Source of the DNA: Dulcicalothrix desertica PCC 7102
Lineage (GTDB): Bacteria; Cyanobacteriota; Cyanobacteriia; Cyanobacteriales; Nostocaceae
DNA length: 53,775 nucleotides
Assembly: GCF_003991905.1 (NCBI RefSeq)
Contig: NZ_RSCL01000034.1
Location: 33,840-87,614, forward strand
Direction of reading: 5' to 3'
The notes beneath the pieces are model-generated. The model saw only the letters and a list, made by a program, of their open reading frames with translations, had not been told where the DNA came from and did not search any database. A program made the translations under genes and the position numbers. The number at the start of each line of letters is the position of its first letter. The stretch's first letter is position 1. This document shows positions 1 to 53,775 of this stretch, piece after piece.

Positions 1-606
<606 letters not shown>

Positions 607-629
607 TAATTGACATAACTAGATAACTC

Positions 630-661
630 AAAAGCGCTCCTATTTTTTAGGGGCGCTTTTT
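630..661 (+). terminator. Intrinsic terminator of the first psbA
   Basis: An AAAAGCGCTCCT arm, a short AT loop, and an AGGGGCGCTTTT arm are followed by T. One G-U pair lies in the stem. It begins 24 bases after the psbA stop. Confidence 0.8.
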
Positions 662-774
662 GATTTATACCGGATGGAAGTTGCTTTATGTGGAATCAAA
701 TGGGACTCAAATCCTCAAAGTGGACTGCATTTTTGAGGGAGAACAAACGAGTTTTGCGATAAGGGAGAAAGATG

Positions 775-1158
775 ATGAGTGAAAGGTGGATTATTTTTCA
801 TGCAGAACCTAACCAACCTGGCTGGGAAAACCGCAAGCTGCCAATGGGCGGTTTAACGGGCATCCTTAACGAACAGTGGGACTACACGAATAGCGATAAA
901 ATACCAGTTGTTGGAGAACGATTTAGGCAGTTTTTGCAGGTTGAGGAATTTGTAGACCCACAGTTTCCTAAAAGTTCAACTCATGTACGGGATGGAGATT
1001 GGGTTGTCACTAGAGTTGAACAATACCCTGCAGTTACCCAAAATTCTTCAAAACAAGAAATTGTGCTTTGTTATTGCAAATTTGAACCAATAATGTCGGA
1101 GCTGGAGCCGCTTGGTAGGGGACAGACAAGTCCTCAGCTACAGGAATCCCAAGCATAA
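775..1158 (+). CDS. Hypothetical protein (127 aa)
   Basis: I do not recognise the family. It is a soluble, Trp- and Pro-rich protein with no signal peptide or membrane segment. It opens with an ERWIIFHAEP stretch and has a second conserved-looking stretch, DGDWVVTRVEQYPAV, near residues 83-97. Two ATGs occur in tandem at 772 and 775; the Shine-Dalgarno-like GGGAG at 763-767 is 4 bases from the first and 7 from the second, so I prefer 775. It lies alone between two terminators, downstream of psbA and convergent with the HD-domain gene, so it is probably a single-gene transcript. Confidence 0.6.
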   Translation: MSERWIIFHAEPNQPGWENRKLPMGGLTGILNEQWDYTNSDKIPVVGERFRQFLQVEEFVDPQFPKSSTHVRDGDWVVTRVEQYPAVTQNSSKQEIVLCYCKFEPIMSELEPLGRGQTSPQLQESQA

Positions 1159-1204
1159 ATAAGTAAATTTCCGATTTCGGTTCGACAAGCTTTAAATAAA
1201 TAGT

Positions 1205-1235
1205 AAAAAGCGTCTCCTTATGGGGGCGCTTTTTG
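1205..1235 (+). terminator. Intrinsic terminator after the 127-aa gene
   Basis: An AAAAAGCGTCTCC arm, a TTAT loop and a GGGGGCGCTTTTT arm, with G-U pairs. It resembles the psbA terminator at 630, so a related stem is reused. Confidence 0.7.
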
Positions 1236-1318
1236 CTTTGATAACACTGTGGCGCCTGTGCAGAACGTGAACGCGGGCGCAAATGCGTATAAATGTTTAA
1301 AACGGGCACCTAGCAAAT

Positions 1319-1906
1319 CTAAATATATATCTGCCTATCCTCACTAGCATTATTCAATAAATAACGATATTGAAACTCAAAAGCTTGTTTTATCTCCGGT
1401 AAAACAATTTTTCTTTCCCAATCAGTTGTTAGTTTTTTTCGATTCCTCGCTTGTAATTCTTCTATTGATACATCACTATTTTCCCACCAATATATACTAA
1501 AAAATGGCCCAATCATATGAGCAGCACCATCTGCGGAAGAGACAATTTTAATTTCAATACTCTCTGCTACCAACTCTTGAGGGTCTTTGCGGTCGATTAT
1601 TTTGATGCTGGCAATTACTTGCTTTGCGCGCTTGTCAGAAACTCCACTTTCAAGCAGAAATTTTTCCCCTGCTATTTCTGAATCATATGCTGATTGATTC
1701 GTAATTTTTCCGTAATCATGCATCCAAACAAGCAGTAAAACCAGTTCTCGATTGGCATTTTGATAGATGTTGCATAGTTTTATAGCGATTTCTTCGACAA
1801 TCAACAAATGATGTTTTACATACCATTTGTAATGTATAAATGCGAGGTTTTGCGTTTTGATGATGATTTGCTCTCTAACCCGCTCTATAACTTGACTTTC
1901 ACTCAT
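1319..1906 (-). CDS. HD-domain protein, predicted metal-dependent phosphohydrolase (195 aa)
   Basis: The HD signature is visible: histidines at about 32-33 in KHHLLIVEEIA and the pair His63-Asp64 in WMHDYGK. HD-domain proteins are usually metal-dependent phosphohydrolases acting on nucleotides or other phosphorylated small molecules; the substrate here cannot be inferred. The frame extends 8 codons upstream to a TTG, but the ATG at 1906 has a GAGG ribosome-binding site four bases upstream and is the better start. It is convergent with the 127-aa gene and divergent from the secreted protein at 2061. Nothing links it to either neighbour. Confidence 0.75.
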   Translation of the reverse strand: MSESQVIERVREQIIIKTQNLAFIHYKWYVKHHLLIVEEIAIKLCNIYQNANRELVLLLVWMHDYGKITNQSAYDSEIAGEKFLLESGVSDKRAKQVIASIKIIDRKDPQELVAESIEIKIVSSADGAAHMIGPFFSIYWWENSDVSIEELQARNRKKLTTDWERKIVLPEIKQAFEFQYRYLLNNASEDRQIYI

Positions 1907-2060
1907 AAAAACCTCAATTCTTGTATCCAAACATTTTTTACGTATTATTGGTATAGTAATTTACGAGTATGAATTGTCTAGAACTATTGGTGATACTTTC
2001 GGTATCACCCGAAATAGCATTCTTTTTTATACTACAATTGATATTTTATATATTACATTT

Positions 2061-2624
2061 ATGCATTTTTTGATGAGCGCGTTGGTTTCATCGTTGATAC
2101 TCGTACAATCGGCGCCTGAATGGACAACTTACTCGCAACCTCGTGTAACTAGTGGAGATAGCACGCGCTGCCAAATCGAATCGTTACAAAATGGCAATCA
2201 GGTGTCAATGACCGTAAATACAGGCGCCAGTTCCCAAGGAAGCAAAAAAGATAATATTAAATGTCGGTTTGAGATGTCCGTTGCAATTGAACCTGTACAA
2301 GGTTGGTATGCTCAAAGTATTGAACACACTATCAACGGTGGCATTACCAAGGCGCCTGGTAGTAAAACATTATTGAACGCACGCTCTACATTTGCAGCCA
2401 AAGAGCTATTAAAAATCAAAGAAACTGAATCAAATCCATTAATCAGCCGTTTTCAAAGTTTTCCTATTACATCTGTAATATCCAAGTCAAAACAATGCTC
2501 CAACTCGTTTGAGGGTTCAACGCCAAAAATGACCTTTGAACTAGAAGCACAAACTCAAGGTGATGCAAGTGTTTCCTTCGGCGCCGTTGATATCAATATA
2601 ATTTACGCGCGGTGTTTATCTTAG
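2061..2624 (+). CDS. Secreted hypothetical protein with four cysteines (187 aa)
   Basis: The frame is open from a TTG at 1974, but the ATG at 2061 begins a typical signal peptide: a short N-terminus, a hydrophobic core (LMSALVSSLILV) and a likely cleavage after QSA. The mature part is polar, rich in Ser, Thr and Asn, with four cysteines spaced for possible disulfides, suggesting a small beta-rich exported domain. I do not recognise the family. The gene stands alone and is followed directly by a dispersed palindromic element and a tandem repeat. Confidence 0.55.
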   Translation: MHFLMSALVSSLILVQSAPEWTTYSQPRVTSGDSTRCQIESLQNGNQVSMTVNTGASSQGSKKDNIKCRFEMSVAIEPVQGWYAQSIEHTINGGITKAPGSKTLLNARSTFAAKELLKIKETESNPLISRFQSFPITSVISKSKQCSNSFEGSTPKMTFELEAQTQGDASVSFGAVDINIIYARCLS

Positions 2625-2636
2625 AGAATCTATTGG

Positions 2637-2664
2637 ACGGGGCTTGCGATGCCCGTTCCACAAG
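2637..2664. repeat. Dispersed palindromic element (GGGC...GCCCGTTCCACAAG family), copy 1
   Basis: The core reads GGGGCTTGCGATGCCCG followed by TTCCACAAG. Related copies lie at 8497, 29191 and 36879. The TTCCACAAG tail is the first unit of the tandem array that follows. Confidence 0.7.
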
Positions 2665-2733
2665 ACAATTCCACAAGACAATTCCACAAGACAATTCCAC
2701 AAGACAATTCCACAAGACAATTCCATAAGACAA
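2656..2733. repeat. Tandem repeat, six 13-bp units
   Basis: The unit is TTCCACAAGACAA. Five copies are exact (2656, 2669, 2682, 2695, 2708) and the sixth (2721) has one change, CAC to CAT. Because 13 is not a multiple of 3, the array reads open in several minus-strand frames and makes spurious ORFs. Confidence 0.95.
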
Positions 2734-2793
2734 GCATGAATGTTCATGTCCGCTCGTAAATTTTGAATGATTAATGAATACACCAAGCCACAA

Positions 2794-3180
2794 TTATGCA
2801 GCAATTTGTTCTTTCTTCTCTGGAGTAGAATCATCACTTTCTTGTGAAGACTTTTTCGGTACCGACTTTTTGCGCGCGTCTCCTGATGCATATTGATACT
2901 CAAGTGGGTCAAAGTCCCGCTGTTCATCCGGGCAAAACTCTATCAAATCCCACAAATCTATTTTTCTCTTAGGAAAACCATTCACATCACACAATTTATT
3001 AATCGCAGCGACTATTTGTATCCAACGTTTTTCATTGATTTCCGGCATATACTCACAAGCCCGCCAAGTCGTAACAGTACTTTCACTGACTTTAATCAAT
3101 TCAGCAAGCTGCACCACCTTTATCCGCCGCTCACTCATTATTCTTTTCAATCTCCAACGTATCGCCCCTTTTGCCTTCAT
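2794..3180 (-). CDS. XRE-like helix-turn-helix DNA-binding protein (128 aa)
   Basis: Residues about 8-60 look like a Cro/C1-type helix-turn-helix domain: RWRLKRIMSERRI, then AELIKVSESTVTTWR as the helix-turn-recognition-helix unit. The C-terminal third (DARKKSVPKKSSQESDDSTPEKKEQIAA) is a charged, disordered-looking tail. The frame is open to a TTG at 3231, but the ATG at 3180 begins the conserved part. It is divergent from the 397-aa gene at 3374 across a 190-base gap, the layout of a local regulator and its target; this is inference. Targets are unknown. Confidence 0.65.
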   Translation of the reverse strand: MKAKGAIRWRLKRIMSERRIKVVQLAELIKVSESTVTTWRACEYMPEINEKRWIQIVAAINKLCDVNGFPKRKIDLWDLIEFCPDEQRDFDPLEYQYASGDARKKSVPKKSSQESDDSTPEKKEQIAA

Positions 3181-3373
3181 TCGCCTTACCTTACAATACA
3201 AATCACTGCGCGCATGAGTGAAAACAATCAATAAAACAGCAGATACCCATTATACATTGTTAAGTTTTATTACAATGTACAGTTTTTGATTAGGGATTCC
3301 TGTTTAATCAAAAGTAGTTGGCTACACAAATGAGTAACCAACTGCAAAACAGATATTTACTTCCTAATCTACC

Positions 3374-4567
3374 ATGACTACTAACACATATACACCGGTA
3401 TGTTTGGATATAATTGATACGTTAAATGGCACAACAGCCACAATATTGGAATTTGCAAAGGCATTGGCAACAGATCAGAAATACTTATCCAGAGCTGATT
3501 TTAGCAAATTAGTACAATCATTAGGGTGGAGTAAGGATGTTGTAAAAAAATACATCAATATAGGTATAGCATTCTTTGATATAGAAATCAGTAGGCTTAT
3601 CAATATAGAAGCTACGACATTATTTAAAATTACCTCCAATAAAAGATTTGCCGCTGTGGTTGATGGAATAAAAAGCGCCTTTGGGCTTATAACGCAACAG
3701 TTTGTAGAACATTTAATCCAATCGAATAAAAAGGTGCCTGTACCTAATCAAAGTACTCCAACAATATGGAGAGGCGAAAATGCAACAAGAAGATGCGTTA
3801 TTCCACCTATAAAGGAAGATGATCAGTTTACAGGTACGACGATTCAACGTGCGATGGATGATGAGAAAATAACGGCACAAAGATTTGTAAGAGAAGCAGC
3901 AGCATATAGGGAAGCGTACAAGCTAGGCGCCTTTGAACTGGTGGGAGATTTACCACCACACTTGGTAGAAATATTGGGTATTGAATATGAGACGCGCGCG
4001 CGCAGTGATGAGCCAACACCAAGTACAACGGCATCATTTGATTGGGAGGCGCCTTCAAATACGAGTAATATTGAAGAGTCTCCAACAATACTAGAAGAGT
4101 CGCGCAACTCTCAAACAGTAGAAAAAAACGAGCATCCTAATCCATCACCTGCATACTCTGTAATAGAAATAAAGAGTGAAGAAAAATTATCGTATAAGAG
4201 AGAATTATCCGCTAACGACATAGCAGAATTACTCAAAGAATGTGCTACTTGGTCAGAAATAGAAGAAATCACAAGCAGCCTTGATAAACAAACACGTACC
4301 GAATCATGGTTACAACTTAGTAGAGAGGAACAAACGCGCGTCTTAGAATTGAAAAGGATTGCTTCAATAGAACATATTCCCAGCAATATTGTTGAAGAAA
4401 CACCAATAATAAAAGTGGGTGACACAGTGATATGGAATAATTGTTGGCCACATTTAAGTAGTTGGAATCCCTTCCAAGTAGAAAATATTGAAGACGACTA
4501 TGCAAAACTGAATAACCTTAAAACACCTGTACCAGTCGAGGAATTATCATTAGTGTCTTGCCATTAA
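3374..4567 (+). CDS. Hypothetical protein of 397 aa, possible partner of the divergent HTH gene
   Basis: I do not recognise this protein. Residues 1-110 are predicted helical (SRADFSKLVQSLGWSKDVVKKYI resembles a helix-turn-helix or helical-bundle segment). Residues about 160-205 form another helical block. Residues about 210-270 are Ser/Thr/Glu/Pro-rich and probably disordered. The last 50 residues (KVGDTVIWNNCWPHLSSWNPF...) look like a small beta-barrel of SH3 type. No membrane segment or catalytic motif is apparent. The gene is AT-rich, lacks a clear ribosome-binding site and lies between the two psbA copies, so it may be an accessory gene. Confidence 0.6.
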   Translation: MTTNTYTPVCLDIIDTLNGTTATILEFAKALATDQKYLSRADFSKLVQSLGWSKDVVKKYINIGIAFFDIEISRLINIEATTLFKITSNKRFAAVVDGIKSAFGLITQQFVEHLIQSNKKVPVPNQSTPTIWRGENATRRCVIPPIKEDDQFTGTTIQRAMDDEKITAQRFVREAAAYREAYKLGAFELVGDLPPHLVEILGIEYETRARSDEPTPSTTASFDWEAPSNTSNIEESPTILEESRNSQTVEKNEHPNPSPAYSVIEIKSEEKLSYKRELSANDIAELLKECATWSEIEEITSSLDKQTRTESWLQLSREEQTRVLELKRIASIEHIPSNIVEETPIIKVGDTVIWNNCWPHLSSWNPFQVENIEDDYAKLNNLKTPVPVEELSLVSCH

Positions 4568-4630
4568 TAGGCGCCACAGCAATATAAGTAACACTGATAT
4601 GCTTGATTAGCAATGATAATCAGAGACTAC

Positions 4631-5801
<1,171 letters not shown>

Positions 5802-5828
5802 TAAATCTACAACTAAATAATTAAGTCG

Positions 5829-5859
5829 GAAGCGTTCCTATTCTGTAGGGACGCTTTCT
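5829..5859 (+). terminator. Intrinsic terminator of the complete psbA
   Basis: An AAGCGTTCCTA arm, a TTCTG loop and a TAGGGACGCTTTC arm with G-U pairs lie 28 bases after the stop. It resembles the terminator of the other psbA copy in position and form. Confidence 0.7.
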
Positions 5860-6208
5860 GCATGTTTAAACGGCGCCAAACCATAACACAAAGACCCAAA
5901 CCGTAGACACGTACATGTAAAGTCTTTACATTAATTTAATAAATCATCCGTTACATCCGTTTATAATCCGTTGCCAGTGGCTCATATCATATTTCTGAAT
6001 ATTTTAAATACACCTAAATAACTTTTGTTTTAATAACTGAGATAAGAAATTAACATCAAAATTTGTAAACATTTATGTACATTTATAAACAAACCTGTGC
6101 TAACTTTAAGTAGTAGGCGATACATTTCTATCCCCAGAGGCTTGTTCATAAGTTTCTGTTGAAAAAGTTTATAGCTCCACTAGTAAATTTGTTAAGGAAA
6201 ATTCTGCT
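5860..6208. other. Gene-free leader region of ocp
   Basis: I see no gene here. It holds one GGCGCC site (about 5872) and a short dispersed motif with repeated ATCCGTT units (about 5944-5976; relatives at about 17905 and 37047). The ocp promoter must lie in the AT-rich part, but I cannot place it with confidence. Confidence 0.5.
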
Positions 6209-7168
6209 ATGCCATTTACCATCGATTCAGCCCGTAGTATATTTCCTAACACACTATCTGCTGATGCAGTGCCAGCAACAATTGCAAGATTCGCACAACT
6301 TAATGCAGAAGATCAACTTGCCTTGATTTGGTTTGCTTACTTAGAAATGGGTACAACCATTACTATTGCAGCTCCTGGCGCCGCTAACATGCAGTTTGCA
6401 GAAGCTACTATGAACCAAATCCGTAAAATGGATTTTCGCGAGCAATCGCAAGTAATGTGCGATTTGACAAATGGTGCTGATACCCCTATTTGTCGTACTT
6501 ATGGTACTTGGTCTGCAAATATTAAGTTAGGTTTTTGGTACCAGCTTGGAAAATGGATGGAAGAAGGAATTGTGGCGCCAATTCCAGAAGGTTATCAGCT
6601 TTCTGCCAATGCGAGTGCTGTATTACAGGCAATCAGAAATTTGGAACCCGGACAACAAATTACAGTGCTACGTAATTTTGTAGTTGACATGGGATATGAC
6701 CCTAACAAAATGGGTAATTATGAGCGAGTTTCTGAGCCTGTTGTTCTTCCCAAAGAGTTATCACAACGAGTTAAAGTCAATATTGAAGGTCTTGATAATC
6801 CAACCGTGTTGAGCTACATGAACAACATGAATGCAAATGACTTTGATGCATTAATCGAGTTGTTTGAGCCAGACGGTGCTTTACAACCTCCTTTCCAAAG
6901 ACCAATTGTTGGAAAAGAAGCTGTATTACGTTTCTTCCGTGAAGATTGTCAAAACCTCAAGTTACTTCCTGAACGCGGTATTCTTGAACCGGCTGAAGAT
7001 GGTTATACCCAAATTAAGGTTACTGGTAAAGTACAAACTCCTTGGTTTGGCGCCGCTGTTGGAATGAATATGGCTTGGAGATTTTTGTTAAATCCCCAAG
7101 GTAAGATTTTCTTTGTTGCTATTGATTTGCTTGCTTCTCCCAAAGAGTTGTTAAACTTGGCTCGATAG
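6209..7168 (+). CDS. ocp: Orange carotenoid protein (319 aa)
   Basis: This is a full-length OCP. The alpha-helical N-terminal domain spans about residues 15-165, the linker 166-195, and the NTF2-like C-terminal domain 196-319. Carotenoid-contacting residues are present: Trp41, Tyr44, Trp110, Tyr203 and Trp290 (Tyr201 and Trp288 in Synechocystis, shifted by a two-residue linker insertion). Arg155 and Asn104 are also conserved. The partner of Arg155, Glu244 in Synechocystis, appears to align with Asp246 here, beside Glu245; this depends on my alignment by eye. Blue-green light converts OCP to its red form, which binds the phycobilisome and dissipates excess energy as heat. It is followed by its own terminator and then frp. 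Confidence 0.97.
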   Translation: MPFTIDSARSIFPNTLSADAVPATIARFAQLNAEDQLALIWFAYLEMGTTITIAAPGAANMQFAEATMNQIRKMDFREQSQVMCDLTNGADTPICRTYGTWSANIKLGFWYQLGKWMEEGIVAPIPEGYQLSANASAVLQAIRNLEPGQQITVLRNFVVDMGYDPNKMGNYERVSEPVVLPKELSQRVKVNIEGLDNPTVLSYMNNMNANDFDALIELFEPDGALQPPFQRPIVGKEAVLRFFREDCQNLKLLPERGILEPAEDGYTQIKVTGKVQTPWFGAAVGMNMAWRFLLNPQGKIFFVAIDLLASPKELLNLAR

Positions 7169-7206
7169 ATAGATACACATTGACATCAAATTTCTGATGA
7201 TTAAGT

Positions 7207-7240
7207 GAGCGTTCTTCAAAATAGAGCGCTCTATTATTTT
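7207..7240 (+). terminator. Intrinsic terminator between ocp and frp
   Basis: A GAGCGTTCT arm, an 7-base loop and an AGAGCGCTC arm with one G-U pair are followed by TATTATTTT. It suggests that frp is transcribed mainly from its own promoter. Confidence 0.6.
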
Positions 7241-7426
7241 GTAATTACTAGCATAATCTGGTAATATAATAAGTATCACGTTTTCTTAACTACTTATAAA
7301 ATATTGATTTAAATAAAGACAATCGCAGTTCTGTGATTGTTTAGATTTGCTGTCAATAATAAGTATTAACTAAAAACATGATATCAGTCTAAAAATTTTC
7401 TTAACACATATATTTGAATTCTGACA

Positions 7427-7753
7427 ATGCAAGCGACAGATACTCAGTGGTCTCAAACAGAACAGGAAGTAGCTAAAGCAGCTTTCGATAAAGCTTACGA
7501 ACGAGAAATCAATGCTTTAGCCAAAGAAGTTCATAAGATAGCAGATGGAATCACGCAACTAGACGATATTTGGGTTTTGCATGATTTCTTAAGTGCAAGG
7601 CGCCACGATATTGATGGTAAATACGATTATAGATATTCAGTTCTAGTCTTTGTGTTTGCCAGATTGCTTAAAGAAGGCTGGCTGAATCTTGAAGAACTAG
7701 AAGGATTGGCGCCAGATAAACTCAAAAAGGTTAGTGCTTTGTCACGCATGTAG
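7427..7753 (+). CDS. frp: Fluorescence recovery protein (108 aa)
   Basis: The length and sequence match FRP. The signature region IWVLHDFLSARRHDIDGKYD near residues 48-67 carries Trp49, His52, Asp53 and Arg59, equivalent to Trp50, His53, Asp54 and Arg60 of the Synechocystis protein; these contact OCP. FRP binds the C-terminal domain of photoactivated OCP, speeds its return to the orange form and helps detach it from phycobilisomes. It lies 258 bases downstream of ocp on the same strand, as in many cyanobacteria, with an intervening terminator. Confidence 0.95.
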   Translation: MQATDTQWSQTEQEVAKAAFDKAYEREINALAKEVHKIADGITQLDDIWVLHDFLSARRHDIDGKYDYRYSVLVFVFARLLKEGWLNLEELEGLAPDKLKKVSALSRM

Positions 7754-8146
7754 TATCCGAGACTATTGTTTTGATCTGCTTTTCATCACATTTGGTGACT
7801 AAATTTTTAATTGTGCTATTTTTAAGTATTTTGCCCTTTCTCTCAAATTTAAATCAGAGTAAGCTAAATAGCATAACTAAAAATCTATACCGATAAGCAA
7901 AAACTCAATAGTTTTGGAATGAAACAATCGGCAATACCCGCTTCGGAGCCAGAAAGACTTCAGGTACTTCCGCAGTTATCATCTTATTATTAAGATAAAA
8001 AGTCTATATTTTTACTAGGAAAAAATCTGTTTTGTATTGATATTCAGCAAGGTGACGGCGCCGTTACTTAAGCCAGAAAATCGGCGCCTGGTCAATATTT
8101 TTAAGACAATACTTTTGTACCTAAATAGTGCGGGTAAAAATTACAA
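7754..8146. other. Gene-free stretch with a 24-codon ORF
   Basis: No convincing gene. A 24-codon ORF at 7919-7993 (ATG to TAA) encodes a peptide containing ASEPERLQVL, reminiscent of the start of GAF-domain sensor kinases, and may be a remnant. Two GGCGCC sites lie near 8057 and 8083. Confidence 0.4.
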
Positions 8147-8350
8147 TTAAGGATGAGTACTGGAAACAAGATGAAGTACATCTCGCACAACGCTGTAACC
8201 GCTCAAGTCCCAAAGTAGATAAGCAAGAAAACCAATCATAGCTAAACGACCGTTCCAAAGTTCGGCTTGAGGTGTAATACCAATATCTCCCGCATTGCGG
8301 TCTTTGCCATTATATGCAAGTTCAGTTGCATCACTAGGATAACGTTCCAT
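8147..8350 (-). CDS. hli: High-light-inducible protein (HLIP, 67 aa)
   Basis: A single membrane helix carries the chlorophyll-binding motif ExxNxRxAMxG: Glu30, Asn33, Arg35, Ala37-Met38 and Gly40. This defines the one-helix Hlip/Scp family, which binds chlorophyll and carotenoid near photosystem II and chlorophyll synthase and protects during assembly and high light. The frame opens at a TTG at 8368, but the ATG at 8350 has an AAGGGA ribosome-binding site at the right distance and is the start. It is convergent with frp. Clustered with psbA, ocp and frp it completes a photoprotection group. Confidence 0.93.
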   Translation of the reverse strand: MERYPSDATELAYNGKDRNAGDIGITPQAELWNGRLAMIGFLAYLLWDLSGYSVVRDVLHLVSSTHP

Positions 8351-8792
8351 TGTTTGTTCCCTTAACAATCTAATTACATGCTTATGTTACTTACTTAACT
8401 ATGCCAAGCTATCTGTCTGTAGTTTCAAAGTACAAACTACCCTAAAGGATGATTTTTTCAAACCAACGGCGCCAAAAGCTACATTAAGCGATAATGGAAC
8501 GGGCAAGGATGCCCATTCCACAAAATGAGTTTTAACAAAATAATTTTTATACTGATACTCAATTTTTATTAAGTTACAGAATTAAGGTATTGATAATGAA
8601 TTGATAAGTATTTTTATCATGCAAGGTTGATTTTAAAATTATCTATCGTTGTACATATTGTTGTGAAAAGGTAGCAATTTTTGCATTTTTTATTTATAAA
8701 GTTTTTCATTATATTTTTAGTGGTCTATACATTGACTGCGTTTCATCGGCATGTGAAAGCTAATTAAGAGCGTATAAGCATAAAGGAAAGAG
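8351..8792. other. Gene-free divergent region with a dispersed palindrome
   Basis: It separates hli (minus) from the secreted repeat-protein gene (plus). It holds a copy of the GGGCAAGGATGCCC element at 8497-8524 and long AT-rich runs. I see no ORF of note. Confidence 0.5.
8497..8524. repeat. Dispersed palindromic element, copy 2
   Basis: The core GGGCAAGGATGCCC is followed by ATTCCACAA. Same family as 2637, 29191 and 36879. Confidence 0.7.
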
Positions 8793-9356
8793 ATGAGAAA
8801 TATTTTTTTGGTTGGGATAGCTGGTTTGAGTTTAGCTGGAGTAGTGTTTTGTTCTTCAGTTGCTTTAGCAGAAGAAACTGTATGTGATGGGGACTTAGGT
8901 GCTGTTACTTTAGATAATGTAAAAGTACCTAGCGATAAGAGTTGTAACATGAATGGTACAACTGTAAAAGGTACTATCAAAGTGGAGTCGAATGGCAAGC
9001 TTACAGCTTCTGACATCAAAGTAAATGGTAATATTCAGGCTGAGAAGGCAGAAAATGTAACTGTTAATAACAATTCCAGAGTTGATGGTAATATTCAGAT
9101 TAAAGAGTCCAAGGCTGCAAACATTACTAACACACGAATTAGACAAGATTTGCAGTTTGAAAAAAATACAAATCAATTAGTTGCTAACGACAATACAATC
9201 ACCGGAAATTTACAAGCATCTCAGAATACCGGGGGTGTAGAAATTAGACGCAACAGAATTAATGGTAATTTGCAGTGTAAAGAAAATGCTCCTTCTCCTA
9301 CCGGAGAAGATAATACAGTACGAGGGAATAAAGAAGACCAGTGTTCAAGTTTATAG
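8793..9356 (+). CDS. Secreted repeat protein, probable beta-solenoid (187 aa)
   Basis: A clear signal peptide (residues 1-26, ending VALA) precedes a mature protein made of imperfect repeats around Gly-Asn-Ile/Leu-Gln, for instance NGNIQAEKAENVTVNNNSRV and DGNIQIKESKAANITNT. This spacing of about 20 residues per turn fits a small right-handed beta-helix. Four cysteines, at least two near the ends, may cap it by disulfides. It should act in the periplasm or outside the cell; the function is unknown. An AAGGAAAGAG ribosome-binding site precedes the ATG. It is convergent with the large WD40 gene. Confidence 0.7.
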   Translation: MRNIFLVGIAGLSLAGVVFCSSVALAEETVCDGDLGAVTLDNVKVPSDKSCNMNGTTVKGTIKVESNGKLTASDIKVNGNIQAEKAENVTVNNNSRVDGNIQIKESKAANITNTRIRQDLQFEKNTNQLVANDNTITGNLQASQNTGGVEIRRNRINGNLQCKENAPSPTGEDNTVRGNKEDQCSSL

Positions 9357-9388
9357 ATTATATTTGGTTAGTAGGTGCCGATATTACA

Positions 9389-9403
9389 GTGGGCACTGCC
9401 CAC
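9389..9403. repeat. Short perfect palindrome between convergent genes
   Basis: GTGGGCACTGCCCAC lies between the stops at 9356 and 9421 and could serve as a bidirectional terminator stem. A related GGTGGGC/GCCCACC stem occurs at 42289-42305. Confidence 0.55.
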
Positions 9404-9420
9404 CATAAAACACTCTAGAA

Positions 9421-12400
9421 TTAAGAGCATAATTTGCGGTCAGCTTCAGAAACTTTAGTATTATTCTGTAAGTAATCTCGCAATAACTCGCAACCTTTAG
9501 ACATTAAATTTGCTGTCTGAGTATCAGCTAAGTCACGGTAAACTATTTTACCTTTATTGTTCCCTATCACTAATGTTTTACTATCAGGAGTAAAACTAAT
9601 AGTTGAAAATGCCTCATCTTCTGCGTTGATAACTAATTCTAATTTGCCCAAAAGATTCCACAGCTTTATTTTATCTTCGCTCATAGTGGCGATAGTTTCA
9701 CCATCGTGGCTCAAGCTGATACTCATAAAACCTTCACCATCACCATTTAGAGTTTGAATCAAATTCAAATTTTTATCCCATAATTTCACTGTACTGTCTA
9801 GACTTGCTGTGGCTAATATATTATCTTTTGACCAGACCGCAGCATAAACAGGACGGTTATGAGATCTAATATCCTTAATTAATTTACCGTCTTTATTCCA
9901 TATTTTTACGGTGTTATCATCGCTTGCAGATGCGATGTATTGACCATTTGGACTAAAACTAACCCAGTTAACAGGTTCAGTATGCTTTAATAACTTAGCA
10001 ATAAATTTACCGTCTTTACTCCATAATCTTACTGATTTATCTCTACTTGCTGATGCTAATATTTCTCCATTATGCGCCCAATCAACACTTAATACTCCCT
10101 TGGCATGTCCCTCTAAAGTATTAATTAGCTTACCGTCGCGACTCCATAATTTTACTGTTCCATCACTCGATGCTGAAGCTATAGTTTGACCATTTGGGCT
10201 AAAACTTATATCCCAAACTGCGCTTTTGTGTCCAGTTAAAGTATGTTGTAACTGACCATTTGCACTCCATATATTCACAGTCCCGTCTTCGCTAGAATCG
10301 GCAAATGTATCACCGTCTGGAGAATAACTTAACATTGTTACTGGTGTATTGTGGGCTTGGATACTCTTTAAAGGTAGATATTGCCAACGCCATAGTCTAA
10401 TTTTTGTGTCACGACTCGCGGAAGCAAGAGTTTTTCCATCACTGCTAAAACTAACGCTAGTTACCCAATCATTATTTCCTTTCAAAGTTAAGTGCGGTTG
10501 CTTTATGGGTTTATCTATTGCGTCAAGTTTCCACAGTTTTACTGTTTTATCCCAACCGGCTGAAGCTAATGTTTTTCCATCTGGACTAAAAGCAACACTC
10601 ATTGCTGCTGGTTTGTGTGCTTGTATTAAATTAAGTAATTTTCCATCGTGACTCCACAACTTAACAGTTTCATCCAAACTTGCTGATGCCAACATTTTAC
10701 TATTCGGCGCCCAAGCTACAGCAAATACTGCATCGCTATGTCCAGATAAAGTTTGTAACAGCTTACCGTTTGTACTCCACAGCTTTATTGTGTTGTCGTT
10801 TTCTGTCTGATTTTTTTCACTACTTGCTCCGGCCGAAGCAATCATACTACCATCTGGCGCCCAAGCTAAACTAGTAACGGGTGTAGTATGTCCTAACAAA
10901 GTAGCAAGTACTTTTCCTTGTTGGTTCCATAATCTAATAATATTATCGGCGCCTCCCGATGCAATAGTTTGCCCCGAAGGACTAAACGTGACGCTATTTA
11001 CTACTTCGTTATGTAGAAATGTTCTTAATAATTTACCGTCAATAGTCCACAATTTAACAGTTCTATCAGCACTTCCAGAGACTATCATTTTACCATCAGG
11101 ACTAAACGCGACACTATTCACACGCTTGCTATGCCCTTTTAATACACGTAATTTTTTACCATTTGCCTGCCAAAGTCGAACTGTTCCATCACTACTCGCA
11201 GAAGCAATTAACTGATTATTAGGACTAAATACAACACTATTTACATCAGCTAAATGTCCTTCTAAACGGTTGATTTCGCGCACCCGCATTCCGTAAGTTG
11301 CTTGATAAAGTGCTGTTCTAACGATTTGCTGAGTTTCTTCATCAGGTAAAAGTACGTTATCAATTTTTCTACCTGCGCGCAATCCTTCACGTAAAGCATC
11401 AATATCTTTGCCCAAAGCAAATAAAGCTTCACTCGATACACTTGCTGCAACGCTAGCGGTAATAACAGCTTTACGTCCAGTAGAAAAAGCAGTCCAAATA
11501 GAACCTATTAGTAGCACGATACCCAGAGCTGAGGCAACAAGGGCATTTTTGAGTAAGCGATTCGTTTTTACTTGACTAGTACGTAGCTTTTCAGTTTCAA
11601 GAAGTTCTGCTTGTAACTTTTGTTGTTCAATTTCCGAAAGTAAACGTTCACGCTCAACACGACTAAATTCATCGCGTTTTCGTAGTTCCTTTAATTCGCT
11701 TAGTAAATCTGAACCAGTAACTTGATGTTCTGTAGGAATTTTACCTTGTTTGTTATGGCGAAGTGCGCTTTCTAAACGAGAAATTTCTTGTTCGTTAGTT
11801 TGTACTTGTGCGCGTAGTTGTTTAACTTGTTCTTGCAAGCTAAGTTCAGTTTGTTGAAGACTGCGAATTAAATCAACAAGGTAATCGTGAATTAGCTGGT
11901 ATCGTTCGGGTACATCAGGATAAAGCACTACTAGTCCTGAACGTACTAATATTTCTAATACTAATTCTAATTTATTGACATCTTCTAATTCTGCAAGTTC
12001 TATTGCTAGTTCGGCGCGAGTTTTAAAAGGACGCTTATTATTTTCGTCTGTAAGTAAATATAATACTAAAAATGCAGCACGTTCATTTTCTTTACCGCAG
12101 TCGCTGATTAATTCTGCTAAATATCTTTGAATTAGCTTGTTTGGACGAAATTGCTGATATTTAGCAAGGGTTAAAATTCGCTCATCTTGAAGTTGGGCGC
12201 CAACTACTTGCAGTTCAATTGGTCTTACCTCCCCCAATTCCGCAGATAAATCATTAACCAAAGCATCGATTAATTCAGGTTCAATATTATATTGCGAACG
12301 CTGTGTTAATTCACGAATTACCGATGATGCATCTTGACGTGAAAAGTTCTTTAATTGATAACGAATACTTTTATCTAAAATATTTTCGTTAACTGGTGCA

Positions 12401-14553
12401 ATTTTATCTAAATGTTTAAACTCTAATAATTTGTGCAAGTAATCTTCACGTAAAGACAAAATTACTTTGACAAATGCTACATCCATAGAATCGCATAAAA
12501 ACTTGTCGAACTCAGCTAGTTGAACAGGTTTATTACAACCAGAGAAAAACTCTTCTACCTGGTCAAAAATTAATACTGTAATAATACGATTTTGGGCATT
12601 TTGCTGTAAGAGTTCTAAAACCCCATCGATTGTAATTGGTCTATTCGCATAGGGTAGAATATCTTCTTCAAGTGCTGCTTTACGAATTGTAACAGGCGTT
12701 ATTGAAGCAATCGCATTACTTAAAGCTGTGCCCAATTGTTGTATCCAATCTGTATATACTCGTAAAACTACGGGTACAGCAATTTGGTCCCCTATTGCCC
12801 GCTGTTGAAGTGCCGGCACCAACCCAGCTGTGACAGTGGAACTTTTACCAACTCCACTATGACCATGTATAACCGTTAACTTTTGGTCGGGACGGCTAAT
12901 TCTGGCAATTAAATTTTGTACATCTCTTTGTCTACCAGAAGCGATAATTTCTAAAGCAACACTACCACTCGGCGCCGGAGAATTAACTATTGGGGTAGTT
13001 GCATGACGCTGTGGTTTTAACCGACCTGCTCCAATAAATGCGCGTAACCCATACTGTTGTTCAACCGAACGTCGCTTTTGCCGTATTACAAAAGCTTCAA
13101 GATACCGTCCTAATTCAAAATACAACCCACGTAACCATCGCAATAAACGAATATATTTATATACTTCGTATCTATAATCACTATTTTCTAAAGCAGCTTC
13201 TAAGTCTTTACTAGCTAACTCTATTTGTTCTAAAGCATTTTTTTGTTCACCTTGACGCTGTAATGCTTTTGCTAAAGTCAGACGATATATTTGTTCTTTT
13301 AATAAAGGAAACGAATTTGGCTGCGAATCATTATGTTTAGACGCTTCATCGAGTCGCAATAATGCTACACGCGCTTGTTTGCTAGCAATTACCCAATTTT
13401 CTCTAGCTATAGCCACCTGCGCTAAAAACCCAGAATCACAAGCAAGCTGAAAATGAGTACCATAATCATGATGTAAATTTTGTGACTTTAATGCTAGTTG
13501 TTGCAAATCATCCCATAATTTGACATGTTGCAAAACATCGGCTAAAAGTCCAATAATTTGAGCCGTTAAATCTGGGCGCCGAGCGGCTTCAAAAACGTCA
13601 AGGCACTGTTGTAAATAACACTTAGCTTCTTGCCAGCGTTCTTGATGTTCCACATGTACCCGTTCAGCTAAACGGTAATAACTTAGTCCTAAATAGAAAA
13701 GTAATACTCCTTGACGAAGCAAGAATATTGAAGGAGGAACAGGAGGATAACTAAAAAGAGGAGCAGAAGGAATAGTGAAGGCAGAAGAAGAAACCCAAAA
13801 CTTTAAACTATCCTGAAAATATTCAATAGCTAAATCAATACGGTTGCTAGCATAGTAATCTAACCCAGCAATAAATTGAACTGAAGCGTTTAGTTCCGGT
13901 TCTAGTTCGATACCACGATGCTGTAACTCTTTGATACAAGAGCGAAATTCGTAACTACTATAATCCCAAACTTGTCCAAGGGTAGTGTGAGGATGCTCAC
14001 CCTCTGAAACACCATTAATATCTAAAATTTTGGCGAACAGCGAATTAGTTTTGGTCTTCAAAAAATCTTGCAACTCTTGAGTAGTTAGCTCGAAGCGAAT
14101 AGGAGTTGCTGCCCAACTAGTAAAATCTGGTGCGAACCGCCGCAGTTTACGCAGCAGTTCATCATTAACCCAAAACACCATCGGAAAAGGATGGCGTTTA
14201 CGGAATTCATCACGAATATGGTTGATGGTTCGCAGTAAATCATCGAGTTCTTCTACCGACTCCAAACCCAAAATCATTAAAGCCTCTGGTTGCTCACTTC
14301 CTATTTCGGAGTGAATTGTCGAATATAAACTAATGGCATTCCTTTTTAGCGTTACCTTATGAATTCGATAACCATCACCTATTTCTTCTTCCAGGCGCCG
14401 CAGCATCTTTTGACGCAAAAAACTATAGTTGCAACCCACTAAACAGAGCGAAAACTGTCCACTTGAAAATGTGATTGCACGACGCAAACTATTAACAGCG
14501 CGCTCATTGGCTGCTATAACATTTTCTGAGTAAAAGGGGCTTTTTCCAACCAT
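9421..14553 (-). CDS. Large STAND-like NTPase with WD40 repeats (1710 aa)
   Basis: Domains in order: an N-terminal ATPase-like alpha/beta segment (about 20-160) without a clear Walker A; a TPR-like helical region (about 220-500); a P-loop NTPase of STAND type (about 535-880) with Walker A GHSGVGKSS near 570 and Walker B-like VLIFDQVEEFF near 660; a coiled coil (about 895-990); one hydrophobic helix (about 1000-1020); and 14 WD40 units from about 1093 to 1675, enough for two seven-bladed propellers. A short Cys-containing tail (GCELLRDYL, RKLCS) is typical of cyanobacterial WD40 ATPases. It overlaps the upstream ATPase gene by 40 bases, so the two are cotranscribed. STAND proteins usually act as signal-triggered switches; the ligand is unknown. 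Defence and regulation are both possible. Confidence 0.88.
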   Translation of the reverse strand: MVGKSPFYSENVIAANERAVNSLRRAITFSSGQFSLCLVGCNYSFLRQKMLRRLEEEIGDGYRIHKVTLKRNAISLYSTIHSEIGSEQPEALMILGLESVEELDDLLRTINHIRDEFRKRHPFPMVFWVNDELLRKLRRFAPDFTSWAATPIRFELTTQELQDFLKTKTNSLFAKILDINGVSEGEHPHTTLGQVWDYSSYEFRSCIKELQHRGIELEPELNASVQFIAGLDYYASNRIDLAIEYFQDSLKFWVSSSAFTIPSAPLFSYPPVPPSIFLLRQGVLLFYLGLSYYRLAERVHVEHQERWQEAKCYLQQCLDVFEAARRPDLTAQIIGLLADVLQHVKLWDDLQQLALKSQNLHHDYGTHFQLACDSGFLAQVAIARENWVIASKQARVALLRLDEASKHNDSQPNSFPLLKEQIYRLTLAKALQRQGEQKNALEQIELASKDLEAALENSDYRYEVYKYIRLLRWLRGLYFELGRYLEAFVIRQKRRSVEQQYGLRAFIGAGRLKPQRHATTPIVNSPAPSGSVALEIIASGRQRDVQNLIARISRPDQKLTVIHGHSGVGKSSTVTAGLVPALQQRAIGDQIAVPVVLRVYTDWIQQLGTALSNAIASITPVTIRKAALEEDILPYANRPITIDGVLELLQQNAQNRIITVLIFDQVEEFFSGCNKPVQLAEFDKFLCDSMDVAFVKVILSLREDYLHKLLEFKHLDKIAPVNENILDKSIRYQLKNFSRQDASSVIRELTQRSQYNIEPELIDALVNDLSAELGEVRPIELQVVGAQLQDERILTLAKYQQFRPNKLIQRYLAELISDCGKENERAAFLVLYLLTDENNKRPFKTRAELAIELAELEDVNKLELVLEILVRSGLVVLYPDVPERYQLIHDYLVDLIRSLQQTELSLQEQVKQLRAQVQTNEQEISRLESALRHNKQGKIPTEHQVTGSDLLSELKELRKRDEFSRVERERLLSEIEQQKLQAELLETEKLRTSQVKTNRLLKNALVASALGIVLLIGSIWTAFSTGRKAVITASVAASVSSEALFALGKDIDALREGLRAGRKIDNVLLPDEETQQIVRTALYQATYGMRVREINRLEGHLADVNSVVFSPNNQLIASASSDGTVRLWQANGKKLRVLKGHSKRVNSVAFSPDGKMIVSGSADRTVKLWTIDGKLLRTFLHNEVVNSVTFSPSGQTIASGGADNIIRLWNQQGKVLATLLGHTTPVTSLAWAPDGSMIASAGASSEKNQTENDNTIKLWSTNGKLLQTLSGHSDAVFAVAWAPNSKMLASASLDETVKLWSHDGKLLNLIQAHKPAAMSVAFSPDGKTLASAGWDKTVKLWKLDAIDKPIKQPHLTLKGNNDWVTSVSFSSDGKTLASASRDTKIRLWRWQYLPLKSIQAHNTPVTMLSYSPDGDTFADSSEDGTVNIWSANGQLQHTLTGHKSAVWDISFSPNGQTIASASSDGTVKLWSRDGKLINTLEGHAKGVLSVDWAHNGEILASASRDKSVRLWSKDGKFIAKLLKHTEPVNWVSFSPNGQYIASASDDNTVKIWNKDGKLIKDIRSHNRPVYAAVWSKDNILATASLDSTVKLWDKNLNLIQTLNGDGEGFMSISLSHDGETIATMSEDKIKLWNLLGKLELVINAEDEAFSTISFTPDSKTLVIGNNKGKIVYRDLADTQTANLMSKGCELLRDYLQNNTKVSEADRKLCS

Positions 14554-15860
14554 GACTTAAACTTCTGCGTTTCTGCTAAAACTGGGTTGACTGCAAACCA
14601 AGCACCTTCACAATCCCGGTACTCGAACACAAATAAACTGCGTAATAAAGTGTGGTATTCAATATCACCCTTGACTTTTTGTTCTTTGACAACCTGAAAT
14701 ATCAAATCCCACTCTTCTGAGTCAATCGGATTTGCGCGAAAATCACGATGGCGCCGAATTACCATTTCTACACAATCGCGGTCAAAAGGTGGGTCCTGTT
14801 CGCGTACACAAACAAATAGCAGTCCGAGTAAATCCCGAACATGACCGCCACTAATTAAACACAATCTATCGAGTGTTTCTTGGCTATCGAACACTTCTTT
14901 TATTAACCCCAGTCTATCAATTATAGGAATATCAGGGAAAGCACGCGCTAATACCATTTGCCGCATTAATGATAATCCGACACCATTAATTTCTCCTGTA
15001 CGCTGTCTTACTGGTATCATCGGTAACACTTGAGGAGCAACACCACCACCCAAGCGTTGCTGAAGATGAACGCTATCGTTCGAGAAAGTTAAAGCCAAAG
15101 GAATTGTATAAACAACATGGCAATTTAGCTTACGAAGCTGTTCACCACGGTCTATAAATAGATGTTCAGGTAAAGAACGTCCCGAAGGTAAGGGTCGAAT
15201 GTCCACCCGGTCGAGGTTATCAACGATAACAACAAGTCCTTTTTTGCCTTTCGCTTTCAACTCAGTAATCGCGCGTGCTAACAATTCCTGGTTAATCGAG
15301 TTTAAGATATTTTCGGTGCGTGGTTCTAAATAATCGCGTAGTCGGCGCCGTAGATTTGGACTTTCTTTAGTTTTGGCAGTAATTTTTGCAATACCCACCG
15401 ATAATTCACCTTGCAGTTCTAAATCGAGTGGTGTTTGCAGAAAATTAACGATTTCTCCAAACAGCTTGTTAAAATATCCGGGTTTCAGCCGAATATTGAT
15501 TGCTTCGAGACTTTCGCTAACTTGACCTGCAATTGCTATCAAAATATCAGTCACATCCAAATCCACTACATCCAAAACTTGCGTGGATTCAAAATAGACG
15601 ACATGAAAACCAGCTTGTTCCAACTCTGCCTTCAGGCGCCATAATTCAGTTGATTTACCGCAGCCAATATGACCTGTAAACAGTTGGCAAGTAGGAGTAT
15701 TAGGAGAAATCCGAGTGATAGTACGCCCTAAAGCCTCAATGATTTTACCACCCCGCACTTGTGCAAAATCAATATAATAGCTTCGGTCTACAGCGTTTTC
15801 CATCATTAGCGGTCTGCTCGGATTGCACGCTTGATAAAATCTATCTAAATCTAAGAGCAT
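14514..15860 (-). CDS. P-loop ATPase, partner of the WD40 protein (448 aa)
   Basis: Walker A is GHIGCGKST near residue 65 and Walker B is GLVVIVDNLDRVD near 210. The C-terminal half is a helical, winged-helix-like region (FAVNPVLAE near the end). This architecture fits an AAA/STAND-related ATPase that signals or loads a partner. The frame starts at TTG 15866, but ATG 15860 is the likelier start. Its 3' end overlaps the large STAND/WD40 gene by 40 bases, so translation is coupled and the products probably form one system. No transposase or phage gene lies nearby. I cannot assign a substrate. Confidence 0.85.
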   Translation of the reverse strand: MLLDLDRFYQACNPSRPLMMENAVDRSYYIDFAQVRGGKIIEALGRTITRISPNTPTCQLFTGHIGCGKSTELWRLKAELEQAGFHVVYFESTQVLDVVDLDVTDILIAIAGQVSESLEAINIRLKPGYFNKLFGEIVNFLQTPLDLELQGELSVGIAKITAKTKESPNLRRRLRDYLEPRTENILNSINQELLARAITELKAKGKKGLVVIVDNLDRVDIRPLPSGRSLPEHLFIDRGEQLRKLNCHVVYTIPLALTFSNDSVHLQQRLGGGVAPQVLPMIPVRQRTGEINGVGLSLMRQMVLARAFPDIPIIDRLGLIKEVFDSQETLDRLCLISGGHVRDLLGLLFVCVREQDPPFDRDCVEMVIRRHRDFRANPIDSEEWDLIFQVVKEQKVKGDIEYHTLLRSLFVFEYRDCEGAWFAVNPVLAETQKFKSWLEKAPFTQKML

Positions 15861-16503
15861 AACCAATATAACTTACTAGTTGACAGATAATCGTTATAAA
15901 CGAACAGCTAATTGTTAATGCCTAACAGAAAAAAGTTAAAAGCGCAAGCCCCAAACATGAGAGCGCATTACTAATTAGCTTTGATGCATCCAATTTAAAA
16001 ACCACAACTTCCAAACTTTAATTTTCGGATTTGTAATTAAAACGCTTTACAAACACACCTAATTTTGGTTTATTTATATTAGGTACATATTCTCGAACAT
16101 CTTAATTTTATAGCTACAAAAAATTAGGCAAAGTCAATATTTGCCGCTTTGGAAATATAAGCTTCACACAGTGTAATGCTGAACGTAGTGAAGCATCTAA
16201 TATATCTAGTGTATAAAAAGATTTTTTTGTGACTCTCAGAAATCAAATTTTTAGTTTTTTAAAATATCCCCCTTATTTAACTTACTTAGCAAAAATCTAT
16301 ACTATTAAAATTAAAATCTTAAAATATCAATCAAAAAATATTTATAGCAACCAGTCTAACAGACCTAATTAAAGTTAGTTTAATTAAGCAACTAAGTATA
16401 AATGTTCTACAAAAATAAAAACAAACGAAAGCTCAGTTCGCTCTTGAATACTTTAAGCAAAGTATACAAGTAATGTTAAACTTTGGCTAAAAATAATTGT
16501 GTA
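15861..16503. other. AT-rich gene-free region upstream of the ATPase operon
   Basis: No ORF is supported. Near 16168-16200 there is a dispersed-looking motif (TGCTGAACGTAGTGAAGCAT). The promoter of the minus-strand ATPase operon should lie within the first 150 bases, but I cannot place it. Confidence 0.5.
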
Positions 16504-16728
16504 TCAATCTTTGCAGTTTCCTAGACGTAAACAGTCTTGAATTTTTTCGTCGCGTGCGGCAACTAAATAACTTGTTGACTGTGATTTATAGTTTTGCGGT
16601 ATAAATACATTAGCTGTTTGACGGACACCTTGGTTTAAAACCGATGACCTTATAACAGCGAAACTCTCACCTATATTACATAAAAATACAGGTAATACCA
16701 TCATTCCGAGACAAGCAATTCGACTCAT
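16504..16728 (-). CDS. Small secreted hypothetical protein (74 aa)
   Basis: A signal peptide covers about residues 1-24 (CLGMMVLPVFLCNIGESFA). The mature peptide of about 50 residues ends with two cysteines in CLRLGNC. The frame opens at a TTG at 16743; the ATG at 16728 has GGGGG upstream and is preferred. I do not recognise the family. It stands alone, with gene-free DNA on both sides, and is divergent from tatC. Confidence 0.5.
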   Translation of the reverse strand: MSRIACLGMMVLPVFLCNIGESFAVIRSSVLNQGVRQTANVFIPQNYKSQSTSYLVAARDEKIQDCLRLGNCKD

Positions 16729-17053
16729 ATAAACCCCCAGCAAAATAAATGAATATGCTGGTAGATGCGACGATGATAATTGTGATAAAAAGAACTGAGC
16801 ATCGTATGTTTTGTGATTGACTTAATATACTAATATTCAGTTCCAGGCGCCGAATTCCAAGCTACAAATAAAAAATTTGAATTGTTACAATTCGACTTCC
16901 TACTCATTTATGCACACAAAACCTTAGCCAAACCGGATGAAATTCGAGGTTAGGCACAAAAAAAAGTTCGTAGCGACTGCTGCAATATATACAATAGATA
17001 CAATAGTTAATAGACTTCTGCCCAACGACTACCCACTCAGCTACTCGCGACTC

Positions 17054-17839
17054 ATGACGACATCTAACGACGCAGCAACTACACCCGATATTGACCTCGA
17101 AGGGTACAATGATTCAGATAGCCCCGATAACGAGCTACCCGGAGAAGTCGAAATGTCGCTCTTCGACCATCTCGAAGAACTAAGACTACGAATTTTTTAC
17201 TCGTTAATTGCAGTTGTCATATCAGCAGTTGGCTGTTTTATCGCTGTAAAACCGCTGGTCAAGCTTCTCGAAGTTCCTGCACACGGTATCAAATTTTTAC
17301 AGTTGGCGCCCGGAGAGTTTTTCTTTGTCTCCATCAAAGTCGCTGGATACAGTGGTTTAGTAATTGCCAGTCCCTTCATTCTCTATCAAATCGTTCAATT
17401 CGTTTTGCCTGGACTCACACGTAAAGAACGTCGTTTGCTGGCGCCTGTAGTTTTTGGTTCAAGTATACTATTTCTTGGTGGTCTAGTATTCGCATACCTT
17501 TTATTAATTCCAGCAGCTTTAAACTTTTTTATTACCTACGGTGCCGATGTCGTCGAACAATCTTGGTCTATCGAAAAATATTTTGAGTTTATTTTATTAC
17601 TTTTGTTTAGCACCGGGTTAGCGTTTCAAATCCCTATCGTGCAAATGCTGCTTGGCGCCTTAAATATCGTCTCATCAGCACAAATGTTAGCTGGGTGGCG
17701 TGCTGTAATTATGGGAGCAGTTGTTTTAGGCGCCGTTCTCACACCCTCCACCGACCCTTTAACACAAAGCTTATTAGCAGGAGCAGTACTCGTTTTATAC
17801 TTCGGTGGTATTGGCTTTGTAAAATTAATCGGCAAATAA
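17054..17839 (+). CDS. tatC: Sec-independent protein translocase TatC (261 aa)
   Basis: TatC is the receptor of the twin-arginine pathway, which exports folded proteins. The family motif [13 protein letters not shown] lies near residue 35 and the conserved [10 protein letters not shown] loop follows the first helix; six hydrophobic helices can be traced. The frame is open from an ATG at 16937, which would add 39 residues with no conserved content; the ATG at 17054 gives the usual family length, so I prefer it. It lies near petC, whose Rieske product carries a Tat-type N-terminus and is a known thylakoid Tat substrate. Confidence 0.94.
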
Positions 17840-17840
17840 A

Positions 17841-17866
17841 GTAGCACAGGCCGGAATGCCTGTGGA
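17841..17866. repeat. Dispersed palindrome (GCACAGGC...GCCTGTG family) after tatC
   Basis: GTAGCACAGGCC pairs with the following TGCCTGTG. It begins 2 bases after the tatC stop and may serve as its terminator. Related copies are at 18503, 22780, 30351, 37094 and 53629. Confidence 0.65.
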
Positions 17867-18037
17867 GTGTATGTATTTTTATTTACTATAGAGACGCAGA
17901 TGGCAACGGATGATGAACGGATGTAACGGATGGTTGATTTTAAATAACTAGATTTTGTTTGTAACGAGTAATTACAGCATTCAGGTACATGTAACTCAAA
18001 TATTTTTCTCTTTGTTTAAAAGTACTTGTGACTAAAA

Positions 18038-18487
18038 ATGGTAACATATTTTCGGTTATACAAATCTTCAGATTATGCTATCCTCGAAGCCATGATGCTT
18101 GCTCTTTATGCTGAAGACATTCAAGGTGAGCAAATGTCAGTAGTGAAAATAGCTAATACAGTTAATAAACTTACTGAGGAACCGAATCGAGGGTGTATTT
18201 ACATTTTTGAACACCAAGAAAATTTGATTGGCTATGCCATATTAATTTATTTCTGGAGTAATGAGTTTGGTGGCGACATACTTAATATTGACGAGTTATT
18301 TGTGAAGAAAGAATACAGAAGGCAAGGTGTTGGCAGAAAGTTTTTTGATTTTCTGTCAAAGGAGTTTAAAAATAAAGTTGTTGCTTTTTGCCTTGAAACT
18401 ACTAAGGAAAGTCACAACGCATATAATTTTTATCAAAAATTAGGATTTCGAGAACATAAAAATACTGTTTTATTCAAGCAGTTTTAG
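18038..18487 (+). CDS. GNAT-family N-acetyltransferase (149 aa)
   Basis: The GNAT fold is recognisable: the core strand LNIDELFVKKEYRRQGVG near residues 87-104 holds the acetyl-CoA pyrophosphate-binding loop (RRQGVG), and NAYNFYQKLGFREHK near 127-141 is the typical last helix and strand. Members transfer an acetyl group from acetyl-CoA to an amine; the substrate is not predictable. The gene is monocistronic, between palindromic repeats. Confidence 0.88.
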   Translation: MVTYFRLYKSSDYAILEAMMLALYAEDIQGEQMSVVKIANTVNKLTEEPNRGCIYIFEHQENLIGYAILIYFWSNEFGGDILNIDELFVKKEYRRQGVGRKFFDFLSKEFKNKVVAFCLETTKESHNAYNFYQKLGFREHKNTVLFKQF

Positions 18488-18502
18488 AATGTAACAGTAA
18501 GT

Positions 18503-18530
18503 TGTAGCACAGCCTGGAAAGCCTGTGCAG
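18503..18530. repeat. Dispersed palindrome of the GCACAGGC family after the GNAT gene
   Basis: TGTAGCACAGCC and AGCCTGTGCAG form the arms, 15 bases after the GNAT stop. It is followed at 18553-18583 by another inverted repeat (GAGACGCTC / GAGCGTCT). Confidence 0.6.
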
Positions 18531-18659
18531 TCATATTCTATTTATCATAGAGACTTTGAGACGCTCCTGAACCAGAGCGTCTGTACATAGAGGAGAGAGG
18601 CGCCTACCCCTCAGTTAAATTCGAGGCAAGGTGCCACATGTAATAACACCAATTCTTAA

Positions 18660-18857
18660 TTAAACAGTTGTTTTTTCTTGACGAAGTATTTCGCCAATTA
18701 CAACTTGACAGCGTTTGCTAGCTTCGTATGCCCGACGCATTAAGATTTTACCAAGTTCACGGTCTGTAGCATGAACTTGGTTTGCTTGCCGACTATAGTC
18801 AGCAGCTTGTTTTGCAAGTTCTTTGGCACGTGCTTTTAACTGTTCTAAGGTTTTCAC
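18660..18857 (-). CDS. Small helical hypothetical protein (65 aa)
   Basis: It is an Ala-, Lys- and Gln-rich, probably all-helical protein (LKARAKELAKQAADYSRQA, then MRRAYEASKRCQVVIGEIL). No family is recognised. The start is a GTG at 18857 that overlaps the stop of a preceding open frame (18854-18961), as in a translationally coupled pair. That upstream frame looks truncated, so this may be the surviving second gene of a broken operon. Confidence 0.5.
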   Translation of the reverse strand: MKTLEQLKARAKELAKQAADYSRQANQVHATDRELGKILMRRAYEASKRCQVVIGEILRQEKTTV

Positions 18858-18961
18858 TGTTCGTCCTGTTCGGCGATTATATATTCGAGGTTAATAGCCT
18901 CTTCAAATAGTTTATCCGCTTGACTTTGCAGAAATATTGCATCGTCAAAATCATTGTTGCC
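18854..18961 (-). pseudogene. Possible 5'-truncated ORF upstream of the 65-aa gene
   Basis: The frame ending at 18854 reads GNNDFDDAIFLQSQADKL, then FEEAINLEYIIAEQDEQ, with coding-like acidic helical composition. No ATG, GTG or TTG precedes it before an in-frame TAA about 45 bases further up. The upstream DNA is the low-complexity dispersed motif with TTTGCGTTCTTTGCGG (about 19027), so the 5' end may have been replaced by a repeat. Confidence 0.3.
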
Positions 18962-19068
18962 TAAAGCTACTGGTTCGTGTGAAAAGTTTTGGTGTGTTCT
19001 TTCTTCTTATTTCTTCCTTAGCGCACTTTGCGTTCTTTGCGGTTCGTTTTTTCTACACTCCAAAATTA

Positions 19069-19179
19069 ATGACACGAACCACTAGAGAAAGATGTTTTAG
19101 TAGAGAGAATCTAATTAGAGTTGATTTGAGTAAAGCTAATTTGACTGGAATTGACTTGGATTGCGCTAATTTGATTTAA
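19069..19179 (+). pseudogene. Pentapeptide-repeat fragment (36 codons)
   Basis: From the ATG at 19069 the peptide contains LIRVDLSKANLTGIDLDCAN, with the A(D/N)LXX spacing of pentapeptide-repeat proteins over about four units. Complete family members are much longer, so this is probably a remnant, although a tiny gene cannot be excluded. Confidence 0.35.
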
Positions 19180-19220
19180 ATAAGAGGTTATTTATAAAGT
19201 TAATCTTGAAAAACTAAAAT

Positions 19221-19296
19221 GTAGGTTGGCTTTATTGTAGTGTAACCTAACATTCTAACCATTATGTTGGGTTGCGCGATAGCGAAGCCAACCTAC
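19221..19296. repeat. 76-bp imperfect inverted repeat
   Basis: Outer arms GTAGGTTGGCTT (19221-19232) and AAGCCAACCTAC (19285-19296) are exact complements. Inside, AACCTAACAT pairs with ATGTTGGGTT through one wobble. The result is a long foldable hairpin resembling a small non-autonomous element. Confidence 0.7.
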
Positions 19297-19355
19297 ACAG
19301 GTTTAATATCTTTAATTTTGTATATAGAAGTATAAAATACTTTGCTCTCGTTTAA

Positions 19356-19667
19356 CTATTCAATTAACCACTCAGTTGCACGCTCACCTAAATCAAGTGG
19401 TATGCTAACAGCTTTACCCAAGCGTGGTTTTTCGCGTGTTTGTAGAATGAACGCTTGTACTTGGGATGTGCCACCCATTGCATTTAAATAATTGGCTACG
19501 TCGTCTAAATGCGCTTGATACTCCCCTTCACTCAGTGGGAAAGAGGCTTGCTCTGCATACTTCCACATTATTTGGATAAATATCTTACCTTGTGTACGCC
19601 GAAATTGCACGTCGTATGAGTATCCCCACTTATCGATTAACATCTGGCGCAGTTCTTGTCCTGTCAT
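19356..19667 (-). CDS. DUF3067 family protein (103 aa)
   Basis: The protein matches the DUF3067 family of cyanobacteria and plastid-bearing organisms: MTGQELRQMLIDKWGYSYDV at the start, RRTQGKIFIQIMWKYAEQASF in the middle and KAVSIPLDLGERATEWL at the end. Its biochemical role is not known to me. It is divergent from petC across 286 bases. From context I infer a link to Rieske or cytochrome b6f biogenesis, but nothing in the sequence proves it. Confidence 0.85.
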   Translation of the reverse strand: MTGQELRQMLIDKWGYSYDVQFRRTQGKIFIQIMWKYAEQASFPLSEGEYQAHLDDVANYLNAMGGTSQVQAFILQTREKPRLGKAVSIPLDLGERATEWLIE

Positions 19668-19953
19668 AAATTTATTACCCCCACAATAATTTTACAATTT
19701 GTGATGATGTTAATTTACGTAACTCAAGTATGATAAGAATATAAAGAAATGTAATGCTACCATAAAAGATGCTGGGATCATCTCGCTTAAGGAGAGAATT
19801 CGGCAGGATGAAAGCGCGTTGCACTAGGGTTACCTCGTGTTCGTGCTGCCATATGAAATTGTGGGTCATGGCATCTAGATAAGACTAGAGTCTCAAGATA
19901 AAGTTAGAACTCAAGTCTATTTTGTTAACAAAATAAACAAAGAACCTAAGATT
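19668..19953. promoter_or_regulatory. Divergent control region between DUF3067 gene and petCA
   Basis: The 286-base gap must contain promoters for both directions. I see no convincing gene; an open frame on the minus strand (19675-19869) has no family resemblance. The petC start at 19954 lies behind an AAAGAACCTAAGATT leader. Confidence 0.45.
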
Positions 19954-20493
19954 ATGGCTCAATTTTCTGAATCAGCTGATGTGCCTGATATGGGACGGCG
20001 CCAGTTCATGAACCTTTTAACGTTCGGAACTGTGACAGGAGTAGCGTTGGGAGCATTGTATCCCGTCATAAATTATTTTATTCCGCCTGCAAGTGGTAGT
20101 GGTGGTGGTGGCGCCACAGCAAAAGACGAATTGGGAAATGATGTTAGCGTCACGAAGTTTCTCGATAGCCATAATGTAGGCGACCGTGTTTTGGTTCAAG
20201 GACTGAAGGGAGACCCCACATATATTGTTGTTGAAAGCAAGGAAGCAATTACCGATTACGGTATCAACGCAGTGTGTACCCATTTGGGGTGTGTTGTGCC
20301 TTGGAACGCAGCAGAAAATAAATTTAAGTGCCCTTGTCACGGTTCGCAGTATGATGCAACTGGTAAAGTAGTTCGTGGTCCGGCGCCAAGGTCTTTGGCA
20401 CTAAGCCATGCCAGCACGCAAGATGACAAAATTGTCCTTACTTCTTGGACAGAAACCGACTTCCGCACTGGCGAAGAACCTTGGTGGGCTTAA
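19954..20493 (+). CDS. petC: Cytochrome b6f Rieske iron-sulfur protein (179 aa)
   Basis: The [2Fe-2S] ligands are in CTHLGC (Cys108, His110) and CPCHGS (Cys126, His129), with the disulfide pair Cys113-Cys128. A twin-arginine element, MGRRQF at 13-18, precedes the single membrane anchor (about 20-44) and a Gly-rich hinge, ASGSGGGG. The protein passes electrons from plastoquinol to cytochrome f on the lumenal side. It is the first gene of the petC-petA operon (51-base gap). Confidence 0.98.
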
Positions 20494-20544
20494 TTCTAAA
20501 TATTTCCTAACCCTGAATCGCGAAAAACAGTAGTCCTTATTGAG

Positions 20545-21546
20545 ATGAGAAAAACTTGCACAACGATGCGGTTAAATGCCGCTTTTAGAGTAATGACAAA
20601 ATCATTGCTCGTTGTGATAGCCGCTGTGGGAATTATTTTCACCAGCGATATCGCATTACCCCAAACCGCTGCTGCATACCCTTTTTGGGCGCAGCAAACC
20701 TACCCAGAAACCCCTCGTGAACCGACCGGACGGATTGTTTGCGCGAATTGTCACCTTGCTGCAAAACCAGCTGAAGTTGAAGTTCCTCAAGCTGTACTAC
20801 CTGACACTGTATTTGAAGCGGTTGTTAAAATCCCTTACGATACTAACGTGCAGCAGGTTGGTGCAGATGGTTCCAAGGTTGGTCTAAACGTTGGCGCCGT
20901 ATTAATGCTTCCTGATGGTTTTAAAATTGCACCCGAAGACCGTATTCCTGAAGAAATGAAGGAAAAACTCAACGGTGTATATTACCAACCTTATCGTGAA
21001 GATAAAGAAAATGTTGTTTTGGTAGGACCCTTACCAGGAGAACAGTATCAAGAAATTATATTCCCTGTTCTTTCTCCCGACCCAAGAAGCGACAAGAGTG
21101 TTCAGTTTGGTAAATACTCGGTTCACTTAGGCGCCAACCGTGGACGTGGACAAGTGTACCCCACAGGTGAAAAGAGCAACAATAATCAATACACCGCTCC
21201 TGCTGCTGGTACTATCAGCAAAATAACCAAGCAAGAGGACGAAGACGGTAACGTTAAGTATGCGGTTGATATTCAGAGCGAAGAAGGAAAAACAGTTACA
21301 GAACTAGTTCCTGCTGGCCCTGAGTTGATTGTATCGGAAGGACAAACTGTAAAATCTGGTGACGCGCTCACCAATAACCCTAACGTTGGTGGTTTCGGTC
21401 AGAAAGATACCGAAATCGTACTTCAAGATGCTACCCGTGTGGGCTGGTTAGTTGGATTTGTTTCTTTAACCATGCTCGCGCAAATAATGCTGGTTTTGAA
21501 GAAGAAACAAGTAGAAAAAGTCCAAGCTGCCGAAATGAATTTCTAA
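20545..21546 (+). CDS. petA: Cytochrome f (333 aa)
   Basis: A signal peptide ends at AAA-44, so the mature protein begins with Tyr45, whose amino group is the sixth haem ligand in this family. The haem-binding CANCH motif is at 66-70. A large lumenal beta domain is followed by a C-terminal membrane helix (about 298-318) and the conserved stromal tail [15 protein letters not shown]. It takes electrons from the Rieske protein and reduces plastocyanin or cytochrome c6. Second gene of petC-petA. Confidence 0.98.
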
Positions 21547-21583
21547 ATCTTGGTCAAATTAAATCAATATTTTACTATATAAG

Positions 21584-21609
21584 ACAGGTTAAACAACCTG
21601 CCTTTTTTA
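21584..21609 (+). terminator. Intrinsic terminator of petC-petA
   Basis: An ACAGGTT arm, an AAAC loop and AACCTG are followed by CCTTTTTT, 37 bases after the petA stop. Confidence 0.7.
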
Positions 21610-21623
21610 TTTGAATTTTATAA

Positions 21624-22256
21624 CTAAGCTTGATAAACAATAAAATATACAGGTTTATGAGTGCGAATAAAATTCGTCATAATATCTCTTTCTTGAATAG
21701 TAGGCGTTGCAAAACAACCTGCTGTACCACTATTAGAATTTTGCCTCAAAGCAGAAGGGTCATAGTGAACTCCCAACTCTGTACGTCCAGTTGTAAAAGT
21801 GGGTGTCATTGATGACCATACACCACCAAACTCGCCATCTTTAAACTCTACAACTCCAGGAAAATCAAACTTATAAACGCCGAAAGGTAGAGGCGCCTGA
21901 GAACCCGCTACATCTGATGGTGTTTGGTTGTTTGCCCGACCAGATACTCCACGCACAGTGTTTATAACTCTACCGTTACTATCTATCAAACGAGTATTAT
22001 ATACTTTTAATCCATTAATATTTCCTGTTGTTCTATTCGCAACTATACGGGCGCCACGAATAACAGTTATAAAATCATTTGCAATCCAACGATTAGCTCC
22101 AATTTGTACCCATTTTCTAGAGCCTGATAATACAGGTTCACTAATTACATTTACTTCTGTACCGTTAACTAAAGAACCAACTGGTTCACCGTTTGCGCGA
22201 TTACGAACTGTAAGAGAATCACCATCTTTTGTGGAAACATATGCAGTGAAAGCCAT
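21624..22256 (-). CDS. SH3b-domain protein with an L,D-transpeptidase-like C-terminus (210 aa)
   Basis: Residues about 3-65 look like a bacterial SH3 domain (SLTVRNRANGEPVGSLVNGT; KWVQIGANRWIANDFI). The C-terminal region has a His followed by a Gly-Cys element, GVHYDPSALRQ then GTAGCFATPT, reminiscent of the H...SxGC active site of YkuD-type enzymes and related murein-acting proteins. If so it would act on peptidoglycan, yet I see no signal peptide, which makes the catalytic assignment tentative. It is convergent with petA. Confidence 0.5.
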   Translation of the reverse strand: MAFTAYVSTKDGDSLTVRNRANGEPVGSLVNGTEVNVISEPVLSGSRKWVQIGANRWIANDFITVIRGARIVANRTTGNINGLKVYNTRLIDSNGRVINTVRGVSGRANNQTPSDVAGSQAPLPFGVYKFDFPGVVEFKDGEFGGVWSSMTPTFTTGRTELGVHYDPSALRQNSNSGTAGCFATPTIQERDIMTNFIRTHKPVYFIVYQA

Positions 22257-22478
22257 TAGTTTATACCTTATAAATAATTGAAGTTATTAGATTTATTGTT
22301 GTATTGATAAAAAATACTTCAACTTGTCAAAAACTAATTCCTGAAAATGGCTCAAAGTGCGGTATACCGTACCTAACGTACCGGAAAGCACACCAGCATT
22401 AATATTGCAACAAATGTAAATAATGCTTTACATTAGTTTACATAAGTTAATAAAGAGTTAACTAGGAGCTAGAACGTT

Positions 22479-22706
22479 ATGATGACCGTATTAATTTCAT
22501 TATTTGTAGTGGGTTGGGTTGCAGTTGCGTTGATTGGTAGTTTGGCGTATTTCATGGGTGAGCAAAGCAAACCTATCCATGAGCGCAATTGGAGTTCTGA
22601 CTTTGATAAACTCGCTTATAGCATTACAGGCAAAGATGTTGATTACAGTGAGCGTATTCCTGCTTATGGGATGGATGCTTATGCTAGCCAAGTAGTTAAA
22701 GGTTAA
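22479..22706 (+). CDS. Small single-helix membrane protein, resembles Psb35 (75 aa)
   Basis: One N-terminal membrane helix (about 3-26) is followed by a conserved-looking EQSKPIHERNWSSDFDKLAY segment and a polar tail. From memory this resembles Psb35, a small protein associated with the CP47 assembly module and Hlips, but I cannot confirm the identity without alignment, so no symbol is given. AGGAG at 22464-22468 favours the first of two adjacent ATGs. It is monocistronic with its own strong terminator, near the b6f genes. Confidence 0.7.
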   Translation: MMTVLISLFVVGWVAVALIGSLAYFMGEQSKPIHERNWSSDFDKLAYSITGKDVDYSERIPAYGMDAYASQVVKG

Positions 22707-22740
22707 TTTTGAAAGCTTGTTTTTTATCAATATGAATATA

Positions 22741-22774
22741 AAAAAGAACCTCTTTAGTGCGGAGGTTCTTTTTG
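22741..22774 (+). terminator. Strong intrinsic terminator
   Basis: AAAAAGAACCTC and GAGGTTCTTTTT are perfect complements around a 9-base loop. It lies 34 bases after the stop of the small membrane-protein gene. Confidence 0.85.
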
Positions 22775-22779
22775 TATCA

Positions 22780-22806
22780 CTGCACAGGCTTTTCGGCCTG
22801 TGCTAC
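22780..22806. repeat. Dispersed palindrome of the GCACAGGC family
   Basis: CTGCACAGGC and GCCTGTGCTAC form the arms; it overlaps the last codon of the minus-strand gene ending at 22803. Confidence 0.65.
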
Positions 22807-23408
22807 AAGAGGGTTGTTTTTTTGATTTTTTGCTGACGAATGGCTCCTGCTTGACAGTCACGTAACCATGCATCAACAGCTTGACCAACTACACCATTAC
22901 TACTATCGCGCGGTGGACTTGGAACTTGTTTACTTACCGGGAATGAGCCAGTTTGAGTAAACATCATGACTTTACGCCAACCTGTACTAGTTTTCGTTAC
23001 CAGTAGCCAGTGAAATTCTTGTAACTCTACAGCTTGCTTTGCTATATACCGTCGCTCTAACGTTGTAAAAAATATTTGTTCGACACCTTCAGAAAGAGTT
23101 TTTGCCGTATTTTCACTCGTAACATTTGGATTTAGTGGCAAAGGTTTAAATTCTGGTCTACCAGCAGTAAGCATGTAGCCGAAAGTGTCGCCTCTGCGAG
23201 TCAGGCGCCTAGCACGTTGAGCAGCACGATTTGCGTAGCTAGGCAAATCTCGCATTAGGTTAGTAGTAATTAATTCTAGACTTTGCTCTCGACACAAGCT
23301 TTCGCTTTTGTTAACACTCCAAACAGGCAACGAGAATACATTCGAGACAAATAGCCACAACCCACATAAGAAGCACAAGCTATAACTTTTCCCGACTGTA
23401 AATATCAT
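22803..23408 (-). CDS. Conserved exported hypothetical protein, coupled to pyrF (201 aa)
   Basis: A signal-like hydrophobic segment (about 8-30) precedes a globular part with two Cys (CREQSLE, RDCQAG) and a basic [15 protein letters not shown] stretch. I do not recognise a named family, though similar proteins seem common in cyanobacteria. Its ATG overlaps the pyrF stop (ATGA), so it is translated from the pyrF transcript. The pairing with pyrF does not itself reveal a function. Confidence 0.65.
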
Positions 23409-24115
23409 ACTATTGCCACTTCATCGCATATCATTTTCCAGGCTAGCGCAGGTTCCCTGGCGGCGGTGATGGGACGACCGATGACAAGGAAACTGGCGCC
23501 TGCTTGGAATGCTTTTTTGGGGGTAAAAGTGCGCTGTTGGTCACCTTTTTCCGCCCAATCCGGACGAACACCAGGACATACTAGCATCCAATCATCACCA
23601 CATGTATTACGTAGTTGTGCCACTTCTTGAGGTGAACACACGGCGCCATCCAAGCCAGCTTCTTTTGCCATTAATGCCATTTGTAAGGCATATTCGGGCA
23701 GTTCTAGAGGTATTCGCAGGTCAAAAGCTAATTGGCGCGAGGAAATGCTGGTAAGCAAGGTAATAGCGATTAATTTGGGGGGTTCAACGCCTACAATTGC
23801 GGCGCCTTCTTTTACTGCTTCGGTTGCTTTCATTAAAGCGTCACGTCCATTTGTAGCATGAACGGTAAGTAAATCTACGCCATAACGCCCAGCAGCACGA
23901 CAGGCGCCTGCAACAGTGTTAGGTATATCATGAAATTTCAAATCGAGGAAAATTCGTTTTTGGCGAGATTTTAAAATTTCGAGAATTTGCGGACCAGTGC
24001 TTGTAAACAGTTCCAACCCAACCTTCCAAAAGGTAACATCGGGTAATTTATCAATAAGCGTGACAGCATCATCAATTGTAGATACATCCAAAGGAACAAT
24101 TATTTTGTTAGACAT
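23405..24115 (-). CDS. pyrF: Orotidine 5'-phosphate decarboxylase (236 aa)
   Basis: The catalytic loop [11 protein letters not shown] places Asp58, Lys60 and Asp63 at the active site. The N-terminal [13 protein letters not shown] and C-terminal VIGRPITAA phosphate-binding segments are also typical. It converts orotidine monophosphate to UMP, the last step of de novo pyrimidine synthesis. It forms an operon with the exported protein gene (ATGA overlap) and lies downstream of tyrS, separated by a palindrome at 24218. Confidence 0.97.
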
Positions 24116-24217
24116 ATTGCTAGGGGCGGGTTAACAAATATCCTACAACGGAACAAAAATAGTTTGTGAACCCGCCCTTACGAAAGGCGCCATATCATCC
24201 ACAAACGTGATATACAG

Positions 24218-24244
24218 GAGAGACGTGATATATCACGTCTCTAC
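24218..24244. repeat. Dispersed palindrome (AGAGACGTG...CACGTCTCT family), copy 1
   Basis: Arms GAGACGTGATA and TATCACGTCTC lie directly after the tyrS stop (minus strand, 24246). Further copies are at 27580, 42238 and 44034. Confidence 0.75.
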
Positions 24245-24245
24245 A

Positions 24246-25493
24246 TTACGGTATTAGGCGAATAAAATTTTTCTTTCCTAGCTGTAAAACTTTACCGTGT
24301 AACTCTTCAGGGTTTTGAAAAGTTGTTTCGGCATCAGAGACCTTCTCAGAATCCAACTTTACCCCCCCCTCCTGAATCTTACGCCTACCTTCACCCCCGC
24401 TTTTACACAACCCACTTAAATTTAAAATTGAAGCTAACCGCGCCGGAAATTCAACGCCAGATAAAGAAAACTCTGGAATTTCTCCTTGCTGACCAGCAGA
24501 TTCTGCTGCTTTTTTGGCTTCGGCAGCAGCAACTTCACCGTGATAGTGTTTAACTACTTCCCAAGCTAGGAGTTTTTGCTTATCGCGCGCTTCTGTGGGC
24601 AAACTATCTAAAGGTAAATTTGTTAACAGTTCAAAATAAGATTCCAACAAATTATCAGGTGTTGCTTGAAGCTTTTGGTATTTATTATTCGGATGCTCTG
24701 ATAAACCTATGTAATTATTCAGAGACTTCGACATTTTTTGTACGCCATCAGTGCCTATTAAAATCGGTGTTAATAAACCAAACTGAGGCTTCTGTCCAAA
24801 ATGGCGCTGTAAGTCACGCCCCACAGCAATGTTAAATTTTTGGTCAGTACCACCTAATTCAACATCTGACTCGACGGCAACAGAATCATAACCTTGCATT
24901 AACGGATACAGGAACTCATGAAGGAAAATAGGGTTCTGTGCTTTATACCGGATGTCAAATCCTTCTTTCTCAAGCATTTGTCCTACAGTCATTGTAGAAA
25001 GTAACTCTAAAATTTTGGCTAAATCTAGTTTGGCTAGCCATTCCGAGTTATAACGGATTTCAAGACGGTTGGGTGTATCAAAATCTAATATGGGACGTAC
25101 TTGGTCAAGATAAGTTTTGGCATTTTCACGCACTTCTTCTGTAGTTAATTGGCGCCTAACATCAGATTTACCTGTTGGGTCGCCAATACGAGCGGTAAAA
25201 TCACCAATAATCAAAACTGCCGTATGTCCTGCATCCTGAAAAGCTCGTAATTTTCGCACAGGTATGCTATGACCTAAATGTATATCTGTGCCAGTAGCAT
25301 CAATACCCAACTTTACTCGCAAAGGACGGTTAATTTTTGTTAACAAATCTTCAAGATTTTCAGTTTCGCTTGCCTTATCGGTAGCATGTGGGAAAATTTC
25401 TACAGTACCACGATGCAACCACGTTTGGGGGCGCGCTCCTACAGGAGTCTGTTGTAAAGTCTTTAAGGAAGACTGATTAGTTATACTTTGCAC
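24246..25493 (-). CDS. tyrS: Tyrosyl-tRNA synthetase (415 aa)
   Basis: Class I synthetase signatures are present: HLGH near residue 75 (HIGH motif) and KMSKS near 253. The tyrosine-binding [26 protein letters not shown] segment lies between them, and an S4-like RNA-binding domain ends the protein (about 350-415). The start is a GTG at 25493. It charges tRNA-Tyr. It is divergent from the penicillin-binding protein gene and upstream of pyrF on the same strand. Confidence 0.97.
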
Positions 25494-25646
25494 TTCTTTT
25501 AGTCAGGTTGATTACAGTCAATATAAAGTCAATATAAATTTAACGCGCAGCGTTTGGAGCCAAACTAATATAATTACAAAAAATTGACCGCGAGCAAAGC
25601 CCTTTTGAAAATATACTTACATATACAAGTGAGGAAGTGAAATCCC

Positions 25647-27569
25647 GTGTCGTCTAGGACTTTTGAAGATAAAAACCCCCGAGGTCAGACTGCATCTGGT
25701 TTTGAGTTTATAAAGGGAGTTGGTCAGGTAACTGGCGGCACCTTACTCGCCATTACCATGCTGACAAGTTCGATTGTTGCTGGAGGGCTGGTAGGATTAG
25801 CGATTAGCTTCCGCAATCTCCCCGATGTCAGACAGCTACGCAATTTTTTCCCCTCTGAAACCACTTACTTCTACGATGTTAAGGGTAAACTCCTAGCGAG
25901 TATCCACGGGGAAGCAAACCGCGAAGTAGTACCTCTTGACCGCATTTCACCAAATATTAAGCGCGCAGTACTCGCGAGCGAAGACAGTGACTTTTATTTT
26001 CACCACGGTATTAACCCTAAAGGTGTTGGACGTGCCCTAGCTAGCAACCTCAGAGGTGGAGGTGTCCGCGAGGGTGGTTCGACGATTACGATGCAGTTGG
26101 TGAAAAATTTATTTTTATCGCGTCGTCGTGAATTTACCCGTAAAATCGCAGAAGCAGTACTCGCTATTCGTTTAGAGCAAATTCTCTCCAAAGACCAAAT
26201 ATTAGAAATGTACCTCAATCAAGTTTATTGGGGTCATAATAATTATGGTGTACAAACCGCAGCGCGCAGTTATTTCAACAAAGCTGCTGAGAATTTGACT
26301 ATAGCAGAATCAGCGATGATGGCTGCTTTAATTCAGGCGCCGGAAGAATATAGTCCCTTTGCTTCGATGAAAAAAGCGAAGGAGCAGCAAGAAATTGTGC
26401 TGGGACGAATGCTCACATTGGGTTGGATAACTCAAGCCGAACACGACCAAGCAGTAAGTGAAAAAATTAAACTAGGTAAAATCCGTTCGTTTCAAGGTAG
26501 CGCATTACCTTATGTAACGAACGCAGTATCATCAGAATTAGCCAAAAAATTTGGACGTGAATCACTGCTCAAAGGCGGGATGCGCGTCCAAACAACCGTT
26601 GATTCTGAGTTTCAACGCATGGCGGAAGAAACTGTTGGCAAGTGGCACGGAAGACTTTTACGTCAAGGTTTATATAAAAACCAAATAGCTTTGGTAGCTG
26701 TTGACCCCAGAACGCACTTTATTAAAGCGCTTGTGGGTGGTGTCGATGCCAAAACTAGTGAATTTAACCGTGCGACACAAGCTTTACGTCAACCAGGTTC
26801 ATCATTTAAGCCATTCGTTTACTACGCAGCTTTTGCAACTGGTAAATACGCACCAAGCTCAACAGTCGTAGATTCTCCAGTTAGCTACCGTGATGGTGAT
26901 GGCTGGTATTTTCCAAGAAACTACGATGGTGGTTTCGCAGGCGCCATGTCAATTCGTACTGCCCTAGCACAGTCGCGTAACATTCCAGTTATTAAACTAG
27001 GTAAAGCGATAGGTATGAACAAAGTCGTTGAAACGAGTCGTACCTTGGGAATAATGAGTCCAATGGAACCTGTAACTTCCCTACCATTGGGCGCCATAGG
27101 TGTAACACCATTAGAAATGGCAAGTGCTTACGCTACTTTCGCAAACTACGGTTGGCAATCTCCGTCAACCGTAATTATGCGCGTCACCGATAGTAGCGGT
27201 AATGTCATGCTTGATAATACGCCGAAACCCCAATTGGTTCTTGACCCTTGGGCAAGTGCATCAACTATTGATATTATGCGTGCGGTAATTACTGAGGGTA
27301 CAGGTAAAAACGCGGCAATTGGGCGCCCAGCAGCAGGTAAAACGGGTACAACATCTTCAGAAAAAGATATTTGGTTCGTAGGAACCGTACCGCAATTAAC
27401 AACAGCTGTTTGGGTCGGTCGAGACGACAACCGACAACTTGCAAGTGGCGCCACGGGTGGTGGTATGGTGACTCCTATCTGGGCTGATTTCATGCAACGC
27501 GCACTCAAAGGAGTCCCAGTACAAAACTTCAAGTCACCATCACAATTCCCACGTCCAAAATCAGACTAA
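25647..27569 (+). CDS. Class A penicillin-binding protein, PBP1A type (640 aa)
   Basis: A membrane anchor (about 28-55) precedes the GT51 glycosyltransferase domain, with EDSDFYFHHG near 111 and GGSTITMQLVKNLF near 140. The transpeptidase domain follows, with the active serine in SSFKP near 385, SRN near 446 and KTGTT near 564. It polymerises and cross-links peptidoglycan in the periplasm. The start is a GTG at 25647 with a good GAGGAAG ribosome-binding site nine bases upstream. The length is within the normal range for short cyanobacterial class A PBPs; there is no C-terminal extension. Confidence 0.95.
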   Translation: MSSRTFEDKNPRGQTASGFEFIKGVGQVTGGTLLAITMLTSSIVAGGLVGLAISFRNLPDVRQLRNFFPSETTYFYDVKGKLLASIHGEANREVVPLDRISPNIKRAVLASEDSDFYFHHGINPKGVGRALASNLRGGGVREGGSTITMQLVKNLFLSRRREFTRKIAEAVLAIRLEQILSKDQILEMYLNQVYWGHNNYGVQTAARSYFNKAAENLTIAESAMMAALIQAPEEYSPFASMKKAKEQQEIVLGRMLTLGWITQAEHDQAVSEKIKLGKIRSFQGSALPYVTNAVSSELAKKFGRESLLKGGMRVQTTVDSEFQRMAEETVGKWHGRLLRQGLYKNQIALVAVDPRTHFIKALVGGVDAKTSEFNRATQALRQPGSSFKPFVYYAAFATGKYAPSSTVVDSPVSYRDGDGWYFPRNYDGGFAGAMSIRTALAQSRNIPVIKLGKAIGMNKVVETSRTLGIMSPMEPVTSLPLGAIGVTPLEMASAYATFANYGWQSPSTVIMRVTDSSGNVMLDNTPKPQLVLDPWASASTIDIMRAVITEGTGKNAAIGRPAAGKTGTTSSEKDIWFVGTVPQLTTAVWVGRDDNRQLASGATGGGMVTPIWADFMQRALKGVPVQNFKSPSQFPRPKSD

Positions 27570-27579
27570 AATACACGTT

Positions 27580-27607
27580 GTAGAGACGTGATTAATCACG
27601 TCTCTAC
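27580..27607. repeat. Perfect 28-bp palindrome between convergent genes, copy 2
   Basis: Arms GTAGAGACGTGATT and AATCACGTCTCTAC are exact complements with no loop. It starts 11 bases after the PBP stop and ends 2 bases before the DUF1825 stop, so it can terminate both genes. Confidence 0.85.
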
Positions 27608-27608
27608 A

Positions 27609-27932
27609 TTATTTTTGTTTTTCAAGTTCTGCTTTCATGCGTTGCAAGGTCATCTCCATTTGGTCAAACATCTGTTGTGGGGTAACACCAAACTGACCAA
27701 GCTGGGTTTTGAGCTGTTCCATTGTCATTTGTGCCATAAAGTCTTCGGATAGCTCAAAGCGCTTCATAAAAATTCGATAGCGCTCCATCATTGCTTCCAT
27801 TTGTTCGATAAACAACTTTTTGCCTTCACGGTCAAATTTACCGTAACCATTACCAAGTTTAATCAAAGCTTGGTAATCATCAAACAGCAGCTTTGCTTCT
27901 TGTTGAATTATGTCAGAGTCAAAGAATCCCAT
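27609..27932 (-). CDS. DUF1825 family protein (107 aa)
   Basis: The protein matches the cyanobacterial DUF1825 family: MGFFDSDIIQQEAKLLFDDY at the start, GKFDREGKKLFIEQMEAMME in the middle and SEDFMAQMTMEQLKTQLGQF before a short helical tail. The frame extends to a TTG at 27968, but the conserved sequence starts at the ATG at 27932. It is helical and cytosolic, and its function is unknown to me. It is convergent with the PBP gene. Confidence 0.88.
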   Translation of the reverse strand: MGFFDSDIIQQEAKLLFDDYQALIKLGNGYGKFDREGKKLFIEQMEAMMERYRIFMKRFELSEDFMAQMTMEQLKTQLGQFGVTPQQMFDQMEMTLQRMKAELEKQK

Positions 27933-28279
27933 GTTGCTCCCGGTTCGCTGAGTCACAACTCCCAGCAAGTTCTTATATTTTTATAACTTTTACCTCTATA
28001 ATTTCATTCTAGTCTAGGCTGATAATCTGGTAAGCTATGGTTTCTGTACGGTTTTTTACCGCGATTCCAACACTTGACGCTAAAACCTGCCTTTGTAGGT
28101 ATCCTGATGGCAAGAATTAGCTGAATCTAATAACCTTTATGAAAAAATCTTACAATATATAGTATACATTTTTGTTAAAATCGCACTCAGAAACCTGGTT
28201 TATACGCAAAATCATTATTTTCATCACAAGACATCAACAAAAAAACCAGGTTTCTATAACTTATTCATTAGTTAAATTT
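27933..28279. other. Gene-free region with a 70-bp dispersed element
   Basis: It separates the divergent DUF1825 and TM2-protein genes. The 3' part holds copy A of the AGAAACCTGGTTT element (28189-28257). I see no gene. Confidence 0.5.
28189..28257. repeat. 70-bp dispersed element with palindromic ends, copy A
   Basis: It starts with AGAAACCTGGTTTA and ends with AAACCAGGTTTCTA, with a GCAAAATCATTATTTTCATC-like centre. Copies B (40024) and C (50042) share both ends and parts of the centre. Confidence 0.85.
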
Positions 28280-28651
28280 ATGTTTAAAAATCAGCATAAA
28301 AACCGTAGTATCGCTGCTGTATTAGCTTTTTCTGGAACGCTGACTGTTTCTGGATTACACAAGTTTTACCTTGGACAACCTTTGTGGGGTGTAATATATG
28401 TCCTACTCTCGTGGACACCAATACCAAAAGTTGCCAGTGCCATTGAGGGAGTTTGGTTTTTAGCTCAGGATGAAGATACTTTTGACCGTAATTTTAATTT
28501 AGGTTCCGCAGCCAGAATTTCTCAAGCTGCGGGTAAACAAGTTTCTTCCATTGCCGAAGCACTCCGTGAACTAGAAGCTTTACGTCAAGATGGCTTAATT
28601 ACTGAGTACGAATTTGAACAAAAGCGGCGCCAGTTACTTGAACATATCTAA
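28280..28651 (+). CDS. TM2-domain membrane protein with SHOCT-like tail (123 aa)
   Basis: Residues about 8-60 form two short membrane helices of TM2 type (GTLTVSGLHKFYLGQPLWGV, then the acidic loop after the second helix). The last 30 residues, ELEALRQDGLITEYEFEQKR, match the short helical SHOCT-type motif. The function is unknown; TM2 proteins are small inner-membrane proteins. The frame opens earlier at a TTG (28172), but that part is inside the 70-bp repeat, so the ATG at 28280 is preferred. The next gene begins 2 bases after the stop. Confidence 0.8.
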   Translation: MFKNQHKNRSIAAVLAFSGTLTVSGLHKFYLGQPLWGVIYVLLSWTPIPKVASAIEGVWFLAQDEDTFDRNFNLGSAARISQAAGKQVSSIAEALRELEALRQDGLITEYEFEQKRRQLLEHI

Positions 28652-28653
28652 TC

Positions 28654-29181
28654 ATGCCATTTTCTTTTAATTCCAGACTGCAAAAACTACAAAATCAAAT
28701 ACTTAGTAATCCTTATTACCGTTTGCAGACAGTAGAAGAATTAGCTGTAGCTGCACAACTTGGTATTCGGATTGATGCAAATCAAGCTACGGTAGACGAT
28801 TGGCTAAGACTACCAGGATTTTCTATTCATCAAGCGCGTACACTGGCAGAATTATCACGTTCTGGTGTTAAATATTACTGTATAGAAGATATTGCAGCGG
28901 CTTTGAGTATATCTCCTGCGCGTTTGGAAGCATTAAAACTAATACTTGATTTTAGTTATTACAACGAAGACGAATTAGAAATTTCTACTAAGCAAATTAA
29001 TCCAAATACAGCAACAATAGAAGCGCTACTGAAAGTTCCATTTATTGAGTTGGCTTTGGCTGAGGCTGTAGTGAAGAATAGGTTAGAGGGTGGACTGTAT
29101 CGGGATATTGTTGACTTTCAAAGGCGCCTGAATTTACCAGGTGATGTGTTGGCGCAGTTGATGTATTATTTGAAGTTTTAG
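28654..29181 (+). CDS. Helix-hairpin-helix protein, ComEA-like (175 aa)
   Basis: Two or three helix-hairpin-helix units are visible: DDWLRLPGFSIHQARTLAEL near 49-68, LSISPARLEAL near 86-96, and NPNTATIEALLKVPFIELAL near 116-135 followed by the IVDFQRRLNLP segment. Such units bind DNA backbones non-specifically and occur in ComEA and repair proteins. There is no signal peptide, so this one acts in the cytosol. It follows the TM2 gene by 2 bases and is cotranscribed. Confidence 0.82.
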   Translation: MPFSFNSRLQKLQNQILSNPYYRLQTVEELAVAAQLGIRIDANQATVDDWLRLPGFSIHQARTLAELSRSGVKYYCIEDIAAALSISPARLEALKLILDFSYYNEDELEISTKQINPNTATIEALLKVPFIELALAEAVVKNRLEGGLYRDIVDFQRRLNLPGDVLAQLMYYLKF

Positions 29182-29190
29182 GTAGATATG

Positions 29191-29217
29191 GGGCGGTTCG
29201 GGATGCCCGCTCCACAA
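29191..29217. repeat. Dispersed palindromic element, copy 3
   Basis: GGGCGGTTCGGGATGCCCGC followed by TCCACAA, a diverged member of the family at 2637, 8497 and 36879. It starts 9 bases after the stop at 29181. Confidence 0.55.
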
Positions 29218-29247
29218 TTCACAGTTTATTCAGAATTTATACCTAGG

Positions 29248-29847
29248 TTAAATTAGGCCTGTGCGATTGAAAGGGAAAAATCTAAATACTGCGCGACCGA
29301 TGACGTTTTCGCTAGGTAAAAATCCCCAATAGCGTGAGTCGTTACTGTCGTTGCGGTTGTCTCCCATGACAAAAAGCTGGTTGGGTGGGACTTGGGTTTG
29401 GTTAAATAGCTGTCTTGGGTCTTGCTGGATGTAATTATCTTTGAGGTAATCTTCTTGAAGGGGTGTACCGTTGACATAAACCCTATTTTTAGTCACTTGT
29501 ATCGAGTCACCTGGTTGACCAATAATGCGTTTAATAAAAGCTTGATCTTTCGGATATCCCCTTCGCTGTAACTCTGGTGGTGGGGTAAAAACAACAATAT
29601 CGCCGAAATGGGGTGGATGAAAATGATAAGATACTTTTTCAACTACTAATCTATCACCCTTATGTAATGTCGGCACCATTGAATCTGAGGGTATATAGCG
29701 GGGTTCAGCAATATACGTGCGAATTAAAAAGGCTAAAATCAGCGCAATAACAACTAAAAAGATGTTTTCGCGAACGTTTCGCCAAACTTGGGCTGACGCT
29801 GAATTTTGTTTGACATCGCTTTCTTGAGCGCTTTCTTGAGAGGTCAT
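29248..29847 (-). CDS. lepB: Signal peptidase I (199 aa)
   Basis: A single N-terminal membrane helix (about 30-45) precedes the S26 catalytic boxes: PSDSMVPTL with nucleophile Ser56, KRIIGQPGD with general base Lys106, and GDNRNDSNDSRYWG near 162-175. It cleaves signal peptides of exported proteins at the membrane's outer face. The size is typical of cyanobacterial LepB. The gene is monocistronic and convergent with the helix-hairpin-helix gene. Confidence 0.97.
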   Translation of the reverse strand: MTSQESAQESDVKQNSASAQVWRNVRENIFLVVIALILAFLIRTYIAEPRYIPSDSMVPTLHKGDRLVVEKVSYHFHPPHFGDIVVFTPPPELQRRGYPKDQAFIKRIIGQPGDSIQVTKNRVYVNGTPLQEDYLKDNYIQQDPRQLFNQTQVPPNQLFVMGDNRNDSNDSRYWGFLPSENVIGRAVFRFFPFNRTGLI

Positions 29848-30044
29848 ATCGATAATTAAACCCAGTTATACATTTTCAGACTTGAACTTTGGCGCTTTGG
29901 AGCTTTAACGCTGATTATATATAAATATACTCGACTTGCGTATACTTTATAATTTAAAAAATTTCATTTTTTTATTAATAATTTATTATTGGTAAATAAA
30001 ATTTTGTGTTATCAAATTTTCGTATTTTAAAAATTAAAAAAATA

Positions 30045-30074
30045 TAATGGTACCGTTTAATATTGGTACCATTA
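30045..30074. promoter_or_regulatory. Operator-like perfect inverted repeat
   Basis: TAATGGTACC and GGTACCATTA are exact complements separated by 10 bases. Each arm holds the palindrome GGTACC. It lies about 200 bases upstream of lepB. It looks like a binding site for a dimeric regulator, or a stem; no terminator T-run follows. Confidence 0.4.
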
Positions 30075-30350
30075 CCATCATGTAGAAGGCGCCTAATTTC
30101 GTAAATTACCGTCGTATCGTTACGTTAAGCTTGCTCTCAAATCTCTCTTAAACCTCTTTCTCTGTGCCCTCTGCGTAAGAGTGGTAAAAACAACTCTACA
30201 ACCAATTAAATGTGAAAGTAATAAAATGCATCTTCATTATACAAAGTAATTATTTTGACATCATATTCAGAAAATTTAAGTAATAATCGCAAAAATACCG
30301 CTTTTTTATAGAAGAAAGTTGTGTAATTAGCGACTTTTTTATACATCTAA

Positions 30351-30375
30351 TGCACAGGCAAGATGCCTGTGCTAC
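30351..30375. repeat. Dispersed palindrome of the GCACAGGC family
   Basis: TGCACAGGCA and TGCCTGTGCTACG form the arms, about 65 bases past the last gene of the Hsp70-like operon, where it may terminate transcription. Confidence 0.65.
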
Positions 30376-30439
30376 GTCAACTATCTTTATTATATATAGA
30401 AGAGGTGTTATCAAGTACCTAAACTGACCTACCAAAATA

Positions 30440-30925
30440 TTATTCTTTTTTGGAAGTAATAACCTCAACCGGACGTAAAACCTTTTCACCATAGCGAAAT
30501 CCTTGACGCACAATTTTAGTAATACTTTGTTCAGGAATATCAGCGACTACTTCTTGCTCTACTACCCTACATAATGTAAAATCGGGCTGCGTTCCTTCAA
30601 TGCATTCAGTTTCGATTTGTGAAACTTGACGCTTTGCCAATACATTAAGGAATTTACGATAAACTGCTCCAACGTTTCTAGGTAAGCGCGCGATAAATTC
30701 AGGGCTAAGATTAGGATTGTCCAGTAATTTGAGTAAATTTTCTAAAGCATCTCCTACTTCTAACAGTTCTAAGAATAAATCTTCGCTGGTTGCTACTGCT
30801 TGAGTTTGTTGTTCACGTAAAGATTGCTTAAGTAAAGTATTTTCTCGTTTGAGAGTTCCAAGTTCTTGACTGAGCGAGTCACATAGTTCTTGAGAAATAA
30901 TAAAAGATTTGGATGTATTAGACAC
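30440..30925 (-). CDS. GrpE-like nucleotide exchange factor (161 aa)
   Basis: A coiled-coil N-terminus (LCDSLSQELGTLKRENTLLKQ) is followed by a helical region and a C-terminal beta part ending SITKIVRQGFRYGEKVLRPVEV, which matches the GrpE signature. GrpE releases ADP from Hsp70. The protein is divergent from housekeeping GrpE. A GTG start at 30925 with AGAGG upstream fits better than the 5' extension of the frame, which would overlap the previous gene. It overlaps the J-like gene by 8 bases and is the last gene of a five-gene Hsp70-type operon. Confidence 0.78.
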   Translation of the reverse strand: MSNTSKSFIISQELCDSLSQELGTLKRENTLLKQSLREQQTQAVATSEDLFLELLEVGDALENLLKLLDNPNLSPEFIARLPRNVGAVYRKFLNVLAKRQVSQIETECIEGTQPDFTLCRVVEQEVVADIPEQSITKIVRQGFRYGEKVLRPVEVITSKKE

Positions 30926-31553
30926 GAGTAACCTCTTTAGATAATAAAGATAAATAATTATTTGCCCAAGCTTTAATTTGAGCATTTGAATGATTTATTA
31001 ATGACGAACAAAGATGAATTGCGCGCTGTTTCTGTCCAGTCATTTGATAAGCTCTAATCAAATAAATTTGGGCTTGAGTGTAATCGTTACTGTTACGGTC
31101 ACGTGTACTTTGACAGTAGTCTTCTAAAATTTTTACTGCTTTGGGATAACGTTTTTCTTGGCACGCAGTAATACCTTCGTTAAGCAATTCCGATAAAGGT
31201 ATTGGCAAAGGTTCGCGTGCTAACATTTCTTCTTGATTGGCTTTAGTAATTGCGTCATCTAAACCATCAAACTCTGATAATAATATTATTTCGGGTTCAG
31301 GTTGTTCTAAAGCTGAAAAATCACTGTATTTAAATCTTTTGATAGAAGGCAAAATTGGACGTAAATAATCGGCAATAATACGCTCTTCTGACTTCATTAA
31401 GCTTTTTTGCGCTTTCGCAATAACCTCTACCGAATATTGCTTTCGCTTCATTGCCAAAGTTACTGCTTTATTAATTTCAGCTTTAGATGCTGCGGGAGAT
31501 ACACCTAAAACATCATACGGATTAAAACTATTTGGGTTTAATTTGTTTGTCAT
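30918..31553 (-). CDS. J-like protein lacking the HPD motif, with TPR-like C-terminus (211 aa)
   Basis: Residues 11-60 resemble a J domain: NPYDVLGVSPAASKAEINKA matches helix I to helix II. The loop that should carry His-Pro-Asp reads MKRKQYSVEVIAKAQKSL, so the residue triad that stimulates Hsp70 ATPase is absent. The C-terminal half has two helical hairpins of TPR type (ACQEKRYPKAVKILEDY; AQIYLIRAYQMTGQKQRAIH). It begins 4 bases after the TPR gene stop and overlaps the GrpE-like gene. It may act as a regulator or scaffold rather than a true J co-chaperone. Confidence 0.72.
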   Translation of the reverse strand: MTNKLNPNSFNPYDVLGVSPAASKAEINKAVTLAMKRKQYSVEVIAKAQKSLMKSEERIIADYLRPILPSIKRFKYSDFSALEQPEPEIILLSEFDGLDDAITKANQEEMLAREPLPIPLSELLNEGITACQEKRYPKAVKILEDYCQSTRDRNSNDYTQAQIYLIRAYQMTGQKQRAIHLCSSLINHSNAQIKAWANNYLSLLSKEVTRV

Positions 31554-31557
31554 TTTA

Positions 31558-34065
31558 TTAATAAGATAATCTCAAACTACGATAAATTTGTTGAAACTCA
31601 GGTGCATCTGGACAAATTTCATAAGCCCAACGTCCTAACTGTTGAACCATTTCATAATCGCTCGCATCACCTCTTTCAGCAGCATTAATTATAATTTGGA
31701 TAAAAATTTCAGCAGCAGCAAACCGTACACGTTCGTTACGTGATTTCTTGGCTTTTTCTACCGCTTGTTCATATAATTTTCTCTTCAGAAGATTCTCAAA
31801 TTCTTCAAATTCTTGTACAAATTCTAATCTTTCCCTTAAATCTAAAACTATAGGATTATTATCATCAATTACGCTAATTTTTTGAATTTGCTTTAAAGCT
31901 TGCTCTTGTGATATTTGTTTATTTACTAGTTTATCACGCAATTCTTCGGCTTTGTATTCAGCCAAATAGCTCTTTGCTAATTGACTACCAATAAGGTCAT
32001 ACCAAAATTGAGCAAATTTTAAATGCTCTGGAAATTCTGATATTGCTTGTCGTTGTAATAAGCAAAGTCTATTTATTTCATGAAGCCAATCAGGAAATGT
32101 TTTAATTTCACTTTTAGCTTTATTAAGATGAGTAGCTGCTTTTTGCCATTGTTGCTGTTGAAGATAATGACAACCTTCATGGTAAGCAACGAAAGAACCG
32201 GCAAATAATTCGATGCTATTGTTAGCAGATTGGTTTGATGGCTTGATTTGTATCGCGCGCGCGACATCACTCTCTAAACAAGCAGCGATAGATAGACCCC
32301 AAGGAGTGTATAGTGCTTGCAATATTCTTTCACTAGAATGTATATCCGCAACTAAAAAATTTTGCCATTGATTAAAAAAACGACTGTAACAACCTGGTGT
32401 GATAAATAGCTCATTTACTTTCATTCCCTTTTGAACAGGATTGCCCATTAAGCGTAAAGCTACTTTTTCTAAACGATATTTATCACGAAATTTTAAATAC
32501 TGGTCTAATTGATTTTCTTGAAATTTATCAATAATTTCTTCTAATCGTCGTTGTAATTCTAAAGACACTAATTCTAAATCAAGTTTTTGACTTTCTAGCC
32601 AAGGAATATCGTAAAGTGTTAAATCTTGATTTAAATTTGCTATTGCTGTAGGTAAAGCAATTATTAAATCTTCAATTACACCAGTAGAAGCGTCACTAAA
32701 AACCCGGTAATAAGTTGTAATTAACCAATTGTGTAAATTAATTATATCTGGCGAGCTTTCCCATAGTTTAATAGTTGTATCAGCAAGAATATGCCACTCA
32801 TGATTTTGCCAAACTTTTGCTTTTAATCGTGGCAAAATGTGTTCGGTAAGATTGGTTTCTACTAAAGAGTCTGAGCCAAATTTTTGCAAATATTCTCCAC
32901 TTGAAGTTTGTGCTTGCTCTAAGTCATCATCTGCTATAAATTTTTCTATGTTTTTTAAAGCTAACAGCTTTTGCCGTTGCGAAATGATTTTGATATTTTC
33001 TTTTTGTTGTACAAATTTAGTAGTTTGTTGTAAATTTTGCCACTCGCGATGCGCTGCTTGTAATTGCCCTTGTTTCGCATAAGCAAATCCTCGCAGATAA
33101 CGACCTTGTTCCGTTTCTATATCCGTTAATTGCGATATGGCTAATGACCATTCTTCTGTTTTAATTGCTACAATACCTAAACGAATTTTACAGTCTCTAA
33201 AGTTTGGTAAGAGTACTGCTGCTGATTTGTATAATGTTGTTGCTTCCTTTAAATTACCTGATTTTTCAGCTTGAAGACCTAAACGATATTTTTCTTTGCC
33301 TTTAACAGTACGCTGAATTTTTTCTAGTAATGCAATACCGTCTTGACGCGGAAATTGTGTTAAGGCGCCTTCTAAAAGCGCGATTGCACTCCTGAATCTA
33401 CCTTCATTTGAAGCAATGTTTGCTTTTGTAAAAGCCGTGTAATAAATTTGTTCTTGTTTAACTTGAGTTTCACAAGCTGCTATTGATTGCTTTACAGATA
33501 AAGTTGGGTATAACTGTTCAGCTTGATTATAGATATTAATGGCGCCTTGAAAAAAACGTTTTTCAGCTTGTAAATCAGCTTCTTCTACCAATTTACGAAA
33601 ATCTTCTCGCTGCTTTAATTCTGTTTGACACTTGCTAATTGTTTGCGATATTTGCTCATCGTAAAGAATTTTACCAGCACGCTTGCACAAGTCTAAAGCG
33701 TCTAGTAATATTTTAGTTTCAAGCGGATTATTATCATCTTGCTGCAAAAGAGATTTGGCGCCAGTCAGCAATTTATTTGCTTGTGTTACTTGCGTCTGCC
33801 ATTTCTGCAAATCTTGATTAATCTTCTCTAAACTATCCCCTAATATATAAGAGCGCAGTAAACGCTCCCAAAACCCAGGTTGCTTAGACCAAGCAGCTAA
33901 AGCTTTTTGACCAGTAAGTACTGCTTGCCGTAAATTTTTACTTTCAGCTAGCGTTCGTGCTTTTTGCGTCTGGAGTTTCGTCGCATCTGCTAATTTCCAA
34001 GCATCGACAACTCCCACACCTAATACAATTTTACTAACTTGATTAAAAATTTGTAGAAAGCTCAT
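31558..34065 (-). CDS. Large TPR-like helical protein of the Hsp70-type operon (835 aa)
   Basis: Most of the protein is helical repeats: AEKRFFQGAINIYNQAEQLYP, FTKANIASNEGRFRSAIALL and GLQAEKSGNLKEATTLYKSA are TPR-like units in residues about 150-320, with further helical repeats to the end. A hydrophobic patch near residues 10-25 may touch the membrane. I see no enzyme motif. The start at ATG 34065 shares one base with the preceding TAA (TAATG), giving translational coupling; the frame's earlier TTG at 34083 is less likely. It probably scaffolds or selects clients for the Hsp70 encoded upstream; this is inference. Confidence 0.8.
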   Translation of the reverse strand: MSFLQIFNQVSKIVLGVGVVDAWKLADATKLQTQKARTLAESKNLRQAVLTGQKALAAWSKQPGFWERLLRSYILGDSLEKINQDLQKWQTQVTQANKLLTGAKSLLQQDDNNPLETKILLDALDLCKRAGKILYDEQISQTISKCQTELKQREDFRKLVEEADLQAEKRFFQGAINIYNQAEQLYPTLSVKQSIAACETQVKQEQIYYTAFTKANIASNEGRFRSAIALLEGALTQFPRQDGIALLEKIQRTVKGKEKYRLGLQAEKSGNLKEATTLYKSAAVLLPNFRDCKIRLGIVAIKTEEWSLAISQLTDIETEQGRYLRGFAYAKQGQLQAAHREWQNLQQTTKFVQQKENIKIISQRQKLLALKNIEKFIADDDLEQAQTSSGEYLQKFGSDSLVETNLTEHILPRLKAKVWQNHEWHILADTTIKLWESSPDIINLHNWLITTYYRVFSDASTGVIEDLIIALPTAIANLNQDLTLYDIPWLESQKLDLELVSLELQRRLEEIIDKFQENQLDQYLKFRDKYRLEKVALRLMGNPVQKGMKVNELFITPGCYSRFFNQWQNFLVADIHSSERILQALYTPWGLSIAACLESDVARAIQIKPSNQSANNSIELFAGSFVAYHEGCHYLQQQQWQKAATHLNKAKSEIKTFPDWLHEINRLCLLQRQAISEFPEHLKFAQFWYDLIGSQLAKSYLAEYKAEELRDKLVNKQISQEQALKQIQKISVIDDNNPIVLDLRERLEFVQEFEEFENLLKRKLYEQAVEKAKKSRNERVRFAAAEIFIQIIINAAERGDASDYEMVQQLGRWAYEICPDAPEFQQIYRSLRLSY

Positions 34066-34580
34066 TATCCAGCCTCCTGACAATTTGGTACTTTAAAAAC
34101 CTCCCCCTTCTCAATATCGTTTTCTCGTCCTTTGAGTTGGGGATTCGCTTGTACCATCAACTGCCAAGAGGCGCCTTGACCACACAATTTTTCTGTAATA
34201 ATACTAAGATTGTCTCCACTCTGTACTGTGTAAGTAGCTGGGTAAGTAGCTGGTTGTATTGTTTTAGGTGGTGTATTTAAAACAGCAGGAGTTGATGGAG
34301 TAGGAACAACTATCACCGGATTTGGAACATTGACTGTAGCATTGATAGACTGCGGTTGAATAAATAAAAAACTGCTTATAGTTCCAATACCCAAACCAAT
34401 AAGAAAAACAAACCCAATAACTACAAATTGCCAAGCTTGAATTTTAGTCGGTGCGCTTGTTCTGACTTCAGAAAGCTGGCATAATCTCCAAATTAAAGTC
34501 AAATCAGTATCGCAGTTCGGACAACTATCACCTTCGATTTCTTTATAACCACATACCGGACACTCAAGCTTGTTATTCAT
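34065..34580 (-). CDS. Zinc-ribbon, membrane and LysM protein (171 aa)
   Basis: An N-terminal zinc ribbon (CPVCG and CPNCD, Cys8/11 and Cys20/23) precedes one membrane helix (about 51-73), a Pro- and Thr-rich linker, and a C-terminal LysM domain (about 116-168, starting TYTVQSGDNLSIITEKLCG). The order suggests cytosolic zinc ribbon, membrane crossing and a peptidoglycan-binding domain outside. It overlaps the Hsp70-like gene by 4 bases and the TPR gene by 1, so it is a core part of the operon. It could anchor the chaperone complex to the cell envelope; that is inference. Confidence 0.8.
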   Translation of the reverse strand: MNNKLECPVCGYKEIEGDSCPNCDTDLTLIWRLCQLSEVRTSAPTKIQAWQFVVIGFVFLIGLGIGTISSFLFIQPQSINATVNVPNPVIVVPTPSTPAVLNTPPKTIQPATYPATYTVQSGDNLSIITEKLCGQGASWQLMVQANPQLKGRENDIEKGEVFKVPNCQEAG

Positions 34581-36790
34581 CGCTTCAACCCCGTAACAAT
34601 AGTATTGCTGGGCAATTCGCTGTCTATCCAGCGTTGAATATCAGGTTTTAATGAGTTCCAAAGTCGTTCAGCTTCGTGTTCATCACCTTTTTCCATTGCA
34701 GCAAGCATACGCATGAGTTTTTCAATCATCGCGTTTGCTTGAGTTGGGTCAACTCTTTTAGCTTGACGGATAGCAAACAAACACGCATCAACCAGTTTTA
34801 CTTCATCAGGTAAATTCTCAAATTCTCTTTTAAGCTCTTCAGTTTTTGACTCCATCTTATAGAGATTATTCGAGGTGATGGCATCTTTCAACTCGTTGCA
34901 GTACTTTTTAAGTCTTTCTTGCTGCTGTTGGGGAATTAAAAATCCGCAAAGCTCGACTATTTGCTCCGAGTCTTGAATCAAAGAATCTGCTTCCAAGCGT
35001 TCGTTTGACATCGAGACTTGGAATTTTTCTAAATTTTTGACAGCACGCTCACGTAAATCAACCCGTTCTTCTCCAGTTATTGGTTCAATAATTTGGTTCG
35101 CCATCTGTACAACGGGAATAGCCAAAGTCAGTGCATTCTCAACTCCCAATGCTGTTAAATTTTGGTCGTTGAGACGCGCAATTGCCTCTTCAAGCTCTCG
35201 ATAGATTTTCTCGTCGGAGCGACCACGCGAAAAAGTGCAGCTAACTTTGACCGAAGGGTCATTTTTCAGATGAGCAGTTATCCCTAAATCGCTGTTTTTC
35301 TCATCTAACTCCAAATAAACTTGAATTTCGGTTCCTGCTGGGTATCTTTGCTCTAAACCCAACCACATTTCGCCAATAATTTCGTCCTTTTCAACACCAT
35401 CTGTTTTTTGCTTAACGAAGTCAGGACTAAAAAATCGAAAGTGAATCAAGCGCTGACCGTCAACTACAGTGCGGAAAGTATGTGAAGTAGTGACAGGTAA
35501 AATATCACCTCTATTAATAACCTTATGATTATCGTCAACTAGCTCAATATAATAATCGCGTGACACGGTAGTAACTTTATCAGTCAGTCCCGCAGCAACA
35601 ATTGCGGCGCCTTCAGCAACAGCGTACATTGGACGAGGATGCACTACAACCTTATCGTTTCCAAACGCTGCTTTAACTTTATTTTGTACAAAAGGAATTT
35701 GTGAAGAACCACCGACCAAAAGCACTACATCTACCATATCTAAGTCAGACGATGCTTCTTCTACAGCTTGACGGCAAATTGTAATTGAACGCTCTACCAA
35801 GTCAGCGATAAGTTCCTCAAACAACTCGCGAGTAATTTTAACTTCAATAGGAATAGTAAGTCCTAACTCATCAACTAAATGAGTAGAAGGACTAATTAGT
35901 GCTGTTGTAGAACTACTCAACTCAAATTTCGCGCGTTCAACAGCCATTTTCAAATCAGCATTAAACCGCACTTTCTGATAATGCGGCATTTTGGCGATTA
36001 AAGCATCAATATCAGCAATTTTTTCGCTATATGCAACTTGCTCTTTCACATAATTGATAATTCGGGAGTCAATATCGTCTCCACCTAACCATAAATCTCC
36101 TGCTTTTCCTTGTTCAATAAACGAAGTTCCAGCAGAAGTAATTAAAGAAGCGTCAAAAGTACCACCACCGAAGTCATAAACTAAAATAGTTTTGACATCT
36201 TCACTAGTTGGAGAAAAACCATAAGAAATAGCTGCTGCTGTTGGTTCTGGTAATAATTCCAAAGGGGTGATACCAGCTTTTAAAGCAGCTGTACGTGTAG
36301 CGTGACGTTGCTTGTCGTTGAAGTAAGCAGGGATAGTAATTACTGCTTGATTAATAACTTCTCTGACTTTGCCCATTTTTTGGTAGTAAACTTCAGCATT
36401 TTTTACTACCTGCTTGAGAATTTCGGCAGAAATATCTTCTGGTTGATATTCTTTACCTCCCAACCATACAGCGATTCCATTATCTGTTCCTTGCGATGGT
36501 TGAGAAATTTTATAACCAAACTTTGACTTTTGTTCTTGAACTGTTTTATCAGCAAAATCTCGACCTATCAAGCGTTTTATCGAGACAATTACATTTTCTG
36601 CATCAGCACGTTGTTGATTGTAAGCTTTTTCACCAACACACAGATTATTTTGTTCGCAAGCGACTACTGAACGTGTTAATTTTCTATCTGGAGGTGTGTT
36701 GTTATCAGCAGTTATTACTTCTACTTCAGCTAGTCTAAATGCTGCTACTGAGTTGGTAGTTCCTAAGTCGATGCCTATTGCCTTACCCAT
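34577..36790 (-). CDS. Hsp70-family protein, DnaK paralogue (737 aa)
   Basis: The nucleotide-binding domain is intact: phosphate-1 [10 protein letters not shown] near 6-15, phosphate-2 YDFGGGTFDAS near 204-214, and the adenosine motif VLLVGGSSQIP near 358. The substrate domain (about 400-540) is diverged, and the C-terminal 190 residues are helical without the EEVD-like end or the repeat tail of the DnaK at 50257. It is the first gene of a five-gene operon with a zinc-ribbon/LysM protein, a TPR protein, a J-like protein and a GrpE-like protein, so it is likely the ATPase core of a specialised chaperone system. Confidence 0.93.
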   Translation of the reverse strand: MGKAIGIDLGTTNSVAAFRLAEVEVITADNNTPPDRKLTRSVVACEQNNLCVGEKAYNQQRADAENVIVSIKRLIGRDFADKTVQEQKSKFGYKISQPSQGTDNGIAVWLGGKEYQPEDISAEILKQVVKNAEVYYQKMGKVREVINQAVITIPAYFNDKQRHATRTAALKAGITPLELLPEPTAAAISYGFSPTSEDVKTILVYDFGGGTFDASLITSAGTSFIEQGKAGDLWLGGDDIDSRIINYVKEQVAYSEKIADIDALIAKMPHYQKVRFNADLKMAVERAKFELSSSTTALISPSTHLVDELGLTIPIEVKITRELFEELIADLVERSITICRQAVEEASSDLDMVDVVLLVGGSSQIPFVQNKVKAAFGNDKVVVHPRPMYAVAEGAAIVAAGLTDKVTTVSRDYYIELVDDNHKVINRGDILPVTTSHTFRTVVDGQRLIHFRFFSPDFVKQKTDGVEKDEIIGEMWLGLEQRYPAGTEIQVYLELDEKNSDLGITAHLKNDPSVKVSCTFSRGRSDEKIYRELEEAIARLNDQNLTALGVENALTLAIPVVQMANQIIEPITGEERVDLRERAVKNLEKFQVSMSNERLEADSLIQDSEQIVELCGFLIPQQQQERLKKYCNELKDAITSNNLYKMESKTEELKREFENLPDEVKLVDACLFAIRQAKRVDPTQANAMIEKLMRMLAAMEKGDEHEAERLWNSLKPDIQRWIDSELPSNTIVTGLKR

Positions 36791-36878
36791 TGTTATATAA
36801 ACTTTTGTATAAAATATTATTTATAATTTCAAGTAGACTATTAATAAGTGTGAGAAATTTAACTTGTGTTGAATCTAC

Positions 36879-36902
36879 GGGCAAGGATGCCCGTTCCACA
36901 AG
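36879..36902. repeat. Dispersed palindromic element, copy 4
   Basis: GGGCAAGGATGCCCG followed by TTCCACAA; the cleanest match to the copy at 8497. Confidence 0.7.
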
Positions 36903-37093
36903 AGAAATTACCAATATCAAAATCAACTTTTCAAATACTTTTCAAATACTATTTATACATATTCACTATTGAATCAGTTCAGTAAAAATACTTGAAAACT
37001 GATGCGCGCAAAATCGCTGCAAGTCTTTAAGATTCCCGATAAACTATCCGTTACATCCGTTATATCCGTTGCAAAGCTTGACCCACAAAAAAA

Positions 37094-37122
37094 CGTAGCA
37101 CAGGCGCCTTGCCTATGCTACG
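37094..37122. repeat. Dispersed palindrome of the GCACAGGC family after clpC
   Basis: Arms CGTAGCACAGGC and GCCTATGCTACG, 24 bases past the clpC stop on the minus strand; the loop overlaps a GGCGCC site. A likely terminator. Confidence 0.65.
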
Positions 37123-37145
37123 TGAATTTTATTACTAATGAGTAA

Positions 37146-39626
37146 TTAAGCTTCTACACCTGCTCCGGGTGTTAACAGTTCGCGACGTTCACCAGCACGA
37201 ACGACAACGTTGTTGTTTTCATCGACATCAATAACGGCAACATCACCATCTTTAATGCGACCGGAGAGAATTTCCTCAGCAAGGCTATCCTCTAACAAGC
37301 GCATAATTGCGCGACGTAAAGGTCTTGCACCGTAGCTGGGGTTGTAACCTTCTTGGATAAGACGGTCTTTGAAGCGGTCGGTAATTTCCATCGTAATGCC
37401 TTTTTCGCCCAGGCGCCCGAAGACTTCCTTAAGCATGATTTCGGCAATTTCGGAAACCTCCTGCTTGTTCAACTGACGGAAGACGATAATTTCGTCGAGT
37501 CGGTTTAAGAACTCTGGACGGAAGTAGTTCTTCAGTTCTTCGTTAACTAAGAACTTAATACGGTTGTACTGGGATTCGCTAGCATCTTCGGCAAACTCGA
37601 AACCAATACCACCACCACCTTTTTCAATAACCTTAGAACCAATGTTCGAGGTCAAGATTAATAAGGTGTTCTTGAAGTCTACGGTACGTCCTTTCGCATC
37701 GGTAAGGCGCCCGTCTTCAAGAATTTGCAGCAGCATATTAAATACATCGGGGTGTGCTTTTTCGATTTCGTCGAAAAGTACCACGGTGTAAGGTCTACGG
37801 CGTACTGCTTCGGTTAACTGTCCACCTTCGTTGTATCCTACATAACCTGGAGGCGAACCGATGAGCTTAGAAACGGTGTGACGTTCCATGTACTCGGACA
37901 TGTCAAGACGAATCATTGCTTCTTCTGAACCAAAGAAGTATGAAGCCAATGATTTCGCTAACTCGGTTTTACCAACACCAGTAGGACCAGAAAATACAAA
38001 GCTAGCAATTGGTCGGTTGGGGTTCTTTAAACCAACACGCGCACGTCGAATTGCTCTGGACACAGCTTTAACTGCATCTTCTTGACCAATAAGACGCTGG
38101 TGCAAGGTGTCTTCCATGTGCAACAGCTTCTCAGATTCTGACTCAGTAAGCTTGTTGACTGGTACACCCGTCCAAGATGCCACAATGTGAGCAATGTCTT
38201 CTTCGGTAACAACAGGTTCATCGCCACCTTCAGTCTTCGTGCCACTTACTTTGCTTTGAGCAATGGCGCGAATTTCGGCTTTGATTTCCATTTCCCGGTC
38301 GCGCAACTCACCTGCACGGTCGAAGTCTTGACCGCGTACTGCATCGTCTTTCTCTTTGAGAATTTGACGCAGTTCTTTATCAAGTTCTTTAGCTGCGGGG
38401 GGAAGTTGAGAATTAATTAAACGTACCCGTGAACCAGCTTCGTCAACTAAGTCGATAGCTTTATCGGGCAAATAACGGTCAGATATATAACGGTCAGATA
38501 ATTTCGCTGCTGCTACCAAAGCTTCATCAGAAATTTTCAGCTTATGGTGTTGCTCGTAGCGGTCACGTAAACCATATAAAATTTCAATGGTTTCATCTAC
38601 AGACGGTTCACCCACCATTACTGGCTGGAAGCGACGTTCTAGGGCTGCATCACGCTCGATGTGTTTACGATACTCATCAAGGGTTGTAGCACCTATACAC
38701 TGCAATTCTCCGCGTGCCAAAGCTGGCTTGAGGATATTGGCTGCGTCAATGGCGCCTTCTGCTGCACCAGCACCAATTAAGGTGTGAACCTCGTCGATTA
38801 CTAATATTACATTTCCCGCTTGTCGAATCTCATCCATGATTTTCTTCAAGCGTTCTTCAAATTCACCTCGATATTTGGTTCCTGCTACAAGCAAACCAAT
38901 ATCAAGAGTGACTACACGTTTATCTTCTAAAATGTCAGGTACATCTTTAGTGGCAATACGTGTTGCCAAACCTTCAGCAATAGCGGTTTTACCTACGCCA
39001 GGTTCACCAATTAACACGGGGTTGTTCTTAGTCCGACGACCAAGAATCTGGATTACCCGCTCAATTTCCTTAGCGCGTCCCACAACAGGGTCAAGCTTAC
39101 CGTCGATTGCCATTTGGGTCAAATTTGAGCCAAATTCATCCAACGTTGGGGTTTTGGTGCGGCTGGAAGGTCCACCTTGTGTTACCTCAGCGGTTTCGCC
39201 CAACATCCGAATCACTTGAGTGCGGACTTTCGATAAATCTACACCGAGGTTTTCTAGAACTCTAGCTGCTACACCTTCACCTTCGCGGATTAAGCCCAAC
39301 AGCAGATGCTCGGTGCCAATATAGTTGTGCCCCAACTGGCGAGCCTCTTCTAAGGAGAGTTCTAAAACTCGTTTGGCGCGTGGCGTAAACGGAATTTCCA
39401 CAGCGACAAAGCCCGAACCTCGACCTATGATTTTTTCTACTTCAATCCGAGCGTCTTTGAGATTGACGCCCATCGATTTCAGTACTTTAGCTGCGACTCC
39501 GGTACCTTCGCCAATTAGACCCAGGAGGATCTGCTCAGTACCGACGAAATTATGCCCAAGACGGCGAGCCTCTTCTTGGGCAAGCATAATCACCTTAATG
39601 GCTTTTTCTGTGAAGCGTTCAAACAT
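37146..39626 (-). CDS. clpC: ATP-dependent Clp protease ATPase subunit ClpC (826 aa)
   Basis: Order of domains: double Clp-N repeat (about 1-145), AAA+ module 1 with Walker A GEPGVGKT near 208, a UVR-type middle region (about 410-450), AAA+ module 2 with GPTGVGKT near 548, and the C-terminal D2 small domain. ClpC unfolds proteins for ClpP-type proteases and is essential in cyanobacteria and chloroplasts. The frame runs to 39743, but the family start [20 protein letters not shown] is at ATG 39626. It is monocistronic. Confidence 0.97.
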
Positions 39627-40105
39627 ATTTTTCCCATCACCTGCGTCGTGCCGGTATGCTGATTTTAGCACAGCCAAATAAGTCGGGTGCCTGTATAAAG
39701 GTGTAGACAACCGAAATCGACGTGGCGAGTTTATAAGTTCCAATATGAACTTTTTTAACTTGTTTTACTGTTTATAACTACACTGATTTGCGTTGAGATG
39801 CTTCTGTAGGGCTTATTTTGGGCAAACTTGTGACCATGAGTGTTGAGATATGTCAATACGCCCTCAAGTGAAAATATTTAACATTTTCTTTATTGCTCGT
39901 CAAGTCGAATTTGAACTTTAAGTTACAATTTCCATGAAATTATCATCACATTTTCTCAAAATTTATTTTCACTCACTAAAAATAAAGATTTATTAAATTA
40001 ACGTTAAGCTTACTTAAAAATCTAAGAAACCTGGTTTCTAAGCAAGATTGTTGTTTTTATGACAATATTCACCAAGAAACCTGGTTTCTAAAGGTTTATT
40101 GCACA
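39627..40105. other. Gene-free region upstream of clpC
   Basis: It contains the clpC promoter (not located) and copy B of the 70-bp AGAAACC element (40024-40091) near the rimI stop. No ORF is supported. Confidence 0.5.
40024..40091. repeat. 70-bp dispersed element with palindromic ends, copy B
   Basis: Both ends read AGAAACCTGGTTTCTA, itself an almost perfect palindrome. The centre, GCAAGATTGTTGTTTTTATG, is a diverged version of copies A and C. It ends 15 bases from the rimI stop. Confidence 0.85.
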
Positions 40106-40678
40106 TTAATTTAAAAATGTCAAGTTCCAGCCAGATTTATTTAGGCGCCTTTTAATGGTGTCAAGCCAAGTATTAAGAGTTAGAGTGAATTGTGGCGCCT
40201 GGATATCACCCAGCCACAGAATTAAAGCATCTTCGTCATTGTCTTTATAGTATCGGCGCCGTCGCCCTGCTGTTTTGAAACCAAATTTTTGATATAAATT
40301 AATGGCGCCTACATTTGAGGGACGGACTTCGAGAGTGGCGCGCTCTAAACCATGTTCGTGAGCAGCCTTAAGAAGCGAAAATAGTACAGCTTGTCCCAAA
40401 CCTTGGTTTTGATATCGAGGATGAACCGCCAAAATCGTGATATGCGCTTCATCTAAAATCGACCAAAAACAACCCATTCCTGATAATTCGTTAGAAGCAA
40501 GGGAAGAGGTAGAACCAAGCAAAACAGAGTTTGGACTCTCTAACTCTCGCTGATACGCATCAAGTGTCCACAACCCACCAAAACAAGCTTGGTCAAGTTC
40601 AACTAGGGCACCCAAGTGCTTATGTGTCAATGATTGGATTTCTAAATTTAATGTGTTCACGCTTATTGGTAATGGCAC
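40106..40678 (-). CDS. rimI: Ribosomal-protein-alanine N-acetyltransferase, RimI-like (190 aa)
   Basis: A GNAT domain spans about 12-155: LVELDQACFGGLWTLDAYQR near 25-44, ITILAVHPRYQNQGLGQAVL with the acetyl-CoA loop near 80-99, and NVGAINLYQKFGFKTAGRRR near 121-140. RimI acetylates the N-terminal alanine of ribosomal protein S18; cyanobacterial members may have other targets. The start is a GTG at 40678; a second GTG at 40660 also fits. It is divergent from lysA. Confidence 0.85.
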   Translation of the reverse strand: MPLPISVNTLNLEIQSLTHKHLGALVELDQACFGGLWTLDAYQRELESPNSVLLGSTSSLASNELSGMGCFWSILDEAHITILAVHPRYQNQGLGQAVLFSLLKAAHEHGLERATLEVRPSNVGAINLYQKFGFKTAGRRRRYYKDNDEDALILWLGDIQAPQFTLTLNTWLDTIKRRLNKSGWNLTFLN

Positions 40679-40822
40679 ATCCCATCTGTAAACTAAAGGT
40701 GGGAATATTTACTCCGTAACAAAAATTTAATAATTTAGATAAAGATTGGTTTGCGGTCTATCTAGCAAACTAACCATTACATGTACATGCCCGTCTAGTA
40801 AACAACGACAAATTTTAACGTT

Positions 40823-42232
40823 ATGGTATCGACACATCCGGCTAAGGTTCAAGATTCTGGTAGTAAATATTTACCGATTGTTACAAAAAATAACATTGAT
40901 ATTTCTCCAAATCAATCTCTGTTACCGATTACAGCTAAGGTAAATAGTCACGACCATCTTGAAATTGGAGGTTGTGACGTTAAAAATTTAGTTCAGCAAT
41001 TTGGCTCACCCTTATACATAGTAGACGAAGAAACATTACGTACAACTTGCCGCCAGTACCGCGATAGTTTTCAACGTTATTATAAGGGCTGCTCACAGGT
41101 ATTATACGCTTCTAAAGCATGGAGTTTAACGGCAATCTGCGCTATCGTTCATTCTGAAGGTTTAGGTATAGACGTAGTTTCAGGGGGCGAATTATACACA
41201 GCATTAAATGCGGGCGTCAACCCTAGTCAAATTTATCTTCACGGAAATAATAAATCGCGGCAAGAGCTTGTTTTCGCTATAGAGTCAAACATTACTATTG
41301 TTGTTGATAACTGGTATGAGCTAGAAACATTAGTTGAGTTAGCTTCTACCACCTCGGAAGCAGTACGAATAATGTTGCGGTTAACACCGGGTATCGAGTG
41401 TCATACTCATGAGTATATTCGTACTGGACATTTAGACAGTAAATTTGGGTTTGACCCTAACCAACTTGGGGAAGTATTCGAGTATGTCAGTAAGCAAAGC
41501 AAGCTCAACTGTGTTGGAGTTCATGCTCATATAGGTTCTCAAATCTTTGAACGTCAACCACATCGTGACCTAGCAGCAGTGATGGTGCAGTGGTTAGAGC
41601 AAGCAGCAAGTTATGGGTTAGCTATAACCGAGTTAAATGTAGGTGGTGGTTTAGGAACTAAATATATAGAGTCCGATGACCCACCAAGCATTGAAGAATG
41701 GGTAAAACCAATTTGCGAGGTTATTCAATCAGCATGTGAGAAACTTTCTTTACCTTTACCCAAACTGCTATCTGAACCAGGACGCTCTTTAATTGCCACA
41801 TCTTGCGTCACAGCGTATACTATTGGTTCATCAAAACAAATTCCCGGAATCCGTAACTACATAGCAGTTGACGGTGGTATGTCAGATAATCCTCGTCCAA
41901 TTACTTATCAATCAGTTTACCGCGCGGTCGTCGCGAACAAAATGTCGGATAAGTGTAGCGAAACCGTAACAGTTGCCGGAAAGCACTGTGAATCAGGAGA
42001 TATTCTAATCAAGAATGCTGAATTACCTTTAACTCAACCAGAAGATATTTTGGTTGTAATGGCAACGGGTGCGTACAATTACAGTATGGCATCGAACTAT
42101 AATCGCCTGCCTCGTCCGGCAGCGGTTTTAGTATCGAACGGCGAAGCAAATATTATTTTGCAACGCGAAACATACCAAGATTTAATTCGACAAGATTGTT
42201 TACCAGAAAGACTCAAAAATAGTGCTGAGTAG
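40823..42232 (+). CDS. lysA: Diaminopimelate decarboxylase (469 aa)
   Basis: A fold-III PLP enzyme. Lys98 in YASKAWS is the cofactor lysine; HAHIGSQIF, the Gly-rich NVGGGLG, EPGRS and the CESGD motif of the second subunit's active site are all present, as is the ATGAYNYSMASNYN end motif. It makes L-lysine from meso-diaminopimelate. It is followed by a palindromic element and then cdaA on the same strand, 126 bases away; in cyanobacteria lysA, cdaA and uppS are commonly adjacent. Confidence 0.97.
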   Translation: MVSTHPAKVQDSGSKYLPIVTKNNIDISPNQSLLPITAKVNSHDHLEIGGCDVKNLVQQFGSPLYIVDEETLRTTCRQYRDSFQRYYKGCSQVLYASKAWSLTAICAIVHSEGLGIDVVSGGELYTALNAGVNPSQIYLHGNNKSRQELVFAIESNITIVVDNWYELETLVELASTTSEAVRIMLRLTPGIECHTHEYIRTGHLDSKFGFDPNQLGEVFEYVSKQSKLNCVGVHAHIGSQIFERQPHRDLAAVMVQWLEQAASYGLAITELNVGGGLGTKYIESDDPPSIEEWVKPICEVIQSACEKLSLPLPKLLSEPGRSLIATSCVTAYTIGSSKQIPGIRNYIAVDGGMSDNPRPITYQSVYRAVVANKMSDKCSETVTVAGKHCESGDILIKNAELPLTQPEDILVVMATGAYNYSMASNYNRLPRPAAVLVSNGEANIILQRETYQDLIRQDCLPERLKNSAE

Positions 42233-42237
42233 AAAAT

Positions 42238-42265
42238 GTAGAGACGTGACATGTCACGTCTGTAC
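42238..42265. repeat. Dispersed 28-bp palindrome after lysA, copy 3
   Basis: Arms GTAGAGACGTGACA and TGTCACGTCTGTAC differ from perfect by one base. It begins 5 bases after the lysA stop. Confidence 0.8.
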
Positions 42266-42288
42266 AAGAGTTAGGAGTTTCTAGTAAG

Positions 42289-42305
42289 GTGGGCAGTGCC
42301 CACCC
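42289..42305. repeat. Short palindrome GGTGGGC/GCCCACC
   Basis: GGTGGGCAGTGCCCACC in the gap between lysA and cdaA; same family as the palindrome at 9389. Confidence 0.6.
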
Positions 42306-42358
42306 TACAACTACAACTTTTAACTAATTAAAGGCAGAGTAGTACATTTCCAGATGTC

Positions 42359-43279
42359 ATGAGAGATTGGTGGAAGCAATGGCTGATAGCGGGATGGTCG
42401 CAGTCCTTGCTACTAAAGACTCTGGATATTTTGTTAGTACTGGCACTGACTTATATGATGCTGGTTCTAATTAACGAACGGCGAACGCTGCGGATGGTAC
42501 TGGGATTTGTGATCTTAATGCTAGCTTCAGCTTTGTCGCATCAGTGGGGGCTGGAACTGCTAAATTTTGTATTGGAAAAGTTAGTGATTGGCTGTGCGGT
42601 GGCAATGGCGGTTGCACTTCAATCTGAGTTTCGGCGATTTTTAGAGTTATTGGGACGCGGAGAGTTTAAGAAGCTATTTCAGCCTTCAACTCTGTCGCTT
42701 CCCAAGTCAGATAGCACAATTGATGAAATTGTTGAAGCTGTTAGAGAATTGTCGAAAAGTCGGATTGGAGCGCTACTGATTATAGAAACAACAGGTCCAA
42801 TAGACGAAAGAGATTTTTCTGTGCCCGGAGTAAAATTAAATGCTGAAGTTTCTAAAGAACTAATCCAAACAATTTTTCAGCCCAAGACACTTTTACACGA
42901 CGGTGCTACATTAGTACGTGGCTCTCGGATTCTCGCATCGGGTATAATCTTACCGCTATCGGGACGCACAGCCTCGCGCCAGTTGGGTACACGCCACCGG
43001 GCGGCGATGGGTATCACTGAGCGGGTCGAAAATTGTATTTGTGTAGTTGTATCAGAAGAAACGGGTTCAATTTCTTTGGCAGAAAGGGGAAACCTAAATA
43101 GACCATTAACTATCGCGAAGTTAAAAGAGTTGCTCGAAGATAAACTGTCACCTACTATTGACCGGGAAGCAGTGGCGCCTGGTTTACTAAGTTTGGGGCG
43201 AAAAATTCGCAGCAAAAGCCTCTTTGTAGTTTCACGATTACTCGGATTACCATCGACCGCTCCTCGGGATAAAAAATGA
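42359..43279 (+). CDS. cdaA: Diadenylate cyclase CdaA (306 aa)
   Basis: Three N-terminal membrane helices (about 20-88) precede the DAC domain. Its catalytic DGA motif is at 181-183 (LLHDGATLV) and RHR at 212-214 (GTRHRAA). The enzyme joins two ATP molecules into c-di-AMP, a second messenger that controls potassium, osmotic and cell-wall balance. Its stop overlaps the uppS start by 4 bases (ATGA), so c-di-AMP and lipid-carrier synthesis are cotranscribed. Confidence 0.96.
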
Positions 43280-44025
43280 CAGCACAACAGACAGAACTGC
43301 GAGTTTTACCCTCTGACTTGAAACGCGAATTATTACCAAAGCACGTTGCGGTGATTTGTGACGGCAATGGTCGGTGGGCTAGGCATAGAGGACTACCCCG
43401 TATAATGGGTCACAAACGCGGGGTTGAGTCTCTCAAGCAATTACTACGTACCTGTAATGATTGGGGAATAGAAGCGTTAACCGCGTATGCTTTTTCAACT
43501 GAAAACTGGAAACGACCCCAGGAAGAAGTTGATTTTTTACTGACTTTATTTCAGGTAGTTTTGCGTAGTGAGTTGCGCGAAATGATGAAAGAGAGTGTAC
43601 GTATAAAGTTTGCTGGTAACTTAAATGCACTTCCAACTGCTTTGCAGGAGCAAATCAGTGACGCAATGGAAGAAACGCGGAACAATCGCGGTATAAAATT
43701 TACCATTGCCACCAACTATGGCGGTAGACAAGAAATACTATCAGCTTGTCGTGCAATTGCTGAAAAAGTCGAGCAGGGTTTGCTTAAACCGCACGAAATA
43801 GACGAAGCAACTTTCGAGAGCCATCTTTATACAGCTGGCATTGGCGACCCAGACCTATTAATTCGCACAAGCGGGGAAATGCGGATTAGCAACTTTTTGC
43901 TATGGCAAATTGCTTACACTGAAATATATATTACAGACGCACTTTGGCCCGATTTCGACCGCGACGAATTTTACCGTGCCTTATTAAGTTTTCAAAAGCG
44001 CGAACGACGGTTTGGAAAAGCATAA
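43276..44025 (+). CDS. uppS: Undecaprenyl diphosphate synthase, cis-prenyltransferase (249 aa)
   Basis: The family signature [16 protein letters not shown] carries the catalytic Asp29. [26 protein letters not shown] and the C-terminal [20 protein letters not shown] with the following E-I-Y segment are also conserved. It builds the C55 lipid carrier for peptidoglycan and other polymers from isopentenyl diphosphate. It overlaps cdaA by 4 bases. Confidence 0.97.
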
Positions 44026-44033
44026 ATATCCTC

Positions 44034-44061
44034 GTAGAGACGTGATTAATCACGTCTCTAC
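44034..44061. repeat. Perfect 28-bp palindrome between convergent genes, copy 4
   Basis: Same sequence as the copy at 27580 (arms GTAGAGACGTGATT and AATCACGTCTCTAC). It lies 9 bases after the uppS stop and 7 before the DUF3143 stop. Confidence 0.85.
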
Positions 44062-44067
44062 ATATAT

Positions 44068-44340
44068 TTAAGGACCAGCAAACACTGCTTGTTCAACATC
44101 TTGACGAGAGAGCGAATATTTAAACGACCGTTGAATATCTTGCCCATTTTCTCCAGCTTGGATATATCGAACCGTAATTTGTTCGACATCAAGCCATAAT
44201 TCCGCGTTCCAGTTGGTTTGTTCTAGGCGCCAGCAATGTAGTTCGCGCTTGTCTTGCTCACAACCTTGGTCGCGTAACCATTGTTCAATTTCTGGCAAGG
44301 GATGACTGTATAAAGGCGTGTCAGGAGAAAGTTGAGACAT
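44068..44340 (-). CDS. DUF3143 family protein (90 aa)
   Basis: The protein matches the cyanobacterial DUF3143 family: TPLYSHPLPEIEQWLRDQGC at the start, AELWLDVEQITVRYIQAG in the middle, and FKYSLSRQDVEQAVFAGP at the end. A small cytosolic protein of unknown function. It is downstream of the membrane J-protein gene on the same strand (72-base gap), so the two may be cotranscribed. Confidence 0.87.
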   Translation of the reverse strand: MSQLSPDTPLYSHPLPEIEQWLRDQGCEQDKRELHCWRLEQTNWNAELWLDVEQITVRYIQAGENGQDIQRSFKYSLSRQDVEQAVFAGP

Positions 44341-44411
44341 AAGTTATGTACTGAGGATAAAAACACCAGTATTGTGACTACACTAATATTACAATTATTA
44401 TCTTTTTTAGC

Positions 44412-44936
44412 TTATAAACGGCTATTTAATGTATATGGTTTCGTTGATGCAGGTAATTTGGTAACTTGTTGTTCAACAGAAACAGGTTGTTGATTAATAG
44501 AAACAAATGCACTATCTCCGCGCGTTAAACCGACCACAACAACAAGTAACAAGCAACCTACAAACGTCAGTCCTAGGATGAAGAGTGCAAAAAGTTCGCC
44601 ACCTGAAAGCGGACGGTCGGTAGCGTCAAGATAAGCTGACTTACTCCAATCGTAAGAATTATATGGACGATTTAAATCGGCAGGCGCCTGAATAACCCCA
44701 AAACGCGAATAGCCAATTTTAAAATCGTAGTTTAACCGTCGTTCTGGACTGCTAAGAGTGGCATAAGCTTCATTGATTTCCCGGAATTTAGCTGTAGCAA
44801 CTTTCTCTGGCAACTCAGTAGTATCTGGGTGGTATAGCTTACTAAGTTCACGATATGCGCGTCGAATATCAATTACTGACGCACTTGGATGCAGTCCTAG
44901 CAATGCGTAATAAGTTGGTTCGCTATGTTGTTGCAT
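44412..44936 (-). CDS. Membrane-anchored J-domain protein (174 aa)
   Basis: An N-terminal J domain (about 8-70) has the HPD triad at 36-38 in KLYHPDTTE, so it should stimulate an Hsp70. A single hydrophobic helix at about 113-136 (GELFALFILGLTFVGCLLLV) follows a Pro/Tyr-rich linker. It would recruit a DnaK to the membrane. Two DnaK-type proteins are encoded in this window; which one it serves is unknown. Confidence 0.9.
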   Translation of the reverse strand: MQQHSEPTYYALLGLHPSASVIDIRRAYRELSKLYHPDTTELPEKVATAKFREINEAYATLSSPERRLNYDFKIGYSRFGVIQAPADLNRPYNSYDWSKSAYLDATDRPLSGGELFALFILGLTFVGCLLLVVVVGLTRGDSAFVSINQQPVSVEQQVTKLPASTKPYTLNSRL

Positions 44937-45004
44937 TTCCCGACAGGTACGAATCGTGTGTGGATGAATAGCAATACTTTTTACTATTTTAAAGCTATCA
45001 AAGC

Positions 45005-46837
45005 TTAACAGAGGGATGATACAGGAATCTCAACCATAAACTTTGTTCCTTGACTTGGCGCCGATTCACACCAAATTCTTCCGCGATGCTTTTCTGTGAT
45101 AATTTGATAGCTAATAGATAAACCTAAGCCCGTTCCTTTACCAACTGGTTTGGTAGTAAAAAATGGGTTAAACAATTTTGCACGAACATCTTCTGGAATA
45201 CCTGAGCCATTATCGGCGATTGAAATTAACACACGATTTTCTTTATTAACTTCGGTAGTAATCCAGATTGTCAATTTTTTGTTATTAGCGGCTGACTCTT
45301 CCAAGGCATCAATAGCATTAGAAAGTAAATTCATCAATACCTGATTTACCTGTCCTGCATAACATTCAACTAAAGGTAGTTGACCATATTCTTTCACAAC
45401 TTCAATAACAGGACGATGAGCTTGTGCCTTAAGGCGGTGATTTAAAATCATTAAGGTGTTGTCTATACCTTCGTGTAAATCTACAGCTTTAAGTTCAGCT
45501 TCATCTAAGCGGGAAAAACTACGCAAACTTACTACTATATCACGGATGCGATTTGTACCTACTTTCATTGAGCTAATAATTTTATCTAAGTCTTCTACTA
45601 GAAAGTCAAGTTCGATAGTATTAATAGTTTCTTGAACAGCTTTTGATGGATTCGGGTAATTAGACTGATATATTTTTATTAATTGCAATAAATTTTGAGT
45701 ATATTCTTCAATATAATCAAGATTAGCGTGAACAAAATTGACTGGATTGTTGATTTCATGTGCAACTCCTGCTACCATTTGACCCAGAGCAGACATTTTT
45801 TCACTCTGCACCATATGGATTTGTGTGTCATGTAACTGTTTGACAATTTCCAAGAGATATTCGTTCTTATACATCAATTCTTGAGTTCTATCTGCAACTG
45901 TTTGTTCTAGAGTTTGGTTAATTGACTCTAATTTGTCATTAGTTTCTTGCTCTCGTTCTAAAAGTTCTTTTACCCGAACTATTAGCTGATTGAATGAAGA
46001 AGATAATATACCGATTTCATCATCACTTTTGATCGGAACTTGCAAATTGAAATTTGACTCTTGGATAGTTTGCTGAGATATTTCGGTAAGGGTTTTAATT
46101 GGATGAGCAATCGCACGAGTTGTGGTCACTGCTAAAACCACTGCAACTACTCCTGAAAGCAGCAAAATGATGGCAATTATTTGTAACTGTAACTTCCTGG
46201 CAGCTTCCATAGCCTTTTGTGCCATGTTATATTCCGTATCCGCAAATTTGATGAGTTCTACCAAATCTTCTGAGAACCAGGTCATCTGCATACGCACAGG
46301 ATTATCATCAAATTTCTGAAGTTCTGTACGAACTATTTCGGTCTTTTCTGGTTTGAATTCAAGAAGATTAATTTCTTGCAGCAGTACATCAAGCTTTTGT
46401 AAATAAGTCTCTGTTACCTCTCCATATTTGTCAATAAATTTCTTTCTTCCTTCAGCTTCACCCGGTAATTCATTTTCTTCATTTTTCGTTGCTCCCTCTG
46501 ATTCCTCAAACTCTTTCCATGCATTTTTAAAGTCTGAGTGGTACTGCAAAAAAATAGTATACTGTTTCTTTAATTCTTCAGGCTTTGTAAGCAGAGCGAT
46601 CAACTCATATTTACGTGCGCGCATTTGCAAAAAGTCAATTTGCAAGCGGGTTAAAAGTTGATATTCTTCTAATGCATCTTCCTCAATAGTTTGAGCTTGA
46701 TATTGATAGTAGTGCGTCACTCCTAATCCTGACACTGTACCAACAATGATTAACCCCAAGCTAATAGCGTAACCAAAACTGATTTTTTGTCCAACCTTCA
46801 GTTTTATGAACCATTTGCTAAATTTTTTGATAATCAT
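45005..46837 (-). CDS. Sensor histidine kinase with HAMP domain (610 aa)
   Basis: Two membrane helices (about 20-42 and 218-240) bracket a helical sensor region of about 175 residues. A HAMP domain (about 240-295) and coiled coil follow, then the H-box [15 protein letters not shown] with the phosphorylated His near 356, the N-box [15 protein letters not shown], and G-boxes DNGSGIP and [11 protein letters not shown]. It autophosphorylates and passes phosphate to a response regulator. No response regulator is adjacent, so it is an orphan kinase with unknown signal and partner. Confidence 0.95.
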
Positions 46838-47400
46838 TTCTGTTTAAATTAAGTTTTATGTAGTGGTTGTCAATTGTGTGAGGTAAAATTTGCCGTTAAG
46901 ACAGTTTTGATATGGTAAGGGCACGATACTAAAACTGTATATAATTGGCGTAGCTCACTAAATAGAGAAGCACTTTGTGACTATTATTCCCCATCTATTA
47001 CGTTTTGTTACAGCAATAGAATTTAGGCTAAATTATTTAGTGTTTTAATAATTACTATTTCTACACTTACTTTATAAGCTTTAAATATCTACCTCTACCA
47101 ATATCATAATTTTCAATTTTACAAAAATCAAAGCTTTATTTTTTTTCCATACCATAAAAATATTCATTGAATACGATACTAGATAAAATTCTATGCAGTA
47201 ATTGCATATTTAGTATAATTGCGTATAAATTGTGTTCTAAAATTTCATATATAGTTAAAATTACGTATAAAAAACCGTATAATATCTATTTTGATTGAAA
47301 TGATAATTTATCGTAAATAATTTATACTGCTATAAATTTGACAAGACAATAAACAAGCAGCTATTTTCGTATAAGTGTATTCAACAGATATAAATCTAAA
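46838..47400. other. AT-rich gene-free region upstream of the iron porin
   Basis: It holds the divergent promoters of the kinase and porin genes. Repeated GTATAA motifs occur near 47220-47285, and a GATAATTTATC near-palindrome at 47302-47312 resembles half of a Fur box. No ORF is seen. Confidence 0.5.
47301..47316 (+). promoter_or_regulatory. Possible Fur-type site upstream of the iron porin
   Basis: TGATAATTTATCGTAA shows the GATAAT-like core of Fur boxes and lies 85 bases before the porin ATG. The match is weak and the region is AT-rich, so chance is likely. Confidence 0.2.
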
Positions 47401-48960
47401 ATGTTGAGAATAATTTGTAGCGTAGCAAAATTTGCTCCAGCATTTTTTGGCGCCTTTTGGGTGCTTGCTTACAGTACTTCTGTAAATGCTAATCATGGCA
47501 CTAATATTCAATCAGTAAGTGCCGAGCAAGTAACTTCTGTATCCCAATTATCAGACGTACAAGCGACTGATTGGGCATTTCAGTCTCTACAGTCATTGGT
47601 GGAACGTTATGGTTGTATTGCTGGTTATCCTAATAGCACCTACCGAGGTAATCGAGCAATGACGCGCTACGAATTTGCTGCTGGTGTAAATGCTTGTTTA
47701 GATAGAGTAAATGAGCTAATTAATACTGCGACTACCGATTTAGTACGTAAAGAAGATTTAGTTACGTTGCAACGGTTACAAGAAGAGTTTGCAACTGAAT
47801 TATCGACATTGCGAGGTCGTGTAGATGTATTAGAAACCAAAACTACTCAGTTGGAAGCTTCACAATTTTCTACAACAACTAAACTTGATGGTGAAGTCAT
47901 CATGGCATTGACTGATGTGGTGGCAGCTAATACAGTTAATGGTGAAGACGTTAAAAATAATACAACTTTAGGATTGCGCGCGCGTCTTAATTTTGAAACT
48001 AGTTTTACTGGAAAAGATTTACTCACCACTAGAATTCAAGCCAATAATTTACTTAACCCCAACATTGGTACACCCGAAGGTAGCTTTTCCTTTACCAGAG
48101 ATGATGGTACAACTGATGCTGTTATTAACTTACTTGCGTATGAGTTCCCTCTAGGTGAAAAAACTTCTGTTATAGCTATTGCTAATGAAGGTGATGCAGA
48201 AGAAATAACCGATACAGTTAATATATTAGATGGAGAAGCTGCGTTTGGCGCCTTATCGAGGTTTGGTACGCGCAACCCAATTTATTACCATTTAGATGGT
48301 GCAGGATTAGGAATTACCCACGAATTTGGTGAGGTTTTGGAACTAAGTTTGGGTTATTTAGCAGACGATGCAAATGATTCCACGGCTAAAAATGGTTTGT
48401 TTAACGGAGGTTATGGCTTTTTAACACAGCTAACTTTTAAGCCAAGCAAACGCTCAAGTGTTGGCTTAACTTATATTAATTCTTACAACCAGGAAACAGG
48501 AACGGGTAGCAATCAAGCAAATCCATTATCAAAACTAGGAGTGCCAATTATTAGTAATTCATATGGTGTCCAAGCATCTTTGGGGATTAGCGATAAATTT
48601 GTTTTAGGTGGCTGGGTTGGCTATACAAACACTCGCAACCTTTCAACAGCAGCAGGTACAATTGACCGTGGAAGTGCTGACATTTGGAACTATGCACTAA
48701 CTTTAACATTCCCTGATTTGGGTAAAGAAGGAAGTTTAGTAGGGATTATTTTAGGTATGGAACCAAAAGTAACAAGTTCCAGTATTAACGAACTATCTCC
48801 AGACAAAGACACTTCATATCATTTAGAGGCTTTTTACCAATACAAACTCACTGATAATATTACTATTACACCCGGATTAATTTGGCTGACGGCGCCTGAC
48901 CATAACTCTAACAATGATGATGTTGTAATTGGCGCCGTAAGAACCACTTTCACTTTTTAA
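47401..48960 (+). CDS. SLH-domain porin, iron-uptake/OprB type (519 aa)
   Basis: A signal peptide (about 1-31, ending VNA) is followed by an SLH domain (about 50-105: DVQATDWAFQSLQSLVERYG, GYPNSTYRGNRAMTRYEFAA), a coiled-coil stalk (about 115-155) and a beta-barrel of OprB type to the C-terminal TTFTF. This architecture is the cyanobacterial iron-uptake porin family. It lets inorganic solutes such as iron cross the outer membrane, with the SLH domain gripping peptidoglycan-linked polymer. It is divergent from the kinase and convergent with dnaJ. Confidence 0.93.
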   Translation: MLRIICSVAKFAPAFFGAFWVLAYSTSVNANHGTNIQSVSAEQVTSVSQLSDVQATDWAFQSLQSLVERYGCIAGYPNSTYRGNRAMTRYEFAAGVNACLDRVNELINTATTDLVRKEDLVTLQRLQEEFATELSTLRGRVDVLETKTTQLEASQFSTTTKLDGEVIMALTDVVAANTVNGEDVKNNTTLGLRARLNFETSFTGKDLLTTRIQANNLLNPNIGTPEGSFSFTRDDGTTDAVINLLAYEFPLGEKTSVIAIANEGDAEEITDTVNILDGEAAFGALSRFGTRNPIYYHLDGAGLGITHEFGEVLELSLGYLADDANDSTAKNGLFNGGYGFLTQLTFKPSKRSSVGLTYINSYNQETGTGSNQANPLSKLGVPIISNSYGVQASLGISDKFVLGGWVGYTNTRNLSTAAGTIDRGSADIWNYALTLTFPDLGKEGSLVGIILGMEPKVTSSSINELSPDKDTSYHLEAFYQYKLTDNITITPGLIWLTAPDHNSNNDDVVIGAVRTTFTF

Positions 48961-48965
48961 GAGCA

Positions 48966-49961
48966 TTAAAGTAAGTCAGCACGTGGTTTAAAAGTCTCAA
49001 TTTGTCGTAACTTTTCATACAGTTCGCGTTCTTGGTCGCTGATAGTTCTAGGAGTGACAATCTGAATTTCAACGAGTTGGTCTCCACGTTTACCAGCTTC
49101 GTTAGGATAACCCTTATTAGCTAAACGAAATCTTTGACCCGAACGTACTCCACTAGGTATTGACATTTTAACTGGACCATCTAACGTTGGCGCCTCTATT
49201 TGTCCACCCAACACAGCTTCACTAGGAGTAACGGGAACTTGGCACAATATATTTAAACCTTCAAGTTTAAATTGTGAATTTGGCTCAACTGTTATTTTTA
49301 AGTACAAATCACCGCCGTTTATACCTTGGTCACGTAGTCGAATCGTTTGACCAGTCACCATACCAGCAGGCATATTTACTTCCAACGAGCGTCCATCTTC
49401 AAGACGAATTCGTTCTAAACCACCTTGATAAGCTTTAGCAAGCGGAATAGTTAAACGTGCTTCGATATCACGACGCTGCGGTCGTTCCTTCGCGTTGTAA
49501 GACACTTTGCTTCTTGTATTGCGGAACGGGTCACTGTTACCATTTGTGTAGCCATTAGAAGCCGTTCTTGTTTCTTTACTAGTGGCGCCAACACCAATAA
49601 CTTGGTTGATAAAATCATCAAAACTACTGTATTGACCAGGGTCTACAGTACCATTACTACGATTATTTTTATTACTACCTCCCCAAGTGGCGCTTTTTGG
49701 AGTTTTGCTTGTAAAACCCTTTTGCTTCCAATGACGACAATATTCGTCGTACTGCGCGCGTCGAGCTTCGTCTAAAAGAACTTCTTTAGCTTCATTAATA
49801 TCTTTAAATTTTTCTGCGGCTTGCTCATTTCCTTGGTTGCGGTCAGGATGAAATTGAAGCGCTAATTTTCGATAAGCTTTCCTAATATCTTCATATGACG
49901 CATCTTTGGATACTCCTAAAATTTCGTAATAATCTCGAAAATTCTGCAAATTGAGTGACAT
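48966..49961 (-). CDS. dnaJ: DnaJ-type chaperone, probable DnaJ3 (331 aa)
   Basis: The J domain (about 8-75) carries HPD at 38-40 in QFHPDRN. A Gly/Ser/Asn-rich linker (about 95-165) leads to the two C-terminal client-binding domains ([20 protein letters not shown]... [20 protein letters not shown]). The zinc-finger domain of DnaJ proper is absent, as in class B (CbpA-like) proteins. The frame extends to 50072, but ATG 49961 begins the conserved part. It follows dnaK on the same strand by about 300 bases, matching the dnaK3-dnaJ3 order of Synechocystis. Confidence 0.93.
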
Positions 49962-50041
49962 AATTAGGTGTTTAGCTAATTTATGAGCGATTTTTCTATT
50001 TAGACTAATAATCAGACCAATAAATAGAGACTTAGGACGCA

Positions 50042-50111
50042 AAGAAACCTGGTTTCTACGCAAAATCACCATTTTTATTACATGCTATCAACGAAGAAAC
50101 CAGGTTTCTAG
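50042..50111. repeat. 70-bp dispersed element with palindromic ends, copy C
   Basis: It starts AAGAAACCTGGTTTCTACG and ends AAGAAACCAGGTTTCTA. Its centre (CAAAATCACCATTTTTATTA) matches copy A best. Confidence 0.85.
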
Positions 50112-50228
50112 GTTTTTATGCGTAAGTCATAAGACTATAAAGTTTTACTCGTTCAGGATAGAAAATTTATTACGTAGCATTGAATTACTACATAATTAAC
50201 GAGTAGCAGATAGTTAATATAACGTAAA

Positions 50229-50244
50229 GGCGGGAAAACCCGCC
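50229..50244 (-). terminator. Terminator-like stem after dnaK
   Basis: On the minus strand GGCGGG-TTTT-CCCGCC forms a 6-bp GC stem followed by TTTACGTT, 13 bases past the dnaK stop. The T-run is short, so termination may be partial. Confidence 0.5.
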
Positions 50245-50256
50245 ATCACTCTATAA

Positions 50257-52488
50257 TTACAGCCAATCATCATCGTCATCATCCCAGTTATCTCGATAGC
50301 TTGGGCGGTCGCGACGCGAGTCAGGAGGTTTACCAAAGTCCGAACGTCCTCCTCTACCGTAATCATTTCTTGAATCTCTATCAGAATTTCTTCCAGAAGA
50401 ACCATAATCACGGTCAGTATCTCGACCATAATCACGCCCAGAATCACGATTTGAATCACGATTTGAATCACGACCATAATCACGGTTAGAGTCTCGACCA
50501 TAGTCTCTACCATAATCACGGTTAGAGTCTCGACCATAGTCCCTACCGTAGTCACGGTTAGAGTCGCGACCATAATCTCGGCCATAATCACGATTATCTC
50601 GGTCGTCTTTATCGCCACCTGTAAAGATGTCGCGAATCGTGCCGAACAAATCATCATCTTCATCATCAGCGTAGTACGCACGCACTTCGCGGTTCAATTC
50701 AGACAACGCATCTTGAAGGTCAGCGTAGGACTGGTCGATACCTCGGTCATCGTTTGCTTGCAATGCTTCACGCAGTTCACGACATATATTATCAATACGT
50801 TGGCGCCGACTGCGGGCAAACTGCATTCCAAAATCTAGAGCTACTTCTCGCAGTTGACGTTCTGCCTGTAAAATCAATGCTTCAGCACGAGTACGCTTTT
50901 CGACTTTTTCTTTACGTTGACGGTCGGTTTCGGCGAATTTCTCAGCATCGCGAATAGCTTGGGTAATTTCTGACTCGCTTAATGTCGAGGCGCCTTGAAT
51001 AGTTATACTTTGTTCGCGTCCAGTCGTGCGGTCGAGGGCTGTTACCTGTAATATCCCGTTAGCGTCTATATCAAAAGATACTTGTACTTGGGGAATACCG
51101 CGCGGTGCTGGGGGAATACCATAAAGCTTAAAACGACCAAGGGATTTATTATCTCCCGCCATTTCTCGCTCACCTTGAACTACGTGAATTTCCACAGTGT
51201 TTTGGTTATTTTCTGATGTAGAGAAAATATCCGAACGACGAACGGGAATTGTAGTATTGCGGGGAATTAATTTCTTAGCTACACCGCCTATTGTTTCCAA
51301 CCCTATCGATAGTGGTGTGACATCGAGTAGTAAAACGTCTTTAAGTTCACCGCCAATAATACCAGCTTGAATAGCGGCGCCTATTGCCACAACTTCATCA
51401 GGGTTAACATTTTCATTGGCTTCAATACCAATTAAATCTTCGACTAACCTTTTTACCATTGGCATCCGCGTCGAACCACCCACTAATACCACTTCGTCGA
51501 TATCATCAGGACGCAAACCAGCATCTCGAAGCGCACGTTTAACAGGTGTTCGTACTCGCATTAATAAATCTTCACATAACCCTTCAAATTCAGAGCGAGT
51601 TAACCGTGTTTCAATGTGCTGAGGACCATCTTCGGTAGCGGTGATAAAGGGTAAATTAATATCAGTAACGCTAACGGCAGAAAGCTCGATTTTGGCTTTT
51701 TCGGCGCCTTCGAGTAAACGCTGTAAAGCTTGGCGGTCACTGCGTCGTAAATCTACACCGTGTTCTTCTTCAAATTTTGCAGCCAACCAATCAACTATTT
51801 TTTTGTCAAAATCATTACCACCTAGCTGAGTATCTCCACTAGTGGACTTTACCTCAAAAACACCATCTCCAACTTCCAGCACAGAGACATCAAAAGTACC
51901 ACCACCCAAGTCAAACACCAAGATAGTCTCGCTACGACCTTTATCTAAGCCGTAAGCTAAAGATGCAGCAGTTGGCTCGTTAAGAATTCTTAAAACGTCC
52001 AAACCTGCGATTCTGCCAGCATCGCGCGTAGCTTGGCGCTGCGAATCGTTAAAATAAGCAGGAACTGTAATAACTGCACCAGTTACTTTTTCTCCCAAAT
52101 AGCGACTAGCATCGTCTGCCAATTTCTTCAAAATCATTGATGAAATTTCTTCGGGAGAGAAATCTTTGCTCAAACGGGGACATACAATTTTGATATTACC
52201 AACTTCGTCTTTGCGAATTGTGTAAGGAATGCGCTTCGATTCGGGACTAAGTTCAGAATACTTACGTCCAATAAAGCGCTTAACTGCGAAATATGTATTT
52301 TGTGGGTTTAGAACGGTTTGGCGCCGTGCCATTTGTCCAACAACTCGTTCACCGTCTTTGCTAAAGCCAACAACGGAGGGGGTTGTGCGTGTTCCTTCAG
52401 CATTGGCAATCACCACCGGCTTGCCACCCTCCATGACAGCAACAACTGAGTTGGTTGTACCCAGGTCAATGCCGACTACCTTGCCCAT
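50257..52488 (-). CDS. dnaK: DnaK chaperone with Arg-Asp repeat tail, probable DnaK3 type (743 aa)
   Basis: All Hsp70 motifs are present: [25 protein letters not shown] near 193, [10 protein letters not shown] near 335, and a normal substrate-binding domain with a helical lid (to about 610). The last 115 residues are low complexity, with repeats of [12 protein letters not shown] and variants, and end [11 protein letters not shown]. Cyanobacterial DnaK3 proteins also carry long C-terminal extensions linked to thylakoid membranes and are followed by dnaJ3, as here, so I infer DnaK3. It is the first gene of the dnaK-dnaJ cluster. Confidence 0.94.
50395..50620. repeat. In-gene tandem repeat coding the Arg-Asp-Tyr-Gly tail of DnaK
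   Basis: Imperfect 18- and 36-base units built on TCACGACCATAATC and TCACGGTTAGAGTC (plus-strand reading) are repeated in frame within dnaK. The units are multiples of three, so copy number can change without breaking the gene. They produce open shadow frames on both strands. Confidence 0.85.
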
Positions 52489-52645
52489 GCGTTACTGTTC
52501 TCCTAATCTATCTTAATAAAACTATTTGTTTCGTTAGAAACCTTAGCTTGACTTATTGTATCTTGCACTCGAAAAAATGAAGGCAGAAGGCTGCTACACA
52601 TAGATTCAATATATATCCCTTTTCCTTTTTTCCTCCTAAGACTCT

Positions 52646-53494
52646 GTGAACCTGAAGACGCAACTTATTACTCACCTGAATCAAATTGTTCGCGACCGCG
52701 ACCCATACATAGCATCGGGTGGACATTTCTTTGTCCAGCAGTACATTCAAACTTCATTTGCCCAATGGGGAAGTGTGGAAATCCACACCTTCAAAGTTGG
52801 TGCTAAAAACTGTAGCAATCTCATATTGAATTTACCTTGTCAGGCGGAGTCTGAAAAGGCTAGCTTGCCACCAATTTTAATCGGCGCTCATTATGATGCT
52901 GTACCAGGTTCTCCTGGCGCCGATGATAACGCTACGGGTGTAGCAGTATTACTCGAACTCGCGCGCATGTTCGCTACTGAGCCAGCTAAATATCCTTTGC
53001 GACTCGTTGCATTTGATATGGAAGAGTATGGCTTATTAGGAAGTGCTGATTATGCAGCGAAGCTAAAAGAAGAACAACAACCTTTAAGGTTAATGATTTC
53101 ACTGGAAATGTTAGGGTATTGCGTAAAAACATCTAATTCACAAGTGTATCCGGCGCCGTTAGATAAAATTTATCCAAATAAAGGTGACTTTATCGCGTTA
53201 ATTGGTAACTGGCGAACTTTACGTGACTTAATATGTATCAGTCGATGTATACGTAAAGTTGGTGTATCAAGTCAGTGGTTGCCTGTACCTAATCGTGGTT
53301 TGATTGTGCGGGAGACAAGACGCAGTGACCATGCGCCATTTTGGGATGCAGGTTATCCCGCGATAATGATTACCGATACCGCGAATATGCGAAATCCTCA
53401 TTACCATAAGGCGAGTGATACTATTGATACTTTGGATTTGGATTTTTTGACGGGTGTGTGTGAGGGGATAGAAAAGGGTATTCGGAAATTGTAA
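52646..53494 (+). CDS. M28-family zinc metallopeptidase (282 aa)
   Basis: The two-zinc site of M28 aminopeptidases is recognisable: GAHYDAVPGSPGADDNATG (His82, Asp84, Asp93), DMEEYGLLGS (Glu126 and Glu127) and the final His in NPHYHKASDT. There is no clear signal peptide, so it is probably cytosolic; it removes N-terminal residues or amides, substrate unknown. The start is a GTG at 52646 without a good ribosome-binding site. It is divergent from dnaK. Confidence 0.9.
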   Translation: MNLKTQLITHLNQIVRDRDPYIASGGHFFVQQYIQTSFAQWGSVEIHTFKVGAKNCSNLILNLPCQAESEKASLPPILIGAHYDAVPGSPGADDNATGVAVLLELARMFATEPAKYPLRLVAFDMEEYGLLGSADYAAKLKEEQQPLRLMISLEMLGYCVKTSNSQVYPAPLDKIYPNKGDFIALIGNWRTLRDLICISRCIRKVGVSSQWLPVPNRGLIVRETRRSDHAPFWDAGYPAIMITDTANMRNPHYHKASDTIDTLDLDFLTGVCEGIEKGIRKL

Positions 53495-53775
53495 TCCCCC
53501 CCGAAATTCGGCTACCGTGTACACACAAATCCAAGAACCCCTCCCCGCAACGGGGAGGGGAGCAACACTTTTACAAATATTGGCTTTGATAATTAGCTTT
53601 TTCCTCCTTTGAGCGAGGGGGAGGGTGGTACAGGCATCTTGCCTGTGCAATGAATATAATTTTTTTTACCACAGAGGCGCAGAAGGCACAGAGAAGAGAG
53701 TAAAAGATAGGACAACAAATCATCAGACATGCTAGACATGTTGTACATTTTAGACTAGACTTAAGAAGTAGTCTA
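53495..53775. other. Repeat-rich end of the window
   Basis: It holds a CCCCTCCCCGC/GGGGAGGGG inverted repeat (53536-53560), a GAGGGGGAGGG tract, a GCACAGGC-family palindrome (53629-53650) and a low-complexity ACAGAGGCGCAGAAGGCACA motif (53672-53691). No gene is seen. Confidence 0.6.
53629..53650. repeat. Dispersed palindrome of the GCACAGGC family
   Basis: ACAGGCATCTTGCCTGTGCA; arms CAGGCA and TGCCTG around ATCT-like loop. Confidence 0.6.

Follow-up and report, generated by a model that had tools for sequence, protein, structure and literature searches.

A conserved five-gene Hsp70 operon of cyanobacteria with a predicted membrane anchor and a degenerate J-like partner

Hydrolysis by Hsp70 is triggered by the interaction of HPD, R167 and the linker, and both HPD and the arginine are termed invariant in the part of the source available (PMC7289447). 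Three described systems lie closest to the operon reported here. The PAM motor (mtHsp70, Tim44, Pam18/Pam16 and Mge1) would share with it a membrane-docked Hsp70 together with a docking protein, a nucleotide exchange factor and a J-like subunit that lacks HPD. In PAM this subunit is Pam16, which in the accessible text has no stimulating activity of its own and blocks stimulation by Pam18 (PMC12953747). Unlike PAM, the operon has no translocon and no HPD-bearing Pam18, its Hsp70 itself lacks the R167/linker surface, and a presumed TPR scaffold and a zinc-ribbon/LysM anchor stand where PAM has Tim44. The likeness may be a functional analogy only, and we claim no homology of the whole. The GAP1-N2 Hsp70/GrpE systems (eLife 2020) likewise join zinc ribbons, transmembrane (TM) segments, peptidoglycan-binding domains, Hsp70, GrpE and DnaJ/TPR proteins, with an occasional second Hsp70; in the sections of the paper at hand this Hsp70 theme is mainly actinobacterial and firmicute (PMC7159879), whereas the operon is a five-gene unit of Cyanobacteriota. 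The DnaK1/DnaJ3/GrpE system of Nostoc punctiforme (McDonald et al., mBio 2022) is a dedicated cyanobacterial envelope Hsp70 system, as the operon may be, but its DnaK1 is encoded between grpE and dnaJ11, and a single GrpE is counted in N. punctiforme, as far as the available text goes (PMC9239167). Among the matches listed from open-licence PMC literature, supplements aside, we found no earlier description of the five-gene operon.

The operon lies in a stretch of 53,775 nucleotides from Dulcicalothrix desertica PCC 7102, hereafter the window. As originally predicted, its five genes are packed on a single strand, and both the ORFs and the junctions agree with overlaps of 4, 1 and 8 bases and a 4-base gap, which are exact provided that the GrpE-like gene starts at its GTG; an alternative ATG upstream, at 30985, would extend its overlap with the J-like gene to 68 bases. 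The features are as follows.

37093..37123, minus strand: terminator-like hairpin of 13 pairs followed by a T-run, between clpC and the operon (consensus scan)
36790-34577, minus strand: Hsp70 gene, 737 aa, with intact ATPase residues, a beta substrate domain and a helical C-terminus of about 200 residues
36257..36259, minus strand: Hsp70 residue E178, aligned with R167 of E. coli DnaK, the HPD-contacting arginine
35552..35581, minus strand: Hsp70 interdomain linker region, residues 404-413 (DKVTTVSRDY), without the LLLDV motif
34580..34603, minus strand: Hsp70 C-terminal tail, consensus I.TG[LI].R-COOH, a putative TPR/J docking peptide
34580-34065, minus strand: anchor protein gene (zinc ribbon/TM/LysM), 171 aa, with an N-terminal zinc ribbon, a single TM helix and a C-terminal LysM-like domain
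34512..34562, minus strand: zinc ribbon of the anchor protein (C7, C10, C20, C23), followed by a TDL..R motif
34368..34424, minus strand: TM helix of the anchor protein (Kyte-Doolittle mean 2.25, peak at residue 53)
34086..34232, minus strand: LysM-like domain of the anchor protein, predicted to be periplasmic
34065-31558, minus strand: TPR protein gene, 835 aa, a TPR superhelix presumed to be a scaffold
31553-30918, minus strand: J-like gene, 211 aa, with a degenerate J domain without HPD and a C-terminal TPR-like pair
31428..31439, minus strand: expected HPD site of the J-like protein, residues 39-42 (QYSV), placed from alignments
30925-30440, minus strand: GrpE-like gene, GTG start, 161 aa, a putative nucleotide exchange factor

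When the longest starts are chosen mechanically, 16 of 39 related loci share the 8-base overlap of the J-like and GrpE-like genes, and 25 of 39 share the 4-base overlap of the Hsp70 and anchor genes. The hairpin suggests that the operon transcript is separate from that of clpC, which lies upstream, but it is no evidence of function; the consensus scan found eight terminator-like sites in the region versus 5.5 expected. The promoter scan was uninformative, as it found 20 sites versus 23.3 expected. Heat-shock control through CIRCE was rejected, as no match with up to three mismatches to the consensus occurs in the window. We also dropped clpC as a functional partner, as in Spirulina (L100) the operon and clpC are about 6 kb apart on opposite strands. 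Two wall genes, for a PBP (25647-27569) and uppS (43276-44025), are found near the operon in the window.

Relatives were collected by scanning genome contigs with the TPR protein as the query, which is therefore present in all 47 related loci by construction. These loci are cyanobacterial throughout. The original prediction had called for a search for this neighbourhood across cyanobacteria, in which the genes might have proved unlinked and dispersed; instead, 39 of the 47 loci keep all five genes together in identical order, while six run into contig edges and two are decayed. Strong matches to the TPR protein (E <= 1e-20) occur in 14 of 146 genomes, and the J-domain matches within this set of genomes fall in the identical 14. 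Together with the conserved order, this indicates that the grouping is beyond chance. All five genes were also present in 11 of 13 additional neighbourhoods and in a Sericytochromatia MAG (Hsp70 48% and TPR protein 21% identical). For the Hsp70 gene alone, a member of the operon type is on record from Nostoc sp. PCC 7120 (P0240), as is a further close match from Trichormus variabilis ATCC 29413 (P0141). The J-like and GrpE-like genes are 1.4 kb apart in one locus (L097), and one protein (P0113) is a fusion of J and GrpE, for which a frameshift across the 8-base overlap could account. The operon is found in a minority of cyanobacteria, where it is conserved as a unit. Among the matches listed, the J domain was found in 28 of 386 genomes, and decay was seen in five loci (L112, L113, L151, L155 and L158). 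As the operon is both patchy and decaying, its job is dispensable.

Such a distribution would also fit a role in conflict or immunity, the operon then being a relative of the GAP1-N2 systems that lacks the GTPase and whose Hsp70 and TPR proteins assemble upon invasion or wall damage. The domains joined in GAP1-N2 neighbourhoods, in the part of that paper available (PMC7159879), favour this explanation, as do the losses and the copy in a Dolichospermum (L106), which groups with non-Nostocales sequences and thereby suggests transfer. GAP1-N2 systems are marked by a linked GTPase with zinc ribbons and a GAP1 gene, and by an FNIII-repeat protein fused to DnaJ or TPR. However, no GTPase, GAP1 or FNIII match was found in the operon or in ten scanned neighbours in the window, and for FNIII the five operon proteins had no match at E up to 1. 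No other flanking family, clustered without annotation within 10 kb, occurs in more than 8 of the 47 loci. The five proteins had no PADLOC match at E up to 0.1, and we rejected a known anti-phage defence system; the TPR protein had no match on plasmids or viral contigs, and a mobile origin was likewise rejected. We consider an immunity module unlikely.

The Hsp70 is a clear member of its superfamily (Pfam HSP70 E 8e-99, 331.9 bits, residues 4-660), with a structure model that aligns to DnaK/BiP. It is not a canonical DnaK, as it has neither the LLLDV-type linker nor R167; the best three NCBIfam DnaK models reach 280-314 bits versus cut-offs of 648-1002. The operon Hsp70s separate (100/100) from the other four full-length Hsp70s of the genome, i.e., three DnaKs, among them a DnaK1 whose identity is inferred from its grpE/dnaJ neighbours, and the Hsp70 of a second module on contig C31. 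The catalytic residues K70 and T199 are kept in all 44 operon Hsp70s. In the column of R167, placed in the alignment by the NEPTA motif, 39 have E, three I, one V and one K, and none has the arginine, which is present in DnaK1, DnaK2 and DnaK3 of the same genome (Q in the C31 Hsp70). The linker motif LL[LV]D[VI] is found in 0/44, with normal linkers in the three DnaKs, and the D393 column is a gap in 44/44, while R411, D412 and Y413 of the linker region are invariant (44/44). The third residue of the J network, D481, was dropped as uninformative, since the operon Hsp70s and the controls both have N there. The tail ends in T[GD][LI].R in 39 of 44 sequences, with an entropy of 0.74 bits at residues 731-737 versus 1.57 in the helical region (525-727); residues 728-737 have pLDDT below 50 in the AF2 model, AF2 models here being built on only 12-13 sequences. 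One of the three DnaKs belongs to a pair at 48966-52488 that had been taken for an ordinary dnaK-dnaJ pair. That description does not hold, as this DnaK (743 aa) has a long charged C-terminal tail; we take it to be of the cyanobacterial DnaK3 type.

The putative partner of this Hsp70 is altered as well. HPD is absent from all 44 J-like frames, which are thus not canonical J-domain proteins, whereas all eight J domains examined from the same genome, of 16 J matches, carry it. The window protein scores 17.8 bits with Pfam DnaJ, under the cut-off of 27.8, but profile comparison with DnaJ domains of its own genome (hhalign probability 95.5%, E 1.4e-8) supports a relationship to the J domain. In L047 and L156, from genomes of different families, the J domain is fused to a second Hsp70 copy with degenerate ATP loops. 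Many long proteins matched the TPR half of the J-like protein; kinship with ZipN/ARC6 was rejected, as the three of these that were read by eye (L144-L146) resemble TPR-M48 peptidases. The GrpE-like protein, scanned from the ATG at 30985, is a GrpE (Pfam GrpE 60.5 bits versus a cut-off of 25.8), and its profile matches the solved GrpE chains 4ani, 1dkg and 8gb3. The operon had been predicted to hold each of the three Hsp70-cycle classes together. With HPD missing from the J-like protein, and its target arginine and linker missing from the Hsp70, that claim is unsupported in its original form and a standard DnaJ-DnaK pair is excluded. The catalytic residues are kept but the surface on which HPD acts is lost, so that hydrolysis would have to be basal or otherwise triggered. 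The same changes might be drift after duplication in an ordinary extra cytosolic Hsp70 system served by canonical DnaJs in trans; the intact catalytic residues and the GrpE-like partner fit this, and the HPD-bearing J proteins of the genome could act on the operon Hsp70 in this way. Yet all 44 sequences have jointly lost R167, the linker and HPD while keeping a conserved ATPase domain and tail, and the membrane parts described below are almost constant, which makes this explanation highly improbable.

Both the zinc ribbon and the TM helix (Kyte-Doolittle mean >= 1.6) are found in 43 of the 44 loci that have the anchor gene, and the four cysteines and L36 are invariant in 23/23 aligned proteins. 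A LysM motif occurs in 36 of the 44, and seven continuous copies of the gene lack it. The window protein scores 18.8 bits with Pfam LysM, under the cut-off of 20.9, while three of four relatives scanned exceed it (26.6, 37.7 and 26.7 bits) and the fourth (L150) has no Pfam match at E up to 0.01. In L150 the TPR protein itself has a TM-LysM-like-TM arrangement, without a Pfam match, which would place LysM outside and TPR inside; several other TPR proteins have N-terminal hydrophobic segments, and the J-like proteins of L093, L095, L104 and L107 carry TM segments and SPOR-like repeats. These patterns support a membrane anchor for the machine, including wall-binding-type domains that sit on J-like or TPR subunits elsewhere. 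The proposed tie to peptidoglycan through LysM thus stands as to the type of anchor, but LysM is not universal. Septal clients, also proposed, would have their basis in the weak SPOR-like matches of a few relatives, of which one of three J fusions scanned (L104) passed the profile cut-off, and are not supported in the form proposed. The TPR protein matches Pfam TPR_2 and TPR_14 above cut-off; its AF2 model is almost wholly helical (mean pLDDT 88.1), and a PDB fold search with it returned generic TPR superhelices with low TM-scores.

At the level of sequence, the five genes form one unit that has lost HPD, R167 and LLLDV, has kept its catalytic residues and has recurrent membrane and wall-binding-type parts. 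What survives of the original prediction is a dedicated five-gene Hsp70 operon with a membrane/peptidoglycan-type anchor, without the complete standard Hsp70 cycle. Judging from these sequence features, the operon probably encodes a dedicated PAM-like, wall-tethered Hsp70 scaffold that is anchored in the membrane at the cytoplasmic face of the envelope, a reading we favour with some reserve. We infer a complex with an envelope client and the following topology. The zinc ribbon of the anchor protein would be cytosolic and its LysM domain outside on peptidoglycan, and the TPR protein would be a cytosolic scaffold that collects machine and client. The J-like protein may be a non-triggering adaptor like mitochondrial Pam16, which holds or gates the Hsp70 and does not fire its ATPase. 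Engagement of client or scaffold would be the trigger instead, the GrpE-like protein would reset the nucleotide, and the conserved Hsp70 tail may dock on the TPR or J-like partner.

A sub-case of the membrane-anchored scaffold, rather than a different mechanism, is a machine with a specific client assembly, such as the type IV pilus, polysaccharide export or wall synthesis, analogous to yet apart from DnaK1/DnaJ3. A cyanobacterial DnaK system has been linked to type IV pilus motors and polysaccharide, in the available part of the source (PMC9239167), and the PBP and uppS genes lie nearby in the window; however, the published system runs on DnaK1, and the lack of recurrent flanking families extends to wall genes. 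We regard any of these named clients as very unlikely.

The membrane-anchored scaffold can be taken further, as a tentative reading that is possible but which we would not yet bet on. The operon Hsp70s may form a separate class in which the J trigger has been dismantled on both sides, with HPD lost, the arginine mostly reversed in charge and the linker motif deleted. Hydrolysis would be ruled by the anchor and TPR scaffold, which would thus link the chaperone through the membrane to the condition of the wall; the degenerate Hsp70-J fusions would be regulatory, and the genome would encode a cytosolic sister module. If true, this would be a wall-linked bacterial counterpart of the mitochondrial import motor. 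Loss of the trigger on both sides, with catalytic residues, GrpE and J fold kept, would allow any functions of the J fold and linker other than triggering to be tested cleanly.

The putative sister is the C31 module (L065), a second Hsp70 module bearing both GrpE and J-like proteins, which encodes a zinc-ribbon/TPR protein, an Hsp70 of 588 aa, a GrpE, a J-like protein of 98 aa and a TPR protein of 837 aa. It differs from the operon in that its zinc-ribbon protein bears TPRs, with no LysM found, its Hsp70, with Q at the R167 site, has mostly kept the linker (ILVDV), and the two TPR proteins have no detectable relation. Nevertheless, the five protein classes match those of the operon, its J-like protein also lacks HPD, and the zinc ribbons and J domains of the two modules are similar (E 3e-5 each in single-comparison BLAST).

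Five genes on the minus strand at 30440..36790 encode an Hsp70, an anchor protein (zinc ribbon, transmembrane segment and LysM), a TPR protein, a J-like protein and a GrpE-like protein. ORF calling confirmed this layout, and the junctions as noted (overlaps of 4, 1 and 8 bases, a 4-base gap) are exact, provided that GrpE begins at GTG 30925. In a Pfam scan, the Hsp70, TPR and GrpE proteins exceeded the cut-off, and the window copies of the J-like protein (DnaJ, 17.8 bits) and the anchor protein (LysM, 18.8 bits) fell below it. Comparing the J-like profile with eight J domains from the same genome gave a probability of 95.5% (E 1.4e-8), which supports kinship to J domains despite the lost HPD motif. 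Judged from its sequence, this is a real, conserved Hsp70 operon; our literature search returned no description of it among the matches listed. In the DnaK1/DnaJ3 system, the DnaK is encoded between grpE and dnaJ11 (PMC9239167). The GAP1-N2 Hsp70/GrpE theme has many part types in common with the operon, but according to the available part of PMC7159879 it includes a GTPase and GAP1, neither of which was found in the operon or in ten scanned neighbouring genes of the window. DnaK duplication is treated in PMC11019930, whose available part does not mention the five-gene operon.

The genome contains further Hsp70 genes:

Window, 48966-52488: dnaK-dnaJ pair, with a DnaK of 743 aa whose C-terminus is long, charged and repetitive
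Contig C31, 8135-14035, minus strand: second module (L065), with the same five protein classes as the operon
Contig C17, 7084-9787, minus strand: Hsp70-like protein of 519 aa and an adjoining 264-aa protein (L066)

The dnaK-dnaJ pair had been called ordinary; its DnaK is instead a specialised one, given the long C-terminus, and we take it to be DnaK3-like. The second module encodes a zinc-ribbon/TPR protein (118 aa), an Hsp70 (588 aa), a GrpE (263 aa), a J-like protein without HPD (98 aa) and a TPR protein (837 aa). Strong matches to its J-like protein came from 4 of 146 genomes, its own counted. Within the 11-12 kb fetched, L171 likewise has the full set of five genes together, L172 has three of them and L173 has two. 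One relative of its TPR protein (P0251) is named as plasmid-borne. The C17 locus is perhaps a third Hsp70 module. By eye, its 264-aa protein has a hydrophobic N-terminus and an HTH-like stretch, and it matches GrpE weakly (E 7.5e-4, below the cut-off).

The expectation of a dedicated five-gene neighbourhood across cyanobacteria was borne out. The five genes have identical order and strand at 39 of 47 related loci, a count that takes in L071 and L096 (one gene in two frames each), L099 (Hsp70 truncated at a contig edge) and L097 (J and GrpE 1.4 kb apart). These 47 loci, cyanobacterial by title in every case, came from a scan of 84,980 species genomes that relied on two peptide patterns and so missed some loci. 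Contig edges truncate L079, L083, L098, L104, L110 and L111, and L112 and L113 are in fragments. Gene families outside the five were each seen at no more than 8 of the 47 loci. Wall-related genes lie near the operon in the window, at 25647-27569 (penicillin-binding protein) and 40823-44025 (Orn/DAP/Arg-type decarboxylase, DisA-type cyclase and undecaprenyl diphosphate synthase); the limit of 8 of the 47 loci covers such flanking families too.

The TPR protein was matched in 26 of 146 genomes of the phylum, the window's own counted; 14 of these matches count as strong (E <= 1e-20), and the remaining 12 were short, TPR-level similarities. Thirteen strong relatives were fetched: 11 have all five parts, counting L047, whose J part is joined to a second Hsp70; contig ends truncate the other two. 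In a later draw, the J-like profile matched 121 of 386 genomes, 28 of them in its J part among the matches listed and the rest in its TPR half. Within the 146-genome range, the genomes with a J-domain match are the identical 14 with a strong TPR match. From 14 new J-positive genomes came 13 more neighbourhoods, 11 with all five genes and two partial or decayed (L151, L155). The 146-genome, 386-genome and 47-locus sets share genomes, and their counts are not additive. L158 is another remnant. Such decayed or partial copies in several genomes (L112, L113, L151, L155, L158) suggest that the operon's function is dispensable and was repeatedly lost.

In a tree, the operon Hsp70s split from the other four full-length Hsp70s of the window's genome with support 100/100. 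The Hsp70 of L106 (Dolichospermum) was placed within non-Nostocales sequences, which suggests acquisition by transfer. A Sericytochromatia MAG has all five genes, with the anchor gene in first place. Its Hsp70 forms a long branch next to the non-Nostocales group (support 88/98), and its operon may be old or transferred.

The original prediction also saw a complete Hsp70 cycle, which did not hold up, as neither partner retains its side of the J trigger. In the available part of PMC7289447, HPD targets R167 (E. coli DnaK numbering) and hence its contacts to linker D393 and to D481. Of the 44 J-like frames that scored above 60 bits, not one has HPD within its first 90 residues; the motif is present in 8 of 8 control J domains, fetched out of 16 own-genome matches. 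Among 44 operon Hsp70s (one from the window, 39 from the 47 loci and four from other genomes; frames <=700 aa excluded), the R167 site holds E (39 proteins), I (3), V (1) or K (1), and the linker motif is absent from all; K70 and T199 are retained in all 44. Three other DnaKs of the same genome have both R and linker; in the C31 Hsp70 the residue is Q and the linker deviates from the motif. The D481 site is N in operon and control Hsp70s alike and is therefore uninformative.

Two loci, L047 (716 aa) and L156 (807 aa), carry a second Hsp70 copy after the TPR gene, joined to a J-like domain. Their genomes belong to different families (G109, of the window's order; G306, of the window's family). 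Both copies are altered at the K70 site and GGGTFD, and that of L156 additionally in the first phosphate loop. L098 has a truncated second copy with an altered first loop. A J-GrpE fusion (P0113) may be a frameshift. A conserved tail, T[GD][LI].R, closes 39 of the 44 operon Hsp70s, in a region modelled with low confidence; it is reminiscent of the EEVD tail bound by TPR proteins in eukaryotes.

The proposed link to the envelope was strengthened, except that LysM is not universal. The anchor gene is present at 44 of the 47 loci, where crude motif and hydropathy tests detected a four-cysteine ribbon in 43, a transmembrane segment in 43 and a LysM motif in 36. The LysM motif was not found in seven continuous copies (L070, L083-L086, L092, L106), nor in L113. 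Parts of a wall-binding type are also found on other subunits. In L093, L095, L104 and L107, the J-like protein has an added transmembrane segment and two repeats that contain CGD...YCRDA-like segments as well as SPOR-like ones (IQVASF); three of these four extensions were scanned, and L104 alone passed the SPOR cut-off. In L150, a transmembrane segment, a LysM-like loop (assigned by eye from likeness to the adjoining anchor protein) and a second transmembrane segment precede the TPR region of a protein without Pfam matches. This arrangement implies that LysM lies outside and the TPR region inside. As the ATP-dependent parts should be cytosolic, we infer that the machine faces the cytosol and is attached to the wall. 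We lean, with moderate confidence, towards a dedicated membrane-anchored Hsp70 machine at the cytoplasmic face of the cell envelope.

As the Hsp70 itself has changed, beyond its J-like partner, we propose that it would no longer be fired by HPD. Control would instead come from scaffold, client and GrpE. For how the machine would work, the closest parallel is the mitochondrial import motor, whose J-like subunit Pam16 lacks HPD, does not stimulate mtHsp70 and in vitro blocks stimulation by Pam18 (available part of PMC12953747). Unlike in the Pam16 case, the Hsp70 of the operon is altered as well. By eye, TPR pairs resembling the J-like protein's C-terminal half also lead M48-type metallopeptidase-looking proteins at three loci (L144, L145, L146).
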